DNA of 47,776 bases. Origin: Butyrivibrio fibrisolvens 16/4 (GTDB lineage: Bacteria; Bacillota; Clostridia; Lachnospirales; Lachnospiraceae). The notes under the pieces are model-generated. The model worked only from the letters and a program-made list of their open reading frames with translations, ran no database searches and was not told where the DNA came from. This document shows positions 1 through 47,776 of this stretch, in pieces. The stretch is taken from NCBI GenBank assembly GCA_000209815.1, contig FP929036.1:2574262-2622037 (forward strand), given 5' to 3'. Numbering within the stretch: the stretch's first letter is position 1; every line of letters begins with the position of its first letter. Both the position numbers and the translations under genes were made by a program.

Positions 1-222
1 TTCTGCAAAAATCTTTCTGATTGCTTCCTTATCGCAGATATCAGCCTTTACGAATGTGTAGTTGTCGCGGTCCTCGATATCCTTAAGGTTCTCAAGGTTA
101 CCTGCGTATGTAAGCTTATCTACATTGATAATGCGAATCTCGTTGTCGTACTTCTTAAACATGTAGTGGATGTAGTTGCTTCCGATGAAACCTGCTCCAC
201 CAGTTACTAAATATGTTCTCAT
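1..222 (-). CDS. rfbB: dTDP-glucose 4,6-dehydratase, N-terminal part (runs off the window)
   Basis: The first 74 codons of a short-chain dehydrogenase/epimerase are visible; the rest lies beyond the left edge. The N-terminus MRTYLVTGGAGFIGSNYIHY has the GGxGFIG dinucleotide-binding loop at about residues 8-14, and the stretch INVDKLTYAGNLENL that follows is typical of RmlB/RfbB. The enzyme converts dTDP-glucose to dTDP-4-keto-6-deoxyglucose in dTDP-rhamnose synthesis. The start is well set by AAAGGAG placed 9 bases upstream. It lies directly downstream of rfbD on the same strand, which supports the pathway call. Another NAD-dependent sugar epimerase is possible because the catalytic YxxxK region is not in view. 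Confidence 0.85.
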   Translation of the reverse strand, partial: MRTYLVTGGAGFIGSNYIHYMFKKYDNEIRIINVDKLTYAGNLENLKDIEDRDNYTFVKADICDKEAIRKIFAE

Positions 223-245
223 CTAAATAATCTCCTTTTTCTATC

Positions 246-330
246 GCCTGTTACGCTCTCAAGCCTGTCTATGCTCCGCTCGACCTATGTCTCGCTAAAG
301 CATCAGCCAGAGCTTGATATCTACAGGCTA
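246..330 (-). repeat. Dispersed structured repeat, copy A (between rfbD and rfbB)
   Basis: On the minus strand this 85-nt element folds as outer stem GCCTGT/ACAGGC, an internal loop AGATA/GAGCGTA, a long irregular stem beginning TCAAGC and ending GCTTGA, and an apical part with GCGAGAC and GTCGAG. The same architecture recurs at 12644-12732 and 23635-23727 with different outer-stem bases that still pair. The rfbD stop codon TAG forms its left end. Nothing else occupies the gap between rfbD and rfbB, so it would be transcribed between them. No family recognised. Confidence 0.75.
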
Positions 331-1188
331 TTTTAAGTATTCAGCTAATGCATCCTTCCAATCGGCCATACGATAGCCGCTTGTGAGACGGAGCATGTAG
401 TTATCCAAAATAGAATAATGTGGGCGGTCTGCACTAGCAGGATTCATACGCTTGTACTCCTCGCTGGTTACGTGATTGACCTTCACATTGATTCCCTTGA
501 GACGGAAAATTTCCTCTGTGAAATCTGCCCAGTTTGTATCACCCTCGCATGTGCCATGGAAAATACCATAGTTCTCTGTAGGCTCCAGGTGATGAATCAT
601 ACGGGCAAGCTCAACAGCTGATGTTGGTGAACCAAGCTGGTCACAAACAACTGAAAGCTCATCATGTGTCTCTGCAAGGCTAAGCATAGTCTTAACAAAG
701 TTCTTTCCATCTCCGTAAAGCCAAGCTGTACGAACGATAAACCACTTGTCAGCAAACTGCTGAACAAACTTCTCACCTTCATATTTTGTCTTGCCGTATG
801 CACTGATTGGTGCTGGCTGATCAAACTCTGTAATAGGCGATGACCCGTTGCCAGGGAAAACATAATCTGTACTGACATGCACAAGCTTTGCCCCTACCTT
901 TGAAGCTGCAATAGCCAGGTTTCTAGGACCAAGTGCATTAAGCTTGTAAGCAAAATCCCAGTCCTTCTCGCAACCATCTACATTTGTAGCAGCTGCACAG
1001 TTGATGATTACATCAGGCTTCTTAGCCTCAACAAAACTAAGAACCTCGTCTAAATCCATAATGTTGAGAGGAGAAATCTTCTCCCCTTCAACTACGTCTG
1101 TCAGGATGAATTCAACTTCGTCTTTATATTCGTTTTGAATAGCTCGACCAAGCTGACCATTACATCCAGTTACTAAAATCTTTCTCAT
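328..1188 (-). CDS. rfbD: dTDP-4-dehydrorhamnose reductase
   Basis: A 286-residue extended short-chain dehydrogenase, the normal length for RfbD/RmlD. It carries the nucleotide-binding motif TGCNGQLG at residues 7-14, STDYVFPG near 105-112, and the catalytic YxxxK as YGKTK near residue 131, followed by VRTAWLYG. It performs the last step of dTDP-L-rhamnose synthesis, reducing dTDP-4-keto-L-rhamnose with NAD(P)H in the cytoplasm. It lies 20 nt downstream of leuA and about 100 nt upstream of rfbB on the same strand. A GAGG ribosome site precedes the ATG. Rhamnose could serve the cell wall or flagellar glycans; the sequence does not say which. Confidence 0.93.
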   Translation of the reverse strand: MRKILVTGCNGQLGRAIQNEYKDEVEFILTDVVEGEKISPLNIMDLDEVLSFVEAKKPDVIINCAAATNVDGCEKDWDFAYKLNALGPRNLAIAASKVGAKLVHVSTDYVFPGNGSSPITEFDQPAPISAYGKTKYEGEKFVQQFADKWFIVRTAWLYGDGKNFVKTMLSLAETHDELSVVCDQLGSPTSAVELARMIHHLEPTENYGIFHGTCEGDTNWADFTEEIFRLKGINVKVNHVTSEEYKRMNPASADRPHYSILDNYMLRLTSGYRMADWKDALAEYLK

Positions 1189-1208
1189 TTTTTACCTCGT
1201 ATTTTGAC

Positions 1209-2895
1209 TTATACATAGTCCTTCGCTTTTGCAATCAGCCTATTATATGCTGAGAACAGGCTTCGGATAGATGCACGTGTGATATTTGAGCTTACGCCAA
1301 CACCGAATGTTGTGTTGCCGTGACGCTCGTCGCGCATCTCGATATAAGCTGCAGCCTTTGCCCCTGAACCCTGAGACTGTGCAAGTGTGTGCTCTGTGTA
1401 GTCGATGAGTGTGAACTCAAGCTCTGGAACACACTGCTTGATAGCAAGCTTAACAGCATCAATAGGTCCATTTCCTTCTGCTTCTGAATGGAACTTCTCT
1501 CCATTGTAGCTGAAGTCTAATACTGCAATTGTATCGTCGTTGTCCTTGTTGTCTTGGATGACAACATATTCCAGTGTAAGTGGCTCTTTGTTTTCCAAGT
1601 ACTGAGACTTGAATGCCTCCATAATGCGCTGTGGTGTAACTTCGCCGCCCTGCTTTTCAGAAATGTACTGAACAACATCAGCGAACTCACGCTGCATCTT
1701 CTTTGGAAGCTTAAAGCCGTAAACTGTATCCATAACAAAGGCTACGCCGCCCTTTCCAGACTGGCTGTTGATACGAACAACTGGCTCGTACATACGGCCG
1801 ATATCTGCAGGATCGATTGGAAGATATGGAACCTCCCAGTAAAGATTCTGACGATCCTTCATAGCGCGAACGCCCTTATTAATAGCATCCTGGTGTGAAC
1901 CAGAGAATGCAGTAAACACAAGCTCACCAGCATATGGGTGTCTTGCGTCTGTTGGCATTTTTGTAACTCGCTCACAAACCTCAACGATTTCTTTGATGTC
2001 CTCGATGTTCAGCTCTGGATTAACACCCTGAGAGAACATATTGTAAGCAATTGTAAGAATGTCTACATTACCAGTACGCTCGCCGTTTCCAAGAAGTGTA
2101 CCTTCTACACGGTCTGCGCCAGCAAGAAGTCCAAGCTCTGTAATAGCAACGCCTGTTCCTCTATCATTATGTGGATGAATTGAAAGGATGATGTTGTCTC
2201 TATCCTTAAAGTGAGTGCTCATCCACTCAATCTGGTCTGCGTAAACATTTGGTGTGTTCATCTCCACTGTTGCAGGGAGATTAAAAATGATTGGTGCAGG
2301 TGTGGCATTGTTCCATGTTTCCTGCACTGCTGTACAGATTTCAAGTGAGAAATCTACCTCTGTTCCTGTGAAGGACTCTGGTGAGTACTCTAGCTGTAAA
2401 TTTCCATCGAAGCGATCCAGACGGTCCTTTACCATCTGTGTACCCTTCTTTGCAATCTCGATAATCTCATCCTTTTCAGCATTGAAAACAACATCTCGCT
2501 GAAGAGTAGATGTGGAATTGTAAATGTGGAAAATTACATTTTTATACCTTGGATAGCCTCGAAGGTACGGTCGATTAATTCTTCACGGCACTGAGAAAGT
2601 ACCTGCACCTTTACGTCATCAGGTATTTTATTCTCTGCCACTAACTGTCTTAAAAGTCAAATTCAATTTGGCTAGCTGCTGGAAAACCAATTTCAATTTC
2701 CTTGAAGCCTAGTTTAATTAGGAGGTCGAATAGTTCCATTTTTTCGTCAACCGACATTGGCTCGACTAGCGCCTGATTGCCGTCTCGTAGGTCAACTGAG
2801 CACCAAATAGGAGCTTTTGTGATCTGCTTTTCAGGCCATGTACGCTCTGGAAACTTTAACACTGGGTTCGCTTTGTAACGCTTGTAGTTCAACAT
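1209..2895 (-). CDS. leuA: 2-isopropylmalate synthase, long form; interrupted by two homopolymer frameshifts
   Basis: The protein can be read in three consecutive frames that join exactly. The first segment runs from [20 protein letters not shown] through the catalytic [12 protein letters not shown] to IEFDF. A short middle segment reads [20 protein letters not shown], and the long third segment continues through [19 protein letters not shown] to the C-terminal regulatory domain. One base is missing in the T4 run (minus strand) opposite 2652-2655 and one in the A5 run opposite 2539-2543. Restoring both gives 562 residues, normal for the LeuA2 type. The enzyme condenses acetyl-CoA with 2-ketoisovalerate, the first committed step of leucine synthesis. 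The start is set by AGGAGG seven bases upstream of 2895. I see no leucine leader peptide or T-box in the 88 nt upstream. All flanking codons are sound, so sequencing error is more likely than gene decay. Confidence 0.88.
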
Positions 2896-2962
2896 TGTTC
2901 TTCCTCCTAGCAATATAATCCGCCTGCAGGATTCCACAGGCTCTTTTAAAATCTATGTAAAA

Positions 2963-2980
2963 GTATTGTTTGAACAATAC
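2963..2980 (-). terminator. Likely terminator after HPr
   Basis: On the minus strand the hairpin GTATTGTT-CA-AACAATAC is followed by TTTTACAT, a few bases after the HPr stop codon. The stem is AT-rich and the T run is short, so termination may be partial and allow read-through into leuA. Confidence 0.5.
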
Positions 2981-2983
2981 ATT

Positions 2984-3250
2984 TTACTCTCCAAGTCCAG
3001 CCTCGATTGAATTTACGAGATCAGAAAGTGCCTCTGACTCATCAGCTCCATCACAGCTGATTTCAATTTCCTCACCACTTTTAACGCAAGCTCCAAGTAC
3101 ACTTAGTACTGACTTTGCGTTAGCTTCATAGTGATCTGAGGTCTTAAAAGTTACTTTGCATCTATACTTCATTGCAATTTCACAAAGAAGACCCGCGGGA
3201 CGCAAATGTAACCCTGTCGCATTCTTTATCTTAACTTTTTGTGAAACCAT
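2984..3250 (-). CDS. ptsH: Phosphocarrier protein HPr
   Basis: An 88-residue HPr-family protein of normal length. The active-site motif GLHLRPAG places the PEP-dependent phosphorylation histidine at residue 15 with the conserved Arg17. The regulatory serine region reads NAKSVLSVLG, with Ser47 matching Ser46 of Bacillus HPr, the target of HPr kinase in carbon catabolite repression. The presence of His15 argues against the regulatory paralogue Crh. HPr passes phosphate from enzyme I to sugar-specific PTS enzymes II in the cytoplasm; enzyme I is not in this window. It sits between glmM and leuA on the same strand, an unusual place for ptsH, and could be one of several HPr paralogues. Confidence 0.88.
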   Translation of the reverse strand: MVSQKVKIKNATGLHLRPAGLLCEIAMKYRCKVTFKTSDHYEANAKSVLSVLGACVKSGEEIEISCDGADESEALSDLVNSIEAGLGE

Positions 3251-3272
3251 TCTAAAATTCCTACTCTATGTC

Positions 3273-3358
3273 CAAAGCTTTACATTAACAATATAATCAT
3301 TCTCTTTCAGTCACTAGATGTTCCTTTCAGAGAATATTACATTGTTAATTAAGCTTTG
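3273..3358. repeat. Long imperfect inverted repeat between glmM and HPr
   Basis: Two arms of about 35 nt (3273-3310 and 3324-3358) are near reverse complements: both contain CAAAGCTT, TTAACAAT, TAAT and ATTCTCT blocks in matching order, with only small gaps. The loop is about 13 nt. It begins 3 nt after the glmM stop codon and fills most of the gap to HPr. No strong T run follows, so it is not a standard terminator. It may be an RNA-processing structure or a small palindromic element. Confidence 0.6.
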
Positions 3359-3361
3359 TAT

Positions 3362-4711
3362 TTACAGCATTGTCTTAGTAATTAATTCAGCTAACGCTTT
3401 TGCGTCGGCCTCGATTTCAGCCTGATCCTTGCCCTCAATCATTACACGAACGAGAGGCTCTGTACCTGATGGGCGGATAAGAACACGGCCCTCTCCGGCA
3501 AACTTCTCACCAAGCTTTTCGATTGCAGATGCAATCTCAGGATACTCCATGTAGCTTTCCTTCTTGTGGTTTGGCACCTTTGCATTAACTAGTGCCTGTG
3601 GAAGTACATCCATAATAGATGCAAGCTCTGATAAAGACTTTCCTGTTTCAACAATAACTCTAAGAAGGTGAAGTGCTGAAAGCAATCCATCTCCTGTGGT
3701 GTTGTCATCTAAGAAGATAACGTGACCACTCTGCTCGCCACCGATGTTGTAGCCGTTAGCAAGCATATTTTCCAAAACATATCTATCGCCAACCTTTGTA
3801 GCCTCTACATGAATGCCCTGTTCCTTTGCCATCAATGTGAAACCAAGGTTTGTCATTACTGTAACAACGCAAGTATCCTTTTTAAGAGTACCCTTGTCCT
3901 TCATGTGCTTTGCACAGATTGCCATAATCTGATCACCATCAACAAGGTGTCCCTTCTCATCTACAGCAAGCATTCTGTCGGCATCGCCATCAAAAGCAAG
4001 ACCAACCTGTGCATTTTCTGCAACAACGCGTGCCTTAAGCTCATCCATGTGTGTAGAACCACAGTTGCTGTTGATGTTTGTACCGTCTGGATTGTTGTGG
4101 ATTGTGATAAGCTCTGCACCCATTTCTGAAAGGCAGGCAACGCTAGTGCGATAAGAAGCACCCTCTGCACAATCGATAACGATCTTTAATCCTGATAAAT
4201 CAAGTGGCACTGTCTGCTTAAGGAAATCTACATACTCGCGACCAAGGTCGAATCTGTATTCTACCTTACCAATCTCTGCGCCAGTAGGAAGGTTTACTCC
4301 CTTCATGTCGCTTTCAATAAGTGCCTGAATCTCATCCTCAAGCTCGTCTGAAAGCTTGAATCCATCTCCATTGAAGAACTTGATTCCATTAAACTCCATT
4401 GGGTTGTGGCTGGCTGAAATAACTACGCCTGCATCAACCTTGTGCTTACGTGTAAGGTAAGCAATCGCTGGTGTTGGAAGTACTCCAACGTATACTGCAT
4501 TTGCACCAACTGAACAGATACCTGCCATAAGTGCTGAAGCAAGCATTGTACCTGAGATACGAGTATCGCAGCCAACAATAATTGTAGGCTGATGACTAGC
4601 CTCTTTTGTAAGTACATATGCGCCTGCCTGACCAAGTGCACGAGCAAGGTCTATTGTAAGTTCAGAACCTGCTACTCCTCTGACTCCATCTGTTCCAAAT
4701 AATCTTCCCAT
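3362..4711 (-). CDS. glmM: Phosphoglucosamine mutase
   Basis: A 449-residue alpha-D-phosphohexomutase of the usual GlmM length. It starts [12 protein letters not shown]. The catalytic phosphoserine is Ser101 in ISASHNP, the metal-binding loop is DGDADR at 241-246, and the sugar-phosphate loop [12 protein letters not shown] lies near the C-terminus. It interconverts glucosamine-6-phosphate and glucosamine-1-phosphate on the way to UDP-GlcNAc and peptidoglycan. It follows cdaR and cdaA on the same strand; this cdaA-cdaR-glmM order is conserved in Firmicutes, where GlmM binds and inhibits CdaA. The spacing to cdaR is about 30 nt, consistent with one transcript. Confidence 0.96.
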
Positions 4712-4743
4712 ATTAACTAATCCTCTTTCTTCTAAGTTACTGT

Positions 4744-6009
4744 TTAATCTGATTTTGATTCATTAGCATTCTGGTCTTGGATGACCGTAACAGTAACTGA
4801 TGTATTCTGAATGGTAATACCATCTAGATTATCAAATTGTAAAACTGCGTTCTGGCTCTCGCCTACCGTGAAGCCAGAGCAATCGATATATCCCTTTATT
4901 TCGCTGGCCTTCAGGTCATTTAATAAGGACTCTTCGCCGAATACATTTACGTTTACAGACTCTACATCCAGTGTAGCCGCCAAACCATGGGCAACCTCTC
5001 TCAGCTCGATATTGCTAGCTGGTACGCTGATGGTAGAAGCTTTTTCATTTGCCATAGTCACGTAGATAGCAACCTTTGATGATGTGCCCTCTGCGAGCCT
5101 TACTCCCTCTGGCAAATAAGTAGAAATATCTACCGTAGTAGTAAATGAACCTGTAAGGTTTGAAAGGTTTATAACAGTGTCTGGAATGGTGATGTTTGGA
5201 ACATCATTCAAGGCACCGGCCTCACCAATAATCATTACTGATGAAGGGTCTGTTTTTATAGAACCAAGGGTAAGGTCTGATGAGAGAATACCGCTGGTCT
5301 TTACCACAATATCTACTGTCTTCGTATTTACGAATGCTACGCTAACGCTGACAGTTGAAACTGATAAGCTAAGTGAAGATGAATCTACCACCTCACCCTT
5401 TGCGTCATAGAACTTTGGAATGACGTTTTCAGTGAAGTTGCTGGTAACACCTGTAATATTTGCAGATGCGACCACAGAATCAATCTTTGATACAACATCC
5501 TGCGGACCTGTAACAGTGATAACTGTAGGACTGCAGGTTACCTCTTCTACTGCAAGCTCAGGCTCTAGGGTGCCACTGGTTTGAGCGCTGATAACAAATC
5601 GCTCTGTAGCCAGGTCTTTAAGATTAACATAGAGGTAATTCTGACGGCTGGAAATAGTGATGTAATTAGCGTATGATTTGGCCGCAATTGTAACTGGCAC
5701 ACGCTCACTGTTTTCCAGATTATTCATATCTGCCACTGCAGAGAAATCTGAAGGTGAAAGCTTTTCAATGATTGAACGCTTTGCTGTAACTCTGAAGCTG
5801 ACAGTATTGACCCCATCCTTAATCTCATATAGCTTTCCAGCCTTCGTAAGAACATCCTCGTTTGTAACTGTAACTACCGATGTGAATGTTCTGGTCTGCT
5901 TTGGATCGTCGATATTGACAACCACTAACCATAATAAGAATGAAAATACAATAGCTAAAATCTTTAGTCCGACGTCCTTTGTGAGGGCATTAATTATCTT
6001 TTGATTCAT
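4744..6009 (-). CDS. cdaR: CdaA regulator, YbbR-domain protein
   Basis: A 421-residue protein with one N-terminal membrane segment (about residues 11-31, [20 protein letters not shown]) followed by several repeated beta-rich YbbR-type units outside the membrane, each with the pattern xxVxVxGPxxxVxxI (for example [16 protein letters not shown]). YbbR/CdaR modulates the diadenylate cyclase CdaA from the extracytoplasmic side. The start codon overlaps the cdaA stop by four bases (ATGA), so the two are translationally coupled. The sequence is divergent, as is normal for YbbR proteins, but the context makes the call firm. Confidence 0.92.
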
Positions 6010-6875
6010 GCCTTGCCCTCCTTTTCTGCTGGTCCAAACTCCTCCTGAGCTTCCTCAGGATTCTGTAGGCGTTTGAGCTCAGCGATAAGCTCGTCTTCCT
6101 TTACATCGCGAACGATACGACCTTCGCGAGCATAGGAAACAGTACCTGTCTCCTCTGAAACAACAATTGTAAGAGAATCGGAAACCTCACTAATACCCAC
6201 AGCGGCTCTGTGTCTGGTTCCAAGATCCTTGGAAAGAGCCATATTATCTGATAGTGGTAAATAGCATGTCGCAGAAACCACACGGTCTCCTCTTACGATA
6301 ACTGCTCCATCGTGAAGTGGAGTGTTCTTTTCAAATATATTGATAAGCAACTGTCTGGTAAGTACCGCATCGATATTGATACCGGTACGCTCAAACTCTG
6401 TAAGCTGCATATCTTTCTCGACAACAATAAGGGCACCTGTCTTAACTGCCCCCATTTCGTAGCAGGCTGTAACCAAGCCAACGATTGTAGAGTCGTCAAA
6501 TTTCTTGACACCTGTCTTTAACAGATTCCAAGAAAATAAAGATGTAATCTTTCTGCGACCAATCTGCTCCAAGGCTCTTCTCAGCTCCGGCTGGAACACT
6601 ACAATGAGAACCGTTACAGCAACAGAAACCAGCTTTTCACCTAACCACAGAATGGTGTTCATCTGAAAGATGGCTGCCAGTACAAAGAACAGCATAATAA
6701 TCAGCACACCTCGAATCAACATCCAGACGCGGCTGTTCTTAACCCAAACCAACAGGTGGTACATAAAATATGCAATTATGAATACTTCGATTACATCTGT
6801 GATGGAAACATCGGGAATATTTACATTGAAATAATCGTCGATAAATGCATCAACAGCGTTTACAAAATCAACCAC
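6006..6875 (-). CDS. cdaA: Diadenylate cyclase, c-di-AMP synthase
   Basis: A 289-residue membrane enzyme. Three hydrophobic segments fill roughly residues 25-95, followed by the cytoplasmic DAC domain. Both catalytic motifs are intact: DGA at 189-191 within LHDGAVIVRGDRVV, and RHR at 221-223 within LGTRHRAAVGISE. It makes cyclic di-AMP from two ATP; c-di-AMP controls potassium and osmolyte uptake and wall homeostasis in Firmicutes. It starts 14 nt downstream of the upstream membrane-protein gene and overlaps cdaR. The charged C-terminal tail ([16 protein letters not shown]) is of unknown use. Confidence 0.96.
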   Translation of the reverse strand: MVDFVNAVDAFIDDYFNVNIPDVSITDVIEVFIIAYFMYHLLVWVKNSRVWMLIRGVLIIMLFFVLAAIFQMNTILWLGEKLVSVAVTVLIVVFQPELRRALEQIGRRKITSLFSWNLLKTGVKKFDDSTIVGLVTACYEMGAVKTGALIVVEKDMQLTEFERTGINIDAVLTRQLLINIFEKNTPLHDGAVIVRGDRVVSATCYLPLSDNMALSKDLGTRHRAAVGISEVSDSLTIVVSEETGTVSYAREGRIVRDVKEDELIAELKRLQNPEEAQEEFGPAEKEGKA

Positions 6876-6889
6876 CGATTCACTTCCTT

Positions 6890-7819
6890 CTACCCACTAG
6901 GGATGTGTTTATATTTTTTAACTTCTTTATCCTCTTCTGTAATACGAATCTTTGGAACTGCTGTGACGTAATAGTAATAATCGTCATCCTCAAACTGAAC
7001 CTTTTCGATTCTAGAATAATCTAAATCCAGAACAAAATAATTAAGAATAAAGCCAACTGCAAATACAATTATATTTCCAAGGATAAGTCCTGGAATCTCA
7101 CTTTTCTGACTTGTAAGAAGATATCCTGCAAGCATAATGATAAACTCTACTGCTACACCTGCTGCATTAGCAATCATCCAAGACATATTTATGCTGGACT
7201 GACGTAACATATAAACGACCAAGAACATGGCAACCATTGCAATAATGAAATACCAGAACATTCTATTTTTAAGCATCTGCTCCTGAATCAATGACAAAAC
7301 AGAAACATCAGATGTCTCGTCTACTATGGCTGTAGTATTGTCCTTTATCACGTGAAGGAAAAAGGCTATAACTGAACCACATATAACTGATGTAAGCTCA
7401 TTGATATTAGACATAAGTCCTGCCCCAAGAGACATAACATATGGTGCGCCAAAAGAATAGCAAACAGGTACTGTAACCATATTGAATGTATTCTTGCTTC
7501 TGAAATAAGCGCAAACCAAGTAACCCACAACAACCATGCCAAGCGCAACTGCACCTACAAGTGGGCTCAAAGAGGTCAAATCTATAAGTAATACTATTGT
7601 AAGAACGATTGATACTCCCTGAATAGGAAAAAATGCACATACAAATGCAATGATTATAGACACCCATATCTGACTAATGTGCTTGTTGTGACCAAAATTG
7701 TTATTGATGCACACAAGACCAACGAAAGCCACCAGGGCACTCCAAATTTTCAAAAAGAGCATTTCTCTTGAAAGTACAAATCTTCTTACATTATCTCGTA
7801 AACTAATAAATGCGTTCAT
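6890..7819 (-). CDS. Polytopic membrane protein of unknown function, upstream of cdaA
   Basis: This 309-residue protein has about eight predicted hydrophobic segments between residues 20 and 270, then a soluble acidic, tyrosine-rich tail (FEDDDYYYYVTAVPKIRITEEDKEVKK). I do not recognise the family. It begins immediately after the preceding small membrane protein (stop and start abut at 7819/7820) and ends 14 nt before cdaA, so it is very probably co-transcribed with the c-di-AMP genes. Its tail would be cytoplasmic if the segment count is even. A partner for c-di-AMP signalling or wall growth is possible but unsupported beyond position. Confidence 0.8.
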   Translation of the reverse strand: MNAFISLRDNVRRFVLSREMLFLKIWSALVAFVGLVCINNNFGHNKHISQIWVSIIIAFVCAFFPIQGVSIVLTIVLLIDLTSLSPLVGAVALGMVVVGYLVCAYFRSKNTFNMVTVPVCYSFGAPYVMSLGAGLMSNINELTSVICGSVIAFFLHVIKDNTTAIVDETSDVSVLSLIQEQMLKNRMFWYFIIAMVAMFLVVYMLRQSSINMSWMIANAAGVAVEFIIMLAGYLLTSQKSEIPGLILGNIIVFAVGFILNYFVLDLDYSRIEKVQFEDDDYYYYVTAVPKIRITEEDKEVKKYKHIPSG

Positions 7820-8272
7820 TTAAAATTCCTCTAGTTCTATTTTATCGTCGTAGTCTCTAGCAAGAAATGGCTTGGTCTGCTGGGCTTCATCCTCGTACAT
7901 ATTATTTAGCTTAGAGTATTTAGAAGCCAGCTCTTTTATGAGGCGCTTGCCTCTTTTATAACGCTTTGCGGCGCGAGCGCGGGATGTATGAACATGAATA
8001 ATGATGTAGGCCGCGTAAACTAACAGCCCTGCCAAGGCAATCATTAAGATGTACATAGTGGTGATATTTTCAAGAACATTGCTGACAAGATATAAAACAA
8101 TGGCAGCGTATATAACACCATAGAAGAGAGTGCCCGCTAAGAACCCTCCCCATCCGTGAAGCGCAATATATTCTTTCTTAGAATAGCGTAGCATTGGCTG
8201 ATATTCAGGGCCCATTTCCTTCTCGAAAATGGCCATTGCAGTCATATGTCTAACGCGTTCCTCATTTATCAT
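7820..8272 (-). CDS. Small membrane protein of unknown function, first gene of the cdaA operon
   Basis: A 150-residue protein with two to three hydrophobic segments at about residues 42-95, followed by a very basic stretch (TSRARAAKRYKRGKRLIKELASKY) and an acidic C-terminus. The basic patch after the last membrane segment suggests a cytoplasmic C-terminal half. I do not recognise it. It is the first gene in the run leading to cdaA, with an extended -10 promoter about 45 nt upstream, and it abuts the next gene. The closely packed order suggests a shared role with the gene that follows. Confidence 0.78.
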   Translation of the reverse strand: MINEERVRHMTAMAIFEKEMGPEYQPMLRYSKKEYIALHGWGGFLAGTLFYGVIYAAIVLYLVSNVLENITTMYILMIALAGLLVYAAYIIIHVHTSRARAAKRYKRGKRLIKELASKYSKLNNMYEDEAQQTKPFLARDYDDKIELEEF

Positions 8273-8313
8273 AAACTGTTATCCTCTGCTTCTACACCTA
8301 GTAATTCAGAATC

Positions 8314-8322
8314 AGTATAGCA
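8314..8322 (-). promoter_or_regulatory. Extended -10 promoter for the 8272-cdaA-glmM operon
   Basis: The minus strand reads TGCTATACT, an extended -10 (TGn plus TATACT, 5 of 6 to consensus), about 42 nt before the first start codon. No good -35 is visible, as is common for extended -10 promoters. Confidence 0.5.
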
Positions 8323-8337
8323 TAAACAGTTTCTAAA

Positions 8338-8368
8338 AAAAACACCTACCGACATAGGTCGGCAGGTG
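8338..8368 (-). terminator. Rho-independent terminator after yvyF
   Basis: On the minus strand an 11-bp GC-rich stem (CACCTGCCGAC/GTCGGTAGGTG, one mismatch) with a short loop is followed by eight T residues. It ends the comF-yvyF transcript 17 nt after the yvyF stop. Confidence 0.88.
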
Positions 8369-8384
8369 TAGTAATCCCATTAGT

Positions 8385-8792
8385 TTATTTTTCAAGGAAC
8401 CTCATCTTATTTTCTTTCTTAGGTTTTTCCTTTGGAGGTTCTGGAGCCTGTGGCTTTTCAATAGATTTAGCCAATGCATTTGCAGTATTGTTCTTGCAGG
8501 CGTCGCAATATTTTCCAGTTTTAATTGTGGCACCGCAAATCTCACATTCGATACCGATTGGAGAATCATCTGCAAACTGAAGGCGCTCTTCACGAATCCA
8601 CTGACGAATCTGATTTGTTGTTACTCCATTAGCATCAGATATTTCCTGAATATTTGCACGTGGGTTTTCTCGGATATATTCCTTTGTATCCTGGAATTTC
8701 TTTTCGGCTTCATCACGGCACGCAGGACAGATATTCTGGCCTCCTAAATAATTGAATAATCTTCCGCAATTTCTACAGTTACGAACATCCAT
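8385..8792 (-). CDS. yvyF: Flagellar operon protein YvyF
   Basis: A 135-residue protein with two zinc-ribbon-like cysteine pairs flanking a helix-turn-helix-like middle. CRNCG and CPAC lie near residues 6-24 and CEICG and CDAC near residues 83-99. Between them is ENPRANIQEISDANGVTTNQIRQWIREERL, which resembles a MerR-type HTH. This matches the YvyF family. In Bacillus subtilis yvyF lies between comF and flgM in the late flagellar operon. Here comF-yvyF is kept as a pair but sits about 20 kb from flgM. Its molecular role is not settled. The C-terminal tail is rich in P, K and E. Confidence 0.85.
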   Translation of the reverse strand: MDVRNCRNCGRLFNYLGGQNICPACRDEAEKKFQDTKEYIRENPRANIQEISDANGVTTNQIRQWIREERLQFADDSPIGIECEICGATIKTGKYCDACKNNTANALAKSIEKPQAPEPPKEKPKKENKMRFLEK

Positions 8793-8809
8793 AGGTGATA
8801 CCTCCTAAA

Positions 8810-9532
8810 CTACTGCATTTCTCCAATGCAGACGCTCAAGCCAAATATCTCGTCAACGCCACCCTCTTTAAGCACTTTGGCCACTTCGTCCATTGTTGTA
8901 CCTGTTGTATAAATATCATCAACTATAAGTACTTTTCTAAATTGTACAACATTATTCTGTAAACTAAAAGCTTTTAACAGATTTTTCTTTCTTTTTAAGG
9001 CATTTAGCTGTTTCATAGCCACAGTATCTTTGTTTCGTCTAATAATTTCCGTTTCCACAGGCAAGCCAGTTACCTTTCCAAGCTCTTTGGCAAATACAGT
9101 AGCTTGATTATATCCACGTCTTTTTCTTTTCTTTATACATAGGTACAGGAATAATAGCTTCTATTTTATTATCTTTAATCCAGTCTCCGTAATAATGAAT
9201 AGAATGTTTTGCAAATGTTTTTGCATAGCACCTTCTGTTTCCATATTTAAAGCGATACATAGATTCTTTCATATCTTTTGTATATTGATACAGGGCTTTC
9301 ACCTGAGTAAATTGTCTTTTTATTCTGGCACAGTTTTCACAAAGCTCCGCTCTTTCATCCTTAATAGGGGTTCCACATTTGAGGCAAACCACCTTCCCAG
9401 CCAGCTTTATTTTTTCCTGCATTCCTTACAAAAGCCCATTTCTTTTTCTATTTTTAATAAAACTTTATCACAGACAACGCAAGGTTTTGGATACAATACT
9501 TGCAGCAATGCGTCTATAATACTTTTAATCAT
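8810..9532 (-). CDS. comF: ComF-family amidophosphoribosyltransferase-like protein; two homopolymer frameshifts
   Basis: Three adjacent reading frames join into one ComF protein of about 240 residues. It begins MIKSIIDALLQVLYPKPCVVC with a four-cysteine zinc site (CVVC, CKEC), continues as IKLAGKVVCLKCGTPIKDER with further CxxC pairs, and ends with the PRPP-binding motif VLIVDDIYTTGTTMDE. The first break is one base missing in the A6 run opposite 9410-9415. The second is in the A5 run opposite 9121-9125, where one base must be removed or two added to restore YKEKKRRGYNQA. ComF in naturally competent bacteria helps bring transforming DNA into the cytoplasm. The start at 9532 has GGGAG upstream. 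The other codons are clean, so I treat the breaks as probable sequencing errors. Confidence 0.82.
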
Positions 9533-9548
9533 TAATAAATACTCCCGA

Positions 9549-9577
9549 TTGACTTATAATATAATTGTCATTAAAAT
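9549..9577 (+). promoter_or_regulatory. Sigma-A-type promoter for the lipoprotein-glycosyltransferase operon
   Basis: TTGACT (549-554), a 17-nt spacer and TAAAAT (572-577) lie 34 nt before the lipoprotein start. Each hexamer matches consensus at 5 of 6 positions. Confidence 0.65.
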
Positions 9578-9610
9578 TTAGTAACCAAATAAAAATTAAG
9601 GAATTTAAAT

Positions 9611-11065
9611 ATGAAGAAACGTTTTTTAAGTTTGATATTAATTGCAACCATGTCAATTTCGATGATTGCATGCCAGAAAAAGACTGAAAATCAGCCTATT
9701 AATGAAGTAAACGAAGAATCTAGTGAAGATTCATATTCGTATAATATATCAGCACTTTTATCAGAAGACAATACCTATAATCAAGTTCTTCTCAAAGGCT
9801 TTACAGATTGCCTTTCTGATTATATAGGAGATAGTCACTTTACCATCACCACTTCTGTGGTTGATGAGGAAAACCAAAGCGATATGATTTCATCAAAGGC
9901 CATCGCATCCTCTCCTGATATGATTTTTACTGCTGGTAAATCCACTCTTCTTTCTGCCAAGAAGGGAACAGATATTATTCCAATTATTGCCACAGGCATT
10001 ATTGATTTCAAGGGAACTCTTCGCATTGCCAGTCTTAATGGTAAATCCTGGGACAAAACCACTGGCACAAATGTTACTGGTGTCAGCAGCAAGCCTAGCA
10101 TCGTAGATCAGGTTTCACTTATGATTGAGGCTACCAAGGATTTACAGACTGTTGGTATTCTCTTCTCTCCAGAAGATACGGACGCTATATATCAGAACGA
10201 GATTTTCGAAGCTTATCTTAATCAGGCAGGTATCCCTTGGAAGGAATATCTCATTCCACTCAGTACTGTAGATACAGATTTAGATTTAGATATAGATGAA
10301 GATAAGGATGTAAAAACAGCTGATACTTCTAATGATGAGGCTACATCCGATTCTGATACAGAAAAACCAAAACAGAATTCTACAGCACTTACTCCTAGTA
10401 AGTTTGTTGCATTTTCTGCAAAGCAAGGCATGGATAATGATGTTATCGCTCTTGGAGAGGATGTAAATACAGGTATTAATTCTACTTCATCCACCCGAGT
10501 TGCTCTTATTTCAGAGTTCTGGACAGGTGCAAAGAAGCATCCTGCCACAGAAGCTAATAATGTAGAAGAAACTTCTGAGGAATCTTCAGATACTACAGCA
10601 TCAAAATCTACTAAGAATGATGATGAAGATGCCGAGGAGCAGGAGCCTACAACAGAAGAGCTTATCACTCAGGCTTGTTCAGAATGTTCAGCCCTTTACA
10701 TACCTTATGGCAGCATGCTTTCTTCAGACATGGAGACAATCGGTTCTGTTGCATCCAATGCCGGTGTTACTGTTGTAGCAGGCGACACTACTGTTGGTGA
10801 GAATGCTCTCGTTACTCTTTTCCAGGATCCTTACACTCTTGGATATGCTGCTGGAAAGAAAGCAGTCAAGGTATTTAATGGCGAAGACATTTCATCAATC
10901 AAGATTGGTTCCGGTGATTCAGATGATGCGGTTAAGCTGTACAACGGTACTATCGCTGAAAAGTTTGGTTTAGAATTTCCAAAATCATTCCAGGAAATCA
11001 ATGAGTTCTTGGAAACTTATGAATATGGCAGCACCACCACCAGATACTCTGCTGCAGGAGAATAA
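9611..11065 (+). CDS. ABC substrate-binding lipoprotein (ABC_sub_bind type) with acidic insertions
   Basis: A 484-residue exported lipoprotein. The signal peptide MKKRFLSLILIATMSISMIAC ends in a lipobox with Cys21. The body resembles the ABC_sub_bind family: SPDMIFTAGKSTLLSAKK, TDIIPIIATGIIDF, TNVTGVSSKPSIVDQVSLMIEATKDLQTVGILFSP, and later LITQACSECSALYIPYGSM and VVAGDTTVGENALVTL. Two acidic, Ser/Thr-rich low-complexity inserts (about 218-256 and 310-350) are unusual and may be exposed loops. Partner permease and ATPase genes normally follow such proteins, but none are here. Instead two carbohydrate genes follow, starting 3 nt downstream. Ligand unknown. Confidence 0.82.
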   Translation: MKKRFLSLILIATMSISMIACQKKTENQPINEVNEESSEDSYSYNISALLSEDNTYNQVLLKGFTDCLSDYIGDSHFTITTSVVDEENQSDMISSKAIASSPDMIFTAGKSTLLSAKKGTDIIPIIATGIIDFKGTLRIASLNGKSWDKTTGTNVTGVSSKPSIVDQVSLMIEATKDLQTVGILFSPEDTDAIYQNEIFEAYLNQAGIPWKEYLIPLSTVDTDLDLDIDEDKDVKTADTSNDEATSDSDTEKPKQNSTALTPSKFVAFSAKQGMDNDVIALGEDVNTGINSTSSTRVALISEFWTGAKKHPATEANNVEETSEESSDTTASKSTKNDDEDAEEQEPTTEELITQACSECSALYIPYGSMLSSDMETIGSVASNAGVTVVAGDTTVGENALVTLFQDPYTLGYAAGKKAVKVFNGEDISSIKIGSGDSDDAVKLYNGTIAEKFGLEFPKSFQEINEFLETYEYGSTTTRYSAAGE

Positions 11066-11068
11066 TTT

Positions 11069-12112
11069 ATGATTTTACACGTAATCAAATCCCGCATCTA
11101 TTCCGGTGCGGAGAATGTTGTTTGTCAAATTATAAAAGGTCTTTCGGACAAGGAGGAGTTCATTTATATGGCTCCTCACGGTCCTATTGAAGACAAACTA
11201 AAATCAATTGGTCTATATGATAATTATTACGGCATCGATAAGCTTAATGTAGCTGCTATTCAGGATGCCGTTTCTAAGTTTCACCCAACTGTGGTTCACG
11301 CCCACGATTTCACTGCCAGCGTTTTATGCAGTGTAGCTCTAAAGGGTAGTGTTCCCATTGTTTCCCATTTGCATAACAATCCACCTTGGATAAAAAATAT
11401 AAATATAAAGACTCTTTCCTATCTTTATGCCTGCAAGCATTTTAATCATATACTTATGGTTTCAGATGCTGTCAGGGACGAATACAAATTTTCAGGAAGA
11501 ATCCACTGCCCTGTTTCTATAGTGGGCAATCCATTTTCCGTAGACGGTGTTGTTTCACAGGCTGATACAAATAAGAATCCTGATTTAGCCAGCGATATTC
11601 TATTTGTAGGTCGCTTGGTTGAACAGAAAGATCCACTATTATTTGCTGAGCTTGCAAAGGAGCTTATTAACAGAGGCATTATTAGCACTGCTCGTGTCAT
11701 CGGTGACGGAGAGCTTCTTCCTGCACTAGAAACATTTGTTACAGATAACAATCTTAAAGGCAAGCTTGTGGCTGAGGGCTTTAAAAAGAATTCCTATGAT
11801 TACATGGCCAATACAAAGCTTCAGATTATGCCTTCAAAGTGGGAAGGTTTTGGTCTTGTTGCATTAGAGGCTATGGCTATGGGCCTTCCAGTTCTCGGAA
11901 CAAAGGAAGGTGGACTTGTAAATATAATTGATGAAAGCTGCGGCCGTGTGTGCTATTCATTGGAGGATTACGTGGATGCAGCCACAGAGCTTTTATCTAA
12001 TCAACAGCTTTATGAAGAAAAATCAAAAGGTGCAAGGGCTCGAGCCTTGGAATATAATAATATCAATGAGTACTGCGATAAATTATTTACTATTTATGAG
12101 GGGTTGAAATGA
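11069..12112 (+). CDS. Glycosyltransferase family 4 (GT-B fold)
   Basis: A 347-residue GT4 enzyme. The N-terminal domain starts MILHVIKSRIYSGAENVV with the usual GGAE-like acceptor loop; VVHAHDFTASVL and ILMVSDAVRDEY are typical of the first domain. The second domain begins ILFVGRLVEQKDPLLF and has the nucleotide-sugar motif EGFGLVALEAMAMGLPVLGT. It transfers a sugar from an activated donor in the cytoplasm; the acceptor is unknown. It is 3 nt behind the lipoprotein gene and overlaps the next gene by four bases (ATGA), so the three form one operon. Nearby flagellin and other glycosyltransferases make a flagellar or surface glycan target plausible. Confidence 0.9.
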   Translation: MILHVIKSRIYSGAENVVCQIIKGLSDKEEFIYMAPHGPIEDKLKSIGLYDNYYGIDKLNVAAIQDAVSKFHPTVVHAHDFTASVLCSVALKGSVPIVSHLHNNPPWIKNINIKTLSYLYACKHFNHILMVSDAVRDEYKFSGRIHCPVSIVGNPFSVDGVVSQADTNKNPDLASDILFVGRLVEQKDPLLFAELAKELINRGIISTARVIGDGELLPALETFVTDNNLKGKLVAEGFKKNSYDYMANTKLQIMPSKWEGFGLVALEAMAMGLPVLGTKEGGLVNIIDESCGRVCYSLEDYVDAATELLSNQQLYEEKSKGARARALEYNNINEYCDKLFTIYEGLK

Positions 12113-12642
12113 CACGAAAAGAATACAAAAGAATTCTCAGATGTGATTATTTAAGATATTCTAGTGATACTTCACTTTTAGGACGCATCAAAACCTATAA
12201 ACTTAAGCCAGGTTATGAATGGTGCCACTGGTACAGAAAGCTTTGCTATCAGAATAGCAAGCCATATCTCAAACCATTGGCATTTCTTACTCGCTTGCAC
12301 TTTCATAAGGTTTCTGTCAAATACGGAATTGATATTCCTAGTCATATTGCTCCTATTGGAGAAGGATTATTGATTGATCATTTTTCCTGCATAGTAGTTC
12401 ACACTGATGCTATCATCGGAAAGAATGTTACCATCAGACAGGGCTGCGTCATTGGAACAAATGGACGCGGGGTCCCTGTTTTAGAGGATGGTGTTGATAT
12501 GGGTTCAGGCTCAGCAATCATAGGGCCTGTTACAGTTGGAGCCGGCTCCATCATTGGTGCTCACGCTGTAGTCACCCACGACGTCCCAGCAGGCGCCACG
12601 GTCGTAGGTAACCCTGCTCGTATATTAGCTACAAATAATTAA
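12109..12642 (+). CDS. Hexapeptide-repeat acetyltransferase, serine acetyltransferase-like
   Basis: A 177-residue left-handed beta-helix acyltransferase. The C-terminal half has the CysE-like signature DIPSHIAPIGEGLLIDHFSC, VVHTDAIIGKNVTIRQGCVIG, and closing repeats ending in VPAGATVVGNPARIL. The N-terminus is short and helical (RRLLR-type, TRKEYKRILRCDYLRY) rather than the full CysE helical domain. With a glycosyltransferase directly upstream (4-nt overlap), O- or N-acetylation of a sugar is more likely than cysteine synthesis, but substrate choice cannot be read from sequence. It is followed two bases later by the structured repeat copy B. Confidence 0.85.
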   Translation: MTRKEYKRILRCDYLRYSSDTSLLGRIKTYKLKPGYEWCHWYRKLCYQNSKPYLKPLAFLTRLHFHKVSVKYGIDIPSHIAPIGEGLLIDHFSCIVVHTDAIIGKNVTIRQGCVIGTNGRGVPVLEDGVDMGSGSAIIGPVTVGAGSIIGAHAVVTHDVPAGATVVGNPARILATNN

Positions 12643-12643
12643 A

Positions 12644-12732
12644 AAGCTGGTAGGTATCAATCTCTTAGTATTGCTCAGCGAGACATCTAGTCGAGTAGAG
12701 TAATACTGAGGATTGAGACCGTAACCAGCTTT
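12644..12732 (+). repeat. Dispersed structured repeat, copy B (best-paired copy)
   Basis: Plus-strand fold: outer stem AAGCTGGT/ACCAGCTT, internal loop AGGTA on the 5' side and GACCGTA on the 3' side, then a stem of about 18 bp (TCAATC...CTC with GAG...GATTGA). At the top a loop region GCGA-GAC-ATCTA-GTC-GAG contains a 3-bp inner stem flanked by possible G-A pairs. It starts two bases after the acetyltransferase stop and ends with TTTCT, so it could also terminate that transcript. Copies A and C share both internal loops. Confidence 0.78.
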
Positions 12733-12779
12733 CTCTATATATTGTTAAATTATCTGATAATATTACAAAATCTAGCGAG

Positions 12780-12808
12780 TTTACAATTTTCTTTACTTAT
12801 GGTATTAT
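12780..12808 (+). promoter_or_regulatory. Sigma-A-type promoter of the FliD-like gene
   Basis: TTTACA (780-785), a 17-nt spacer and TATTAT (803-808), each 5 of 6 to consensus, lie about 92 nt before the start codon. I find no convincing sigma-28 promoter here, unlike the other filament genes. Confidence 0.6.
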
Positions 12809-12899
12809 GATAGTAACTATAAGTATCGATATCTATGTCCCGGTATAGACAAAGGATTGTCGAAGGTTTTATTTTCAAGGAAGAAAGGAGGGACGTCTC

Positions 12900-14174
12900 A
12901 TGGCACGCATTGATGCTGCGTACAACTATTTCATGACCACCTATGGCGACAACATAGGCTCTCGTTATGAATCCCATAAGAAAAGTGAATTACGCGACAC
13001 ATACAATAAAATAGTGAAGGCCAACAAGGACGCTCCTCTGTACAAGCTGAAAGAAACCGAGGATATGGGTCAGTTTGCCATTGATATTAAAGAACACGCT
13101 AATTCTATGGCTGTTTCAGTGTCAAATCTTGCTGCAGCGGGAGAAAGTGTTGAGGAAATCCTTAATAAGAGGATTGCTTCCTCTTCTGATCCTAACACTG
13201 TAGAGGCTGTCTTCGTAGGTGATGAATCCTCTAACACAGACGGATTTGATATTGATGTTCATTCACTGGCAAAGCCTCAGGTGAATGTTGGTAATTATCT
13301 TTCTCCTGATGGCCATAGCTTTGAGGAAGGCCAATATACCTTTGATTTGGACATTAAAAACCATTCCTACGAGTTCCAGTATAATGTTAATGCTGGCGAG
13401 ACTAATCTCACAGTTCAGCAAAAGATAGTCCGATTACTTAACTCTTCTGATGTTGGACTTAGTGCTTCTCTTGCTACCAATAGCGCTGGAGCAAATGCTA
13501 TCCAGATAGTATCCAAATCCACCGGCCTGCCTGAAGGAGAAAATTGTCTGTTCAAGATTTCTTCTCCTGTGTCATGGAGAGAGTTAAACACATTAGGTAT
13601 CGACCAGACTGTGCAGGAGCCTGTTAATTCCAGCTTCACACTTAACGGAAACGACCACGAATCCATGTCCAATTCATTCACAGTAAACAAGACCTACGAG
13701 CTTACTCTTAAGTCTCCTACAGATGGACCTGTTACTGTAGGATTAATGAAGGATACAGAAGCACTTACAGATGGTGTCAATCAGCTGCTAACCAGCTACA
13801 ACGGAATGATTGATATCGGATTGAAATATAACAATTCTCATCAGAACCGCACACTCTTTAATGAGATTTCTTCTATTGCAAAAGGTATGCAAAGCAGCCT
13901 GGAATTCGCAGGTATCTTTACTGATGGGCTTGGTCATTTATCACTGGATGCACATAGACTTTCAGACATCATTAACAGTCCTGATAAGGCCTCTGCATTT
14001 ACCACACTTAATGAATTAAAAAATGCCATCAATCTGGCGTCCTCAAAGGCCTCCATTAATCCAATGGCATACGTTGATAAAGCTATTGTTGAATACAAAA
14101 ATCCTGGCAAGACACTGACAGCTCCGTACGCTACCAGTGCATACTCAGGAATGATGATGAACTATCGTCTCTAG
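12900..14174 (+). CDS. FliD-like flagellar hook-associated protein, divergent
   Basis: A 424-residue protein, shorter than FliD and lacking its standard N-terminus. It nevertheless shows a FliD-like middle (FDIDVHSLAKPQVNVGNYLS, like the FliD segment with a conserved LAKAQ) and the C-terminal coiled region LTDGVNQLLTSYNGMIDIGLKY. The usual FliD C-terminal domain carries the same VxxxxxxYNxxI pattern. The C-terminus, MMMNYRL, is helical-poor. It may be a secreted filament-associated or capping-type protein exported through the flagellar system. GAAAGGAGGGACGTCTC precedes the ATG. Because a full fliD is present at 20816-23053, this is a second, specialised member. It ends at a bidirectional terminator. 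Confidence 0.68.
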   Translation: MARIDAAYNYFMTTYGDNIGSRYESHKKSELRDTYNKIVKANKDAPLYKLKETEDMGQFAIDIKEHANSMAVSVSNLAAAGESVEEILNKRIASSSDPNTVEAVFVGDESSNTDGFDIDVHSLAKPQVNVGNYLSPDGHSFEEGQYTFDLDIKNHSYEFQYNVNAGETNLTVQQKIVRLLNSSDVGLSASLATNSAGANAIQIVSKSTGLPEGENCLFKISSPVSWRELNTLGIDQTVQEPVNSSFTLNGNDHESMSNSFTVNKTYELTLKSPTDGPVTVGLMKDTEALTDGVNQLLTSYNGMIDIGLKYNNSHQNRTLFNEISSIAKGMQSSLEFAGIFTDGLGHLSLDAHRLSDIINSPDKASAFTTLNELKNAINLASSKASINPMAYVDKAIVEYKNPGKTLTAPYATSAYSGMMMNYRL

Positions 14175-14180
14175 AAAAAC

Positions 14181-14218
14181 TAAGCCATCTAGTAGCTTGT
14201 TAGCTACTAGATGGCTTA
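14181..14218. terminator. Bidirectional terminator between convergent genes
   Basis: A perfect 17-bp stem (arms 14181-14197 and 14202-14218) with loop TGTT lies 7 nt after the FliD-like stop. T-rich sequence follows on both strands (ATATTTT on plus, AGTTTTT on minus). The base of the stem contains the stop codon of the repaired CgeB-like gene. Confidence 0.9.
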
Positions 14219-15371
14219 TATTTTGGCTAATAATTCACTTATTCGAGCTTCGTAAGAGCAATTCTTTTTACAAACTCATATCCTTCTAAGGATATTTTTC
14301 TCGTAAGGTATCGTGATTTTTATAAAATTCCACCTTCTCGAATAAATCCTGGTTATTATAGTACCATACAAGGTGTTTTTCATTTTCGAAGTACATAGGG
14401 AGCTCTGCTTGGAAGTTGCTGATGCAAAATCCTCCTGCACCTAAGATATCGTAAACACGAAGTGGCACACCGCTCTTTATATTTGGAATGGTGATGTTTA
14501 GATTAATCTTTGACTCCTTGAATACCTTTGGCATCTCCTCCCAATAATCTACGCTTCCCCTGTAATTTACACGAATTAAATCTCGTACATTAGAGTTTGT
14601 GTAAATGCTCACATCATGATGCTTTGAAAGCTCTATCAGGATACTTCTTCTTTGCTTTTCTGCAATCTTAAAGCCAAGTGTAGTTACCGAGAAAATAAGA
14701 TTCAAATCTGACAAAGAATCCTCTGATTTTTCAAGTTCAAAATACTCCTGAAGTTCTGCCAAAATCTCTGGTGTCAGCATCCTGTCAATGATGTTGATGC
14801 CTTGCAAATCCTTTTGTGCTTCCATGGTTGCCTCAAAATATCCTCTGAGATAATCTGGCAGAGTATATTCTAATTTATCGTAAGAATTCTTCTCATATAA
14901 GGAGCCTACAAAACTGATTTCATTTTTATAATTTTCAAGGTCATTAGAATTTGCAAAAAGATAATCCAGTCTTTCAGTATCCACTGCCAAAGGCAGATGA
15001 TATATATGGTCTGCCCCCATTCCCTTAAACTCTTCCACATTAGTTAAATCAAATAGGAAAATTCTGTTGACACTATTGAAAACCGACTGGTGATATAGGG
15101 ATATAAGTGGATTATCGCAGCTCCAGCATACATACAAAAGCCCCTGCTCCTCACATACATTGGAGATTAAAGGGAAATAATTTACAGTAAAGAAAAACTC
15201 ATAAACATCAGCCTTTATCATCCCCCTTAGCTTCTCTGCAAAGGCTTCGTCCACATCATAATTAAGGAGGTCCTGGTAAACCTCCTCAACTTCATAGCCT
15301 AGCTTGATAAATGTGTACTTAATATCCTTATAGTTATATGCTTTCCAGCGATACATTAAAATCTTTTTCAT
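14216..15371 (-). CDS. CgeB-like glycosyltransferase; two homopolymer frameshifts at the 3' end
   Basis: A protein of the CgeB / GT-B type: MKKILMYRWKAYNYKDIKYTF at the start, VCWSCDNPLISLYHQSVFNSV, HLPLAVDTERLDYLF, NEISFVGSLYEKNSYDKL, then SKINLNITIPNIKSGVPLRVYDILGAGGF in the C-terminal domain. As read, it stops after REKYP at 14286. Adding one base in the A5 run opposite 14295-14299 and one in the A5 run opposite 14265-14269 gives ISLEGYEFVKKNCSYEARISELLAKI and a stop at 14216-14218. That is the C-terminal helix expected of this family, giving 385 residues. With only the first repair the end would be KRIALTKLE at 14239. It overlaps the next upstream gene by four bases. Role inferred: flagellin or surface glycosylation. 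Confidence 0.8.
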
Positions 15372-17232
15372 ACATGTAACGAATCTACTCCGTAAGTATT
15401 TTGTATTACGTTGACAAGCTGTTGATATGTAGCGACGGCCTCATCAGTTTTTCCTGCTTCATCCAGCTGTGCTATCTGCTGCAGTACCTGTTCCTCCAGA
15501 TTGTACATCTCCTGGAATTTCTCTGGATTTTCTGCCTTGGCAGCCTCTACCTTTTGAATCTGACCATAAAGATTTGCAAGCTCTGTAAGGGCATTTGTAA
15601 GTGCAGGTCTGATTCCAAACATGTCCTTTAGCACCTTTAGCGCCTTTGTTGGTTCATTCTTTGAATACTCCAAGAAATCTACAATATCGCATCCAAGCCT
15701 GGTTTCAGGGGCAAGTATTGGAAGTCCTCCCTCTACAGGAAACTTGGTATCGTGGGCTCTTTGCCACTTCATGGTAAGAGCCGAATAGGCTTCCAGCACA
15801 TCTGTAAGCTGCTTGAAATTATCCCAGTCTTTCACCAGAGATATTTGTTTTTCCAAAATCCTGACATCCATAAAAAGACCCATTTCCTTTTCGCCTTCTG
15901 TGGTCTTAAAGGCTGCCTTTAGATTATTAAGATTATCCAAATCATAATGAGGACAATACTCATCAATAGTATCTTCCAGTGCCTTGCAAAAACCTTCTTT
16001 GATAAAGAACCTGTTCAGTACATCCCTGAATTCTTTTTATATCCGTTTTTTGCAGAGAAATCTACAAGTGTAGTAAGAAAAGACCTGGATAAACGAACTA
16101 CATTTCCCTGCCAATTTATCTTTCTATAAAAACGTGTAAGATACGAATAGTCATTTCGATTAATACCTGCAGTCATTATGTAGCAATATACCAGATTAAG
16201 CTTTATATGATCAAAGGTATCATAAGAAAACAATCCACCCTGAAGATAGGTTTGCATCTTATCATTGCCTATTTTCTCATAGATGTTCAGGTAATATTCG
16301 CAAGCCTCAATACATTTTGCATCATCCCCAAGTGTCATATACGCAACGGCTGCATAAAAGGCTACTCTGGCAAGAGGCATTTCCATAACAGTAGGATTAG
16401 CAGCCTCTTTTTCATAAAGCGCTATGACCTCCTGGTATTTCTTCATTTCGTTCAAGGCCAGACCCATTCCACCAAAGAAGCTTCCTCTGTATCTTAGATT
16501 TTCGTTATTCTCCTTTTCCTTTGTGCGTTCATAGCTTTCCTTACAAATATCATAAAGATATTGATAATCATGAATGGCCTTAACCTCCTGAGCCAGCTGA
16601 TATGGCCATCTAAGGTTGTCAGGATCCTCCTCCATCATCTCCTTTATAAGTGGAATATTTCTCTGGGCATGCTTTAGATTATCTTCATCGCTTACATATA
16701 CATATCCAAAATGTCCTGCATATGCTTCCATAAACATAGTGTTTCCTTCTGCTGGAAGAATATACTCGTGGACCTTTCCTAAGAATCTGGTCTCAGGTGT
16801 TACGCTACACATTCTGATTACTTCGATATCCTGATATTCTTTTCCCTCAAAATCAAAATAATTGCGCTGGAAATATCCACCTATATTGTATGTAGTACAG
16901 TTTGGCTCCTTAAAAAAATCGATAACAGGCTTTGGGTCTAGGAACCATTCGTCATCATCGATAAACAAAAACATCTTTCCATTAGCCTGATTCAGCTGAA
17001 AATTTCTGGCAGCAGAAAAATCATTTACCCACTGAAACTCAAAAATCTCATCAGCATATTTTTCAATAAGTGCTCTAGTTTCAGGCTGGCAGCCTGTGTC
17101 CACTATCTGAAGCTCCGAATCGATAGCCTCACGAATAGGCATCAAAGATTTTAGGCAGCGCTCAGTAGTATCTGGCCTGCCACAGCATAAAAGTGAAATT
17201 GTAAGAAGCTTTGTCTTTGGTTTGTTGTTCAT
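15368..17232 (-). CDS. GT2 glycosyltransferase with TPR-like C-terminal region; one frameshift
   Basis: The N-terminal domain is a GT-A family 2 transferase: LLTISLLCCGRPDTTERCLKSL, IVDTGC, WVNDFSAARNFQLNQANGKMFLFIDDDEW, where DDD near residue 95 is the metal-binding motif. A helical region with TPR-like pairs follows (LRWPYQLAQEVKAIHDYQYLYDICKESYERT, YQEVIALYEKEAANPTVMEMPLARVAFYAAVAYMTLGDDAKCIEACEYYL). The frame breaks after NGYKK. One base missing in the A5 run opposite 16034-16038 restores KEFRDVLNRFFIKEGFCKALEDTIDEYC and joins the downstream helical segment to 15368, for 621 residues. I chose the start at 17232 (MNNKPKTK) because AGGTG precedes it; an in-frame start at 17283 has no ribosome site. 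Position next to flagellin suggests flagellin glycosylation. Confidence 0.83.
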
Positions 17233-17271
17233 GGTCACCTCATCCAACACTATTAACCCTATAATCACTGA

Positions 17272-17295
17272 AAGGCTCGTCATCTGACGAGCCTT
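17272..17295. terminator. Hairpin between the GT2-TPR gene and the 17308 gene
   Basis: A perfect 10-bp stem AAGGCTCGTC/GACGAGCCTT with loop ATCT. On the minus strand it is not followed by a T run, so it may be a weak terminator or a processing site; the plus side is more T-rich but no plus gene enters. Confidence 0.5.
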
Positions 17296-17307
17296 ACTTT
17301 TACTTAT

Positions 17308-17808
17308 TTATTTGTATGTTCCAACTATCAGTGGTCTGTACATTTCCTCTCCTTCTTCAAGTGGTCCTGCACTTCGTAAACACGAATCAATCAATCGATT
17401 AATCTCTCCACTAACGATTTGCTTCTCGCCTGGAGCAGTTACCAATCCTCTAAAGTCGTAAACATCAATACTTCTAATTTCTACTATTCTGTTTTCAATC
17501 TCGTTGAGTATATCGCTGAGGACCATCTCTATACCTACCTTGTGGTCCATTACTAATACTGTATCACTTAAGTTTTCACTTATATCGTAAATCATATTAC
17601 AGTAATTTTCAAACTTTTCTACTATGTCGGAATAATCCATTCCCATAGATTCAAGGTACTCTCCGAGGACTAATGCTTTCTGCTGGCATCCGATAAGCAC
17701 CTGAAGGTCTTCTGCATCATTTCCTGTGCCACCCTGTGCGAATCTGTGATTAGCTGTGTAAAGCTCCAAAACCATTGTTAACATCTTGTTTCTTGTAAAA
17801 TATGCCAT
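17308..17808 (-). CDS. Unknown protein between glycosyltransferase and flagellin genes
   Basis: A 166-residue soluble, mostly helical and acidic protein. It starts MAYFTRNKMLTMVLELYTANHRF and contains ADDLQVLIGCQ-like and FENYCNMIYDISENLSDTV stretches; the last third is FRGLVTAPGEKQIVSGEINRLIDSCLRS. No signal peptide or membrane segment is seen. I do not recognise the family. AGAGGTAAGG precedes the ATG. A weak sigma-28-like site upstream and its place between flagellin and a glycosyltransferase hint at a flagellar role, such as an export or modification accessory, but this is positional inference only. Confidence 0.75.
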   Translation of the reverse strand: MAYFTRNKMLTMVLELYTANHRFAQGGTGNDAEDLQVLIGCQQKALVLGEYLESMGMDYSDIVEKFENYCNMIYDISENLSDTVLVMDHKVGIEMVLSDILNEIENRIVEIRSIDVYDFRGLVTAPGEKQIVSGEINRLIDSCLRSAGPLEEGEEMYRPLIVGTYK

Positions 17809-17851
17809 AAGCCTTACCTCTCTATCTTATATGAATCTTCCGTTGGAAGAA

Positions 17852-17878
17852 TAATCGTCATTGTTAATTATTTAATTA
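17852..17878 (-). promoter_or_regulatory. Weak sigma-28-like promoter candidate
   Basis: Minus strand TAAT, 15 nt, GACGATTA, against the consensus TAAA-N15-GCCGATAA, about 45 nt upstream of the 17808 start. Two mismatches in the -10 and one in the -35 leave this doubtful. Confidence 0.3.
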
Positions 17879-17896
17879 TTAGTTCTTTCTAGTAAT

Positions 17897-17924
17897 ATCC
17901 CCACCTCTTATTTGAGGTGGGGAT
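17897..17924 (-). terminator. Hairpin after flagellin
   Basis: A perfect 11-bp GC-rich stem (ATCCCCACCTC/GAGGTGGGGAT) with a 6-nt loop lies 27 nt after the flagellin stop. The minus strand then reads ATTACTAG, so the T run is poor, yet the stem is strong and well placed. Confidence 0.65.
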
Positions 17925-17951
17925 TAATATTATGTTAGTTTAATCTGTGTG

Positions 17952-19442
17952 TTACTGAAGAAGATTCATAACACCCTGTGTAGCCTGGTTAGCCTGAGCA
18001 AGCATTGACTGTCCAGCCTGCTGTAAGATATTGTTCTTGCTGTACTCAACCATCTGATCAGCCATATCTGTATCACGGATACGAGATTCTGCTGCTTCTG
18101 TGTTCTCTACTACGTTGTCAAGGTTTCTAATAGAGTGCTCTAATCTGTTCTGGATAGCACCAAGTTCTGCACGCTGTGCTGATACTCTTTGGATTGCATC
18201 TGCGATAGCATCGATTGCGTATGTTGCTGCCTTACCAGTTGCATCAGATACGTTGATACCGTTGATACCGATTGACTTAGAGTTCATAGCCTCGATAGTA
18301 ACGTTAATCTTGTTTGTCATCGCTGCATCTGCACCAACGTGAAGGTTAAGTGTAAGTGCGTTCTGTACGTTTACGTAACCTTTCTTAATAGTGAAGCTGA
18401 TTACTGTATTAGGAATAGTCTGATCAGCTCCAACAGTCTGAGTAATCTCGGTCGTATCATACAAATATTTTCCAGTAGTAGGATTTTTATCAATATCTGC
18501 TGCCTTATCTGTTGCACCAATAGAAGATGCTGCTTTAAGCTCTATAGCTACCATATTGTATGCAGCTGTAGCTGTAACAAGTGTTGCATCTGCCTTATCA
18601 ATACCATCTGCTGTAGATGTGAATCTCTTTACTTCATTACCATTATACTTAATAGTTGAACCGGCAACGATGAGGTGATTAAGGTAGCCATTTGTAATCT
18701 TAGCATTAGCAACATCACTGTTATCACCCTCGATAATTGTATAAGTCTTTCCATCGATAGAGATTGTATCACCAGCTGTAAGCTTCCATTCTGTAGAAGC
18801 GTCTGCTCCTTCTTCACCGCCTTGAATCATATCATCTGAAAACTTAAGAGCAGCAGCTACTTCTTTGTTTGACTTAGCTCCGATTGTGTACTGTGTTCCA
18901 CCGATTCTATACTTTTCACCAGCTTCAAGAGACTCCATTGTAAATGTTGCTCTTGTAGAGTTCTGTACTAATGTACCTTCAAGACCTGCATCGTGTGCAT
19001 CTATATTGAGCTGCTTTAATCCGATGTCGCCCTTTAATAAGAAAGTCTCGTTGAACTTTGTTGTAGATGCGATACGATCGATTTCCTGTGAAAGCTGGTC
19101 AATTTCGTTCTGGATATCATCACGATCTGATTCTGAGTTTGTTCCGTTAGCTGCCTGTACTGCTAACTCATTCATTCTCTGGAGCATATCGTGAACTTCT
19201 GTGAGGGCACCTTCAGCTGTCTGCACTGAAGATACACCGTCAGATGCGTTTGTAGAAGCCTGGGTCAAACCACGAATCTGCTTTCTCATCTTTTCAGAAA
19301 TTGAAAGACCTGCTGCGTCGTCAGCTGCTCGGTTAATCTTATAACCACTTGAAAGCTTTTCAGTACTCTTTGATTGAGAGTCTGTCGTAATGTTCAATGT
19401 TCTTGAAGCATTAGCTGCCTGCATGTTATGTTGTACTACCAT
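17952..19442 (-). CDS. hag: Flagellin
   Basis: A 496-residue flagellin. The N-terminal D0/D1 region reads MVVQHNMQAANASRTLNITT, SGYKINRAADDAAGLSISEKMRKQIRGLTQA, then VQTAEGALTEVHDMLQRMNELAVQAANG. The C-terminal region ends DTDMADQMVEYSKNNILQQAGQSMLAQANQ and LLQ. Residues from about 165 to 400 are a variable, Thr-rich surface region. The start is MVVQ: GGAGGA lies 8 nt before it, and the upstream in-frame ATG overlaps that ribosome site. It is the main filament subunit, exported by the flagellar type III system. A sigma-28 promoter and a CsrA-binding hairpin lie in its long leader. Glycosyltransferases next door suggest glycosylation. Confidence 0.96.
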   Translation of the reverse strand: MVVQHNMQAANASRTLNITTDSQSKSTEKLSSGYKINRAADDAAGLSISEKMRKQIRGLTQASTNASDGVSSVQTAEGALTEVHDMLQRMNELAVQAANGTNSESDRDDIQNEIDQLSQEIDRIASTTKFNETFLLKGDIGLKQLNIDAHDAGLEGTLVQNSTRATFTMESLEAGEKYRIGGTQYTIGAKSNKEVAAALKFSDDMIQGGEEGADASTEWKLTAGDTISIDGKTYTIIEGDNSDVANAKITNGYLNHLIVAGSTIKYNGNEVKRFTSTADGIDKADATLVTATAAYNMVAIELKAASSIGATDKAADIDKNPTTGKYLYDTTEITQTVGADQTIPNTVISFTIKKGYVNVQNALTLNLHVGADAAMTNKINVTIEAMNSKSIGINGINVSDATGKAATYAIDAIADAIQRVSAQRAELGAIQNRLEHSIRNLDNVVENTEAAESRIRDTDMADQMVEYSKNNILQQAGQSMLAQANQATQGVMNLLQ

Positions 19443-19505
19443 AATTAATTCCTCCATGAGATTCTGCCAAATCCTTTTGACATTTAAATCCGTTTTTGTG
19501 ATAGC

Positions 19506-19522
19506 CCAACATCCGTGTCTGG
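19506..19522 (-). promoter_or_regulatory. CsrA-binding hairpin in the flagellin leader
   Basis: The minus strand reads CCAGACACGGATGTTGG: an ACA/TGT stem with CGGA in the loop, extended by CCA/TGG around one bulged G. ACACGGATGT matches the CsrA consensus ACARGGAUGU at 9 of 10 positions. Further GGA triplets occur in the leader at 19580-19582, 19489-19491, 19472-19474 and in the ribosome site at 19450-19455, matching the two-site mode by which CsrA represses hag in Bacillus. Confidence 0.75.
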
Positions 19523-19593
19523 CCTTGGTTATTAAATTTGATTTATAAGATTCGAATTCGATTTTGCAAGGTTAAATGTTCCTTACACCTTAT

Positions 19594-19620
19594 TTATCGA
19601 GACTCTGTCCAAAAACTTTA
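19594..19620 (-). promoter_or_regulatory. Sigma-28 promoter of flagellin
   Basis: Minus strand TAAA (617-620), 15-nt spacer, CTCGATAA (594-601). This matches the sigma-D/sigma-28 consensus TAAA-N15-GCCGATAA with two -10 differences. It implies a leader of about 145 nt. The rest of the 375-nt gap holds the leader with its CsrA sites and the terminator at 19682-19723; I see no gene. Confidence 0.85.
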
Positions 19621-19681
19621 CACCTTTTTTCAAAAAAGTTTCATAATGTAACAATTTTCTCTTTTTATACACAATATAAAA

Positions 19682-19723
19682 AAACTCGTGAAACCCTTGA
19701 TTTTACTGGGTTTTCACGAGTTT
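19682..19723 (-). terminator. Terminator after the 19818 gene
   Basis: Minus strand AAACTCGTGAAAACCC pairs with GGGTTTCACGAGTTT (one bulged base) around an 11-nt loop, followed by a run of T. It ends the fliD-fliS transcript before the flagellin promoter. Confidence 0.8.
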
Positions 19724-19817
19724 AAATTTTATCTGAAAATTTATCAAAAATTTTGGTAATTTTTCTATTATTTCCACCTGATCTGCCTCTTTGGGGCACC
19801 TTGCACTAAGCTGAAAG

Positions 19818-20300
19818 CTATTTCTTTTTATCCAAAAAAGCAGGGTCATCTGCCTTATTATTTGCCATCATATGCTTATAATAAGAAGAGACCACATCAC
19901 CAGATTTTTTTATTTCCCTGGCTTCTTTTTTAATATTGGCAAATCTGGTCTTGGCATATTCCTTATTTTTGTATTCACTGGCCTCTACATCTGCAGTAAG
20001 CTCTGTAATCTTTCTTATTAAATCCTGCATCAGGCGGATTTCATCTTTATAGGTATCTTTATCCTCTTCCAGAATCTTCTTTACACGATTAAAAAGCTGC
20101 TCGAAGCCATCATCCAACATAATGATTCTGTCGATGAGCTCCGATTTCATATCCATATTTCTTTCCAAATCATCTGGAGATGTATTTGGATCCTGTAGGA
20201 TAGCGGCCTGCTCCTTATTTCTAATAAGAAGAACATTTAAAATATCTGCCTTTTTTTCTAGCGATTCCCTAAGCATTACAACATAGTCCATATTTTCCAT
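19818..20300 (-). CDS. Small helical flagellar protein, possible export chaperone
   Basis: A 160-residue protein, highly charged and almost wholly helical, with long coiled-coil-like stretches (LRESLEKKADILNVLLIRNKEQAAIL, FEQLFNRVKKILEEDKDTYKDEIRLMQDLIRKITEL). The start is MENMDYVV at 20300, because GGAGGGG stands just before it; the upstream in-frame ATG lies within that ribosome site. It follows fliS in the fliD operon, the place of FliT-type chaperones in other bacteria, and the size and helicity fit FlgN/FliT-like proteins. Sequence similarity alone does not settle this. A terminator-like hairpin separates it from fliS. Confidence 0.6.
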   Translation of the reverse strand: MENMDYVVMLRESLEKKADILNVLLIRNKEQAAILQDPNTSPDDLERNMDMKSELIDRIIMLDDGFEQLFNRVKKILEEDKDTYKDEIRLMQDLIRKITELTADVEASEYKNKEYAKTRFANIKKEAREIKKSGDVVSSYYKHMMANNKADDPAFLDKKK

Positions 20301-20315
20301 AATCCCCTCCATAAA

Positions 20316-20342
20316 AAATGGCCCCTTACATAGGGGCCATTT
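20316..20342 (-). terminator. Terminator between fliS and the downstream chaperone-like gene
   Basis: Minus strand AAATGGCCCC/GGGGCCATTT, a 10-bp stem with a 7-nt loop, followed by T residues and then ATGGAGGGG. It lies directly upstream of the next ribosome site, so it would sharply reduce downstream expression. Confidence 0.82.
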
Positions 20343-20352
20343 ACGTTACGGT

Positions 20353-20763
20353 TTATCCTGCTATGTTGGTCTGGCCATCCAACTTCTTTCCGTTGGCGGT
20401 CAGCTTCATAACATCCTTCCATGCATCGCGCATTGTACGAAGGTGTTTTAATACCTCCTGCAATGTCTCTGGATCCTTATCTATCATAGCATGTCTTAAA
20501 CAGCTCCTAAGATAAGTATACACTGCATGGAAATCCTTTGCTACTGGATATTTATCATCCAGTGTTATTTCAAATTCCTCGATGATTCGATCTGTCTTTC
20601 TAATATTGATATGAGCCTTCTCAATATCTTTATTCTCACAAGCAACTATTGCTATATTGCAAAACTTAATTGCTCCTTCATACAGCATCAATGTCAGCTC
20701 CGCAGGACTAGCTGTTAATATTCTGTTCTTTGCGTAAGCATCATAACCGTTCATTGGTGTCAT
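20353..20763 (-). CDS. fliS: Flagellin export chaperone FliS
   Basis: A 136-residue FliS of typical length. It starts MTPMNGYDAYAKNRILTASPAELTLMLYEGAIKFCNIA, matching the family signature (Y-x-x-N-x-V-x-T-A-S-P-x-E-L-x-x-M-L-Y-D-G-A). The rest is a four-helix bundle ending ANGKKLDGQTNIAG. It binds the flagellin C-terminus and stops premature polymerisation in the cytoplasm. It lies 53 nt downstream of fliD. GGAGG precedes the ATG. Confidence 0.96.
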   Translation of the reverse strand: MTPMNGYDAYAKNRILTASPAELTLMLYEGAIKFCNIAIVACENKDIEKAHINIRKTDRIIEEFEITLDDKYPVAKDFHAVYTYLRSCLRHAMIDKDPETLQEVLKHLRTMRDAWKDVMKLTANGKKLDGQTNIAG

Positions 20764-20815
20764 ATAAATCGCCTCCTGTAAATCCTTTTTGATGTCTTAT
20801 ATATCCTTATTATTC

Positions 20816-23053
20816 TCAACCACCAAGCATAGAGGTTATTGAAGAAGAATTATTCTGCAATTTGGCAAGTGCAGCCTCCATCTTCGAGAACTTCTTATAA
20901 TAAGCATCTTCCATATCAGTAACTCTGTCAGTCCAGGTCTTGATAAGAGTTGAATAGCTAGAATATTCTGAAGCCATTTCCTTATCGTTGTAAACCGTAT
21001 ATACGGACTTAACTGCAGTAGATTTCATCTTTTCATCAAGTGCAGAATATAATCCACTGGTCATTTGTTTCAGGAACTCGATAACTGCATCAGGGTCCTC
21101 CGCAAGAGCTACTCTTAATTTATCCTGCTTTCCTGATGTATAGGAATCCTCTGAATCACCATCGATATGGTAGGCATAGCCCTCATTTTTCTCGGCATTT
21201 AAACTACCAAGTGTATGTACACCAAACGTTGTCCATGCGTAGGTCTTTCCATTAACCTCGTAGGTCTTCATCATAGCCATAGTCATCGCAGAAATAACAC
21301 TGTTCAAACTACTGTCTCGACGAAGAAGGGAATCCTTAATCTTCTGCTCCCACTTTTCGATTTCTGATTCAGACATTTCATTCTTCTCATCATCAGTAAG
21401 TGGCTCGTAATCCTTGGCAGAATCAGCATTGTACAGCTTCTGCATCTCATTCATCAGGCTGTTATACTGTGTCAAAAATTCCTTAACCTTATCGTAAATA
21501 CCATCTGTATCGTTGGATACTGTTATAGTAATAGGCGAATCTGTTGTGGCAATTGCTTCGATTGTCAGTCCATTAACTGTGATGGAATTTGTATTTGAGG
21601 TATACTCCACTCCATTTAATGTAACTACTGCATCAAGACCATCAATCTTATTTGCTTCCAGTTCTGATGGAACCGAAAACTCCTTGCCATTTATTGCAAT
21701 CTGAGCTGATAAATCCACGCGATAGAATACACTATTAGCAAGCTCTAAGTTATCGCTTTGTACCCAGAAATCGGTATAGTCATCCTCTGTTCCAGAATTT
21801 ACTGTACCGAAATTCTTTTCTACATAACTAGCCCATTTATCATATACTGGATCCTGGCGAAGATACTTAAGATCTTGCTTCTTCTGACTTATAAAGTACT
21901 CCTTTTCCTGAGCACTCAGACTCTCATCAGCTTTAATCTTTGCAATCTCCATATATTTATCACGGACTGCATTAACAGCCTTTGTTATTTCAGTCTTTGT
22001 AGCTTTCTGTGCTGCTTCATCATAAGTGGTTGGGGCCGCATCAAACAAACTCTGAGCCTTTGTTTTTATTTCTTCTGGTGTGATAGTTGTAAAATCAATG
22101 CTTCCGCCTGCTTCACTCTCAAAATATGATATAAGATCAGCATTATTCTCGAGAATTTCATTTATGCGCTGTTTATCAGCCTCAGTATAGACTGTAGTTC
22201 CTCCAGTTGCTTCAGCTTCGTCTATTTGTGCCTTTGAAATCTTTGCACCCCTAATACTCTTTAATAGAGATTCAAGAGATTCTGCCGAACCATAATATGT
22301 CTTATTCTCTCCACCTGAAGGATAAGTAAACAACGCTCTGGATACAAGCTCTGTACCTGCTTCGCCGGCAGCAGTACTTGTAATAGCGCTAACCTCTTTA
22401 TTGGACATTAATCCCATATTAATCAGCGCATTGATACCAAGCTCATTATTTCCTGTGATTGAAATATCCCCTGCCTTACCAGACTTATTGGAGCTAATGA
22501 AAAATCTATGGTTCTTCTCATCAAAGTTTGCCTGTACACCAGCTTCATTGAGCTTGTTAACAAACTGATTTACGGTCATAGAAGGGTCAAGCTCGATTGT
22601 CTTGCTACCTTTGCTGCCACGTACCTGTATACTTCCTTTTACAATATCATCTCCTGTGCCTTCAGTTTTTACACCAAGTGATGAAAGTGTACTTTGTCCG
22701 GTAACTCCACTGGATATTTTTCCACCTGTAATATATGCAGTTCTGGCAAGCTGGCTTATCTCCAATGTCTGTGTACCATTAATAGCACTACCAGATGCTA
22801 ACGCTGTAGCCTTTGATGAATTACTTACCTGAGTCTTCTTTACAGCATAATTTGAAGAATAGCGCATATTACCAACAGATGTATATAGGCTATACACCTT
22901 GCTATTAAGGCTCTTCCAGGCATCCTGTTTCCAGCTTACCTTTGTCTGAGCCTTTACATATTTGTCCTTTTTATAACTATAGGCAGATACAAGAGCCCCT
23001 ACAATAGACTCTGTATCCAAGCCTGAGGTCAGGCCCGAAATTCTAATAGGCAT
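20816..23053 (-). CDS. fliD: Flagellar hook-associated protein 2, filament cap FliD
   Basis: A 745-residue FliD, longer than the usual 450-550. The N-terminal domain begins MPIRISGLTSGLDTESIVGALVSAY, followed by QTKVSWKQDAWKSLNSKVYSLY and the LEISQLARTAYI region. The C-terminal domain contains ITVSNDTDGIYDKVKEFLTQYNSLMNEMQKLY and ends in a coiled coil with MEAALAKLQNNSSSITSMLGG, as in other FliD proteins. The extra length is a helical, charged middle insert (about residues 260-415). It caps the growing filament and helps flagellin fold in place. It lies 11 nt downstream of flaG, with AGGAGGGG before its ATG. Confidence 0.95.
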   Translation of the reverse strand: MPIRISGLTSGLDTESIVGALVSAYSYKKDKYVKAQTKVSWKQDAWKSLNSKVYSLYTSVGNMRYSSNYAVKKTQVSNSSKATALASGSAINGTQTLEISQLARTAYITGGKISSGVTGQSTLSSLGVKTEGTGDDIVKGSIQVRGSKGSKTIELDPSMTVNQFVNKLNEAGVQANFDEKNHRFFISSNKSGKAGDISITGNNELGINALINMGLMSNKEVSAITSTAAGEAGTELVSRALFTYPSGGENKTYYGSAESLESLLKSIRGAKISKAQIDEAEATGGTTVYTEADKQRINEILENNADLISYFESEAGGSIDFTTITPEEIKTKAQSLFDAAPTTYDEAAQKATKTEITKAVNAVRDKYMEIAKIKADESLSAQEKEYFISQKKQDLKYLRQDPVYDKWASYVEKNFGTVNSGTEDDYTDFWVQSDNLELANSVFYRVDLSAQIAINGKEFSVPSELEANKIDGLDAVVTLNGVEYTSNTNSITVNGLTIEAIATTDSPITITVSNDTDGIYDKVKEFLTQYNSLMNEMQKLYNADSAKDYEPLTDDEKNEMSESEIEKWEQKIKDSLLRRDSSLNSVISAMTMAMMKTYEVNGKTYAWTTFGVHTLGSLNAEKNEGYAYHIDGDSEDSYTSGKQDKLRVALAEDPDAVIEFLKQMTSGLYSALDEKMKSTAVKSVYTVYNDKEMASEYSSYSTLIKTWTDRVTDMEDAYYKKFSKMEAALAKLQNNSSSITSMLGG

Positions 23054-23064
23054 ATGAACCCCTC

Positions 23065-23481
23065 CTATCTCTTTTCGTCAACCATAATTCCGGCAAGCTC
23101 CCAAGCCTTAGCAATAAGATCGAGAGTTTCCTCTGCTGGAAATTCCTTAATAACCTTTCTGGTTTCTTTATCAACCATCTTAATCATTACTCGGTTTGTA
23201 CCCTCATGGATACCAAATACCGCTTCTGCATTTCCCTGGGCAGAATTTATCTTGCTGATTGCTTCCTTAAGAGATGATGTTGGTTGTGCTGCTGCATTTT
23301 CCTCATCACTCTGTTCCTGATTAGGGTTTTTATATTCAGGTTCGCTTGCGCGTATCTCTTTTGCCGCCGTAGCGAAATCCACTGGTGAACTTTGCTGTGT
23401 TGCTTGTACTGGCGCCGTCTTTCCTGAACTTCCCTGTCCCTGGTAGTTGCTAACTGCACTACTTACTTCGCCTATTTTCAT
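23065..23481 (-). CDS. flaG: FlaG-family flagellar protein
   Basis: A 138-residue protein. The N-terminal part is low in complexity (MKIGEVSSAVSNYQGQGSS...). The C-terminal domain is typical FlaG: AVFGIHEGTNRVMIKMVDKETRKVIKEFPAEETLDLIAKAWELAGIMVDE. I place the start at 23481, since AAGGAGGAG lies just before it; a longer frame to 23526 has no ribosome site. FlaG influences filament length in some species. It is first in flaG-fliD-fliS, with a sigma-28 promoter about 75 nt upstream. Confidence 0.9.
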   Translation of the reverse strand: MKIGEVSSAVSNYQGQGSSGKTAPVQATQQSSPVDFATAAKEIRASEPEYKNPNQEQSDEENAAAQPTSSLKEAISKINSAQGNAEAVFGIHEGTNRVMIKMVDKETRKVIKEFPAEETLDLIAKAWELAGIMVDEKR

Positions 23482-23551
23482 GGTACTCCTCCTTCTATAC
23501 TCTCTTGCATACGTCCTTGTACGCACAAAGATTCATAGTCATCTAATTCAA

Positions 23552-23579
23552 TTATCGTCAGGAACCATTACAAAGTTTA
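23552..23579 (-). promoter_or_regulatory. Sigma-28 promoter of flaG-fliD-fliS
   Basis: Minus strand TAAA (576-579), 16-nt spacer, GACGATAA (552-559); one mismatch in the -10. It lies just downstream of the csrA terminator and so starts a new transcript. Confidence 0.78.
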
Positions 23580-23588
23580 TAGCTCAAG

Positions 23589-23630
23589 CAAAAAAAATAA
23601 AAAATAAGCTAGTCAAGTGACTAACTTATT
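23589..23630 (-). terminator. Terminator after csrA
   Basis: Minus strand AATAAGTTAGTC-ACTT-GACTAGCTTATT, a 12-bp stem with one G-T pair and a tetraloop, followed by a long T-rich run. It ends the flgM-to-csrA transcript. Confidence 0.88.
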
Positions 23631-23634
23631 AGAT

Positions 23635-23727
23635 GAGCTAGTAGCTATCAAGCTCTTAGTGTTACTCAAGCGAAACATTCTATAGTTGAGCGGAGTAATA
23701 CTAAGGCTTGAGAGCGTAACTAACGGA
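23635..23727 (+). repeat. Dispersed structured repeat, copy C (3' of csrA, opposite orientation)
   Basis: Plus-strand fold: a weaker outer stem GCTAGT/ACTAAC (one mismatch), internal loop AGCTA / GAGCGTA, a long stem TCAAGCTC...GGCTTGA, and apex GCGA-AAC...GTT-GAGCG, where AAC/GTT replaces the GAC/GTC of copies A and B. It begins right after the csrA stop when read from the csrA side, but the conserved orientation is antisense to csrA, unlike the other copies. Confidence 0.75.
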
Positions 23728-23949
23728 TTATAATAAATTCTTAAGTGCTTCGATGTCATCCATAGAAATCTTCTGAGCTTCTTCATTTTCTTTCTGAATC
23801 TCAAGATAAACTTCCTTGCGATATATGGAAACTTCTTTTGGAGCTGAAATACCTATTTTGACCTGATCACCGCGAACTTCAAGGACTGTAATCTCGATGT
23901 TGTTGTTGATCATAATAGCGTCGCCTGTTTTTCTAGTTAATGCCAACAT
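23728..23949 (-). CDS. csrA: Carbon storage regulator, translational repressor CsrA
   Basis: A 73-residue CsrA. It starts MLALTRKTGDAIMINNNIEITVLEVRGDQVKIGI and continues APKEVSIYRKEVYLEI, with the conserved Leu4/Thr5/Arg6 RNA-contact strand and the Arg near residue 44. It binds GGA-containing RNA hairpins; in Bacillus it represses flagellin translation and is held off by FliW. It starts two bases after the fliW stop (TAG CG ATG), so the two genes are coupled. The flagellin leader in this window has matching binding sites. Confidence 0.97.
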   Translation of the reverse strand: MLALTRKTGDAIMINNNIEITVLEVRGDQVKIGISAPKEVSIYRKEVYLEIQKENEEAQKISMDDIEALKNLL

Positions 23950-23951
23950 CG

Positions 23952-24404
23952 CTACTCACCATCCTTTCCATGTAATGCGTCATGAATAAGGTATCGTACT
24001 GGCTCATTTCCATCAATAATAATCTGATCTCCAATATTGGTATCAGTATTGATAATAATAGGAGCCTTTAGATTGATAGATGCTTCTTTAGGATCCTTTG
24101 GAACTCTTACTGTAACAAGTACATAAGTGTTATCAGCGTTAAGCTCGCCAAGCTGCTCTAAGGAATCCTCGTTTAAAGCTGGTGCATAATCCGGCTTTAC
24201 AACGTGTGGAAGCATAACTGGCATAGCAAAATCTGTCTCATCCAGAGATTGCAGCCACATGATATTGCCCTTGTCCTTCTTTTCTTCGTCGAAAATGAGG
24301 GTGTATCTTTTCATGTCTGGAAAACCTATAAGCCCATGAACAAGATTGATGACTTTTTCATCTGAAATCTCAATGTCGCCGAATAGTCTTGTTTTTACGC
24401 GCAT
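23952..24404 (-). CDS. fliW: Flagellar assembly factor FliW, CsrA antagonist
   Basis: A 150-residue FliW. Typical segments are MRVKTRLFGDIEISDEKVINLVHGLIGFPDMKRYTLI, LQSLDETDFAMPVMLPHVV and NLKAPIIINTDTNIGDQIIIDGNEPVRYLI. I place the start at 24404 because AAAGGAGAAAGG stands directly upstream; an in-frame ATG at 24449 lies inside a hairpin and lacks a ribosome site. FliW binds either CsrA or flagellin, linking flagellin level to translation of its own mRNA. It lies downstream of flgL, separated by four tandem hairpins. Confidence 0.96.
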   Translation of the reverse strand: MRVKTRLFGDIEISDEKVINLVHGLIGFPDMKRYTLIFDEEKKDKGNIMWLQSLDETDFAMPVMLPHVVKPDYAPALNEDSLEQLGELNADNTYVLVTVRVPKDPKEASINLKAPIIINTDTNIGDQIIIDGNEPVRYLIHDALHGKDGE

Positions 24405-24436
24405 TATCCCTTTCTCCTTTGTGAAATGATTAGGAC

Positions 24437-24554
24437 TTCTTGTGGGCAACTTAAGGAAATGCCCACAAGAACCTGGCTTTGCCAGACAACATTTTCTATT
24501 CAGAAAATGTTGGTCAGTGTCCGGTATTTGATTTTCTGATGAAAATCAAATACC
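24437..24554 (-). repeat. Four tandem hairpins between flgL and fliW
   Basis: In coordinate order: a perfect 12-bp stem TTCTTGTGGGCA/TGCCCACAAGAA (24437-24471, 11-nt loop); a 5-bp stem CTGGC/GCCAG (24473-24485); a 9-bp stem AACATTTTC/GAAAATGTT (24488-24511); and a 14-bp stem at 24523-24554 with loop TGAT, which begins at the flgL stop codon. None carries a terminator T run on the minus strand, so they may shape mRNA processing or stability between the hook-filament genes and fliW-csrA. Confidence 0.8.
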
Positions 24555-26194
24555 TATAAGTAATTCAATAACGTAGACTCGCCCAGCTTTCCAGCGGCTG
24601 TAAGCGAGGCCTGATATGCGGTGTAAGCGGCTGTATAGTCGATGATTATCTGGGATAAATCTAAATCATCGTTTGTAGACTGAAGACTCTGTACTGTCTC
24701 TCGCTGGTCGCCAACACGTTTCTTTGTAAGATCCAACGATTGCTTCTTACATCCCAAATCAGTAATTCCTAAACTTATTTTAGCATAATATGTATCAATT
24801 TTGCCTAGTTCTGTATCAAAAAGTTTTTGCAAATTATCTTCAAAGTAATCTGCTTCCTTCTTTATAGCATCGTACCAGGTACTGATATAGTTCTGATACT
24901 CCTCAGAAGCATACTGTGTTTCGCCCTTCATTCTGGTAAGTTCGTCCAATTTATCGTGGGCCGCAATAGTCTTCTTTACAGCATCAATCATCTCTGTAAG
25001 GTCTCTTTGAATATCACTATTAAATACATCAGATGCCTCTGTATTAATAACTATAGTCTGATTTGCTGCTACCGTATATTCGATATCAAAATGAATCTGC
25101 TTTCCATTTTCATCAAACTTTGTATATGTAACCGGAACATTTACATCCAAAGGATCAAGTCTCTTTGTGCAGTTATAATAATATTCTGGTCTAAGCTCGC
25201 CCTCATCAAATCCAGTTTTGTCATACTGGATATCAATAGTTGCATTATTATTCTTTAAATCTGCTGCTACCTGCTTTCCAAGAATCAATTCACCTGTCTC
25301 TTTGATAGCAATAATAGTGTCATCTGGAACTGTCTTTTTTCCTAGTTGTGCCTGGCTCCACTGAGTTTCATTTTTGTACACAATAAGATTAATTCCACCG
25401 CTAGCTAGTGTCGTTGTATCCACAACTGTTTCTACATCATCCTCTACTGCACCTGCTGCAAAGAACGAAAAATCTGCCAAGGTGTTTCCTCTACCGTCCT
25501 TGAGGGAAAGCTTATTTATTGTATCAGTATCATTACCAAGATCATAATTCAGACGAACTCTGTAGTAGTTTGTCTGGGCCATATCGTTGATAGTGGTATA
25601 TGCTGGGTCTGTAGGATTAAGGAATGGCGCAACCATTTCTGCTGCTGTTGTAGGAATAGCATTTACACCATCATAATATCTATGCTCTTCCATATGATCT
25701 TCAATAGAAAGAGTCTGATTGATTCGATATTTTGTATTTTTCTCATTCTCTGTAAATACTAGGTTGCTGTTTGTTCTATAGCCTGTAAAAACTGTACGCT
25801 TTGCATAGTCAGCATTGCCTTCAGCAAATACCTGTTTCTGAAGGGCTTCCAGCTGAGTAATCATAGTGCTTCGGTCCTCTGCATTATAGGTATCAGATGT
25901 GCCCTTTACAGAAAGTGTACGGCAATCAGTCATAAGTGTTCTTATGTTGATTAGGGATGTCTCTGATACATCCAGCCAACTAGTTGCATCTGGAATATTC
26001 TTGCTGTAGTACTGGGTTACCTGAGAAAGAGTTGTAGACAATCTGAGGGAACGAACAGCTACTACCGGATCATCAGATGGACGGTCAATCTTCTTCTGGG
26101 ATGTCATCTGCTTGTTACGAGTATTGACTATCTCTTTTGTGCTGTTGATATTTGATGAAGCATTGTTCATTATCATTTTGTTTGTAACTCTCAT
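24554..26194 (-). CDS. flgL: Flagellar hook-associated protein 3, FlgL
   Basis: A 546-residue FlgL, about 250 residues longer than usual. The N-terminus, MRVTNKMIMNNASSNINSTKEIVNTRNKQMTSQKKIDRPSDDPVVAVRSL, and the C-terminus, DLSQIIIDYTAAYTAYQASLTAAGKLGESTLLNYL, are the conserved flagellin-like helical arms. The extra length is a beta-rich central insert (about residues 165-380) containing YYRVRLNYDLG and TVAANQTIVINTEASD. It joins the hook to the filament with FlgK. It lies 60 nt downstream of the second flgK. Confidence 0.95.
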   Translation of the reverse strand: MRVTNKMIMNNASSNINSTKEIVNTRNKQMTSQKKIDRPSDDPVVAVRSLRLSTTLSQVTQYYSKNIPDATSWLDVSETSLINIRTLMTDCRTLSVKGTSDTYNAEDRSTMITQLEALQKQVFAEGNADYAKRTVFTGYRTNSNLVFTENEKNTKYRINQTLSIEDHMEEHRYYDGVNAIPTTAAEMVAPFLNPTDPAYTTINDMAQTNYYRVRLNYDLGNDTDTINKLSLKDGRGNTLADFSFFAAGAVEDDVETVVDTTTLASGGINLIVYKNETQWSQAQLGKKTVPDDTIIAIKETGELILGKQVAADLKNNNATIDIQYDKTGFDEGELRPEYYYNCTKRLDPLDVNVPVTYTKFDENGKQIHFDIEYTVAANQTIVINTEASDVFNSDIQRDLTEMIDAVKKTIAAHDKLDELTRMKGETQYASEEYQNYISTWYDAIKKEADYFEDNLQKLFDTELGKIDTYYAKISLGITDLGCKKQSLDLTKKRVGDQRETVQSLQSTNDDLDLSQIIIDYTAAYTAYQASLTAAGKLGESTLLNYL

Positions 26195-26254
26195 AAAATC
26201 ACCTCTAAAATACTACTTTACTTAGGCTAACGGGGAAGCTGGAGCCGGGCCATA

Positions 26255-28146
26255 CTAAACTCCCGTTTGTAAAATCAACCTATCATATATTTCGGAGAAT
26301 ACCGAAATACATTTAGATGCCAGATTATATGCATTCTGGAATTTGATTAAATCCAGTGCCTCTTCATCTTCATCAACACCAGATACAGACATTCTTTGCT
26401 GAGAAATAGTAGTCTGGATGTTTGTGAAGTTGGTAGTGAAAATATTGCACTCCTGAGTATCTACAGTAACATCTGCGTAAATACACTGAAGGAATGCATC
26501 GCCTCCACCACCTCTGAAAAGCTTTGTCTTGTTTTGTAGCTTCTGCAATCCCTCAATCAAATGGGCCGCATCAACACCATCTGTATAATTTCCTAGAGTG
26601 GTTGTTGCAAAAATGGCTGCATCTTTATCAGATGCCTTAGCGATGGAAACATTCTTTGCTGTCAAAAGATAATATGACTCGTAATTTTTGTTTCATCATT
26701 AACATCGTGTCCACTGTATATAGTGTTAGATAATTTACTGTCTCGCATCTGATGTTCTACACTAAGATCCAGCTTATCCTTTGCGATGAAGAATGCATTC
26801 ATCAAATCGCCATTTAAATCAACACCGCGAGTTGCTGCTGTATCATCACCTTCACCAATCTCAATCCTATTGAAAGCTTCGCAGAAGTTTCTAAGGAAGA
26901 GATTCATCTGATTCTGATAATATGGGATTCCCATATAATTCACATCATCACCAACCTGAAGAGGTTTTGAAATAAGATTTCCCTGCTCCTCAACTGTAAG
27001 TGTCTGATTCAGATAGAAGGTAACTGTTGTGATATTTCCATCATCATCTGTATTGTATGAAAAACTGTTGTAGGTATACTCTGTGTTGTTTGTAGAAACT
27101 GAACCTCTTGTTGGCATATTCAGCTCATTAATGTTTGTGATGCTAAGTCCGTTGATTGTAATTGTGTCACCAGTTGTGTTTGCCACATAGGCGTGCATGT
27201 TCTCGTTATTATTTCCATCACGAACCTCAAACATGGCCTTCATAGCTCCACCGTTTCCATTAGGAGTAGAGTTGAATTTATTTCCATCCTGAGTCCATAT
27301 GATTTCATACAAACCATCAATATCCGACTGGTTGTGATTCTGGTCCAGCTCTCTTGAAACTACCTCCAATGTGTTGTGCTCGTAGGTATCTACCAAAATC
27401 TGTCCATTGATATAAACGGTGTAGTATGTGGCACCAGTCTGCATATCAGGATAGTTGGAGTTCTTTACGTCTACCTCGGAAACCGATACATCCACAAGCT
27501 TTGAAAGCTTATCTACTAAGACCGAGCGCTGATCTCTCAGCTCATTAGCGTGGCCGCCGCCTTGCTCGATTATGTTAATCTGCTTTGTTAAAATCGCAAG
27601 CTTTTCTGAAATAGAGTTGATATCATCAACTGCTGTCTTTATTTCATCGTTGATAGAATTCTGCAAATCATCCAGCTTAGTTGCCAGCTGATTGAAATAC
27701 TCTGTAACCTGCTTTGCTGTAGAGATAAACTGCTTTCTAACTGTATCATCACCAGGATTACCCTGAAGTGTACTCATAGCGTTGAACATCTTCGTATATA
27801 CGGTGGTGAATCCGGAGTCTTTATTTGTCTCACTAAAATAATCTTCAATCTGGTCCATGTAATACTTCTTCTTTTCGTAGAAACCAAGGGCAGAAGAATT
27901 ATTCCAGTATTTCTCGTCATAATACAAATCTCTTCGCTGGGTAACAGATTTTGCCTCTACACCAGTACCAGTTGTTCCCCAACTCTGATAGCATCTCAAC
28001 GCTGATGAAGCCACAGTATTAACTACCTGCTTGCTATATCCTGTTGTATTAACATTAGAGATATTGTTTGCAGTTGTGTTAATCTGTGCCTGGGCTGTAT
28101 TAAGACCAGATGCTGCAATTGTTAATCCAAAAAATGTTGATGACAT
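26255..28146 (-). CDS. flgK: Flagellar hook-associated protein 1, second FlgK paralogue; one frameshift
   Basis: The N-terminus, MSSTFFGLTIAASGLNTAQAQINTTANNISNVNTTGYSKQVV, is the FlgK signature; QQRMSVSGVDEDEEALDLIKFQNAYNLASKCISVFSEIYDRLI is the matching C-terminal arm in another frame. They join once one base is added in the A5 run opposite 26685-26689, giving ETKNYESYYLLTAKNVSIAK across the break and 630 residues. FlgK forms the hook-filament junction. It lies directly behind another complete flgK, so the organism has two tandem FlgK proteins; they differ widely in their central regions. The frameshift is most likely a sequencing error. Confidence 0.87.
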
Positions 28147-28173
28147 AGGCTATTCCTCCCCTGCCATTAAATC

Positions 28174-29972
28174 TTATACGTGTCCTAATGAAGTAACCAA
28201 ATGCTCAATCATTTCATTTACTACATTTATATATCGGCTGGCAGCATTATATGCTGACTGATATTTAATCATTGTTGTAAGCTCTTCATCTGAAGAAACT
28301 CCGATAACACCCTGACGACTAAACTCGATTTCTTCCTTTGTTCCTTCAAGTGACTGGGCTGTTGATCTATATACGTTTCCTGTATTGCCAATCTCTCCAA
28401 TCCACTTAACATAGAAACCTGAGAAACCGCAAGGTGTTGTATCACTAGGATTAAGGTTGAATTCCTGCTTTGTCCAAATCAAACTAAGATTAGTACCAAG
28501 CTGATGGTCAACCGCCTCCGTATTATCTGCGAATTTCAAATGAGGTAGGTATGACTCCTGCTTTATCATATCCTCATTGATGGAAATGTTCTTCATAGTG
28601 TAAAGAGTAGAATCATTTTCCAAATCTTCCTCATTATAGAGATACATCATTACAGGCTCTGCCATATTATCAAGCTGCACTTCTGTAAGTGTATATCTTT
28701 CGCAGCCATTTCTTACGAATAGCTCTCTAGGTGGAAGCTTCAAATCGCTACCTACTGGACAGTTCTTTTCATCTAGTATTCTAAGCTTGCTGGCATCAAC
28801 CTGAACTGTCTCCCCCTTATCGTTTACATATGTAGCTGTTGTTGCACCTTCATATGCACTTGCAACTGTTGTCAAAGGACTAAACAAATCATTTATTGTG
28901 ATAACCAGCTGATGAAGTAATGTATCAAGCTCTGCCTCGGAATTCATCATAATGGAATTTGCTATTCCTTTCTGATAGTCCTCAGCTGTAAGCCTTGTTC
29001 CATTCTCGTTATAAAAATCTGTAAAGTTAGTCCAGCCTGTTCCTCTGGCCATCAAAAGTGCCTTGATTTCTCCAATATCTGTATCCTTTTCTGCACTGAC
29101 ATTTGTAGTATCAAATACTGGATAATAATAGTTTTTCGATGGGTCCCTAGGATCTTTTATCTCTGAAAGATGAGGCCAGTATGGTGTGATAAATCCAGTC
29201 TTTCTATCCACAAGACCTGCCACTGGATGGAATGTAACCTCATCAATAAATTCTGTTCCTTCTACCTCCACGTGAACAACGCCCATGTTGTCCTCGCGGT
29301 AGCTCATCTTAACCATGCCGGAAAGCTCGTCCAAAAGAAGGTCTCTCTTATCTCTTAAGTCCATTCCCTTCTCTACGCGACCAGCTTCAATTGCCTGTAT
29401 CTTTTATTTAATTCAACCATCTCTTTTCCAATTTCATTGATTCGCTCTAGCTTTTCATTAATCTTGGAATTGATAATGGTCTGATAATCTTCAAATCCCT
29501 GCTCTACTGCCTTAGTTCTTTCCAAAAAAAGGCTAGCTTTCTGCAATACCAGGTTCTGGTTAACAGTATCTGAAGGATCTTTTGCAAACTCTTCAAAGGC
29601 TTCCTGGAAATTCTCGATAGCCTCTTCAAATGCTTTGCCATCAGATTCCTGCAGATGAGTGATAACCTCCTGCACTGCTTCTGAGCTAGCGTCATAAAAA
29701 GAATGTCGCCCATTCTCACTTCGATATGCTTTATCTAAAAAGATATCGCGAGCGTGGACGATCGTTCCAACCTGCACACCCAGACCACGGTACTGTGTAC
29801 TAATGGCGGCTGTGCCTATTTTTTGATAATTTCTATCTTCATAAACAACCTGCTCACGAACATAACCTTCGGTGTTGATGTTCGAAAGGTTGTTAGCTGT
29901 TGTATTTAATCCATGTGATGCTGACTGTAGGCCAGATGCTCCAACATATAAGCTTCCAAAACTATTAGCCAT
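28174..29972 (-). CDS. flgK: Flagellar hook-associated protein 1, first FlgK; one frameshift
   Basis: This copy begins MANSFGSLYVGASGLQSASHGLNTTANNLSNINTEGYVREQVVYED and ends LEFSRQGVIGVSSDEELTTMIKYQSAYNAASRYINVVNEMIEHLV-type sequence, both typical of FlgK. As read, the frame breaks after VELNKR. Adding one base in the A4 run opposite 29402-29405 gives ELNKKIQAIEAGRVEKGMDLRDKRDLLLDELSGMV, the helix conserved just before the D2 domain, and 599 residues. It lies downstream of flgN and upstream of the second flgK, all from the sigma-28 promoter at flgM. Confidence 0.88.
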
Positions 29973-30017
29973 AGGTCCTCCTTAAAAGTTTGCTAACCCT
30001 TTAAGGACATCCTTTTC

Positions 30018-30530
30018 CTACTGCTTAGCATCAAATCCTGATTTACCTAACAAATCTCCTGTAGTCTCTGCATCTCTGCCATAGTTAGATGTCTGAGGCG
30101 CCTGTCTTGCACTCTTAATCAGAGTAATATCAAATTCAACCATCTCTATCGCCTGGCGAAGGAGATTCTGAGTTTGAAAATTAAGCACCTGAACATTGCT
30201 AGCCGCTTCCTGCAGCTTGCTCTTGGCATTAATAAGCTGTTTTTGTTCTACAGGTTGGTTCGACAAATTATCGATCATCCATGAAACGGTAATCTGCTCC
30301 CCATCGTGACCCATTACTGCTGCTATGTGCCTCAGTAACTCGGCGCGTCGGTGTTCCAGCTCCAACAAGGAGTCTGCGATGGCCTGCTCCTGAGCGGTAA
30401 TAGCTTCCAGTACGTCAAGCTTCTTATGGATAATAGAATCCTTCTTTTCTCCATTAAGACTAATTAACTTTTCGTATTGTGACCTTTCACCATCCATGGT
30501 TAAGAGCAACTCATCCATTAAACTAGCCAC
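30018..30530 (-). CDS. flgN: FlgN-type flagellar export chaperone
   Basis: A 170-residue, mostly helical protein: MASLMDELLLTMDGERSQYEKLISLNGEKKDSIIHKKLDVLEAITAQEQAIADSLLELEHRRAELL, then a coiled-coil stretch and a polar tail. This heptad-rich layout and the EKDxIIxxxLxxLxxIxxxEQ pattern are typical of FlgN, the chaperone for FlgK and FlgL. It sits between flgM and flgK, the standard place, with 18 nt to flgM. Confidence 0.88.
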   Translation of the reverse strand: MASLMDELLLTMDGERSQYEKLISLNGEKKDSIIHKKLDVLEAITAQEQAIADSLLELEHRRAELLRHIAAVMGHDGEQITVSWMIDNLSNQPVEQKQLINAKSKLQEAASNVQVLNFQTQNLLRQAIEMVEFDITLIKSARQAPQTSNYGRDAETTGDLLGKSGFDAKQ

Positions 30531-30548
30531 GCATCCGTCCTCACTAAA

Positions 30549-30827
30549 CTAAATAGATCCAAAATTAGACAACAATTTTTCTGCGAAGTCATCTGCACTA
30601 ACTTCGTATGTACCATCCTTGATTCTAGCCTTGATATCCGCAACTAAATCCTCTCTGATATCTGCTGCCTCTGCCACTGCTGCCTTTGCAACATGGTAAT
30701 CTTTACCTATTGATGAAATCTGAACCTGGTCACGGCCCATTCCATTTGTTTTTGCAGCCTGTGCTACATTTTTAGTGTTTGATGTCTGATAGAGCTGAGC
30801 TACCTGATTGTAAGCCTCTATACGCAT
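30549..30827 (-). CDS. flgM: Anti-sigma-28 factor FlgM
   Basis: A 92-residue FlgM. The N-terminus is polar (MRIEAYNQVAQLYQTSNTKN). The C-terminal half has DQVQISSIGKDYHVAKAAVAE and REDLVADIKARIKDGTYEVSADDFAEKLLS, the family's sigma-binding helices. It holds sigma-28 inactive until the hook-basal body is complete and FlgM is exported. GGAGGAAAGGAG precedes the ATG. It is the first gene of the flgM-flgN-flgK-flgK-flgL-fliW-csrA run. Confidence 0.94.
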   Translation of the reverse strand: MRIEAYNQVAQLYQTSNTKNVAQAAKTNGMGRDQVQISSIGKDYHVAKAAVAEAADIREDLVADIKARIKDGTYEVSADDFAEKLLSNFGSI

Positions 30828-30906
30828 ATCGCCACACTCCTTTCCTCCCTTATTTTCTGTCGATTAAGTCCTTTAATCTCAAGATACACTTTTCTTTACA
30901 CTCCAT

Positions 30907-30933
30907 TTATCGGCCTATAAGTATAAAACTTTA
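30907..30933 (-). promoter_or_regulatory. Sigma-28 promoter of the flgM operon
   Basis: Minus strand TAAA (930-933), 15-nt spacer, GCCGATAA (907-914): a perfect match to the sigma-D/sigma-28 consensus, about 80 nt before flgM. The 323-nt gap 30828-31150 holds this promoter, the flgM leader and, for the next gene, a terminator at 31034-31069. Confidence 0.92.
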
Positions 30934-31033
30934 TAGTCATAATAAAAAAATTCATATTTTTTTCAAACTTTTATTTCCACATTACATGTATCGGGTAATT
31001 ATAGGGGGTACTTTAGAAAAAAATTGTGAAAAT

Positions 31034-31069
31034 AAAAAATGACCTCAGGCTTGAGAGGAACCTGAGGTC
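31034..31069 (-). terminator. Terminator after the ABC permease gene
   Basis: Minus strand GACCTCAGG/CCTGAGGTC, a 9-bp stem with an 11-nt loop, followed by a run of six T. A second AT-rich hairpin (AGCTATTC/GAATAGCT, 31084-31110) precedes it. Confidence 0.85.
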
Positions 31070-31150
31070 GGTTAGAGAATTTGAGCTATTCTATATTATT
31101 TTGAATAGCTACTTATATTGGATAGAGAAAATTGTAAGATATCGGCTAAT

Positions 31151-33133
31151 TTAGTTTTCATACTTCTTATCAAAAGTATAATTTGTCATTAAATCCTCAT
31201 CGCTGGTGTAAAAACCTTCGTCCTTGAGGGCCTTTAATGTATTAGTACAGTCTAAATTAAGATTTACATATATATTCTGCTCATGCCAACTTGGATTATT
31301 GGCTGAATATGTATCTACATAATCTTGGAATGTATTCTCATCAGAGAAATATACTTTATCCTTATTGTAGATAGTAAAATTAAAATCGTTATAAAGCATT
31401 CTCTTCTGATTCTGCTTATAATTGTATTCATATCCAGCGAAATTCTGCTGGAACAATTTACCAGCATCAATATCCTTCAATATAGCATCGTATACTCTTT
31501 GGAATTTAGCATACTTTTCTGTAGTAGATAGTTCATCAAAATTAGAATATACGAAATTGTAGTCTTTTCCGTTTTCAATATCTATGATGGTAGATAATTC
31601 CATTCCACGAACTTCGCAATCATCCCATATATTTCCAATGATGTGCTGCTTGATTCGTCCTGGATTGTTAAGGAAATCAATTATAGGCTGTGTAGCAGCT
31701 AAATATTCCGGACTAACTACTGATGCTTCTGTATTAATTACTGGATATGAACGGATAATTATTCTTCCATTCTTTAATTTGTAACGGATTTCGATTCTCT
31801 TTCCATCTACATCTCGATAATTATAATTAATATCTCTAAGCTCTTTCTTATCTTCTAAGAAATTCTGATGTAGCTGACGGAATGCTTCGATTTCCATTTC
31901 ATCAGTGAATACCATTGTGTAGTCGTTCTGAATTCCAGCCCATGCTATGTCTTCAAGCTTTGGCACTCTGTTTTCTACTCCGACAACATCAAATCTCATA
32001 CAAAGCATAACTGCTAGTGCTGCCACTGAATATATTACACAGTGAATAGTCTTTTTAAGGCAGAAAACTCTGAGCGTCTTTTCTATCATCATCTGAGTTG
32101 CAAAATATATTATTGCACCAATGATAAGAGTAGAAACAATGGCGATTGCATATCTTCCATCATATGAAAGAACTCTTATTGCCTCAATCATTCCTGCAAC
32201 AAATGCGCCTGCAACCATTGAAATGAAGAATGACATTCCAACAGAAAATACTGGCTTCATAAATGGTACCGAAATGAAATCAAGTACTGTTTCAAGCTTC
32301 TTAAATCTATAGAGCTGGTATGTAAATATGATAAGTAAGATTGCAAATACTGTGTAGCCTATCATATATTTGCCGCCAGTATATTCGTAAGTGAAATCAA
32401 TTACTTTTGTGTAATCGTCATCTGTCACCACATTACTTATGATTTTTATCTTATCTAAAATGAAAAGATATGGAGTGAAACAGTTATACTGAATGCCATT
32501 CATGGCTGCATCCATACCATAGACTAAAATCCTGGCTGTAAGTCTAAACGCAATCTCCATAAGTAAATACAGGAAATTAAAAATACAGTAGAAAACTATT
32601 CCTGTAACAAGCTGTCCTGTAATCATCAATGAAAACATAGCAATTGATGTAAACAGCACTGTTGTAAACGCTGTAATGAGAGCCCAATACCACACGCAGC
32701 TAATATTTCCTGCGCCTGATGCTAAGGCAGCCACTGACATAATTGCGGCTGTTAATATTACTGGAACAATAGAGACGGTAAAGCTAGAAGCCAATCCAGT
32801 GAAATAAAGGCTCCTTCTGCTAACTGGAAAAGCGTGCATCATATAGCTGTCTCTTCTATTAAATAAATACCAGAATGTAATAGCTGTAACGACTATGGAA
32901 ATCACAATGGAAAACGTGGCGCTTGGTTGGCTAGACATATGCTCAAACAATCTCATCTCCATTGTGTAGCCTAGCTGTGAGTACCAATCATCTTCGATAT
33001 TAGCTGTACTTATAATAAATGAGATTGGTTGGCAAATAAGTAGGAGAACAAAATATAGCAGTCCAGGTATCCAAGTCCTACTAATGTTTTTCTTGTATAA
33101 AGCCTTGTTTAAAAATGATGTCTTTGACTGCAT
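31151..33133 (-). CDS. ABC-2 type transporter permease with large extracytoplasmic domain
   Basis: A 660-residue membrane protein. About twelve hydrophobic segments lie within residues 30-385, including WIPGLLYFVLLLICQPISFII and FTVSIVPVILTAAIMSVAALASG. A soluble C-terminal domain of about 270 residues follows (PKLEDIAWAGIQNDYTMVFTDEMEIEAFRQLHQ...). I place the start at 33133 (MQSKTSFLNK), preceded by GGGAGGTGAG; the longer frame has none. It overlaps the ATPase gene by 53 nt. With the ATPase and GntR regulator it forms a Ytr-like system, often linked to wall-active antibiotics; the substrate is unknown. Confidence 0.82.
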   Translation of the reverse strand: MQSKTSFLNKALYKKNISRTWIPGLLYFVLLLICQPISFIISTANIEDDWYSQLGYTMEMRLFEHMSSQPSATFSIVISIVVTAITFWYLFNRRDSYMMHAFPVSRRSLYFTGLASSFTVSIVPVILTAAIMSVAALASGAGNISCVWYWALITAFTTVLFTSIAMFSLMITGQLVTGIVFYCIFNFLYLLMEIAFRLTARILVYGMDAAMNGIQYNCFTPYLFILDKIKIISNVVTDDDYTKVIDFTYEYTGGKYMIGYTVFAILLIIFTYQLYRFKKLETVLDFISVPFMKPVFSVGMSFFISMVAGAFVAGMIEAIRVLSYDGRYAIAIVSTLIIGAIIYFATQMMIEKTLRVFCLKKTIHCVIYSVAALAVMLCMRFDVVGVENRVPKLEDIAWAGIQNDYTMVFTDEMEIEAFRQLHQNFLEDKKELRDINYNYRDVDGKRIEIRYKLKNGRIIIRSYPVINTEASVVSPEYLAATQPIIDFLNNPGRIKQHIIGNIWDDCEVRGMELSTIIDIENGKDYNFVYSNFDELSTTEKYAKFQRVYDAILKDIDAGKLFQQNFAGYEYNYKQNQKRMLYNDFNFTIYNKDKVYFSDENTFQDYVDTYSANNPSWHEQNIYVNLNLDCTNTLKALKDEGFYTSDEDLMTNYTFDKKYEN

Positions 33134-34007
33134 AGTTCTCACCTCCCAACTCGTAAATAAATATTTCTTCAAGGGTAAGTGGAAGCACATCCATCAGAAG
33201 TGGATTCATCTGACTAATAATCTGCTCTGCAGCTCTTGGTTCTCCCTTGACAATAAGTGTATGCACTCTACCGTTTGTAATCTTCTTTAAAACCTGTATA
33301 TCCTCAGGAAGCTTTGGCATATCACCTTCAAATGCTATTTGAATTTTTGTGATTGAAGTCTGAAGCTCGTCTAATGAACGCTCAATAAGAATCTTTCCAT
33401 TATTCATGATTCCTACGTGATCACAAACATCCTCAAGCTCTCTAAGGTTGTGAGAGCTTACCAATACTGTAAGACCATTTTCCGCTACGTCTGACATAAT
33501 CAGGCTCCATATCTGTCGGCGCATTACAGGATCCAAACCATCAACAGGCTCATCTAAAATCATAAGCTCTGGACGAGCTGCGATAGAAAGCATGAATGCC
33601 ACCTGCTTTTGCATACCCTTGGAAAGGGTACGTACCATTTTCTTAGGGTTGATAGCTGGGAAGCAATTCATAATCTTTTTAAATAATGCCTCGTCAAAAT
33701 TAGGATATATATCTTTATAAAACTTCATCATATCCAGTGTATTAGCCTGAGTGAAATAGAATATTTCATCAGGAATAACTGCATATCTGCTCTTGATAGC
33801 CTGATTTTCGTATACTGGCTGGCCATCAATAAGCACCTGACCGGCATCCTGCTTATAAACGCCACTAAGGTGACGAATGATTGTAGACTTTCCTGCGCCG
33901 TTAGGACCAACAAGACCGTATATGGCACCTCTTTCTACATGCATATTTAAATCGTCGAGGGCAACAAAGTCTCCAAATTTTTTGGTTACATTACTTACCT
34001 GAATCAC
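33081..34007 (-). CDS. ABC transporter ATP-binding protein
   Basis: A 308-residue ATPase. Walker A is GPNGAGKST at 34-42, the signature LSKGMQKQ lies near 128, Walker B LMILDEP at 148-154, and the switch histidine is in VSSHNLRE. The C-terminal 90 residues are a linker-type domain seen in ABC-2 exporters. It powers the overlapping permease from the cytoplasmic side of the membrane. It overlaps the GntR gene by 17 nt, so all three genes are one tightly coupled operon, with the layout of B. subtilis ytrA-ytrB. Confidence 0.93.
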   Translation of the reverse strand: MIQVSNVTKKFGDFVALDDLNMHVERGAIYGLVGPNGAGKSTIIRHLSGVYKQDAGQVLIDGQPVYENQAIKSRYAVIPDEIFYFTQANTLDMMKFYKDIYPNFDEALFKKIMNCFPAINPKKMVRTLSKGMQKQVAFMLSIAARPELMILDEPVDGLDPVMRRQIWSLIMSDVAENGLTVLVSSHNLRELEDVCDHVGIMNNGKILIERSLDELQTSITKIQIAFEGDMPKLPEDIQVLKKITNGRVHTLIVKGEPRAAEQIISQMNPLLMDVLPLTLEEIFIYELGGENYAVKDIIFKQGFIQEKH

Positions 34008-34377
34008 TTTCTGCCCCTCCCTTCGCTAATTCCTCAATACGCTGAATAAGGATATCCTTATCCTCACAAAGATACAGAAGCTCTTTTACAATCTCATCGA
34101 ATTCTTTCATCAGTTCTTCATTCCTCCCTGAAGCAACATCAGCACGCTGTGCTGCGTAACTGCCTTTTCCCGCAATTGTATAGATATAACCTTCCTGTTC
34201 TAATTCCCTGTAGGCTTTTTGAATAGTATTTGGATTGATTGATAAACTGGTTGCAAGCTCTCGAACACTAGGTAGTTTTTCATCTGTACGCACTGCACCT
34301 GATACCACCAATCGACGAAGACCATCCTTTATCTGCTCATATATAGGCTTTGAATCCCTATAATTAAGATGGATCAT
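33991..34377 (-). CDS. GntR-family repressor of the ABC operon (YtrA-like)
   Basis: A 128-residue regulator of the small YtrA subfamily: an N-terminal winged HTH (IYEQIKDGLRRLVVSGAVRTDEKLPSVRELATSLSINPNTIQKAYRELEQEGYIYTIAGKGSYAA) and a short helical tail (VKELLYLCEDKDILIQRIEELAKGG) in place of a large ligand domain. Such proteins usually repress their own operon. An inverted repeat over the start site of the promoter upstream is a good operator candidate. AAGGAGGAAAT precedes the ATG. Confidence 0.93.
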   Translation of the reverse strand: MIHLNYRDSKPIYEQIKDGLRRLVVSGAVRTDEKLPSVRELATSLSINPNTIQKAYRELEQEGYIYTIAGKGSYAAQRADVASGRNEELMKEFDEIVKELLYLCEDKDILIQRIEELAKGGAESDSGK

Positions 34378-34403
34378 CTAATTTCCTCCTTGCAGTATTA
34401 ACT

Positions 34404-34422
34404 GTATTATCTGTTCTAATAC
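34404..34422 (-). promoter_or_regulatory. Candidate GntR operator
   Basis: GTATTA-N7-TAATAC, a perfect inverted repeat with 6-bp arms, lying just downstream of the -10 and covering the expected transcription start, where a repressor would block the polymerase. Confidence 0.6.
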
Positions 34423-34423
34423 A

Positions 34424-34452
34424 CTTATAGCACACTCATTTTTTAGTGTCAA
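34424..34452 (-). promoter_or_regulatory. Sigma-A promoter of the GntR-ABC operon
   Basis: Minus strand TTGACA (447-452, perfect), 17-nt spacer, TATAAG (424-429, 5 of 6). Confidence 0.85.
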
Positions 34453-34477
34453 CACAAATTTTGCCAATTTTAAGCGC

Positions 34478-34509
34478 AAAAAAACTGCAAAGCACATGTG
34501 CTTTGCAGT
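34478..34509 (-). terminator. Terminator after mgsA
   Basis: Minus strand ACTGCAAAGCAC/GTGCTTTGCAGT, a perfect 12-bp stem with a very short loop, followed by seven T. It lies 43 nt after the mgsA stop. Confidence 0.92.
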
Positions 34510-34523
34510 CCTTATTTCTATGA

Positions 34524-34556
34524 CTTTTGATTTACTGAGAAAAATCAAAAACCTAT
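34524..34556 (-). repeat. Short stop-codon hairpin repeat, mgsA copy
   Basis: Read from the mgsA stop codon on the minus strand: TAGGTTTTTGATTTTT, a short loop, AAATCAAAAG. The same element follows the flgL stop codon at 24523-24556 (TAGGTATTTGATTTTC, ATCAG, AAAATCAAATACC). About 29 of 34 positions agree between the two, although the genes are unrelated. Confidence 0.6.
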
Positions 34557-35020
34557 AATATATTAATTCTGTCAGAAATATGCTTTTGCATATTAATAAC
34601 ATCGTGGTCGTATGGTTCGTTCATAAGCATTGACTTGATAATGAAATCTGCTGATGCCTTATTTACAGCGATAGGAATATCATACACCTGAGCTATTCTC
34701 ATAAGCGCCTTTACATCTGGATCATGTGGCTGTGCTGTAAGTGGATCTGAAAAGAATACAATTAAATCAATTCTTCCTTCTACCACCTTGGCACCAATCT
34801 GCTGATCTCCACCAAGAGGACCTGAATTATATCCTCTGACTGTAAGACCTGTTCTTTCAGACACCAAACGTGCTGTAGTGCCTGTACCACAAAGGAAGTG
34901 ATTCTTTAAAATATCTTTGTTAGATTCGCACCACTCTACCAGAGTCTTTTTCTTTCCGTCGTGAGCTATTAATGCAATGTTTTTCTGTCGTCCAATAGTA
35001 AAAGTAACCTTATCTTCCAT
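34553..35020 (-). CDS. mgsA: Methylglyoxal synthase
   Basis: A 155-residue MgsA of normal length. Active-site landmarks are His20 in IALIAHDGKK, the phosphate loop GTGTTA at 45-50, the signature SGPLGGDQQIGA with the catalytic Asp72, and His99 in QPHDPDVKAL. It turns dihydroxyacetone phosphate into methylglyoxal and phosphate, an overflow route at high sugar phosphate or low phosphate. It lies 20 nt behind a small hypothetical gene, with AGGG before the start. Confidence 0.95.
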   Translation of the reverse strand: MEDKVTFTIGRQKNIALIAHDGKKKTLVEWCESNKDILKNHFLCGTGTTARLVSERTGLTVRGYNSGPLGGDQQIGAKVVEGRIDLIVFFSDPLTAQPHDPDVKALMRIAQVYDIPIAVNKASADFIIKSMLMNEPYDHDVINMQKHISDRINIL

Positions 35021-35040
35021 AAAAGCCCTCCATTATGCAT

Positions 35041-35343
35041 TTATACTGCATTACATAAATCATAAAGCTCGTCGCAGTGATTTCTGATTAAATCCTCTAG
35101 ACCAAGCCAGTAGCTAGGATCCTCCTCTGTATGATTACTGTAAGCATAAATATCAGCAATTTTTTCGCAGAATGCCATCAACATCTCTTCCTCTACACCC
35201 TGAATCATTGCTGGTAATCTATTCTGAAGTACGTTTAAAACATCCCTTTTTGCCTTGTGCTTTAATAATGCTCTGTATAAAGATTCCTTTTCAGCATCTG
35301 ATAAATTCTCTATAAATCCTTCTAACTGCTCTTTTGCCTTCAT
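35041..35343 (-). CDS. Small hypothetical protein upstream of mgsA
   Basis: A 100-residue soluble, helical, acidic protein (MKAKEQLEGFIENLSDAEKESLYRALLKHKAKRD, then EEEMLMAFCEKIADIYAYSNHTEEDPSYWLGLEDLIRNHC). No membrane segment or known motif is visible and I do not recognise it. It starts the mgsA transcript, with a promoter about 80 nt upstream. Confidence 0.68.
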   Translation of the reverse strand: MKAKEQLEGFIENLSDAEKESLYRALLKHKAKRDVLNVLQNRLPAMIQGVEEEMLMAFCEKIADIYAYSNHTEEDPSYWLGLEDLIRNHCDELYDLCNAV

Positions 35344-35422
35344 CTATAATATAACCCTTCTAATTAAATATTTCTATTTAGAATCAAAACATTATTTTGT
35401 ATAACATTTTGCAACAGGAGAT

Positions 35423-35451
35423 AATTTATCATGAAAACTATTTAGGGTCAA
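35423..35451 (-). promoter_or_regulatory. Sigma-A promoter of the 35343-mgsA unit
   Basis: Minus strand TTGACC (446-451), 17-nt spacer, TAAATT (423-428) with TG one base upstream of the -10 (extended). -35 matches 5 of 6, -10 4 of 6. Confidence 0.5.
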
Positions 35452-35493
35452 TTAGTTTTTCCTTTTGGCAAAAAGAATCTTATTTTGGCAAAT

Positions 35494-36120
35494 TTAATAT
35501 TCGTCTTCCTTTGCAATATCCTCGGCAGACATATACTTGCGGAATACCTTTTCAAGAATTGGGTGTACACAAGAGGCAATCATTCCCGGTAAGAATAAAA
35601 GGAAGATTGGGAAACGGTATACCAATAATCCAAGAAGAACAAACACGCCAAGAATTGCTATAGTCCAACCAATATTAAGAATCATGAAAATAGCTGAAAG
35701 CTTGAATGACTCCTTGAATCCGTTGGCAAATCTGGCAATATAAGCAAAATGATAAACTGACCAGAGAATAGTAATTACAAGAAGTACTGTGAAGAAAATA
35801 TACATTCCTGCAAACATACTATCGTGACTGATTATATTTTTGGTGATGTATATATCCCCTGAAAGGATGGCATAAAGCACCATAAATATTAGCCAAGATA
35901 ATGTGGACTGCTTGAAGTTGTCCTTGAAGGAATGGAAAAATTCCAAAGTGTAGCCTCTACCCTTGAATACACATTTATGAATGGCATAGTAAAGTGCTGT
36001 AAGACTGGCACCTATAGTAAATATAGGTAATGAACAAATAATAAAATAAAAACCAATAATGAGCATATCTGTAATTTTAGATAGGCTATCAAAAAATCTA
36101 CTATTAAAAAATCTTCCCAA
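35494..36120 (-). CDS. YesL-family membrane protein (DUF624)
   Basis: A 208-residue protein with about five membrane segments; conserved YesL features are the early ICSLPIFTIGASLTALYYAIHK and the closing FLPGMIASCVHPILEK. YesL proteins often lie near carbohydrate-uptake genes; their function is not established. It starts three bases after the stop of the upstream anchored protein, suggesting co-expression. It has no clear hairpin terminator at its end. Confidence 0.85.
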   Translation of the reverse strand: MGRFFNSRFFDSLSKITDMLIIGFYFIICSLPIFTIGASLTALYYAIHKCVFKGRGYTLEFFHSFKDNFKQSTLSWLIFMVLYAILSGDIYITKNIISHDSMFAGMYIFFTVLLVITILWSVYHFAYIARFANGFKESFKLSAIFMILNIGWTIAILGVFVLLGLLVYRFPIFLLFLPGMIASCVHPILEKVFRKYMSAEDIAKEDEY

Positions 36121-36123
36121 AAC

Positions 36124-36822
36124 TTATTCTCCTTTTTCTAGCTTGTATAACAATTCATAGAAGCGGTTCAGATATTCTTCGCTTCCGCTTAAATCTGCAA
36201 TCAAAAGATATCTAATATTTTCATCTAATCCAAAATATTTCTGGATAGGTGAGCCGCTGATGTCTACAGCAACGTTATAATTATTAGTTACTCCATCATC
36301 ATCTGTGACTGTAGCCTGATAGATTCTTCCTTCAGATTCCCATTTATCATATAAATCATTTGGAACTGTGGTGCTCAAATCTCGAATGACACCCATATCC
36401 ACCAAATAATCAACACCAACATCATCTGTGAATGCAAAATCAAGCTGGCCAGTCATAATGTAAATATCAAGTTTGTTTCCATAGCCACCCATATTTACAT
36501 CATCATATGTATAAAAATCTGCTGAAAGATTAAATCCATCGTGCTTTGCCATTTTAAGCACATCATGCATTTCATCAGCTACCTTTTCATTGTACTGGCT
36601 AGAATTGATAATCATTCCATAAAATTTGTACTGGACATAGGTGAGTGCGTGATGAACGCCCCAGGTGATGGCTCCTACAATTAAAAGCGCTACTATTATA
36701 TGAAGCTTATAATACTCCCAAATATATTCCAGCTTCTGTCCAAAGGACATTTGGGAAAGCTTCTTTTTCTCGCCCTTTAAGGTCTTTGTGACCTGCTCCT
36801 GTTCTTTATCTACATATTCCAT
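36124..36822 (-). CDS. Membrane-anchored extracytoplasmic protein of unknown function
   Basis: A 232-residue protein. A charged N-terminus (MEYVDKEQEQVTKTLKGEKKKLSQMSFGQKLEYIWEYYK) precedes a single membrane segment (about 41-58, IIVALLIVGAITWGVHHA). The rest is a soluble domain that seems to be periplasmic-binding-like (FYGMIINSSQYNEKVADEMHDVL, IYIMTGQLDFAFTDDVGVDYLVDMGVIRDL). It recalls small anchored proteins paired with YesL in Lachnospiraceae. I do not assign a function. Confidence 0.75.
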   Translation of the reverse strand: MEYVDKEQEQVTKTLKGEKKKLSQMSFGQKLEYIWEYYKLHIIVALLIVGAITWGVHHALTYVQYKFYGMIINSSQYNEKVADEMHDVLKMAKHDGFNLSADFYTYDDVNMGGYGNKLDIYIMTGQLDFAFTDDVGVDYLVDMGVIRDLSTTVPNDLYDKWESEGRIYQATVTDDDGVTNNYNVAVDISGSPIQKYFGLDENIRYLLIADLSGSEEYLNRFYELLYKLEKGE

Positions 36823-36899
36823 CTTTTACCTCTCGCTGTTACCCTAACAATCTTACTGCTGGCTACAGCTATTTTTTACTCTTGAAATATAGTATCTAA

Positions 36900-36929
36900 A
36901 AAAAAGGGCTACTTCAAGAAGAAGTAGCC
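36900..36929 (-). terminator. Terminator after pgi
   Basis: Minus strand GGCTACTTC/GAAGTAGCC, a 9-bp stem with a 5-nt loop, followed by CCTTTTTTTT. It starts 31 nt after the pgi stop. Confidence 0.9.
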
Positions 36930-36960
36930 AAATTTTAGCAATATTTAATAACTTCGAATA

Positions 36961-38544
36961 TTAGATATCGAGAAGCTTTGCATAAGCTGCAAGAGCATCT
37001 GATGTGTCTCCTGAAAGAACCTTCTTTGCAAGTGTCTTACCAAGCTGAACACCTTCCTGATCGAATGAGTTAAGATTCCATACAAATCCCTGGAACATAA
37101 CCTTGTTCTCGAAGTGTGCAAGAAGTGCACCAAGTGTCTCAGGTATAAGCTGCTCACCAACGATGATTGATGATGGGCGGTTTCCTTCGAAGTACTTGTT
37201 TCTGTTGTCATCATCCTTACCACAAGCAAATGCCATAATTTGAGCTGCAACATTAGCGCAAAGCTTCTGCTGTGATGTGCTGTCCTCGATAACAACATCT
37301 GTAGCCATCTGGCTCTTCTTGAATCCAACGAACTGAAGTGGAATGATGTTTGTTCCCTGGTGAAGGAGCTGGTAGAAGCTGTGCTGTCCGTTTGTTCCTG
37401 GCTCACCAAAGATTACAGGACCTGTTACATAATCAACAGGCTCACCAAATCTATTTACGCTCTTTCCGTTTGACTCCATATCAAGCTGCTGTAAATGAGC
37501 AGGGAAACGACTAAGTGCCTGTGAGTATGGGAGAACTGCTGTAGTCTCGTATCCGAGAATATTTCTCTCATATACACCAATAAGAGCATCAAGCATTGCT
37601 GGGTTCTTGCGAATATCAACATTGCGAGCAAGCTTATCTTCCTCTGCTGCACCATTTAAGAATCTAGCAAATACATCTGGACCGAATGCAAGTGAAAGAA
37701 CTGCGCCACCTACTGAAGATGTAGATGAGTAACGTCCACCGATGTAATCATCCATAAAGAATGCATCAAGGTAATCAGCAGATTTTGCAAGAGGTGAAGC
37801 ATCTGATGTAACAGCAATCATGTGCTTAGATGCATCAAGACCTGCGTTCTTTAAAGCATTTTTAACGAATGACTCGTTTGTAAGTGTCTCAAGTGTAGTA
37901 CCTGACTTTGAAACAAGGATGAAAATTGAGTGAGCAACATCAACACCAGCAAGAACTGATGCAGCATCATCTGGATCTACGTTTGAAATGAAACGAGCTT
38001 CCATCTTGAATGTGCCTGTTACCTTTGCCCAATTCTCAAGAGCAAGATACATAGCGCGAGGACCAAGGTCTGATCCACCGATACCAATCTGAACAGCTGT
38101 TGTGAACTTCTCGCCCTTTTCGTTAACGATTTCACCATTGTGAACCTTGTTAGCGAACTCTGCGATACGCTCCTGCTGCTTAACATAGAACTCCCTTTTG
38201 TTAACCCCATCAGCAATAACATCCTCGCCAAGCTGACCACGTGTAAGCTGGTGAAGAACTAATCTCTTTTCCCCTGTATTAATAACCTCTCCATTGAAAA
38301 GTGCTGAGTATTTGTCGATAAGCTGTGCCTCATCAGCAAGTCCCTGAAGAGCTTCAAGAACTACGCCATCAACCTGCTTTGCGGCAAAGTTGTATGCCAA
38401 ACCATTTGACATTGGAACTGAGTACTCTGCAACACGCTTTGCACCATTAGCTCCAGCCATTACTGACTTAAGCTCTACCTGATTCTTCAACCCCTGAAGA
38501 GTCTTGTAAGATTCAAGCTTATCAAAATTATTCCATGCTACCAT
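36961..38544 (-). CDS. pgi: Glucose-6-phosphate isomerase
   Basis: A 527-residue Pgi. Motifs seen are IGIGGSDLGPRAMYLAL, FILVSKSGTTLETLTN, the region DDYIGGRYSSTSSVGGAVLSLAFG, the catalytic Glu/His stretch FGEPGTNGQHSFYQLLHQGT, and the C-terminal Lys region GVQLGKTLAKKVL. It interconverts glucose-6-phosphate and fructose-6-phosphate in glycolysis. It stands alone, with AAAGGAGTAAG before its start and a strong terminator after it. An AAAACGTTTT palindrome about 80 nt upstream is only loosely like a catabolite-repression site. Confidence 0.96.
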   Translation of the reverse strand: MVAWNNFDKLESYKTLQGLKNQVELKSVMAGANGAKRVAEYSVPMSNGLAYNFAAKQVDGVVLEALQGLADEAQLIDKYSALFNGEVINTGEKRLVLHQLTRGQLGEDVIADGVNKREFYVKQQERIAEFANKVHNGEIVNEKGEKFTTAVQIGIGGSDLGPRAMYLALENWAKVTGTFKMEARFISNVDPDDAASVLAGVDVAHSIFILVSKSGTTLETLTNESFVKNALKNAGLDASKHMIAVTSDASPLAKSADYLDAFFMDDYIGGRYSSTSSVGGAVLSLAFGPDVFARFLNGAAEEDKLARNVDIRKNPAMLDALIGVYERNILGYETTAVLPYSQALSRFPAHLQQLDMESNGKSVNRFGEPVDYVTGPVIFGEPGTNGQHSFYQLLHQGTNIIPLQFVGFKKSQMATDVVIEDSTSQQKLCANVAAQIMAFACGKDDDNRNKYFEGNRPSSIIVGEQLIPETLGALLAHFENKVMFQGFVWNLNSFDQEGVQLGKTLAKKVLSGDTSDALAAYAKLLDI

Positions 38545-38662
38545 TTTCTTACTCCTTTGTAATTTGAACTATTGTAACTTCTTTGGGCTGCCTATGGTAA
38601 AACCACAAGCTGTCAAAAGAATAGCTAAAACGTTTTCTAACCAAAAATTTTATAATAAAACA

Positions 38663-38687
38663 GGGTGTAATACAATAGATTACACCC
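38663..38687 (-). terminator. Terminator after the ABC exporter
   Basis: GGGTGTAAT/ATTACACCC, a 9-bp stem with a 7-nt loop, T-rich on both sides; it lies 83 nt after the exporter stop. Between exporter and pgi I see only this hairpin and the pgi leader. Confidence 0.7.
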
Positions 38688-38769
38688 ATTTTTCATCATC
38701 TTATTTCAGTTAATACCCATTGTTTTTATTAGTGTTTGAGCAACTTTGACGGGTTTTGTTGCGCTGATT

Positions 38770-40503
38770 TTATATAGCCCCAAGCTGCATCTTATAATAT
38801 TTCTCGTACAAGCCACCTTCCTTTATAAGCTCCTTATGTGTACCTCGCTCCTTGATTCCATCTCCATCCAGAACAATAATCTCGTCTGCACCAAGGATTG
38901 TAGATAAGCGGTGGGCAATAGTGATGGTAGTTCTTCCAACAGCAAGCTTGTCTAAGCTTTCCTGAATGTAGCGCTCGCTTTCATTATCAAGAGCTGATGT
39001 TGCCTCATCCAAAATAAGAATTGGAGGATTCTTTAAGAATACTCTAGAAATTGAAATACGCTGCTTCTGTCCTCCTGAAAGACGTGTACCGCGCTCTCCT
39101 ACCTCTGTATCAAAACCATTTGGAAGACTCTCAATGAAATCTAAAAGATCTGCGTTTCTTGCAGCTTCCACTATCTCTTCCATAGTAGCATCAGGCTTTC
39201 CGTATGCAATGTTATCTTTGATTGTTCCATTGAACAGGTAAACATCCTGCTGCACTATTCCTATATATGAACGAAGTGATTTCTGTGTGACTGTCTTTAC
39301 ATCAACTCCATCGATACATACCTGTCCGCCTGTCACATCATAGAATCTAGGAAGCAATGCGCAAAGTGTAGTCTTACCACCGCCTGATGGGCCTACGATA
39401 GCTACGTTCTTTCCAGCATCAACGTGAAGATTAATATTCTCTAAAACTGTCTCCTCGTCCTCATAAGAGAAGGATACATTCTTGAAATCGATTACGCCCT
39501 TAACATCCTTCAGCTCTCCTGCATCTGGAGCATCAAGTATTTCTGGCATGGTATCCATTACCTCTGTGAAACGCTCGAAGCCAGCCAGTCCCTTCTGAAG
39601 CTGCTCTGTAAATTCCACAAGAACGTTTACTGGATTGATGAAGATATTGATATAAAGGGCATAGATAGCCAAATCCTCACCTGTAAGCTGTCCCTTTGCA
39701 ATGAAATATCCACCAGCCACAAGAACTGTTATAAACATCAGGCCTTCAAATAGGCTGTTGCCCGCATTGAAGGTTCCCATACGGATATAGTTCTGCTTCT
39801 TTGAAGAAAGGAATGCAACATTGCTCTTATCGAATTTCTCTCTCTCGATATCCTCACCTGTAAAGGATTTAACCACGCGGATTCCACCAAGAGTATCCTG
39901 GAGAGAGGAATTGATTCCGGCAATCTTCTTTCTATTGTCTGCGAAGGTTGCTCTCATTTTCTTATTCTGTGTGATTGTAAAAATGGCCATGAAAAATACA
40001 ACCACCATCAGACATAGTGTCATTGGCACATTGATTCTCAATAGTAGAATCAGCGAACCTACAATCTTTATTACCGAAATAAAAATATTCTCAGGACCGT
40101 GATGTGCCAGCTCAGAAATATCAAACAAATCAGATACAAGCTTACTCATCATCTCACCTGTGTTGTGATTGTCATAATAAGAGAAGGAGAATGCCTCATA
40201 GCGCTCGAAGAGTTCTCGTCTCATTCCCGACTCCATCTTTGCGCCCATCATATGTCCCTGATAGCTGACATAATATCTGCAGGCACTTCTCACAAGATAC
40301 ATTGCAAGCAACAGCACAGCAATAATGCCCAGCTTACTAAGAATCACCTCCGGCTCCTCCATGAAAAGAGTAGCTCTGAGAATTCTCAAGAACTGTGGAA
40401 ATGTAAGGTCTATGATTGAAAGTATTGTGGCGCATATCAAGTCTAAAACAAACACGCCAATAAATGGTTTGTAATATGGAATAAATCTTTTTATTAGTTT
40501 CAT
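38770..40503 (-). CDS. ABC exporter half-transporter (fused membrane and ATPase domains)
   Basis: A 577-residue protein: six membrane segments in the first 310 residues (FIGVFVLDLICATILSIIDLTF onward), then an ATPase domain with Walker A VGPSGGGKTT, Q-loop IVQQDVYLFNGT, signature RLSGGQKQRISISR, Walker B ILILDEATSALD and H-loop TIAHRLST. It should act as a homodimer; close relatives export lipids, peptides or drugs, so the substrate is open. The start is 40503 (MKLIKRFIPYY), with AGAGG upstream; a longer frame would need a TTG start. Confidence 0.92.
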   Translation of the reverse strand: MKLIKRFIPYYKPFIGVFVLDLICATILSIIDLTFPQFLRILRATLFMEEPEVILSKLGIIAVLLLAMYLVRSACRYYVSYQGHMMGAKMESGMRRELFERYEAFSFSYYDNHNTGEMMSKLVSDLFDISELAHHGPENIFISVIKIVGSLILLLRINVPMTLCLMVVVFFMAIFTITQNKKMRATFADNRKKIAGINSSLQDTLGGIRVVKSFTGEDIEREKFDKSNVAFLSSKKQNYIRMGTFNAGNSLFEGLMFITVLVAGGYFIAKGQLTGEDLAIYALYINIFINPVNVLVEFTEQLQKGLAGFERFTEVMDTMPEILDAPDAGELKDVKGVIDFKNVSFSYEDEETVLENINLHVDAGKNVAIVGPSGGGKTTLCALLPRFYDVTGGQVCIDGVDVKTVTQKSLRSYIGIVQQDVYLFNGTIKDNIAYGKPDATMEEIVEAARNADLLDFIESLPNGFDTEVGERGTRLSGGQKQRISISRVFLKNPPILILDEATSALDNESERYIQESLDKLAVGRTTITIAHRLSTILGADEIIVLDGDGIKERGTHKELIKEGGLYEKYYKMQLGAI

Positions 40504-40549
40504 AAATAACCTCTTCAATATTCGATTGCGTTCAATTTATATATAATAC

Positions 40550-40583
40550 TAAAAAAATGCAGATACTCAATCGGTATCTGCAT
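40550..40583 (-). terminator. Terminator after the amino acid permease
   Basis: Minus strand ATGCAGATAC/GTATCTGCAT, a 10-bp stem with a 7-nt loop, followed by seven T, 13 nt after the permease stop. Confidence 0.92.
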
Positions 40584-40596
40584 ATAATATCATATT

Positions 40597-42141
40597 TTAT
40601 TCCGCCTGAGCAGCAACCTCATCAATTGCTTCTGCTTCAATTTCACCTTTTTCAACGCGCTTTTCATATCTAGTATAGATAATCCATGCTGCAAGACCAA
40701 ATACTACAGGACCGCTGAGTGACCAGAATGTAGTTTTGAAATCACCATCAAGTGCTGGCTGAATAATAGCAAATGCATTTGCGAATAAAAGTGTAAGTGT
40801 TACAACATATCCCCAAATGTTTGCTGACTTCTGTGACTTGAAGATAACAAAGCTTCTATCGATTCCATCAAGCTTCTTGAACTTAGGGAATGCGAATGAA
40901 ATGAACATATAAGGAACTGTCATTCCAACGTTAACCATTGCTGTAAGAATAACGAAGAACTTCTGCATTGAATCGCCACCGAATGATACAAGAAGAATCA
41001 TTACACTAACGATAGTACACTGTACCCACATTGCATTCTTTGGCATACCGTCTGCCTCGATTTCACCCATCTTACCAGGCCAAAGCTCCTTTGGAGTGCC
41101 TTCGATAATCTGCTTAAGTGGTGAATAAACAAGTGTGAATAATGCACCTGCAAGTGCAAGAAGCATAATAAGTGCATAAACGCGAGCAAATCCATGTGCA
41201 AGAGCAAGCTGTGTAGCTGCAGTTGCGCCAAACACCTTACCAAATGCTGCTGCAAAGTTTGACATAATTACATATGAAACATTTCCAAGTGTGATTGTAT
41301 CAGCACCAAGAACCTCGCTGTAATTTGTGAATGAACCAACAAGCATAATAAGTGATGCATAACCAACTACGATAACCATAGCTGCAATGATGATTCCCTT
41401 AGGGAAGTTCTTCTTAGGATTCTCTGTCTTGTCTACAAGACCACCAACTGCCTCGATTCCACCGTAGGCGAATAACGCATATACGATAAATGAGAGAATC
41501 ATAATTGGACTGCCCTGGTAAGCAACATTAAGAGGAACCTTAAGTGACTCCATTCCTGCAAACGGCTGCTCCAGCTGACCACCGCGAGCGATAATCATAA
41601 TGATAGAACCAACAACTACCATAATGTTGATAGTAAGAACGGCTGTACCACCGATTGATGTTACCTTGCTAATCTTATCAATACCCTTTGAATCAAAGTA
41701 TGTGATGAAGATGAAGAATAAAACAGCCATAAGACCAAGAAGTCTTGAACCTGATAAAAACTCGATTCCAAATAACGACCATGTTGATGTTGTATCTTCG
41801 CCAAAGATAACGTTTGATACAGGTACCCAGATACCTGAAGATACATTTACCATCCAAAGTACATAAGATGTATACCACATAAATGTACCAATAAATGCGT
41901 ACTTTGGACCTACTGACTTGCACATCCAAGAGTACATACCACCTGACTCGTTACGGAATGCTGAACCAAACTCAGCTACCATAAATGCAAATGGAATGAA
42001 GAATAAAATACCAGCGATTACAAACCAAGGAATCGCAGCATATCCCATTAAGTAATAAGATCTAGGGATGTTGTTAAAACCATAAACTGATGTAAAAATC
42101 ATCAGAATGAGGGACATAAGCCCCAACTTCTTTTCTTTCAT
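40597..42141 (-). CDS. yjeM: Amino acid/polyamine (APC) family transporter, YjeM-like
   Basis: A 514-residue transporter with about twelve membrane segments. The N-terminus, SLILMIFTSVYGFNNIPRSY followed by YLMGYAAIPWFVIAG, and later segments such as YAFIGTFMWYTSYVLWMV, FAYGGIEAVGGLVDKTENP and the C-terminal FVIFKSQKSANIWGYVVTLTL are close to what I know of Escherichia coli YjeM. Its substrate is not established. It stands alone between two terminators, with a -10 box about 65 nt upstream. GGAAG precedes the start. Confidence 0.88.
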   Translation of the reverse strand: MKEKKLGLMSLILMIFTSVYGFNNIPRSYYLMGYAAIPWFVIAGILFFIPFAFMVAEFGSAFRNESGGMYSWMCKSVGPKYAFIGTFMWYTSYVLWMVNVSSGIWVPVSNVIFGEDTTSTWSLFGIEFLSGSRLLGLMAVLFFIFITYFDSKGIDKISKVTSIGGTAVLTINIMVVVGSIIMIIARGGQLEQPFAGMESLKVPLNVAYQGSPIMILSFIVYALFAYGGIEAVGGLVDKTENPKKNFPKGIIIAAMVIVVGYASLIMLVGSFTNYSEVLGADTITLGNVSYVIMSNFAAAFGKVFGATAATQLALAHGFARVYALIMLLALAGALFTLVYSPLKQIIEGTPKELWPGKMGEIEADGMPKNAMWVQCTIVSVMILLVSFGGDSMQKFFVILTAMVNVGMTVPYMFISFAFPKFKKLDGIDRSFVIFKSQKSANIWGYVVTLTLLFANAFAIIQPALDGDFKTTFWSLSGPVVFGLAAWIIYTRYEKRVEKGEIEAEAIDEVAAQAE

Positions 42142-42205
42142 TACTAACTTCCTTACTTTAAAAATTTATTCTACGTTTAATTATTCAATACGCGCAATGT
42201 AATGA

Positions 42206-42211
42206 ATTATA
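42206..42211 (-). promoter_or_regulatory. Likely -10 box of the yjeM-like gene
   Basis: Minus strand TGCTATAAT: a perfect TATAAT preceded by TG one base upstream (extended -10). No clear -35. The remaining part of the 216-nt gap is AT-rich, with nothing else recognised. Confidence 0.55.
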
Positions 42212-42333
42212 GCACGATTGTGTCCTTGGTTCTACAAAATAGGCCGCTATATTCAAAGAAAATACAATGTGTTAGCACTTTAAACTTTTAAACTTTAAAA
42301 TCAAAAAGATAAATACACACTTAACAAATAAAA

Positions 42334-42359
42334 AACACCCCACTAGTTTGTAGGGTGTT
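42334..42359 (-). terminator. Terminator after the DUF1848 gene
   Basis: Minus strand AACACCC/GGGTGTT with a 12-nt loop and a run of T after it; the stop codon TAA of the gene overlaps the 5' side of the stem. Confidence 0.88.
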
Positions 42360-43296
42360 ACATTTCATCTATTGGCAAAACCATCTGCCCATCTATCCAT
42401 GATTTTTGAGGAACATCATTTATTAGATCATCCGTCTGATAGTCCCCTATTAAAAATGGAGATGTGGGATCATGTTGGCTGCTTAGTTTTAATACTGTTT
42501 CTGATTCTGCATTTGCATAGCAATATCTGCATAGATGCTTGCAGGTATTATAGGCTCCTATGTCGCAGGTAAGGTAGCAGGAGCATTCTGCCCTGGCTCC
42601 TTTCTTTTTAGGAACAATCAGCTTTTGTCCTATAGCTTTCTCATAATCTGCTATAGTCATACAGCCTCCACAATTAGCGCCGAACTGTGCCAGCTCATCC
42701 CCTTCTGCACATGGCTTCACTGTCATGCCGTGGGCTGTGGCTATTTCTATAATCTGCTTTCCCATTCTAAGACGCTGGTCTTTTGCCACCTCTTTTGCCT
42801 CTGGGAAATTTTTTCTTACCTTGGGGTAAAGGTCTATAAAGCTTATAACTACTGTTTTTGTGTAGCCATCAAGTGCTTCTGCTATTTGGGTAAATGCGTT
42901 GATGTGGTACTCTTCTGTATATCTATCTGATATGAAGATTGGGTCATAACGCCAGCCAATACTGTTGACACCTACCACATCTGAAAGCTTTTTAAAATCT
43001 TCTATCAGCTTGTGCTTATCCGGTACATTAGGCTCAATATCCCTTCCATAAGAAGTCAGGGTCACAAACCAATACTGTCCATAGTCCTTTAGCAAATCCA
43101 TATACTTAAACATTGGCGCAGGATTCTTTGTGCAGAACCCTATCACATCCACCACACTTGGATTAAGCCTATATCTGCTAACCTGCTTAGGATTGTATGG
43201 ATTACGCACACAGACATATCCGTCCTTCAGCCTGTTTGCAAACCAGTCTGAATAAAACGCCGGAATGTCAGTACGCTGCCCTGTGTTTATTATCAT
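42358..43296 (-). CDS. DUF1848 family protein
   Basis: A 312-residue DUF1848 protein. Family features: RTDIPAFYSDWFANRLKDGYVCVRNPYNPKQVSRY at the start, VDVIGFCTKNPAPMF, and a cysteine-rich C-terminal cluster, CSCYLTCDIGAYNTCKHLC followed by RYCYAN. The CxxxCxxC-like spacing suggests a metal or iron-sulfur site; a radical-SAM-like role has been suggested by resemblance to spore photoproduct lyase-type folds but is not established. It lies 22 nt downstream of a GNAT acetyltransferase on the same strand. Confidence 0.88.
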   Translation of the reverse strand: MIINTGQRTDIPAFYSDWFANRLKDGYVCVRNPYNPKQVSRYRLNPSVVDVIGFCTKNPAPMFKYMDLLKDYGQYWFVTLTSYGRDIEPNVPDKHKLIEDFKKLSDVVGVNSIGWRYDPIFISDRYTEEYHINAFTQIAEALDGYTKTVVISFIDLYPKVRKNFPEAKEVAKDQRLRMGKQIIEIATAHGMTVKPCAEGDELAQFGANCGGCMTIADYEKAIGQKLIVPKKKGARAECSCYLTCDIGAYNTCKHLCRYCYANAESETVLKLSSQHDPTSPFLIGDYQTDDLINDVPQKSWIDGQMVLPIDEM

Positions 43297-43318
43297 TACT
43301 TACCTCTATCTTTATCTT

Positions 43319-43882
43319 CTATAGTTCTTCTCCATCCAGAAAATTAACCATAATAATCTCATCAGCATAGGTTCCGTCTTTCAGCTTGAAGGCTTTAGGA
43401 TTCATTCCATATTCTTTGAAACCCATTTTTGTGTACATATGTCTAGCTCTGTCATTGTCACTGTACACACCTAGCTCAACCTGTTCGAATCTATTTTCCT
43501 TGGCCTGCTGCAAGGCAGTTTGCATCATAAAACTTCCAAGCCCCATACCAGTGAACTCTTCTCTTATGGACATTCCAAGATATGCTCTGTGAAGATATTT
43601 GATATGAGGTTTTACAACAGACACCCCAAGATCTCCAACCATTTCACCATCTAAATATGCACTGACCATAAAGTCTCTTTCGCTTTCAGCAAAGCTGCTC
43701 AAGCCTTCTTTTATTCTCTCCAAATTAAAAGGTCCATCCTCCGGCTCTCTTACCATAAAATGTGTCTCGGCTGCCGTAGCTTCCCTGTGTAGCTTTACCT
43801 TCATTGCATCCTCTGGGCCTGCACTTTTAATAAGTATTTCTCGGCCATCTGGTAGTATATATTTTGTTTCCTCTATTCTCAT
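43319..43882 (-). CDS. GNAT-family N-acetyltransferase
   Basis: A 187-residue GNAT protein. The acetyl-CoA motif reads GMSIREEFTGMGLGSFMMQTAL (about 102-123), preceded by the beta strand MVGDLGVSVV and followed by FEQVELGVYSDNDRARHMYTKMGFKEYG, the usual motif B. Target unknown. An AGGAGACATA ribosome site precedes its start. It is next to the DUF1848 gene and they are probably co-transcribed. Confidence 0.9.
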   Translation of the reverse strand: MRIEETKYILPDGREILIKSAGPEDAMKVKLHREATAAETHFMVREPEDGPFNLERIKEGLSSFAESERDFMVSAYLDGEMVGDLGVSVVKPHIKYLHRAYLGMSIREEFTGMGLGSFMMQTALQQAKENRFEQVELGVYSDNDRARHMYTKMGFKEYGMNPKAFKLKDGTYADEIIMVNFLDGEEL

Positions 43883-43958
43883 TATGTCTCCTCTTGAATG
43901 CTTACCTTACTTTACTATCTAGCCAGCCAAAAGCAATAATAATCTCCCTAAATTCATA

Positions 43959-45098
43959 TCATCTTCTCCTATTCTTCAAATATTCTCCTAACATATTATT
44001 TACACATTCTTTTATATTTGCAGACACTCGTTTTGCTTTAACTAAATTTAAGCCTATATTCTCTGCCACAGCCAAAATATCCTCTTCTGATGGGTTCACT
44101 CCATTTCCATTTATAGTTGTAGCATGCTCACCTGCAATGGAATTACTATAGGTCAAATCATAGGCTGGCGATAGTAACCATATTGCCTCCTGCTCATCAT
44201 AGATATAACTAAAATTCTTTGAATGATCATCTCGATTATGTGCATATACATTGAAACACATCAGCCTAAAAAGCTTTTCACATTCTTCCATTGTCTTTGT
44301 TAGTTGTAAAGTGAGTCTCATTAAGGTGTTGTAATCCAAATTAGGTACCCTATGGGATGTTTCCAATAGTCCTGCGGCAGATACCATATGCCGCTTTCCG
44401 CTTTCCAGATTATTTTCTCTATCAAATCTCCTGGTTCCAAAATATCCCAAGCAATGCTTAGATTCAAACAACCTCACTTCTTCTATTTGAATACCGCACT
44501 CCTTAGCACAAATAGCATAATCATATTCTTGCTTGCCTATATTGATATCATCCTCTGACGAAGGAAACTTGATAATCCAATCTTCTCCCTCAACTTTTGT
44601 GAGGACTTTAGGCCTGGCTCCTCCTGATGAGCCACCATTTTCAAAAAGATAATCTAAACCATCACTTAATTCTGATTGAAGAATTTTGGCGCAATCATCC
44701 GCAATATCATCCAAACTTTTTTGCTCATTATTATCACATAATTTTGCAGCTGGCCTATATGTAAGTGCCCCCATACCAGACTCACCTACAATAGCTAGTC
44801 TATCCATATTGCTAAGTGTTTCTGGATTATATCCATTTTTACGCATCAATCTATCTACAAGCAATCTTCCCCATCCATCTGGTAAGCTATCAGCAAATAC
44901 CCCATACAAACCTTCAAATGGATCTATATCTGGAATAAAAACCCCTTTTTCCAATGGAAGTGAAAAAGGGCTTATTGAAAATCCCTCTACCAACCAGTCC
45001 TTATCATACTCAAATGCAGCAAGCTTATTTTTGTATAGAGCCATCGTTCCAACTAATCTATTATGATAATAGACTTCCAATTTATTAATCTTGTTCAT
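43959..45098 (-). CDS. hipA: HipA-like serine/threonine kinase toxin
   Basis: A 379-residue HipA. The N-terminal subdomain includes FSISPFSLPLEKGVF and GLYGVFADSLPDGWGRLL. The glycine-rich, autophosphorylated loop is GGSSGGARPK at 155-164, the catalytic loop is NRDDHSKN at 288-295 with Asp290 as likely base, and the metal motif is DLT at 314-316. All key residues are present. In E. coli HipA phosphorylates glutamyl-tRNA synthetase and halts growth; the target here is not known. It overlaps hipB by 14 nt. It is about 60 residues shorter than E. coli HipA, with a shorter C-terminus. Confidence 0.93.
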   Translation of the reverse strand: MNKINKLEVYYHNRLVGTMALYKNKLAAFEYDKDWLVEGFSISPFSLPLEKGVFIPDIDPFEGLYGVFADSLPDGWGRLLVDRLMRKNGYNPETLSNMDRLAIVGESGMGALTYRPAAKLCDNNEQKSLDDIADDCAKILQSELSDGLDYLFENGGSSGGARPKVLTKVEGEDWIIKFPSSEDDINIGKQEYDYAICAKECGIQIEEVRLFESKHCLGYFGTRRFDRENNLESGKRHMVSAAGLLETSHRVPNLDYNTLMRLTLQLTKTMEECEKLFRLMCFNVYAHNRDDHSKNFSYIYDEQEAIWLLSPAYDLTYSNSIAGEHATTINGNGVNPSEEDILAVAENIGLNLVKAKRVSANIKECVNNMLGEYLKNRRR

Positions 45099-45363
45099 TT
45101 AAAATCTCCTCAATGGAACTGTATGGCACAGCTGTAAACAAGGTTTCAAATTCTTTTTCTGCATTCAAAGCAATGGCTATCTTTGTCAGTGATTGTAGCG
45201 ATATTTCGCCAGTCTGCTCAAATCTTTTTACAGATGCAAAGCTCACTCCCGATTTTGCAGCTAACTGTTCTTGTGTAATTTTCTTTCTCTTTCTAAGATT
45301 TTTGCAATTTGCCGCAATTTCCTTATTTAGTTCATTCCATGTTTTTTGATATAAATTAATCAT
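45085..45363 (-). CDS. hipB: HipB-like antitoxin, XRE-family HTH repressor
   Basis: A 92-residue protein with an XRE-type HTH: IAANCKNLRKRKKITQEQLAAKSGVSFASVKRFEQTGEISLQSLTKIAIALNAEKEFETLF. In known systems HipB neutralises HipA and represses the operon. Two copies of a palindrome, one over the start codon and one against the -10, are the likely binding sites. The gene lies first in the pair, as expected. Confidence 0.92.
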   Translation of the reverse strand: MINLYQKTWNELNKEIAANCKNLRKRKKITQEQLAAKSGVSFASVKRFEQTGEISLQSLTKIAIALNAEKEFETLFTAVPYSSIEEILNEQD

Positions 45364-45378
45364 GCTAATATATTAGCA
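45363..45378 (-). promoter_or_regulatory. hipBA operator 1
   Basis: Perfect 16-bp palindrome TGCTAATATATTAGCA, overlapping the first base of the hipB start codon and the presumed ribosome site. Its core repeats in operator 2, exactly 40 bp away centre to centre. Confidence 0.8.
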
Positions 45379-45397
45379 TTTTTAAATAAAATATACA

Positions 45398-45417
45398 ATT
45401 ATAGCTAATATATTAGC
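45398..45417 (-). promoter_or_regulatory. hipBA -10 box and operator 2
   Basis: Minus strand: the palindrome GCTAATATATTAGC (45404-45417) directly abuts TATAAT (45398-45403), so the operator fills the spacer between -35 and -10. No clear -35 is seen. HipB bound here would block the polymerase. Confidence 0.78.
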
Positions 45418-45432
45418 ACTATCGTATCTTTT

Positions 45433-47776
45433 CTATTCGTTAGCCTTTAGACTTGCAACCATATCTATCTTTTTAAGGTTACGTGACAAAGCGATACTTG
45501 TTACAAACATAATTATAAGAGTGCCTATTATAGCAATAAGGTATGTTGATAAATCAATGTTTGCGAAGAAATCATAATTATCGCCAATAGCATATTTAAA
45601 CATACAGTCGGTGAATTCATAGCCCAGTGGCAAACCAAATATGATTCCAACTATGGTAAGCCATAGATTCTGCTGAGTATAAATAAGTGCCAGCTTTTTG
45701 AACTTGAATCCCAATACCTTTAGTGTTGCAAACTGATACATCTTTTCTGTAAGAGCAAGGATTCCCATATTGTAAATGATAATAAATCCAAGTAAGGCTG
45801 ATATAGCAATTAATAAAATAATCATGCTACTTATCATTTCAAGCATTACATTCATCTGCTCCTTCAAAGATTCGATAGATGAAATAGTGGATACTCCATC
45901 AATATCTGAATCTGTTAGATTGCTAAGGTCGTCATTTGTATAGATTGTATCGCAGACATATTCCTCGCCCAGGTCTTCAAATGCGGCTCTTGTCATAGAA
46001 AACTGCTGACTTTGAGGATCTCTATATGCAGCGGCAATGCTGGTTTCATACCAATCATCCTCACCCATGATTCTCCATTTAACTTTATCTCCTAATGAAA
46101 AACCATTTTCTTTTAAAAGCTTTTCTGTGGCAAATAAAGCACCTGCTTTATTTATATCACCATCAGTGTTTCCTGGGATTCCGTCATTTATATCATAAGT
46201 ATTTGTATCATGATCAGATACTCTTAAATAACCATCAGAATCATTTACTGTAATGGTGGATGTGACGATGTTACCATCAGAATCCTTATATTCAATAACT
46301 ACAGTTTGGCTGGTTGCATCCCCATAGGTATCAAACAATTCATCCAATCTATCATCAGATACATTTTCTGATAAGGTAAGTTTGTATTTATAAGCCTGTA
46401 TCTTATCAAACTCCCATTCCATATAATGATTCAGCGAATCCTGCATACCAAATGCCATTACTATAAGTAAAGTTGAGCCCATAATACCAACTATTGCCAT
46501 TATGCTTCTTGATTTACTTCTGAAAATATCACGAAGATTCCACTTTACAGAAAATGGAAGCTTTGCGCTGATTCCTTTACCGCCTTCTTTTGCTTTTATT
46601 TTTATATGAGGCACTTCAAGCCTAAGGGTTTGTGCTGCAGATTCCTTCAAAATGCTCTTGATAGAATAGTAAGTAATTATCGTAATTACGATAATAATTG
46701 CAGCCGCAAGAATGTAATTCTTTGGGAGCACACATCTGTGGGCATCAGGCAAATCAAACATGGATAATTCCATATTTAAAAATGGCTGTCCCAGCAAAGG
46801 GGCTCCTATAGCAAGTCCTAAAATTGCCGCTATTACACTTACCCAAAAGCCATATGCAATGTAATGGAATGTCACTCTTCTATTTCTAAATCCTAAAGCT
46901 TTTAGCGTACCAATCTGTACTCGCTGCTTCTTTACAAAACGGCTCATAGTTGTTACAACAGAAAGTCCTGCAATAAAAACAAATAGGACTGTGAACATGC
47001 CTGAATATGTATCACCTTCTTCTGACTCAGCCTTCAAGCTAGCATAAGATTGCCACACATCTCTTCCTGTTATAGCGCTTATCGATGTGTCATCCAGCTC
47101 GTACAATTCATTTTTAACTGTCTTTAGTTTATTTTCAAATTCATCTAATTCACTTGATTTAATATATGGATTTGGAGCTACACCTGCTACATCAACTATG
47201 GCATTAGGATAAACAAAACACTCTTCTATATCAAAGTCTGGATCTACGGCTTTTATAAATGTTTCTTTATCTGATATATCTGCCTTTTTATCCTTTACCA
47301 AGCTAGCTTTATCCAAAGCTGTCTCAAGGTCTACAGCTTCATCTATATCCAGCTGCTTTTTAACAAATTCAATATCAGCTCCCATAGATGAATAAGCATC
47401 CACAGCCTTCTTTATATCATCTACTGAATCAAGATATTCTACAATTTCATCTTCCTTAAGAATCTCATCATAAAGATATTCCTTAGGAAATTCCTTCATA
47501 GACAAATATGCCCATCCAAAATCCGCAGCATCCTGGAAAATAACTGTTGGGTCAGATACCGTATATACGTGATCTGGGGATGATACGATTCCTCGCACTT
47601 TCTCTGTGAATTCATAGCCTTCAACATAAAATGTAAGTTCATCTCCAACCTGAATATCTCTGGCCTTTGCAAAATAATATCCTAGCCAGACACCATCTTT
47701 ATCTGGGCTGTAATCCTCTCCATCTCTTAAATACAATGTGGAAATATTCTTTTCAGCATCCTCTGTGTCTAAGAAA
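45433..47776 (-). CDS. FtsX-type ABC transporter permease, N-terminus beyond the window
   Basis: At least 780 residues of a large permease are visible; the frame stays open to the window edge, so the start is outside. Two FtsX-type four-segment membrane units are seen: one around YSGMFTVLFVFIAGLSVVTTMSRFVKKQRVQIGTLKALGFRNRRV, the second at the C-terminus with SMIILLIAISALLGFIIIYNMGILALTEKMYQFATLKVLGFK. A large extracytoplasmic domain lies before each unit. This is the two-module layout of MacB/FtsX-like exporters of Firmicutes. Its ATPase gene would be expected upstream, outside the window. Substrate unknown. Confidence 0.88.
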   Translation of the reverse strand, partial: FLDTEDAEKNISTLYLRDGEDYSPDKDGVWLGYYFAKARDIQVGDELTFYVEGYEFTEKVRGIVSSPDHVYTVSDPTVIFQDAADFGWAYLSMKEFPKEYLYDEILKEDEIVEYLDSVDDIKKAVDAYSSMGADIEFVKKQLDIDEAVDLETALDKASLVKDKKADISDKETFIKAVDPDFDIEECFVYPNAIVDVAGVAPNPYIKSSELDEFENKLKTVKNELYELDDTSISAITGRDVWQSYASLKAESEEGDTYSGMFTVLFVFIAGLSVVTTMSRFVKKQRVQIGTLKALGFRNRRVTFHYIAYGFWVSVIAAILGLAIGAPLLGQPFLNMELSMFDLPDAHRCVLPKNYILAAAIIIVITIITYYSIKSILKESAAQTLRLEVPHIKIKAKEGGKGISAKLPFSVKWNLRDIFRSKSRSIMAIVGIMGSTLLIVMAFGMQDSLNHYMEWEFDKIQAYKYKLTLSENVSDDRLDELFDTYGDATSQTVVIEYKDSDGNIVTSTITVNDSDGYLRVSDHDTNTYDINDGIPGNTDGDINKAGALFATEKLLKENGFSLGDKVKWRIMGEDDWYETSIAAAYRDPQSQQFSMTRAAFEDLGEEYVCDTIYTNDDLSNLTDSDIDGVSTISSIESLKEQMNVMLEMISSMIILLIAISALLGFIIIYNMGILALTEKMYQFATLKVLGFKFKKLALIYTQQNLWLTIVGIIFGLPLGYEFTDCMFKYAIGDNYDFFANIDLSTYLIAIIGTLIIMFVTSIALSRNLKKIDMVASLKANE

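Follow-up and report, generated by a model that had tools for sequence, protein, structure and literature searches.

The window, a 47,776-nt stretch of DNA, carries four copies of a dispersed hairpin whose stems covary around near-invariant internal loops, and this repeat is restricted to Pseudobutyrivibrio, the host genus in our analysis, within the scope of searches that scored few candidates per genome. With slightly more belief than doubt, we read it as a genus-specific, non-autonomous REP-like repeat whose hairpin strand is recognised by a putative factor and whose copies are used as terminators or intercistronic hairpins; how the element moves and any regulatory role that it may have are what we infer from its distribution, structure and surroundings.

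A strand-specific hairpin with covarying stems and near-fixed loops

The four copies occupy the following positions of the window.

12646-12730, + strand: copy 1, an 85-nt hairpin, model match
245-328, - strand: copy 2, intercistronic, model match
23637-23725, + strand: copy 3, flanked by fliW-csrA and flaG genes to which it is antisense, model match
3274-3356, - strand: copy 4, from an unfiltered scan of the window with a 98-copy model (45.9 bits, E 2.3e-11)

An earlier note on this DNA had placed three copies at 12644-12732, 246-330 and 23635-23727. The model matches bear these out within a few bases; its count of three missed the fourth copy in the window and a genome total of about 50. It had also observed that each copy abuts a stop codon, and each of the three does so. 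Copy 1 follows a hexapeptide-transferase-like gene, with a TAA stop ending at 12642, and precedes a FliD_C gene at 12900-14174. Copy 2 lies between an RmlD-like gene (328-1188, - strand), whose TAG at 330-328 supplies its last G as the first base of the stem, and the next co-directional reading frame, which starts near 213. Copy 3 reaches to within 2 nt of the csrA stop codon (23728-23730), in this case on the opposite strand. A phosphoglucomutase/phosphomannomutase-family gene (3362-4711, - strand) has its stop codon ahead of copy 4.

The unit is one long imperfect hairpin of ~85 nt (~105 nt with its conserved flanks), read on one strand, and as a whole it is an inverted repeat. At its base a 4-bp stem, variable yet paired, is followed by G-C and U-A pairs and then by an A opposite GUA; above this lie ~9 bp interrupted by an A.G mismatch, then a bulged U, ~13 bp and a small loop, and the apex consists of tandem G.A, a 3-bp stem and a short loop. 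Ordinary copies measure 82-90 nt, with variants of 47-55 nt and about 153 nt. Copies 1 to 3 align with the A, bulged U and GUA at common positions, and the internal-loop and apex motifs that the earlier note had described are present in all three; copy 4 retains the A opposite GUA and the G.A apex, with UU/AA replacing the GU/AC pairs. On the named strand the folds of copies 1, 2 and 3 have z-scores of -9.2, -4.3 and -5.1, and for none of them did any of 200 shuffles reach the same stability; copy 4 has a fold z-score of -7.9. The outer stem of copy 1 is 9 bp, lengthened by AAA/TTT.

We aligned 98 distinct copies, and standard pairs fill 96.2% of cells at 33 pairs, compared with 73.3% for shuffled partners and 31-45% for slid partners, in an alignment that was fitted to the structure and so is biased in its favour. 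Both-sided changes occur at 29 of the 33 pairs and the covariation score is 0.584 against 0.168, counts that related copies inflate; the contrast between paired and shuffled partners is large despite both effects. The loop positions are near fixed: the A opposite GUA is kept in 98 of 98 copies, the G, U and A of GUA in 97, 98 and 92, the bulged U in 98 of 98, and each base of the two apical GA steps in 83-90. These data uphold the proposal that the copies form one family with covarying stems and invariant loops. Outside the core, all six outer pairs are formed in 264 of 286 distinct copies, and this variable outer stem sits between conserved flanks and the conserved core.

The constraint is strand-specific, in keeping with the suggestion of selection on single-strand structure. 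In the paired columns of the named strand G.U outnumbers A.C by 226 to 22 (176 rows, after removal of 12 antisense shadow rows and of rows identical within an alignment; two of the alignments, A4 and A5, have at least 13 loci in common, so that some copies are doubled in this count), and 99 of the 226 G.U stem from a single pair at which G.U is commonest. Because G.U so far exceeds A.C, the fold of one strand must be constrained, a bias that would look the same for RNA and for single-stranded DNA.

Distribution within Pseudobutyrivibrio

The covariance-model search that the earlier note had proposed recovered many more copies. A model built from the three window copies returned 51 rows in the source genome, or 48 places after removal of three antisense shadows of strong copies, and a model built from 98 copies returned 58 rows, or 51 places without seven shadows; the 51 places are a lower bound because the genome search missed window copy 4. 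With the first model 47 of the 48 places scored 39.8-100.3 bits and one shortened copy 33.1, and such scores, set against no match outside the genus, exclude chance. In 2.4 Mb of a second species, G003, there are 117 copies.

In a set of 41 genomes, matches occurred in the source genome and in 22 of 24 other genus members, with 5 to at least 109 copies each. The two members that gave no match with up to 109 candidates scored, G007 and G020, have the most divergent FliW among the 28 found (81% and 73% identity), and 16 genomes of other families gave no match. With at most 11 candidates scored per genome, an order-level draw yielded 10 positives among 392 genomes, all of the same genus, and the 98-copy model yielded 2 positives among 397 genomes at family level and 1 among 398 at phylum level, these being the source genome and G013, again of the same genus; the three genome sets may overlap. 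A pattern scan of named genome contigs found at least 115 stretches, and every record among the 80 listed is titled Pseudobutyrivibrio. The viral contigs contained 0 exact pattern matches.

Dispersal and turnover at orthologous sites

Different places in different species, subfamilies, nesting and differences of cassette at a single site show that the element disperses. Of the 48 copies of the source genome, 27 have a syntenic place in G003, and we read 25 of these by eye. The G003 site is empty at the orthologues of L009, L023, L063, L071 and L075, carries an unlike copy, equally oriented, at L022 and L024, and holds a related copy with changed stems at L030 and L069. At one intergenic site the element is inverted between the two species (L008 and G003:C1:1691974-1692061), and at the G003 sites of L011, L025 and L078 a copy is nested inside an older one. 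Of 28 species that have the csrA locus, 7 carry the element at the site of copy 3, in all seven antisense to csrA, and three more species have apparent truncated remnants. No exact insertion boundary or clean target duplication was seen in the orthologous sites read by eye.

Orthologous sites can also combine an identical outer stem with an unlike core (L222/L224, L023/L159 and L011/L100), and L102/L110 is a half-replaced mosaic whose outer stem is mismatched. The outer stem is identical in 4 of 49 orthologous pairs with unlike cores, compared with 66 of 2,429 random pairs, a modest statistic. In the first 1.6 Mb of G003, 6 of 80 rows, belonging to two different subfamilies, carry an extra apical hairpin of ~68 nt.

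L261:17811-17962: G003 copy with the ~68-nt apical insert
L252:9170-9322: G003 copy with the ~68-nt apical insert
L307:1873-2024: G003 copy with the ~68-nt apical insert
L298:3742-3894: G003 copy with the ~68-nt apical insert
L302:1783-1936: G003 copy with the ~68-nt apical insert
L254:12032-12185: G003 copy with the ~68-nt apical insert
L215, L217, L225, L226 and L228 (3′ of csrA) and the G003 site of L015: second, GC-rich repeat

Several other features were noted. The ~68-nt apical hairpin resembles a mobile unit of its own. Mini-forms of ~19 nt at the G003 sites of L020 and L079 keep the flanks, an outer stem and CGTAAC and are without the core, which may reflect either deletion or a hairpin that predates insertion. 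The second repeat is a GC-rich hairpin of ~150 nt that occupies similar 3′ sites in other species, inside a terminator-like stem. Another repeat, whose ends resemble CTTCCCC...GGATGAGG, lies at the 3′ sites L209, L213, L227 and the G003 site of L026, and in two cases adjoins a truncated copy of the present element.

We compared copies at orthologous sites to separate constraint at the site from constraint during propagation. Among sites with flank identity of at least 90%, nine pairs of like copies (flank identity 90-97%) differ at 0, 0, 1, 0, 1, 1, 0, 0 and 4 positions over ~86 nt, a comparison biased toward conservation because the pattern that fetched many of the loci demands conserved bases; in the same set L102/L110 (first copy) and L022/G003 are unlike, and two rows compare neighbouring tandem copies. 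Across 16 orthologous pairs, two of which (L097/L131 and the nested L011 site) are imperfect as orthologues, 54 base pairs changed with 10-nt flanks included: 14 changes are compensatory, as at L008/L126 and L104/G003, 15 are one-sided yet paired, and 25 are broken. The claim that covariation is a mark of selection thus stands for a strand-specific structure and is weakened for selection at each site, where 29 of the 54 changed pairs remain paired and 25 do not.

Copies in different orientations to their neighbours further divide these influences. G.U pairs average 1.47 per sense copy, 0.76 per convergent copy (p 0.03) and 0.53 per antisense copy (p 0.003), and the lower values are expected because the other strand is transcribed there. 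The loops of antisense copies are as complete as those of sense copies (A 17/17, bulged U 16/17 and GUA 17/17, against 78, 75 and 67 of 78). This parity favours a propagating or cassette-exchanging factor that recognises the element strand.

Candidate mobilising agents

The transposase linkage that the earlier note had suggested looking for was not borne out, since the families tested do not track copy number. The Y1 transposase family PF01797 occurs in 10 of 29 genus genomes and is absent from the copy-rich G011, G012 and G016. The source genome has a lone RAYT-like tyrosine transposase gene (L202:1243-1863, - strand; G000:C1, about 2476082) that scores 80.1 bits against an NCBIfam cut-off of 80, with no element copy within its 3.3-kb locus, and 12 fetched Y1 loci contained no copy at E up to 1. 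A Y1 or RAYT mobiliser is therefore not supported, its presence being unrelated to copy number and its loci being without copies. Reverse transcriptase (PF00078), found in 15 of 29 genus genomes and absent from the copy-rich G011, G013 and G016, was set aside likewise as unrelated in presence to copy number. Regular expressions allowing gaps of up to 6 kb found no autonomous version with a long apical insert in the 2.4 Mb of G003.

Position at gene 3′ ends and terminator features

Nearly all copies lie between co-directional or convergent genes (116 of 117 in G003 and 45 of 48 in the source genome), with stop-codon distances that are approximate because the gene calls are crude (reading-frame length, and in G003 also codon usage). 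In the source genome 33 copies are sense between co-directional genes, 8 convergent, 4 antisense and 3 divergent; in G003, 76 are sense (with 3 more overlapping a called gene), 19 convergent, 18 antisense and 1 divergent, where the gene pairs number 1,578 tandem, 134 convergent and 135 divergent. Divergent pairs are thus avoided (p 0.004) and convergent pairs favoured (p 0.001), and within tandem pairs sense copies outnumber antisense copies by 109 to 22 (n=131, p about 5e-15). A replication-strand cause of this bias is inseparable here because nearly all scored tandem pairs (1,472 of 1,539) are on the leading strand; the 67 lagging pairs contain one copy, in sense. Many class I copies fit tightly between a stop codon and a Shine-Dalgarno sequence.

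Two kinds of outer context recur. Class Ia, 73 of 286 distinct copies, has a stem preceded by TGA and usually followed by GGA(T/C)T, with a G opposite a G in 71 of the 73; its commonest left flanks are TTAGATGA and TTAAGTGA. These conserved flanks outside the stem argue, for class Ia, against the outer stem being the target site. In class II, 126 of 307 copies, the outer stem is lengthened by at least 2 pairs, and 181 of 307 are without such an extension (counts in which some copies are doubled, as above); the sequence downstream of lengthened stems is richer in T (46% against 30% for the others). Between convergent genes, class II copies have a right T-tract in 6 of 15 cases (at least 5 T in the 8 nt directly after the hairpin) and a left A-tract in 11 of 15; antisense to tandem genes, a T-tract in the opposite direction would serve the adjacent gene in 6 of 9; and in sense, a T-tract by the same rule follows the hairpin in 5 of 24, or in 11 of 24 with a looser window. 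On account of these tracts some copies look like terminators with the element in loop position. The earlier view of the element as something beyond a simple terminator holds for its fixed loops and is qualified by the lengthened stems, which at convergent and antisense sites often have a T-tract toward the adjacent gene.

Relation to known repeat families

That the family went unrecognised in the earlier note agrees with Rfam 15, which gave 0 matches in the window at gathering thresholds; copy 1, searched at E up to 10, had five matches, all far below gathering scores. Titles and opening lines of abstracts on Pseudobutyrivibrio with palindromic or stem-loop elements describe no such element, the top results of wider literature searches held nothing relevant, and term searches did not find the genus named in the main text of RepRanger (PMC12306157) or in a human-microbiome structured-RNA study (PMC8040213). 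The suggestion that the element might be undescribed therefore survives for this family in the literature searched, and not for its kind, since REP-like and stem-loop repeat families are known.

GTAG-REPs, as sections of one report describe them, are high-copy palindromes of 20-40 bp associated with RAYT transposases and reported in Proteobacteria, Cyanobacteria, Chloroflexi and the PVC group (PMC3733652). The present element resembles them, as they appear in those sections, in being a high-copy palindrome 3′ of genes, mostly in co-directional or convergent intervals, in its GT pairs and its subfamilies with complementary stem changes, and in having termini able to supply a stop codon and a GTA(G/A) motif near the 5′ end (PMC3733652). 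Unlike them, it is about 85-105 nt long, its GT pairs with AC inside a longer stem so that only the A is unpaired, where theirs is an unpaired tag at the end of the palindrome, and it has no RAYT link (PMC3733652). Because size, tag pairing and RAYT link differ, we file it as REP-like and not as a GTAG-REP.

Stem-loop repeat families are the broad class that contains the present element. The SLS families, in the portions of their survey that bear on this comparison, are intergenic repeats with a common predicted secondary structure that probably act as RNA (PMC2267715). The present element is likewise repeated and intergenic with a shared non-random secondary structure, and differs in its strand-specific fixed internal loops and its cassette turnover at shared sites; Pseudobutyrivibrio is absent from the part of the survey's species list that we covered (PMC2267715). 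The stable stem-loops at gene 3′ ends inside operons that underlie selective RNA processing and stabilisation in Clostridium, as excerpts of that work present them, are similarly placed, and are defined by position and stability and not as one sequence or structure family (PMC8219983). MITEs are marked by terminal inverted repeats shared with an autonomous transposon and by target-site duplication; the present unit is an inverted repeat throughout, yet the 2.4 Mb of G003 yielded no autonomous partner and the sites read by eye no clean duplication. Integron attC sites were considered at the level of their consensus only and set aside.

Discussion

In the REP-like reading, the fixed loops would let a putative trans-acting factor recognise the hairpin of the element strand, whether as RNA or as single-stranded DNA, and the same factor would re-copy the hairpin; the loops would stay fixed even in copies antisense to the gene beside them because the factor reads the element strand. 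Insertions would persist 3′ of genes, at sites where they do no harm or are of use. A hairpin transcribed at such a site, with a lengthened stem and a T-tract, would serve as a rho-independent terminator, and other transcribed copies would form an intercistronic hairpin between a stop codon and a Shine-Dalgarno sequence that probably alters the mRNA processing, stability or translation of its neighbours. Against this reading, the searches turned up no mobilising enzyme, and the sites read by eye no exact insertion boundary or target duplication; a T-tract directly follows the hairpin in only 5 of 24 sense class II copies, and the statistic for a changed cassette under a retained outer stem is modest. 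The few differences between close orthologues and the low G.U content of antisense and convergent copies also fit selection at the site. An extended form of the proposal, which we consider improbable, makes the element a gene-free cassette and a new kind of mobile element, recognised as a single-stranded fold and written repeatedly into resident hairpin loops by a putative enzyme; its targets would be terminators, the element's own shortened forms and other copies. On this view the element would consist of the inner cassette, with the outer stem being part of the site.

Selection at the site is central to a different account, unlikely in our judgement though one to be taken seriously, in which the repeat is chiefly a cis-acting mRNA element under per-site selection: a protein or RNase specific to the genus would bind the hairpin, in a 3′-UTR or between cistrons, and the hairpin would thereby set the stoichiometry of the operon in the manner of selective RNA processing and stabilisation, with spread being secondary. 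The sense bias (109 of 131), the stop-codon-to-Shine-Dalgarno placement of many class I copies, the scarcer G.U of antisense and convergent copies, whose other strand is transcribed (0.53 and 0.76 per copy, compared with 1.47 in sense), the few differences at close orthologous sites and the compensatory changes at orthologous ones all speak for such a role, whereas the equally fixed loops of antisense copies, the 25 broken among 54 changed pairs and the many sites that are empty in a relative do not. The covariation could instead be largely mutational, with template switching at inverted repeats and gene conversion keeping the arms complementary under little structural selection. Parts of one report describe template switching as creating and maintaining RNA hairpins (PMC8794818), and hypervariable yet complementary outer stems on like cores, together with the L102/L110 mosaic and its mismatched outer stem, would fit. 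Such correction, however, would also erase the asymmetric A/GUA loop, the bulged U and the G.A, all near invariant, and G.U exceeds A.C about tenfold, which leaves this explanation decidedly improbable. Least credible, at the very bottom of our scale, is an ordinary family of rho-independent terminators with long hairpins: the 126 lengthened stems and their T-richer downstream sequence are as it would predict, but the 181 copies without extension, the near-invariant internal loops and the confinement to one genus are not, and a terminator scan at copy 1, under a rule admitting loops of 3-8 nt only, found none. The fixed loops largely refute this last explanation.

Compact, gene-free and strictly layered in structure, the REP-like repeat of Pseudobutyrivibrio offers a clean system for studying the spread of REP-like sequences in the absence of a RAYT and their possible conversion by hosts into terminators or operon-tuning hairpins. 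Shared sites that hold different cassettes make selfish spread and host use testable against each other, and the covariance model can be used to annotate many gene 3′ ends in an important rumen genus.
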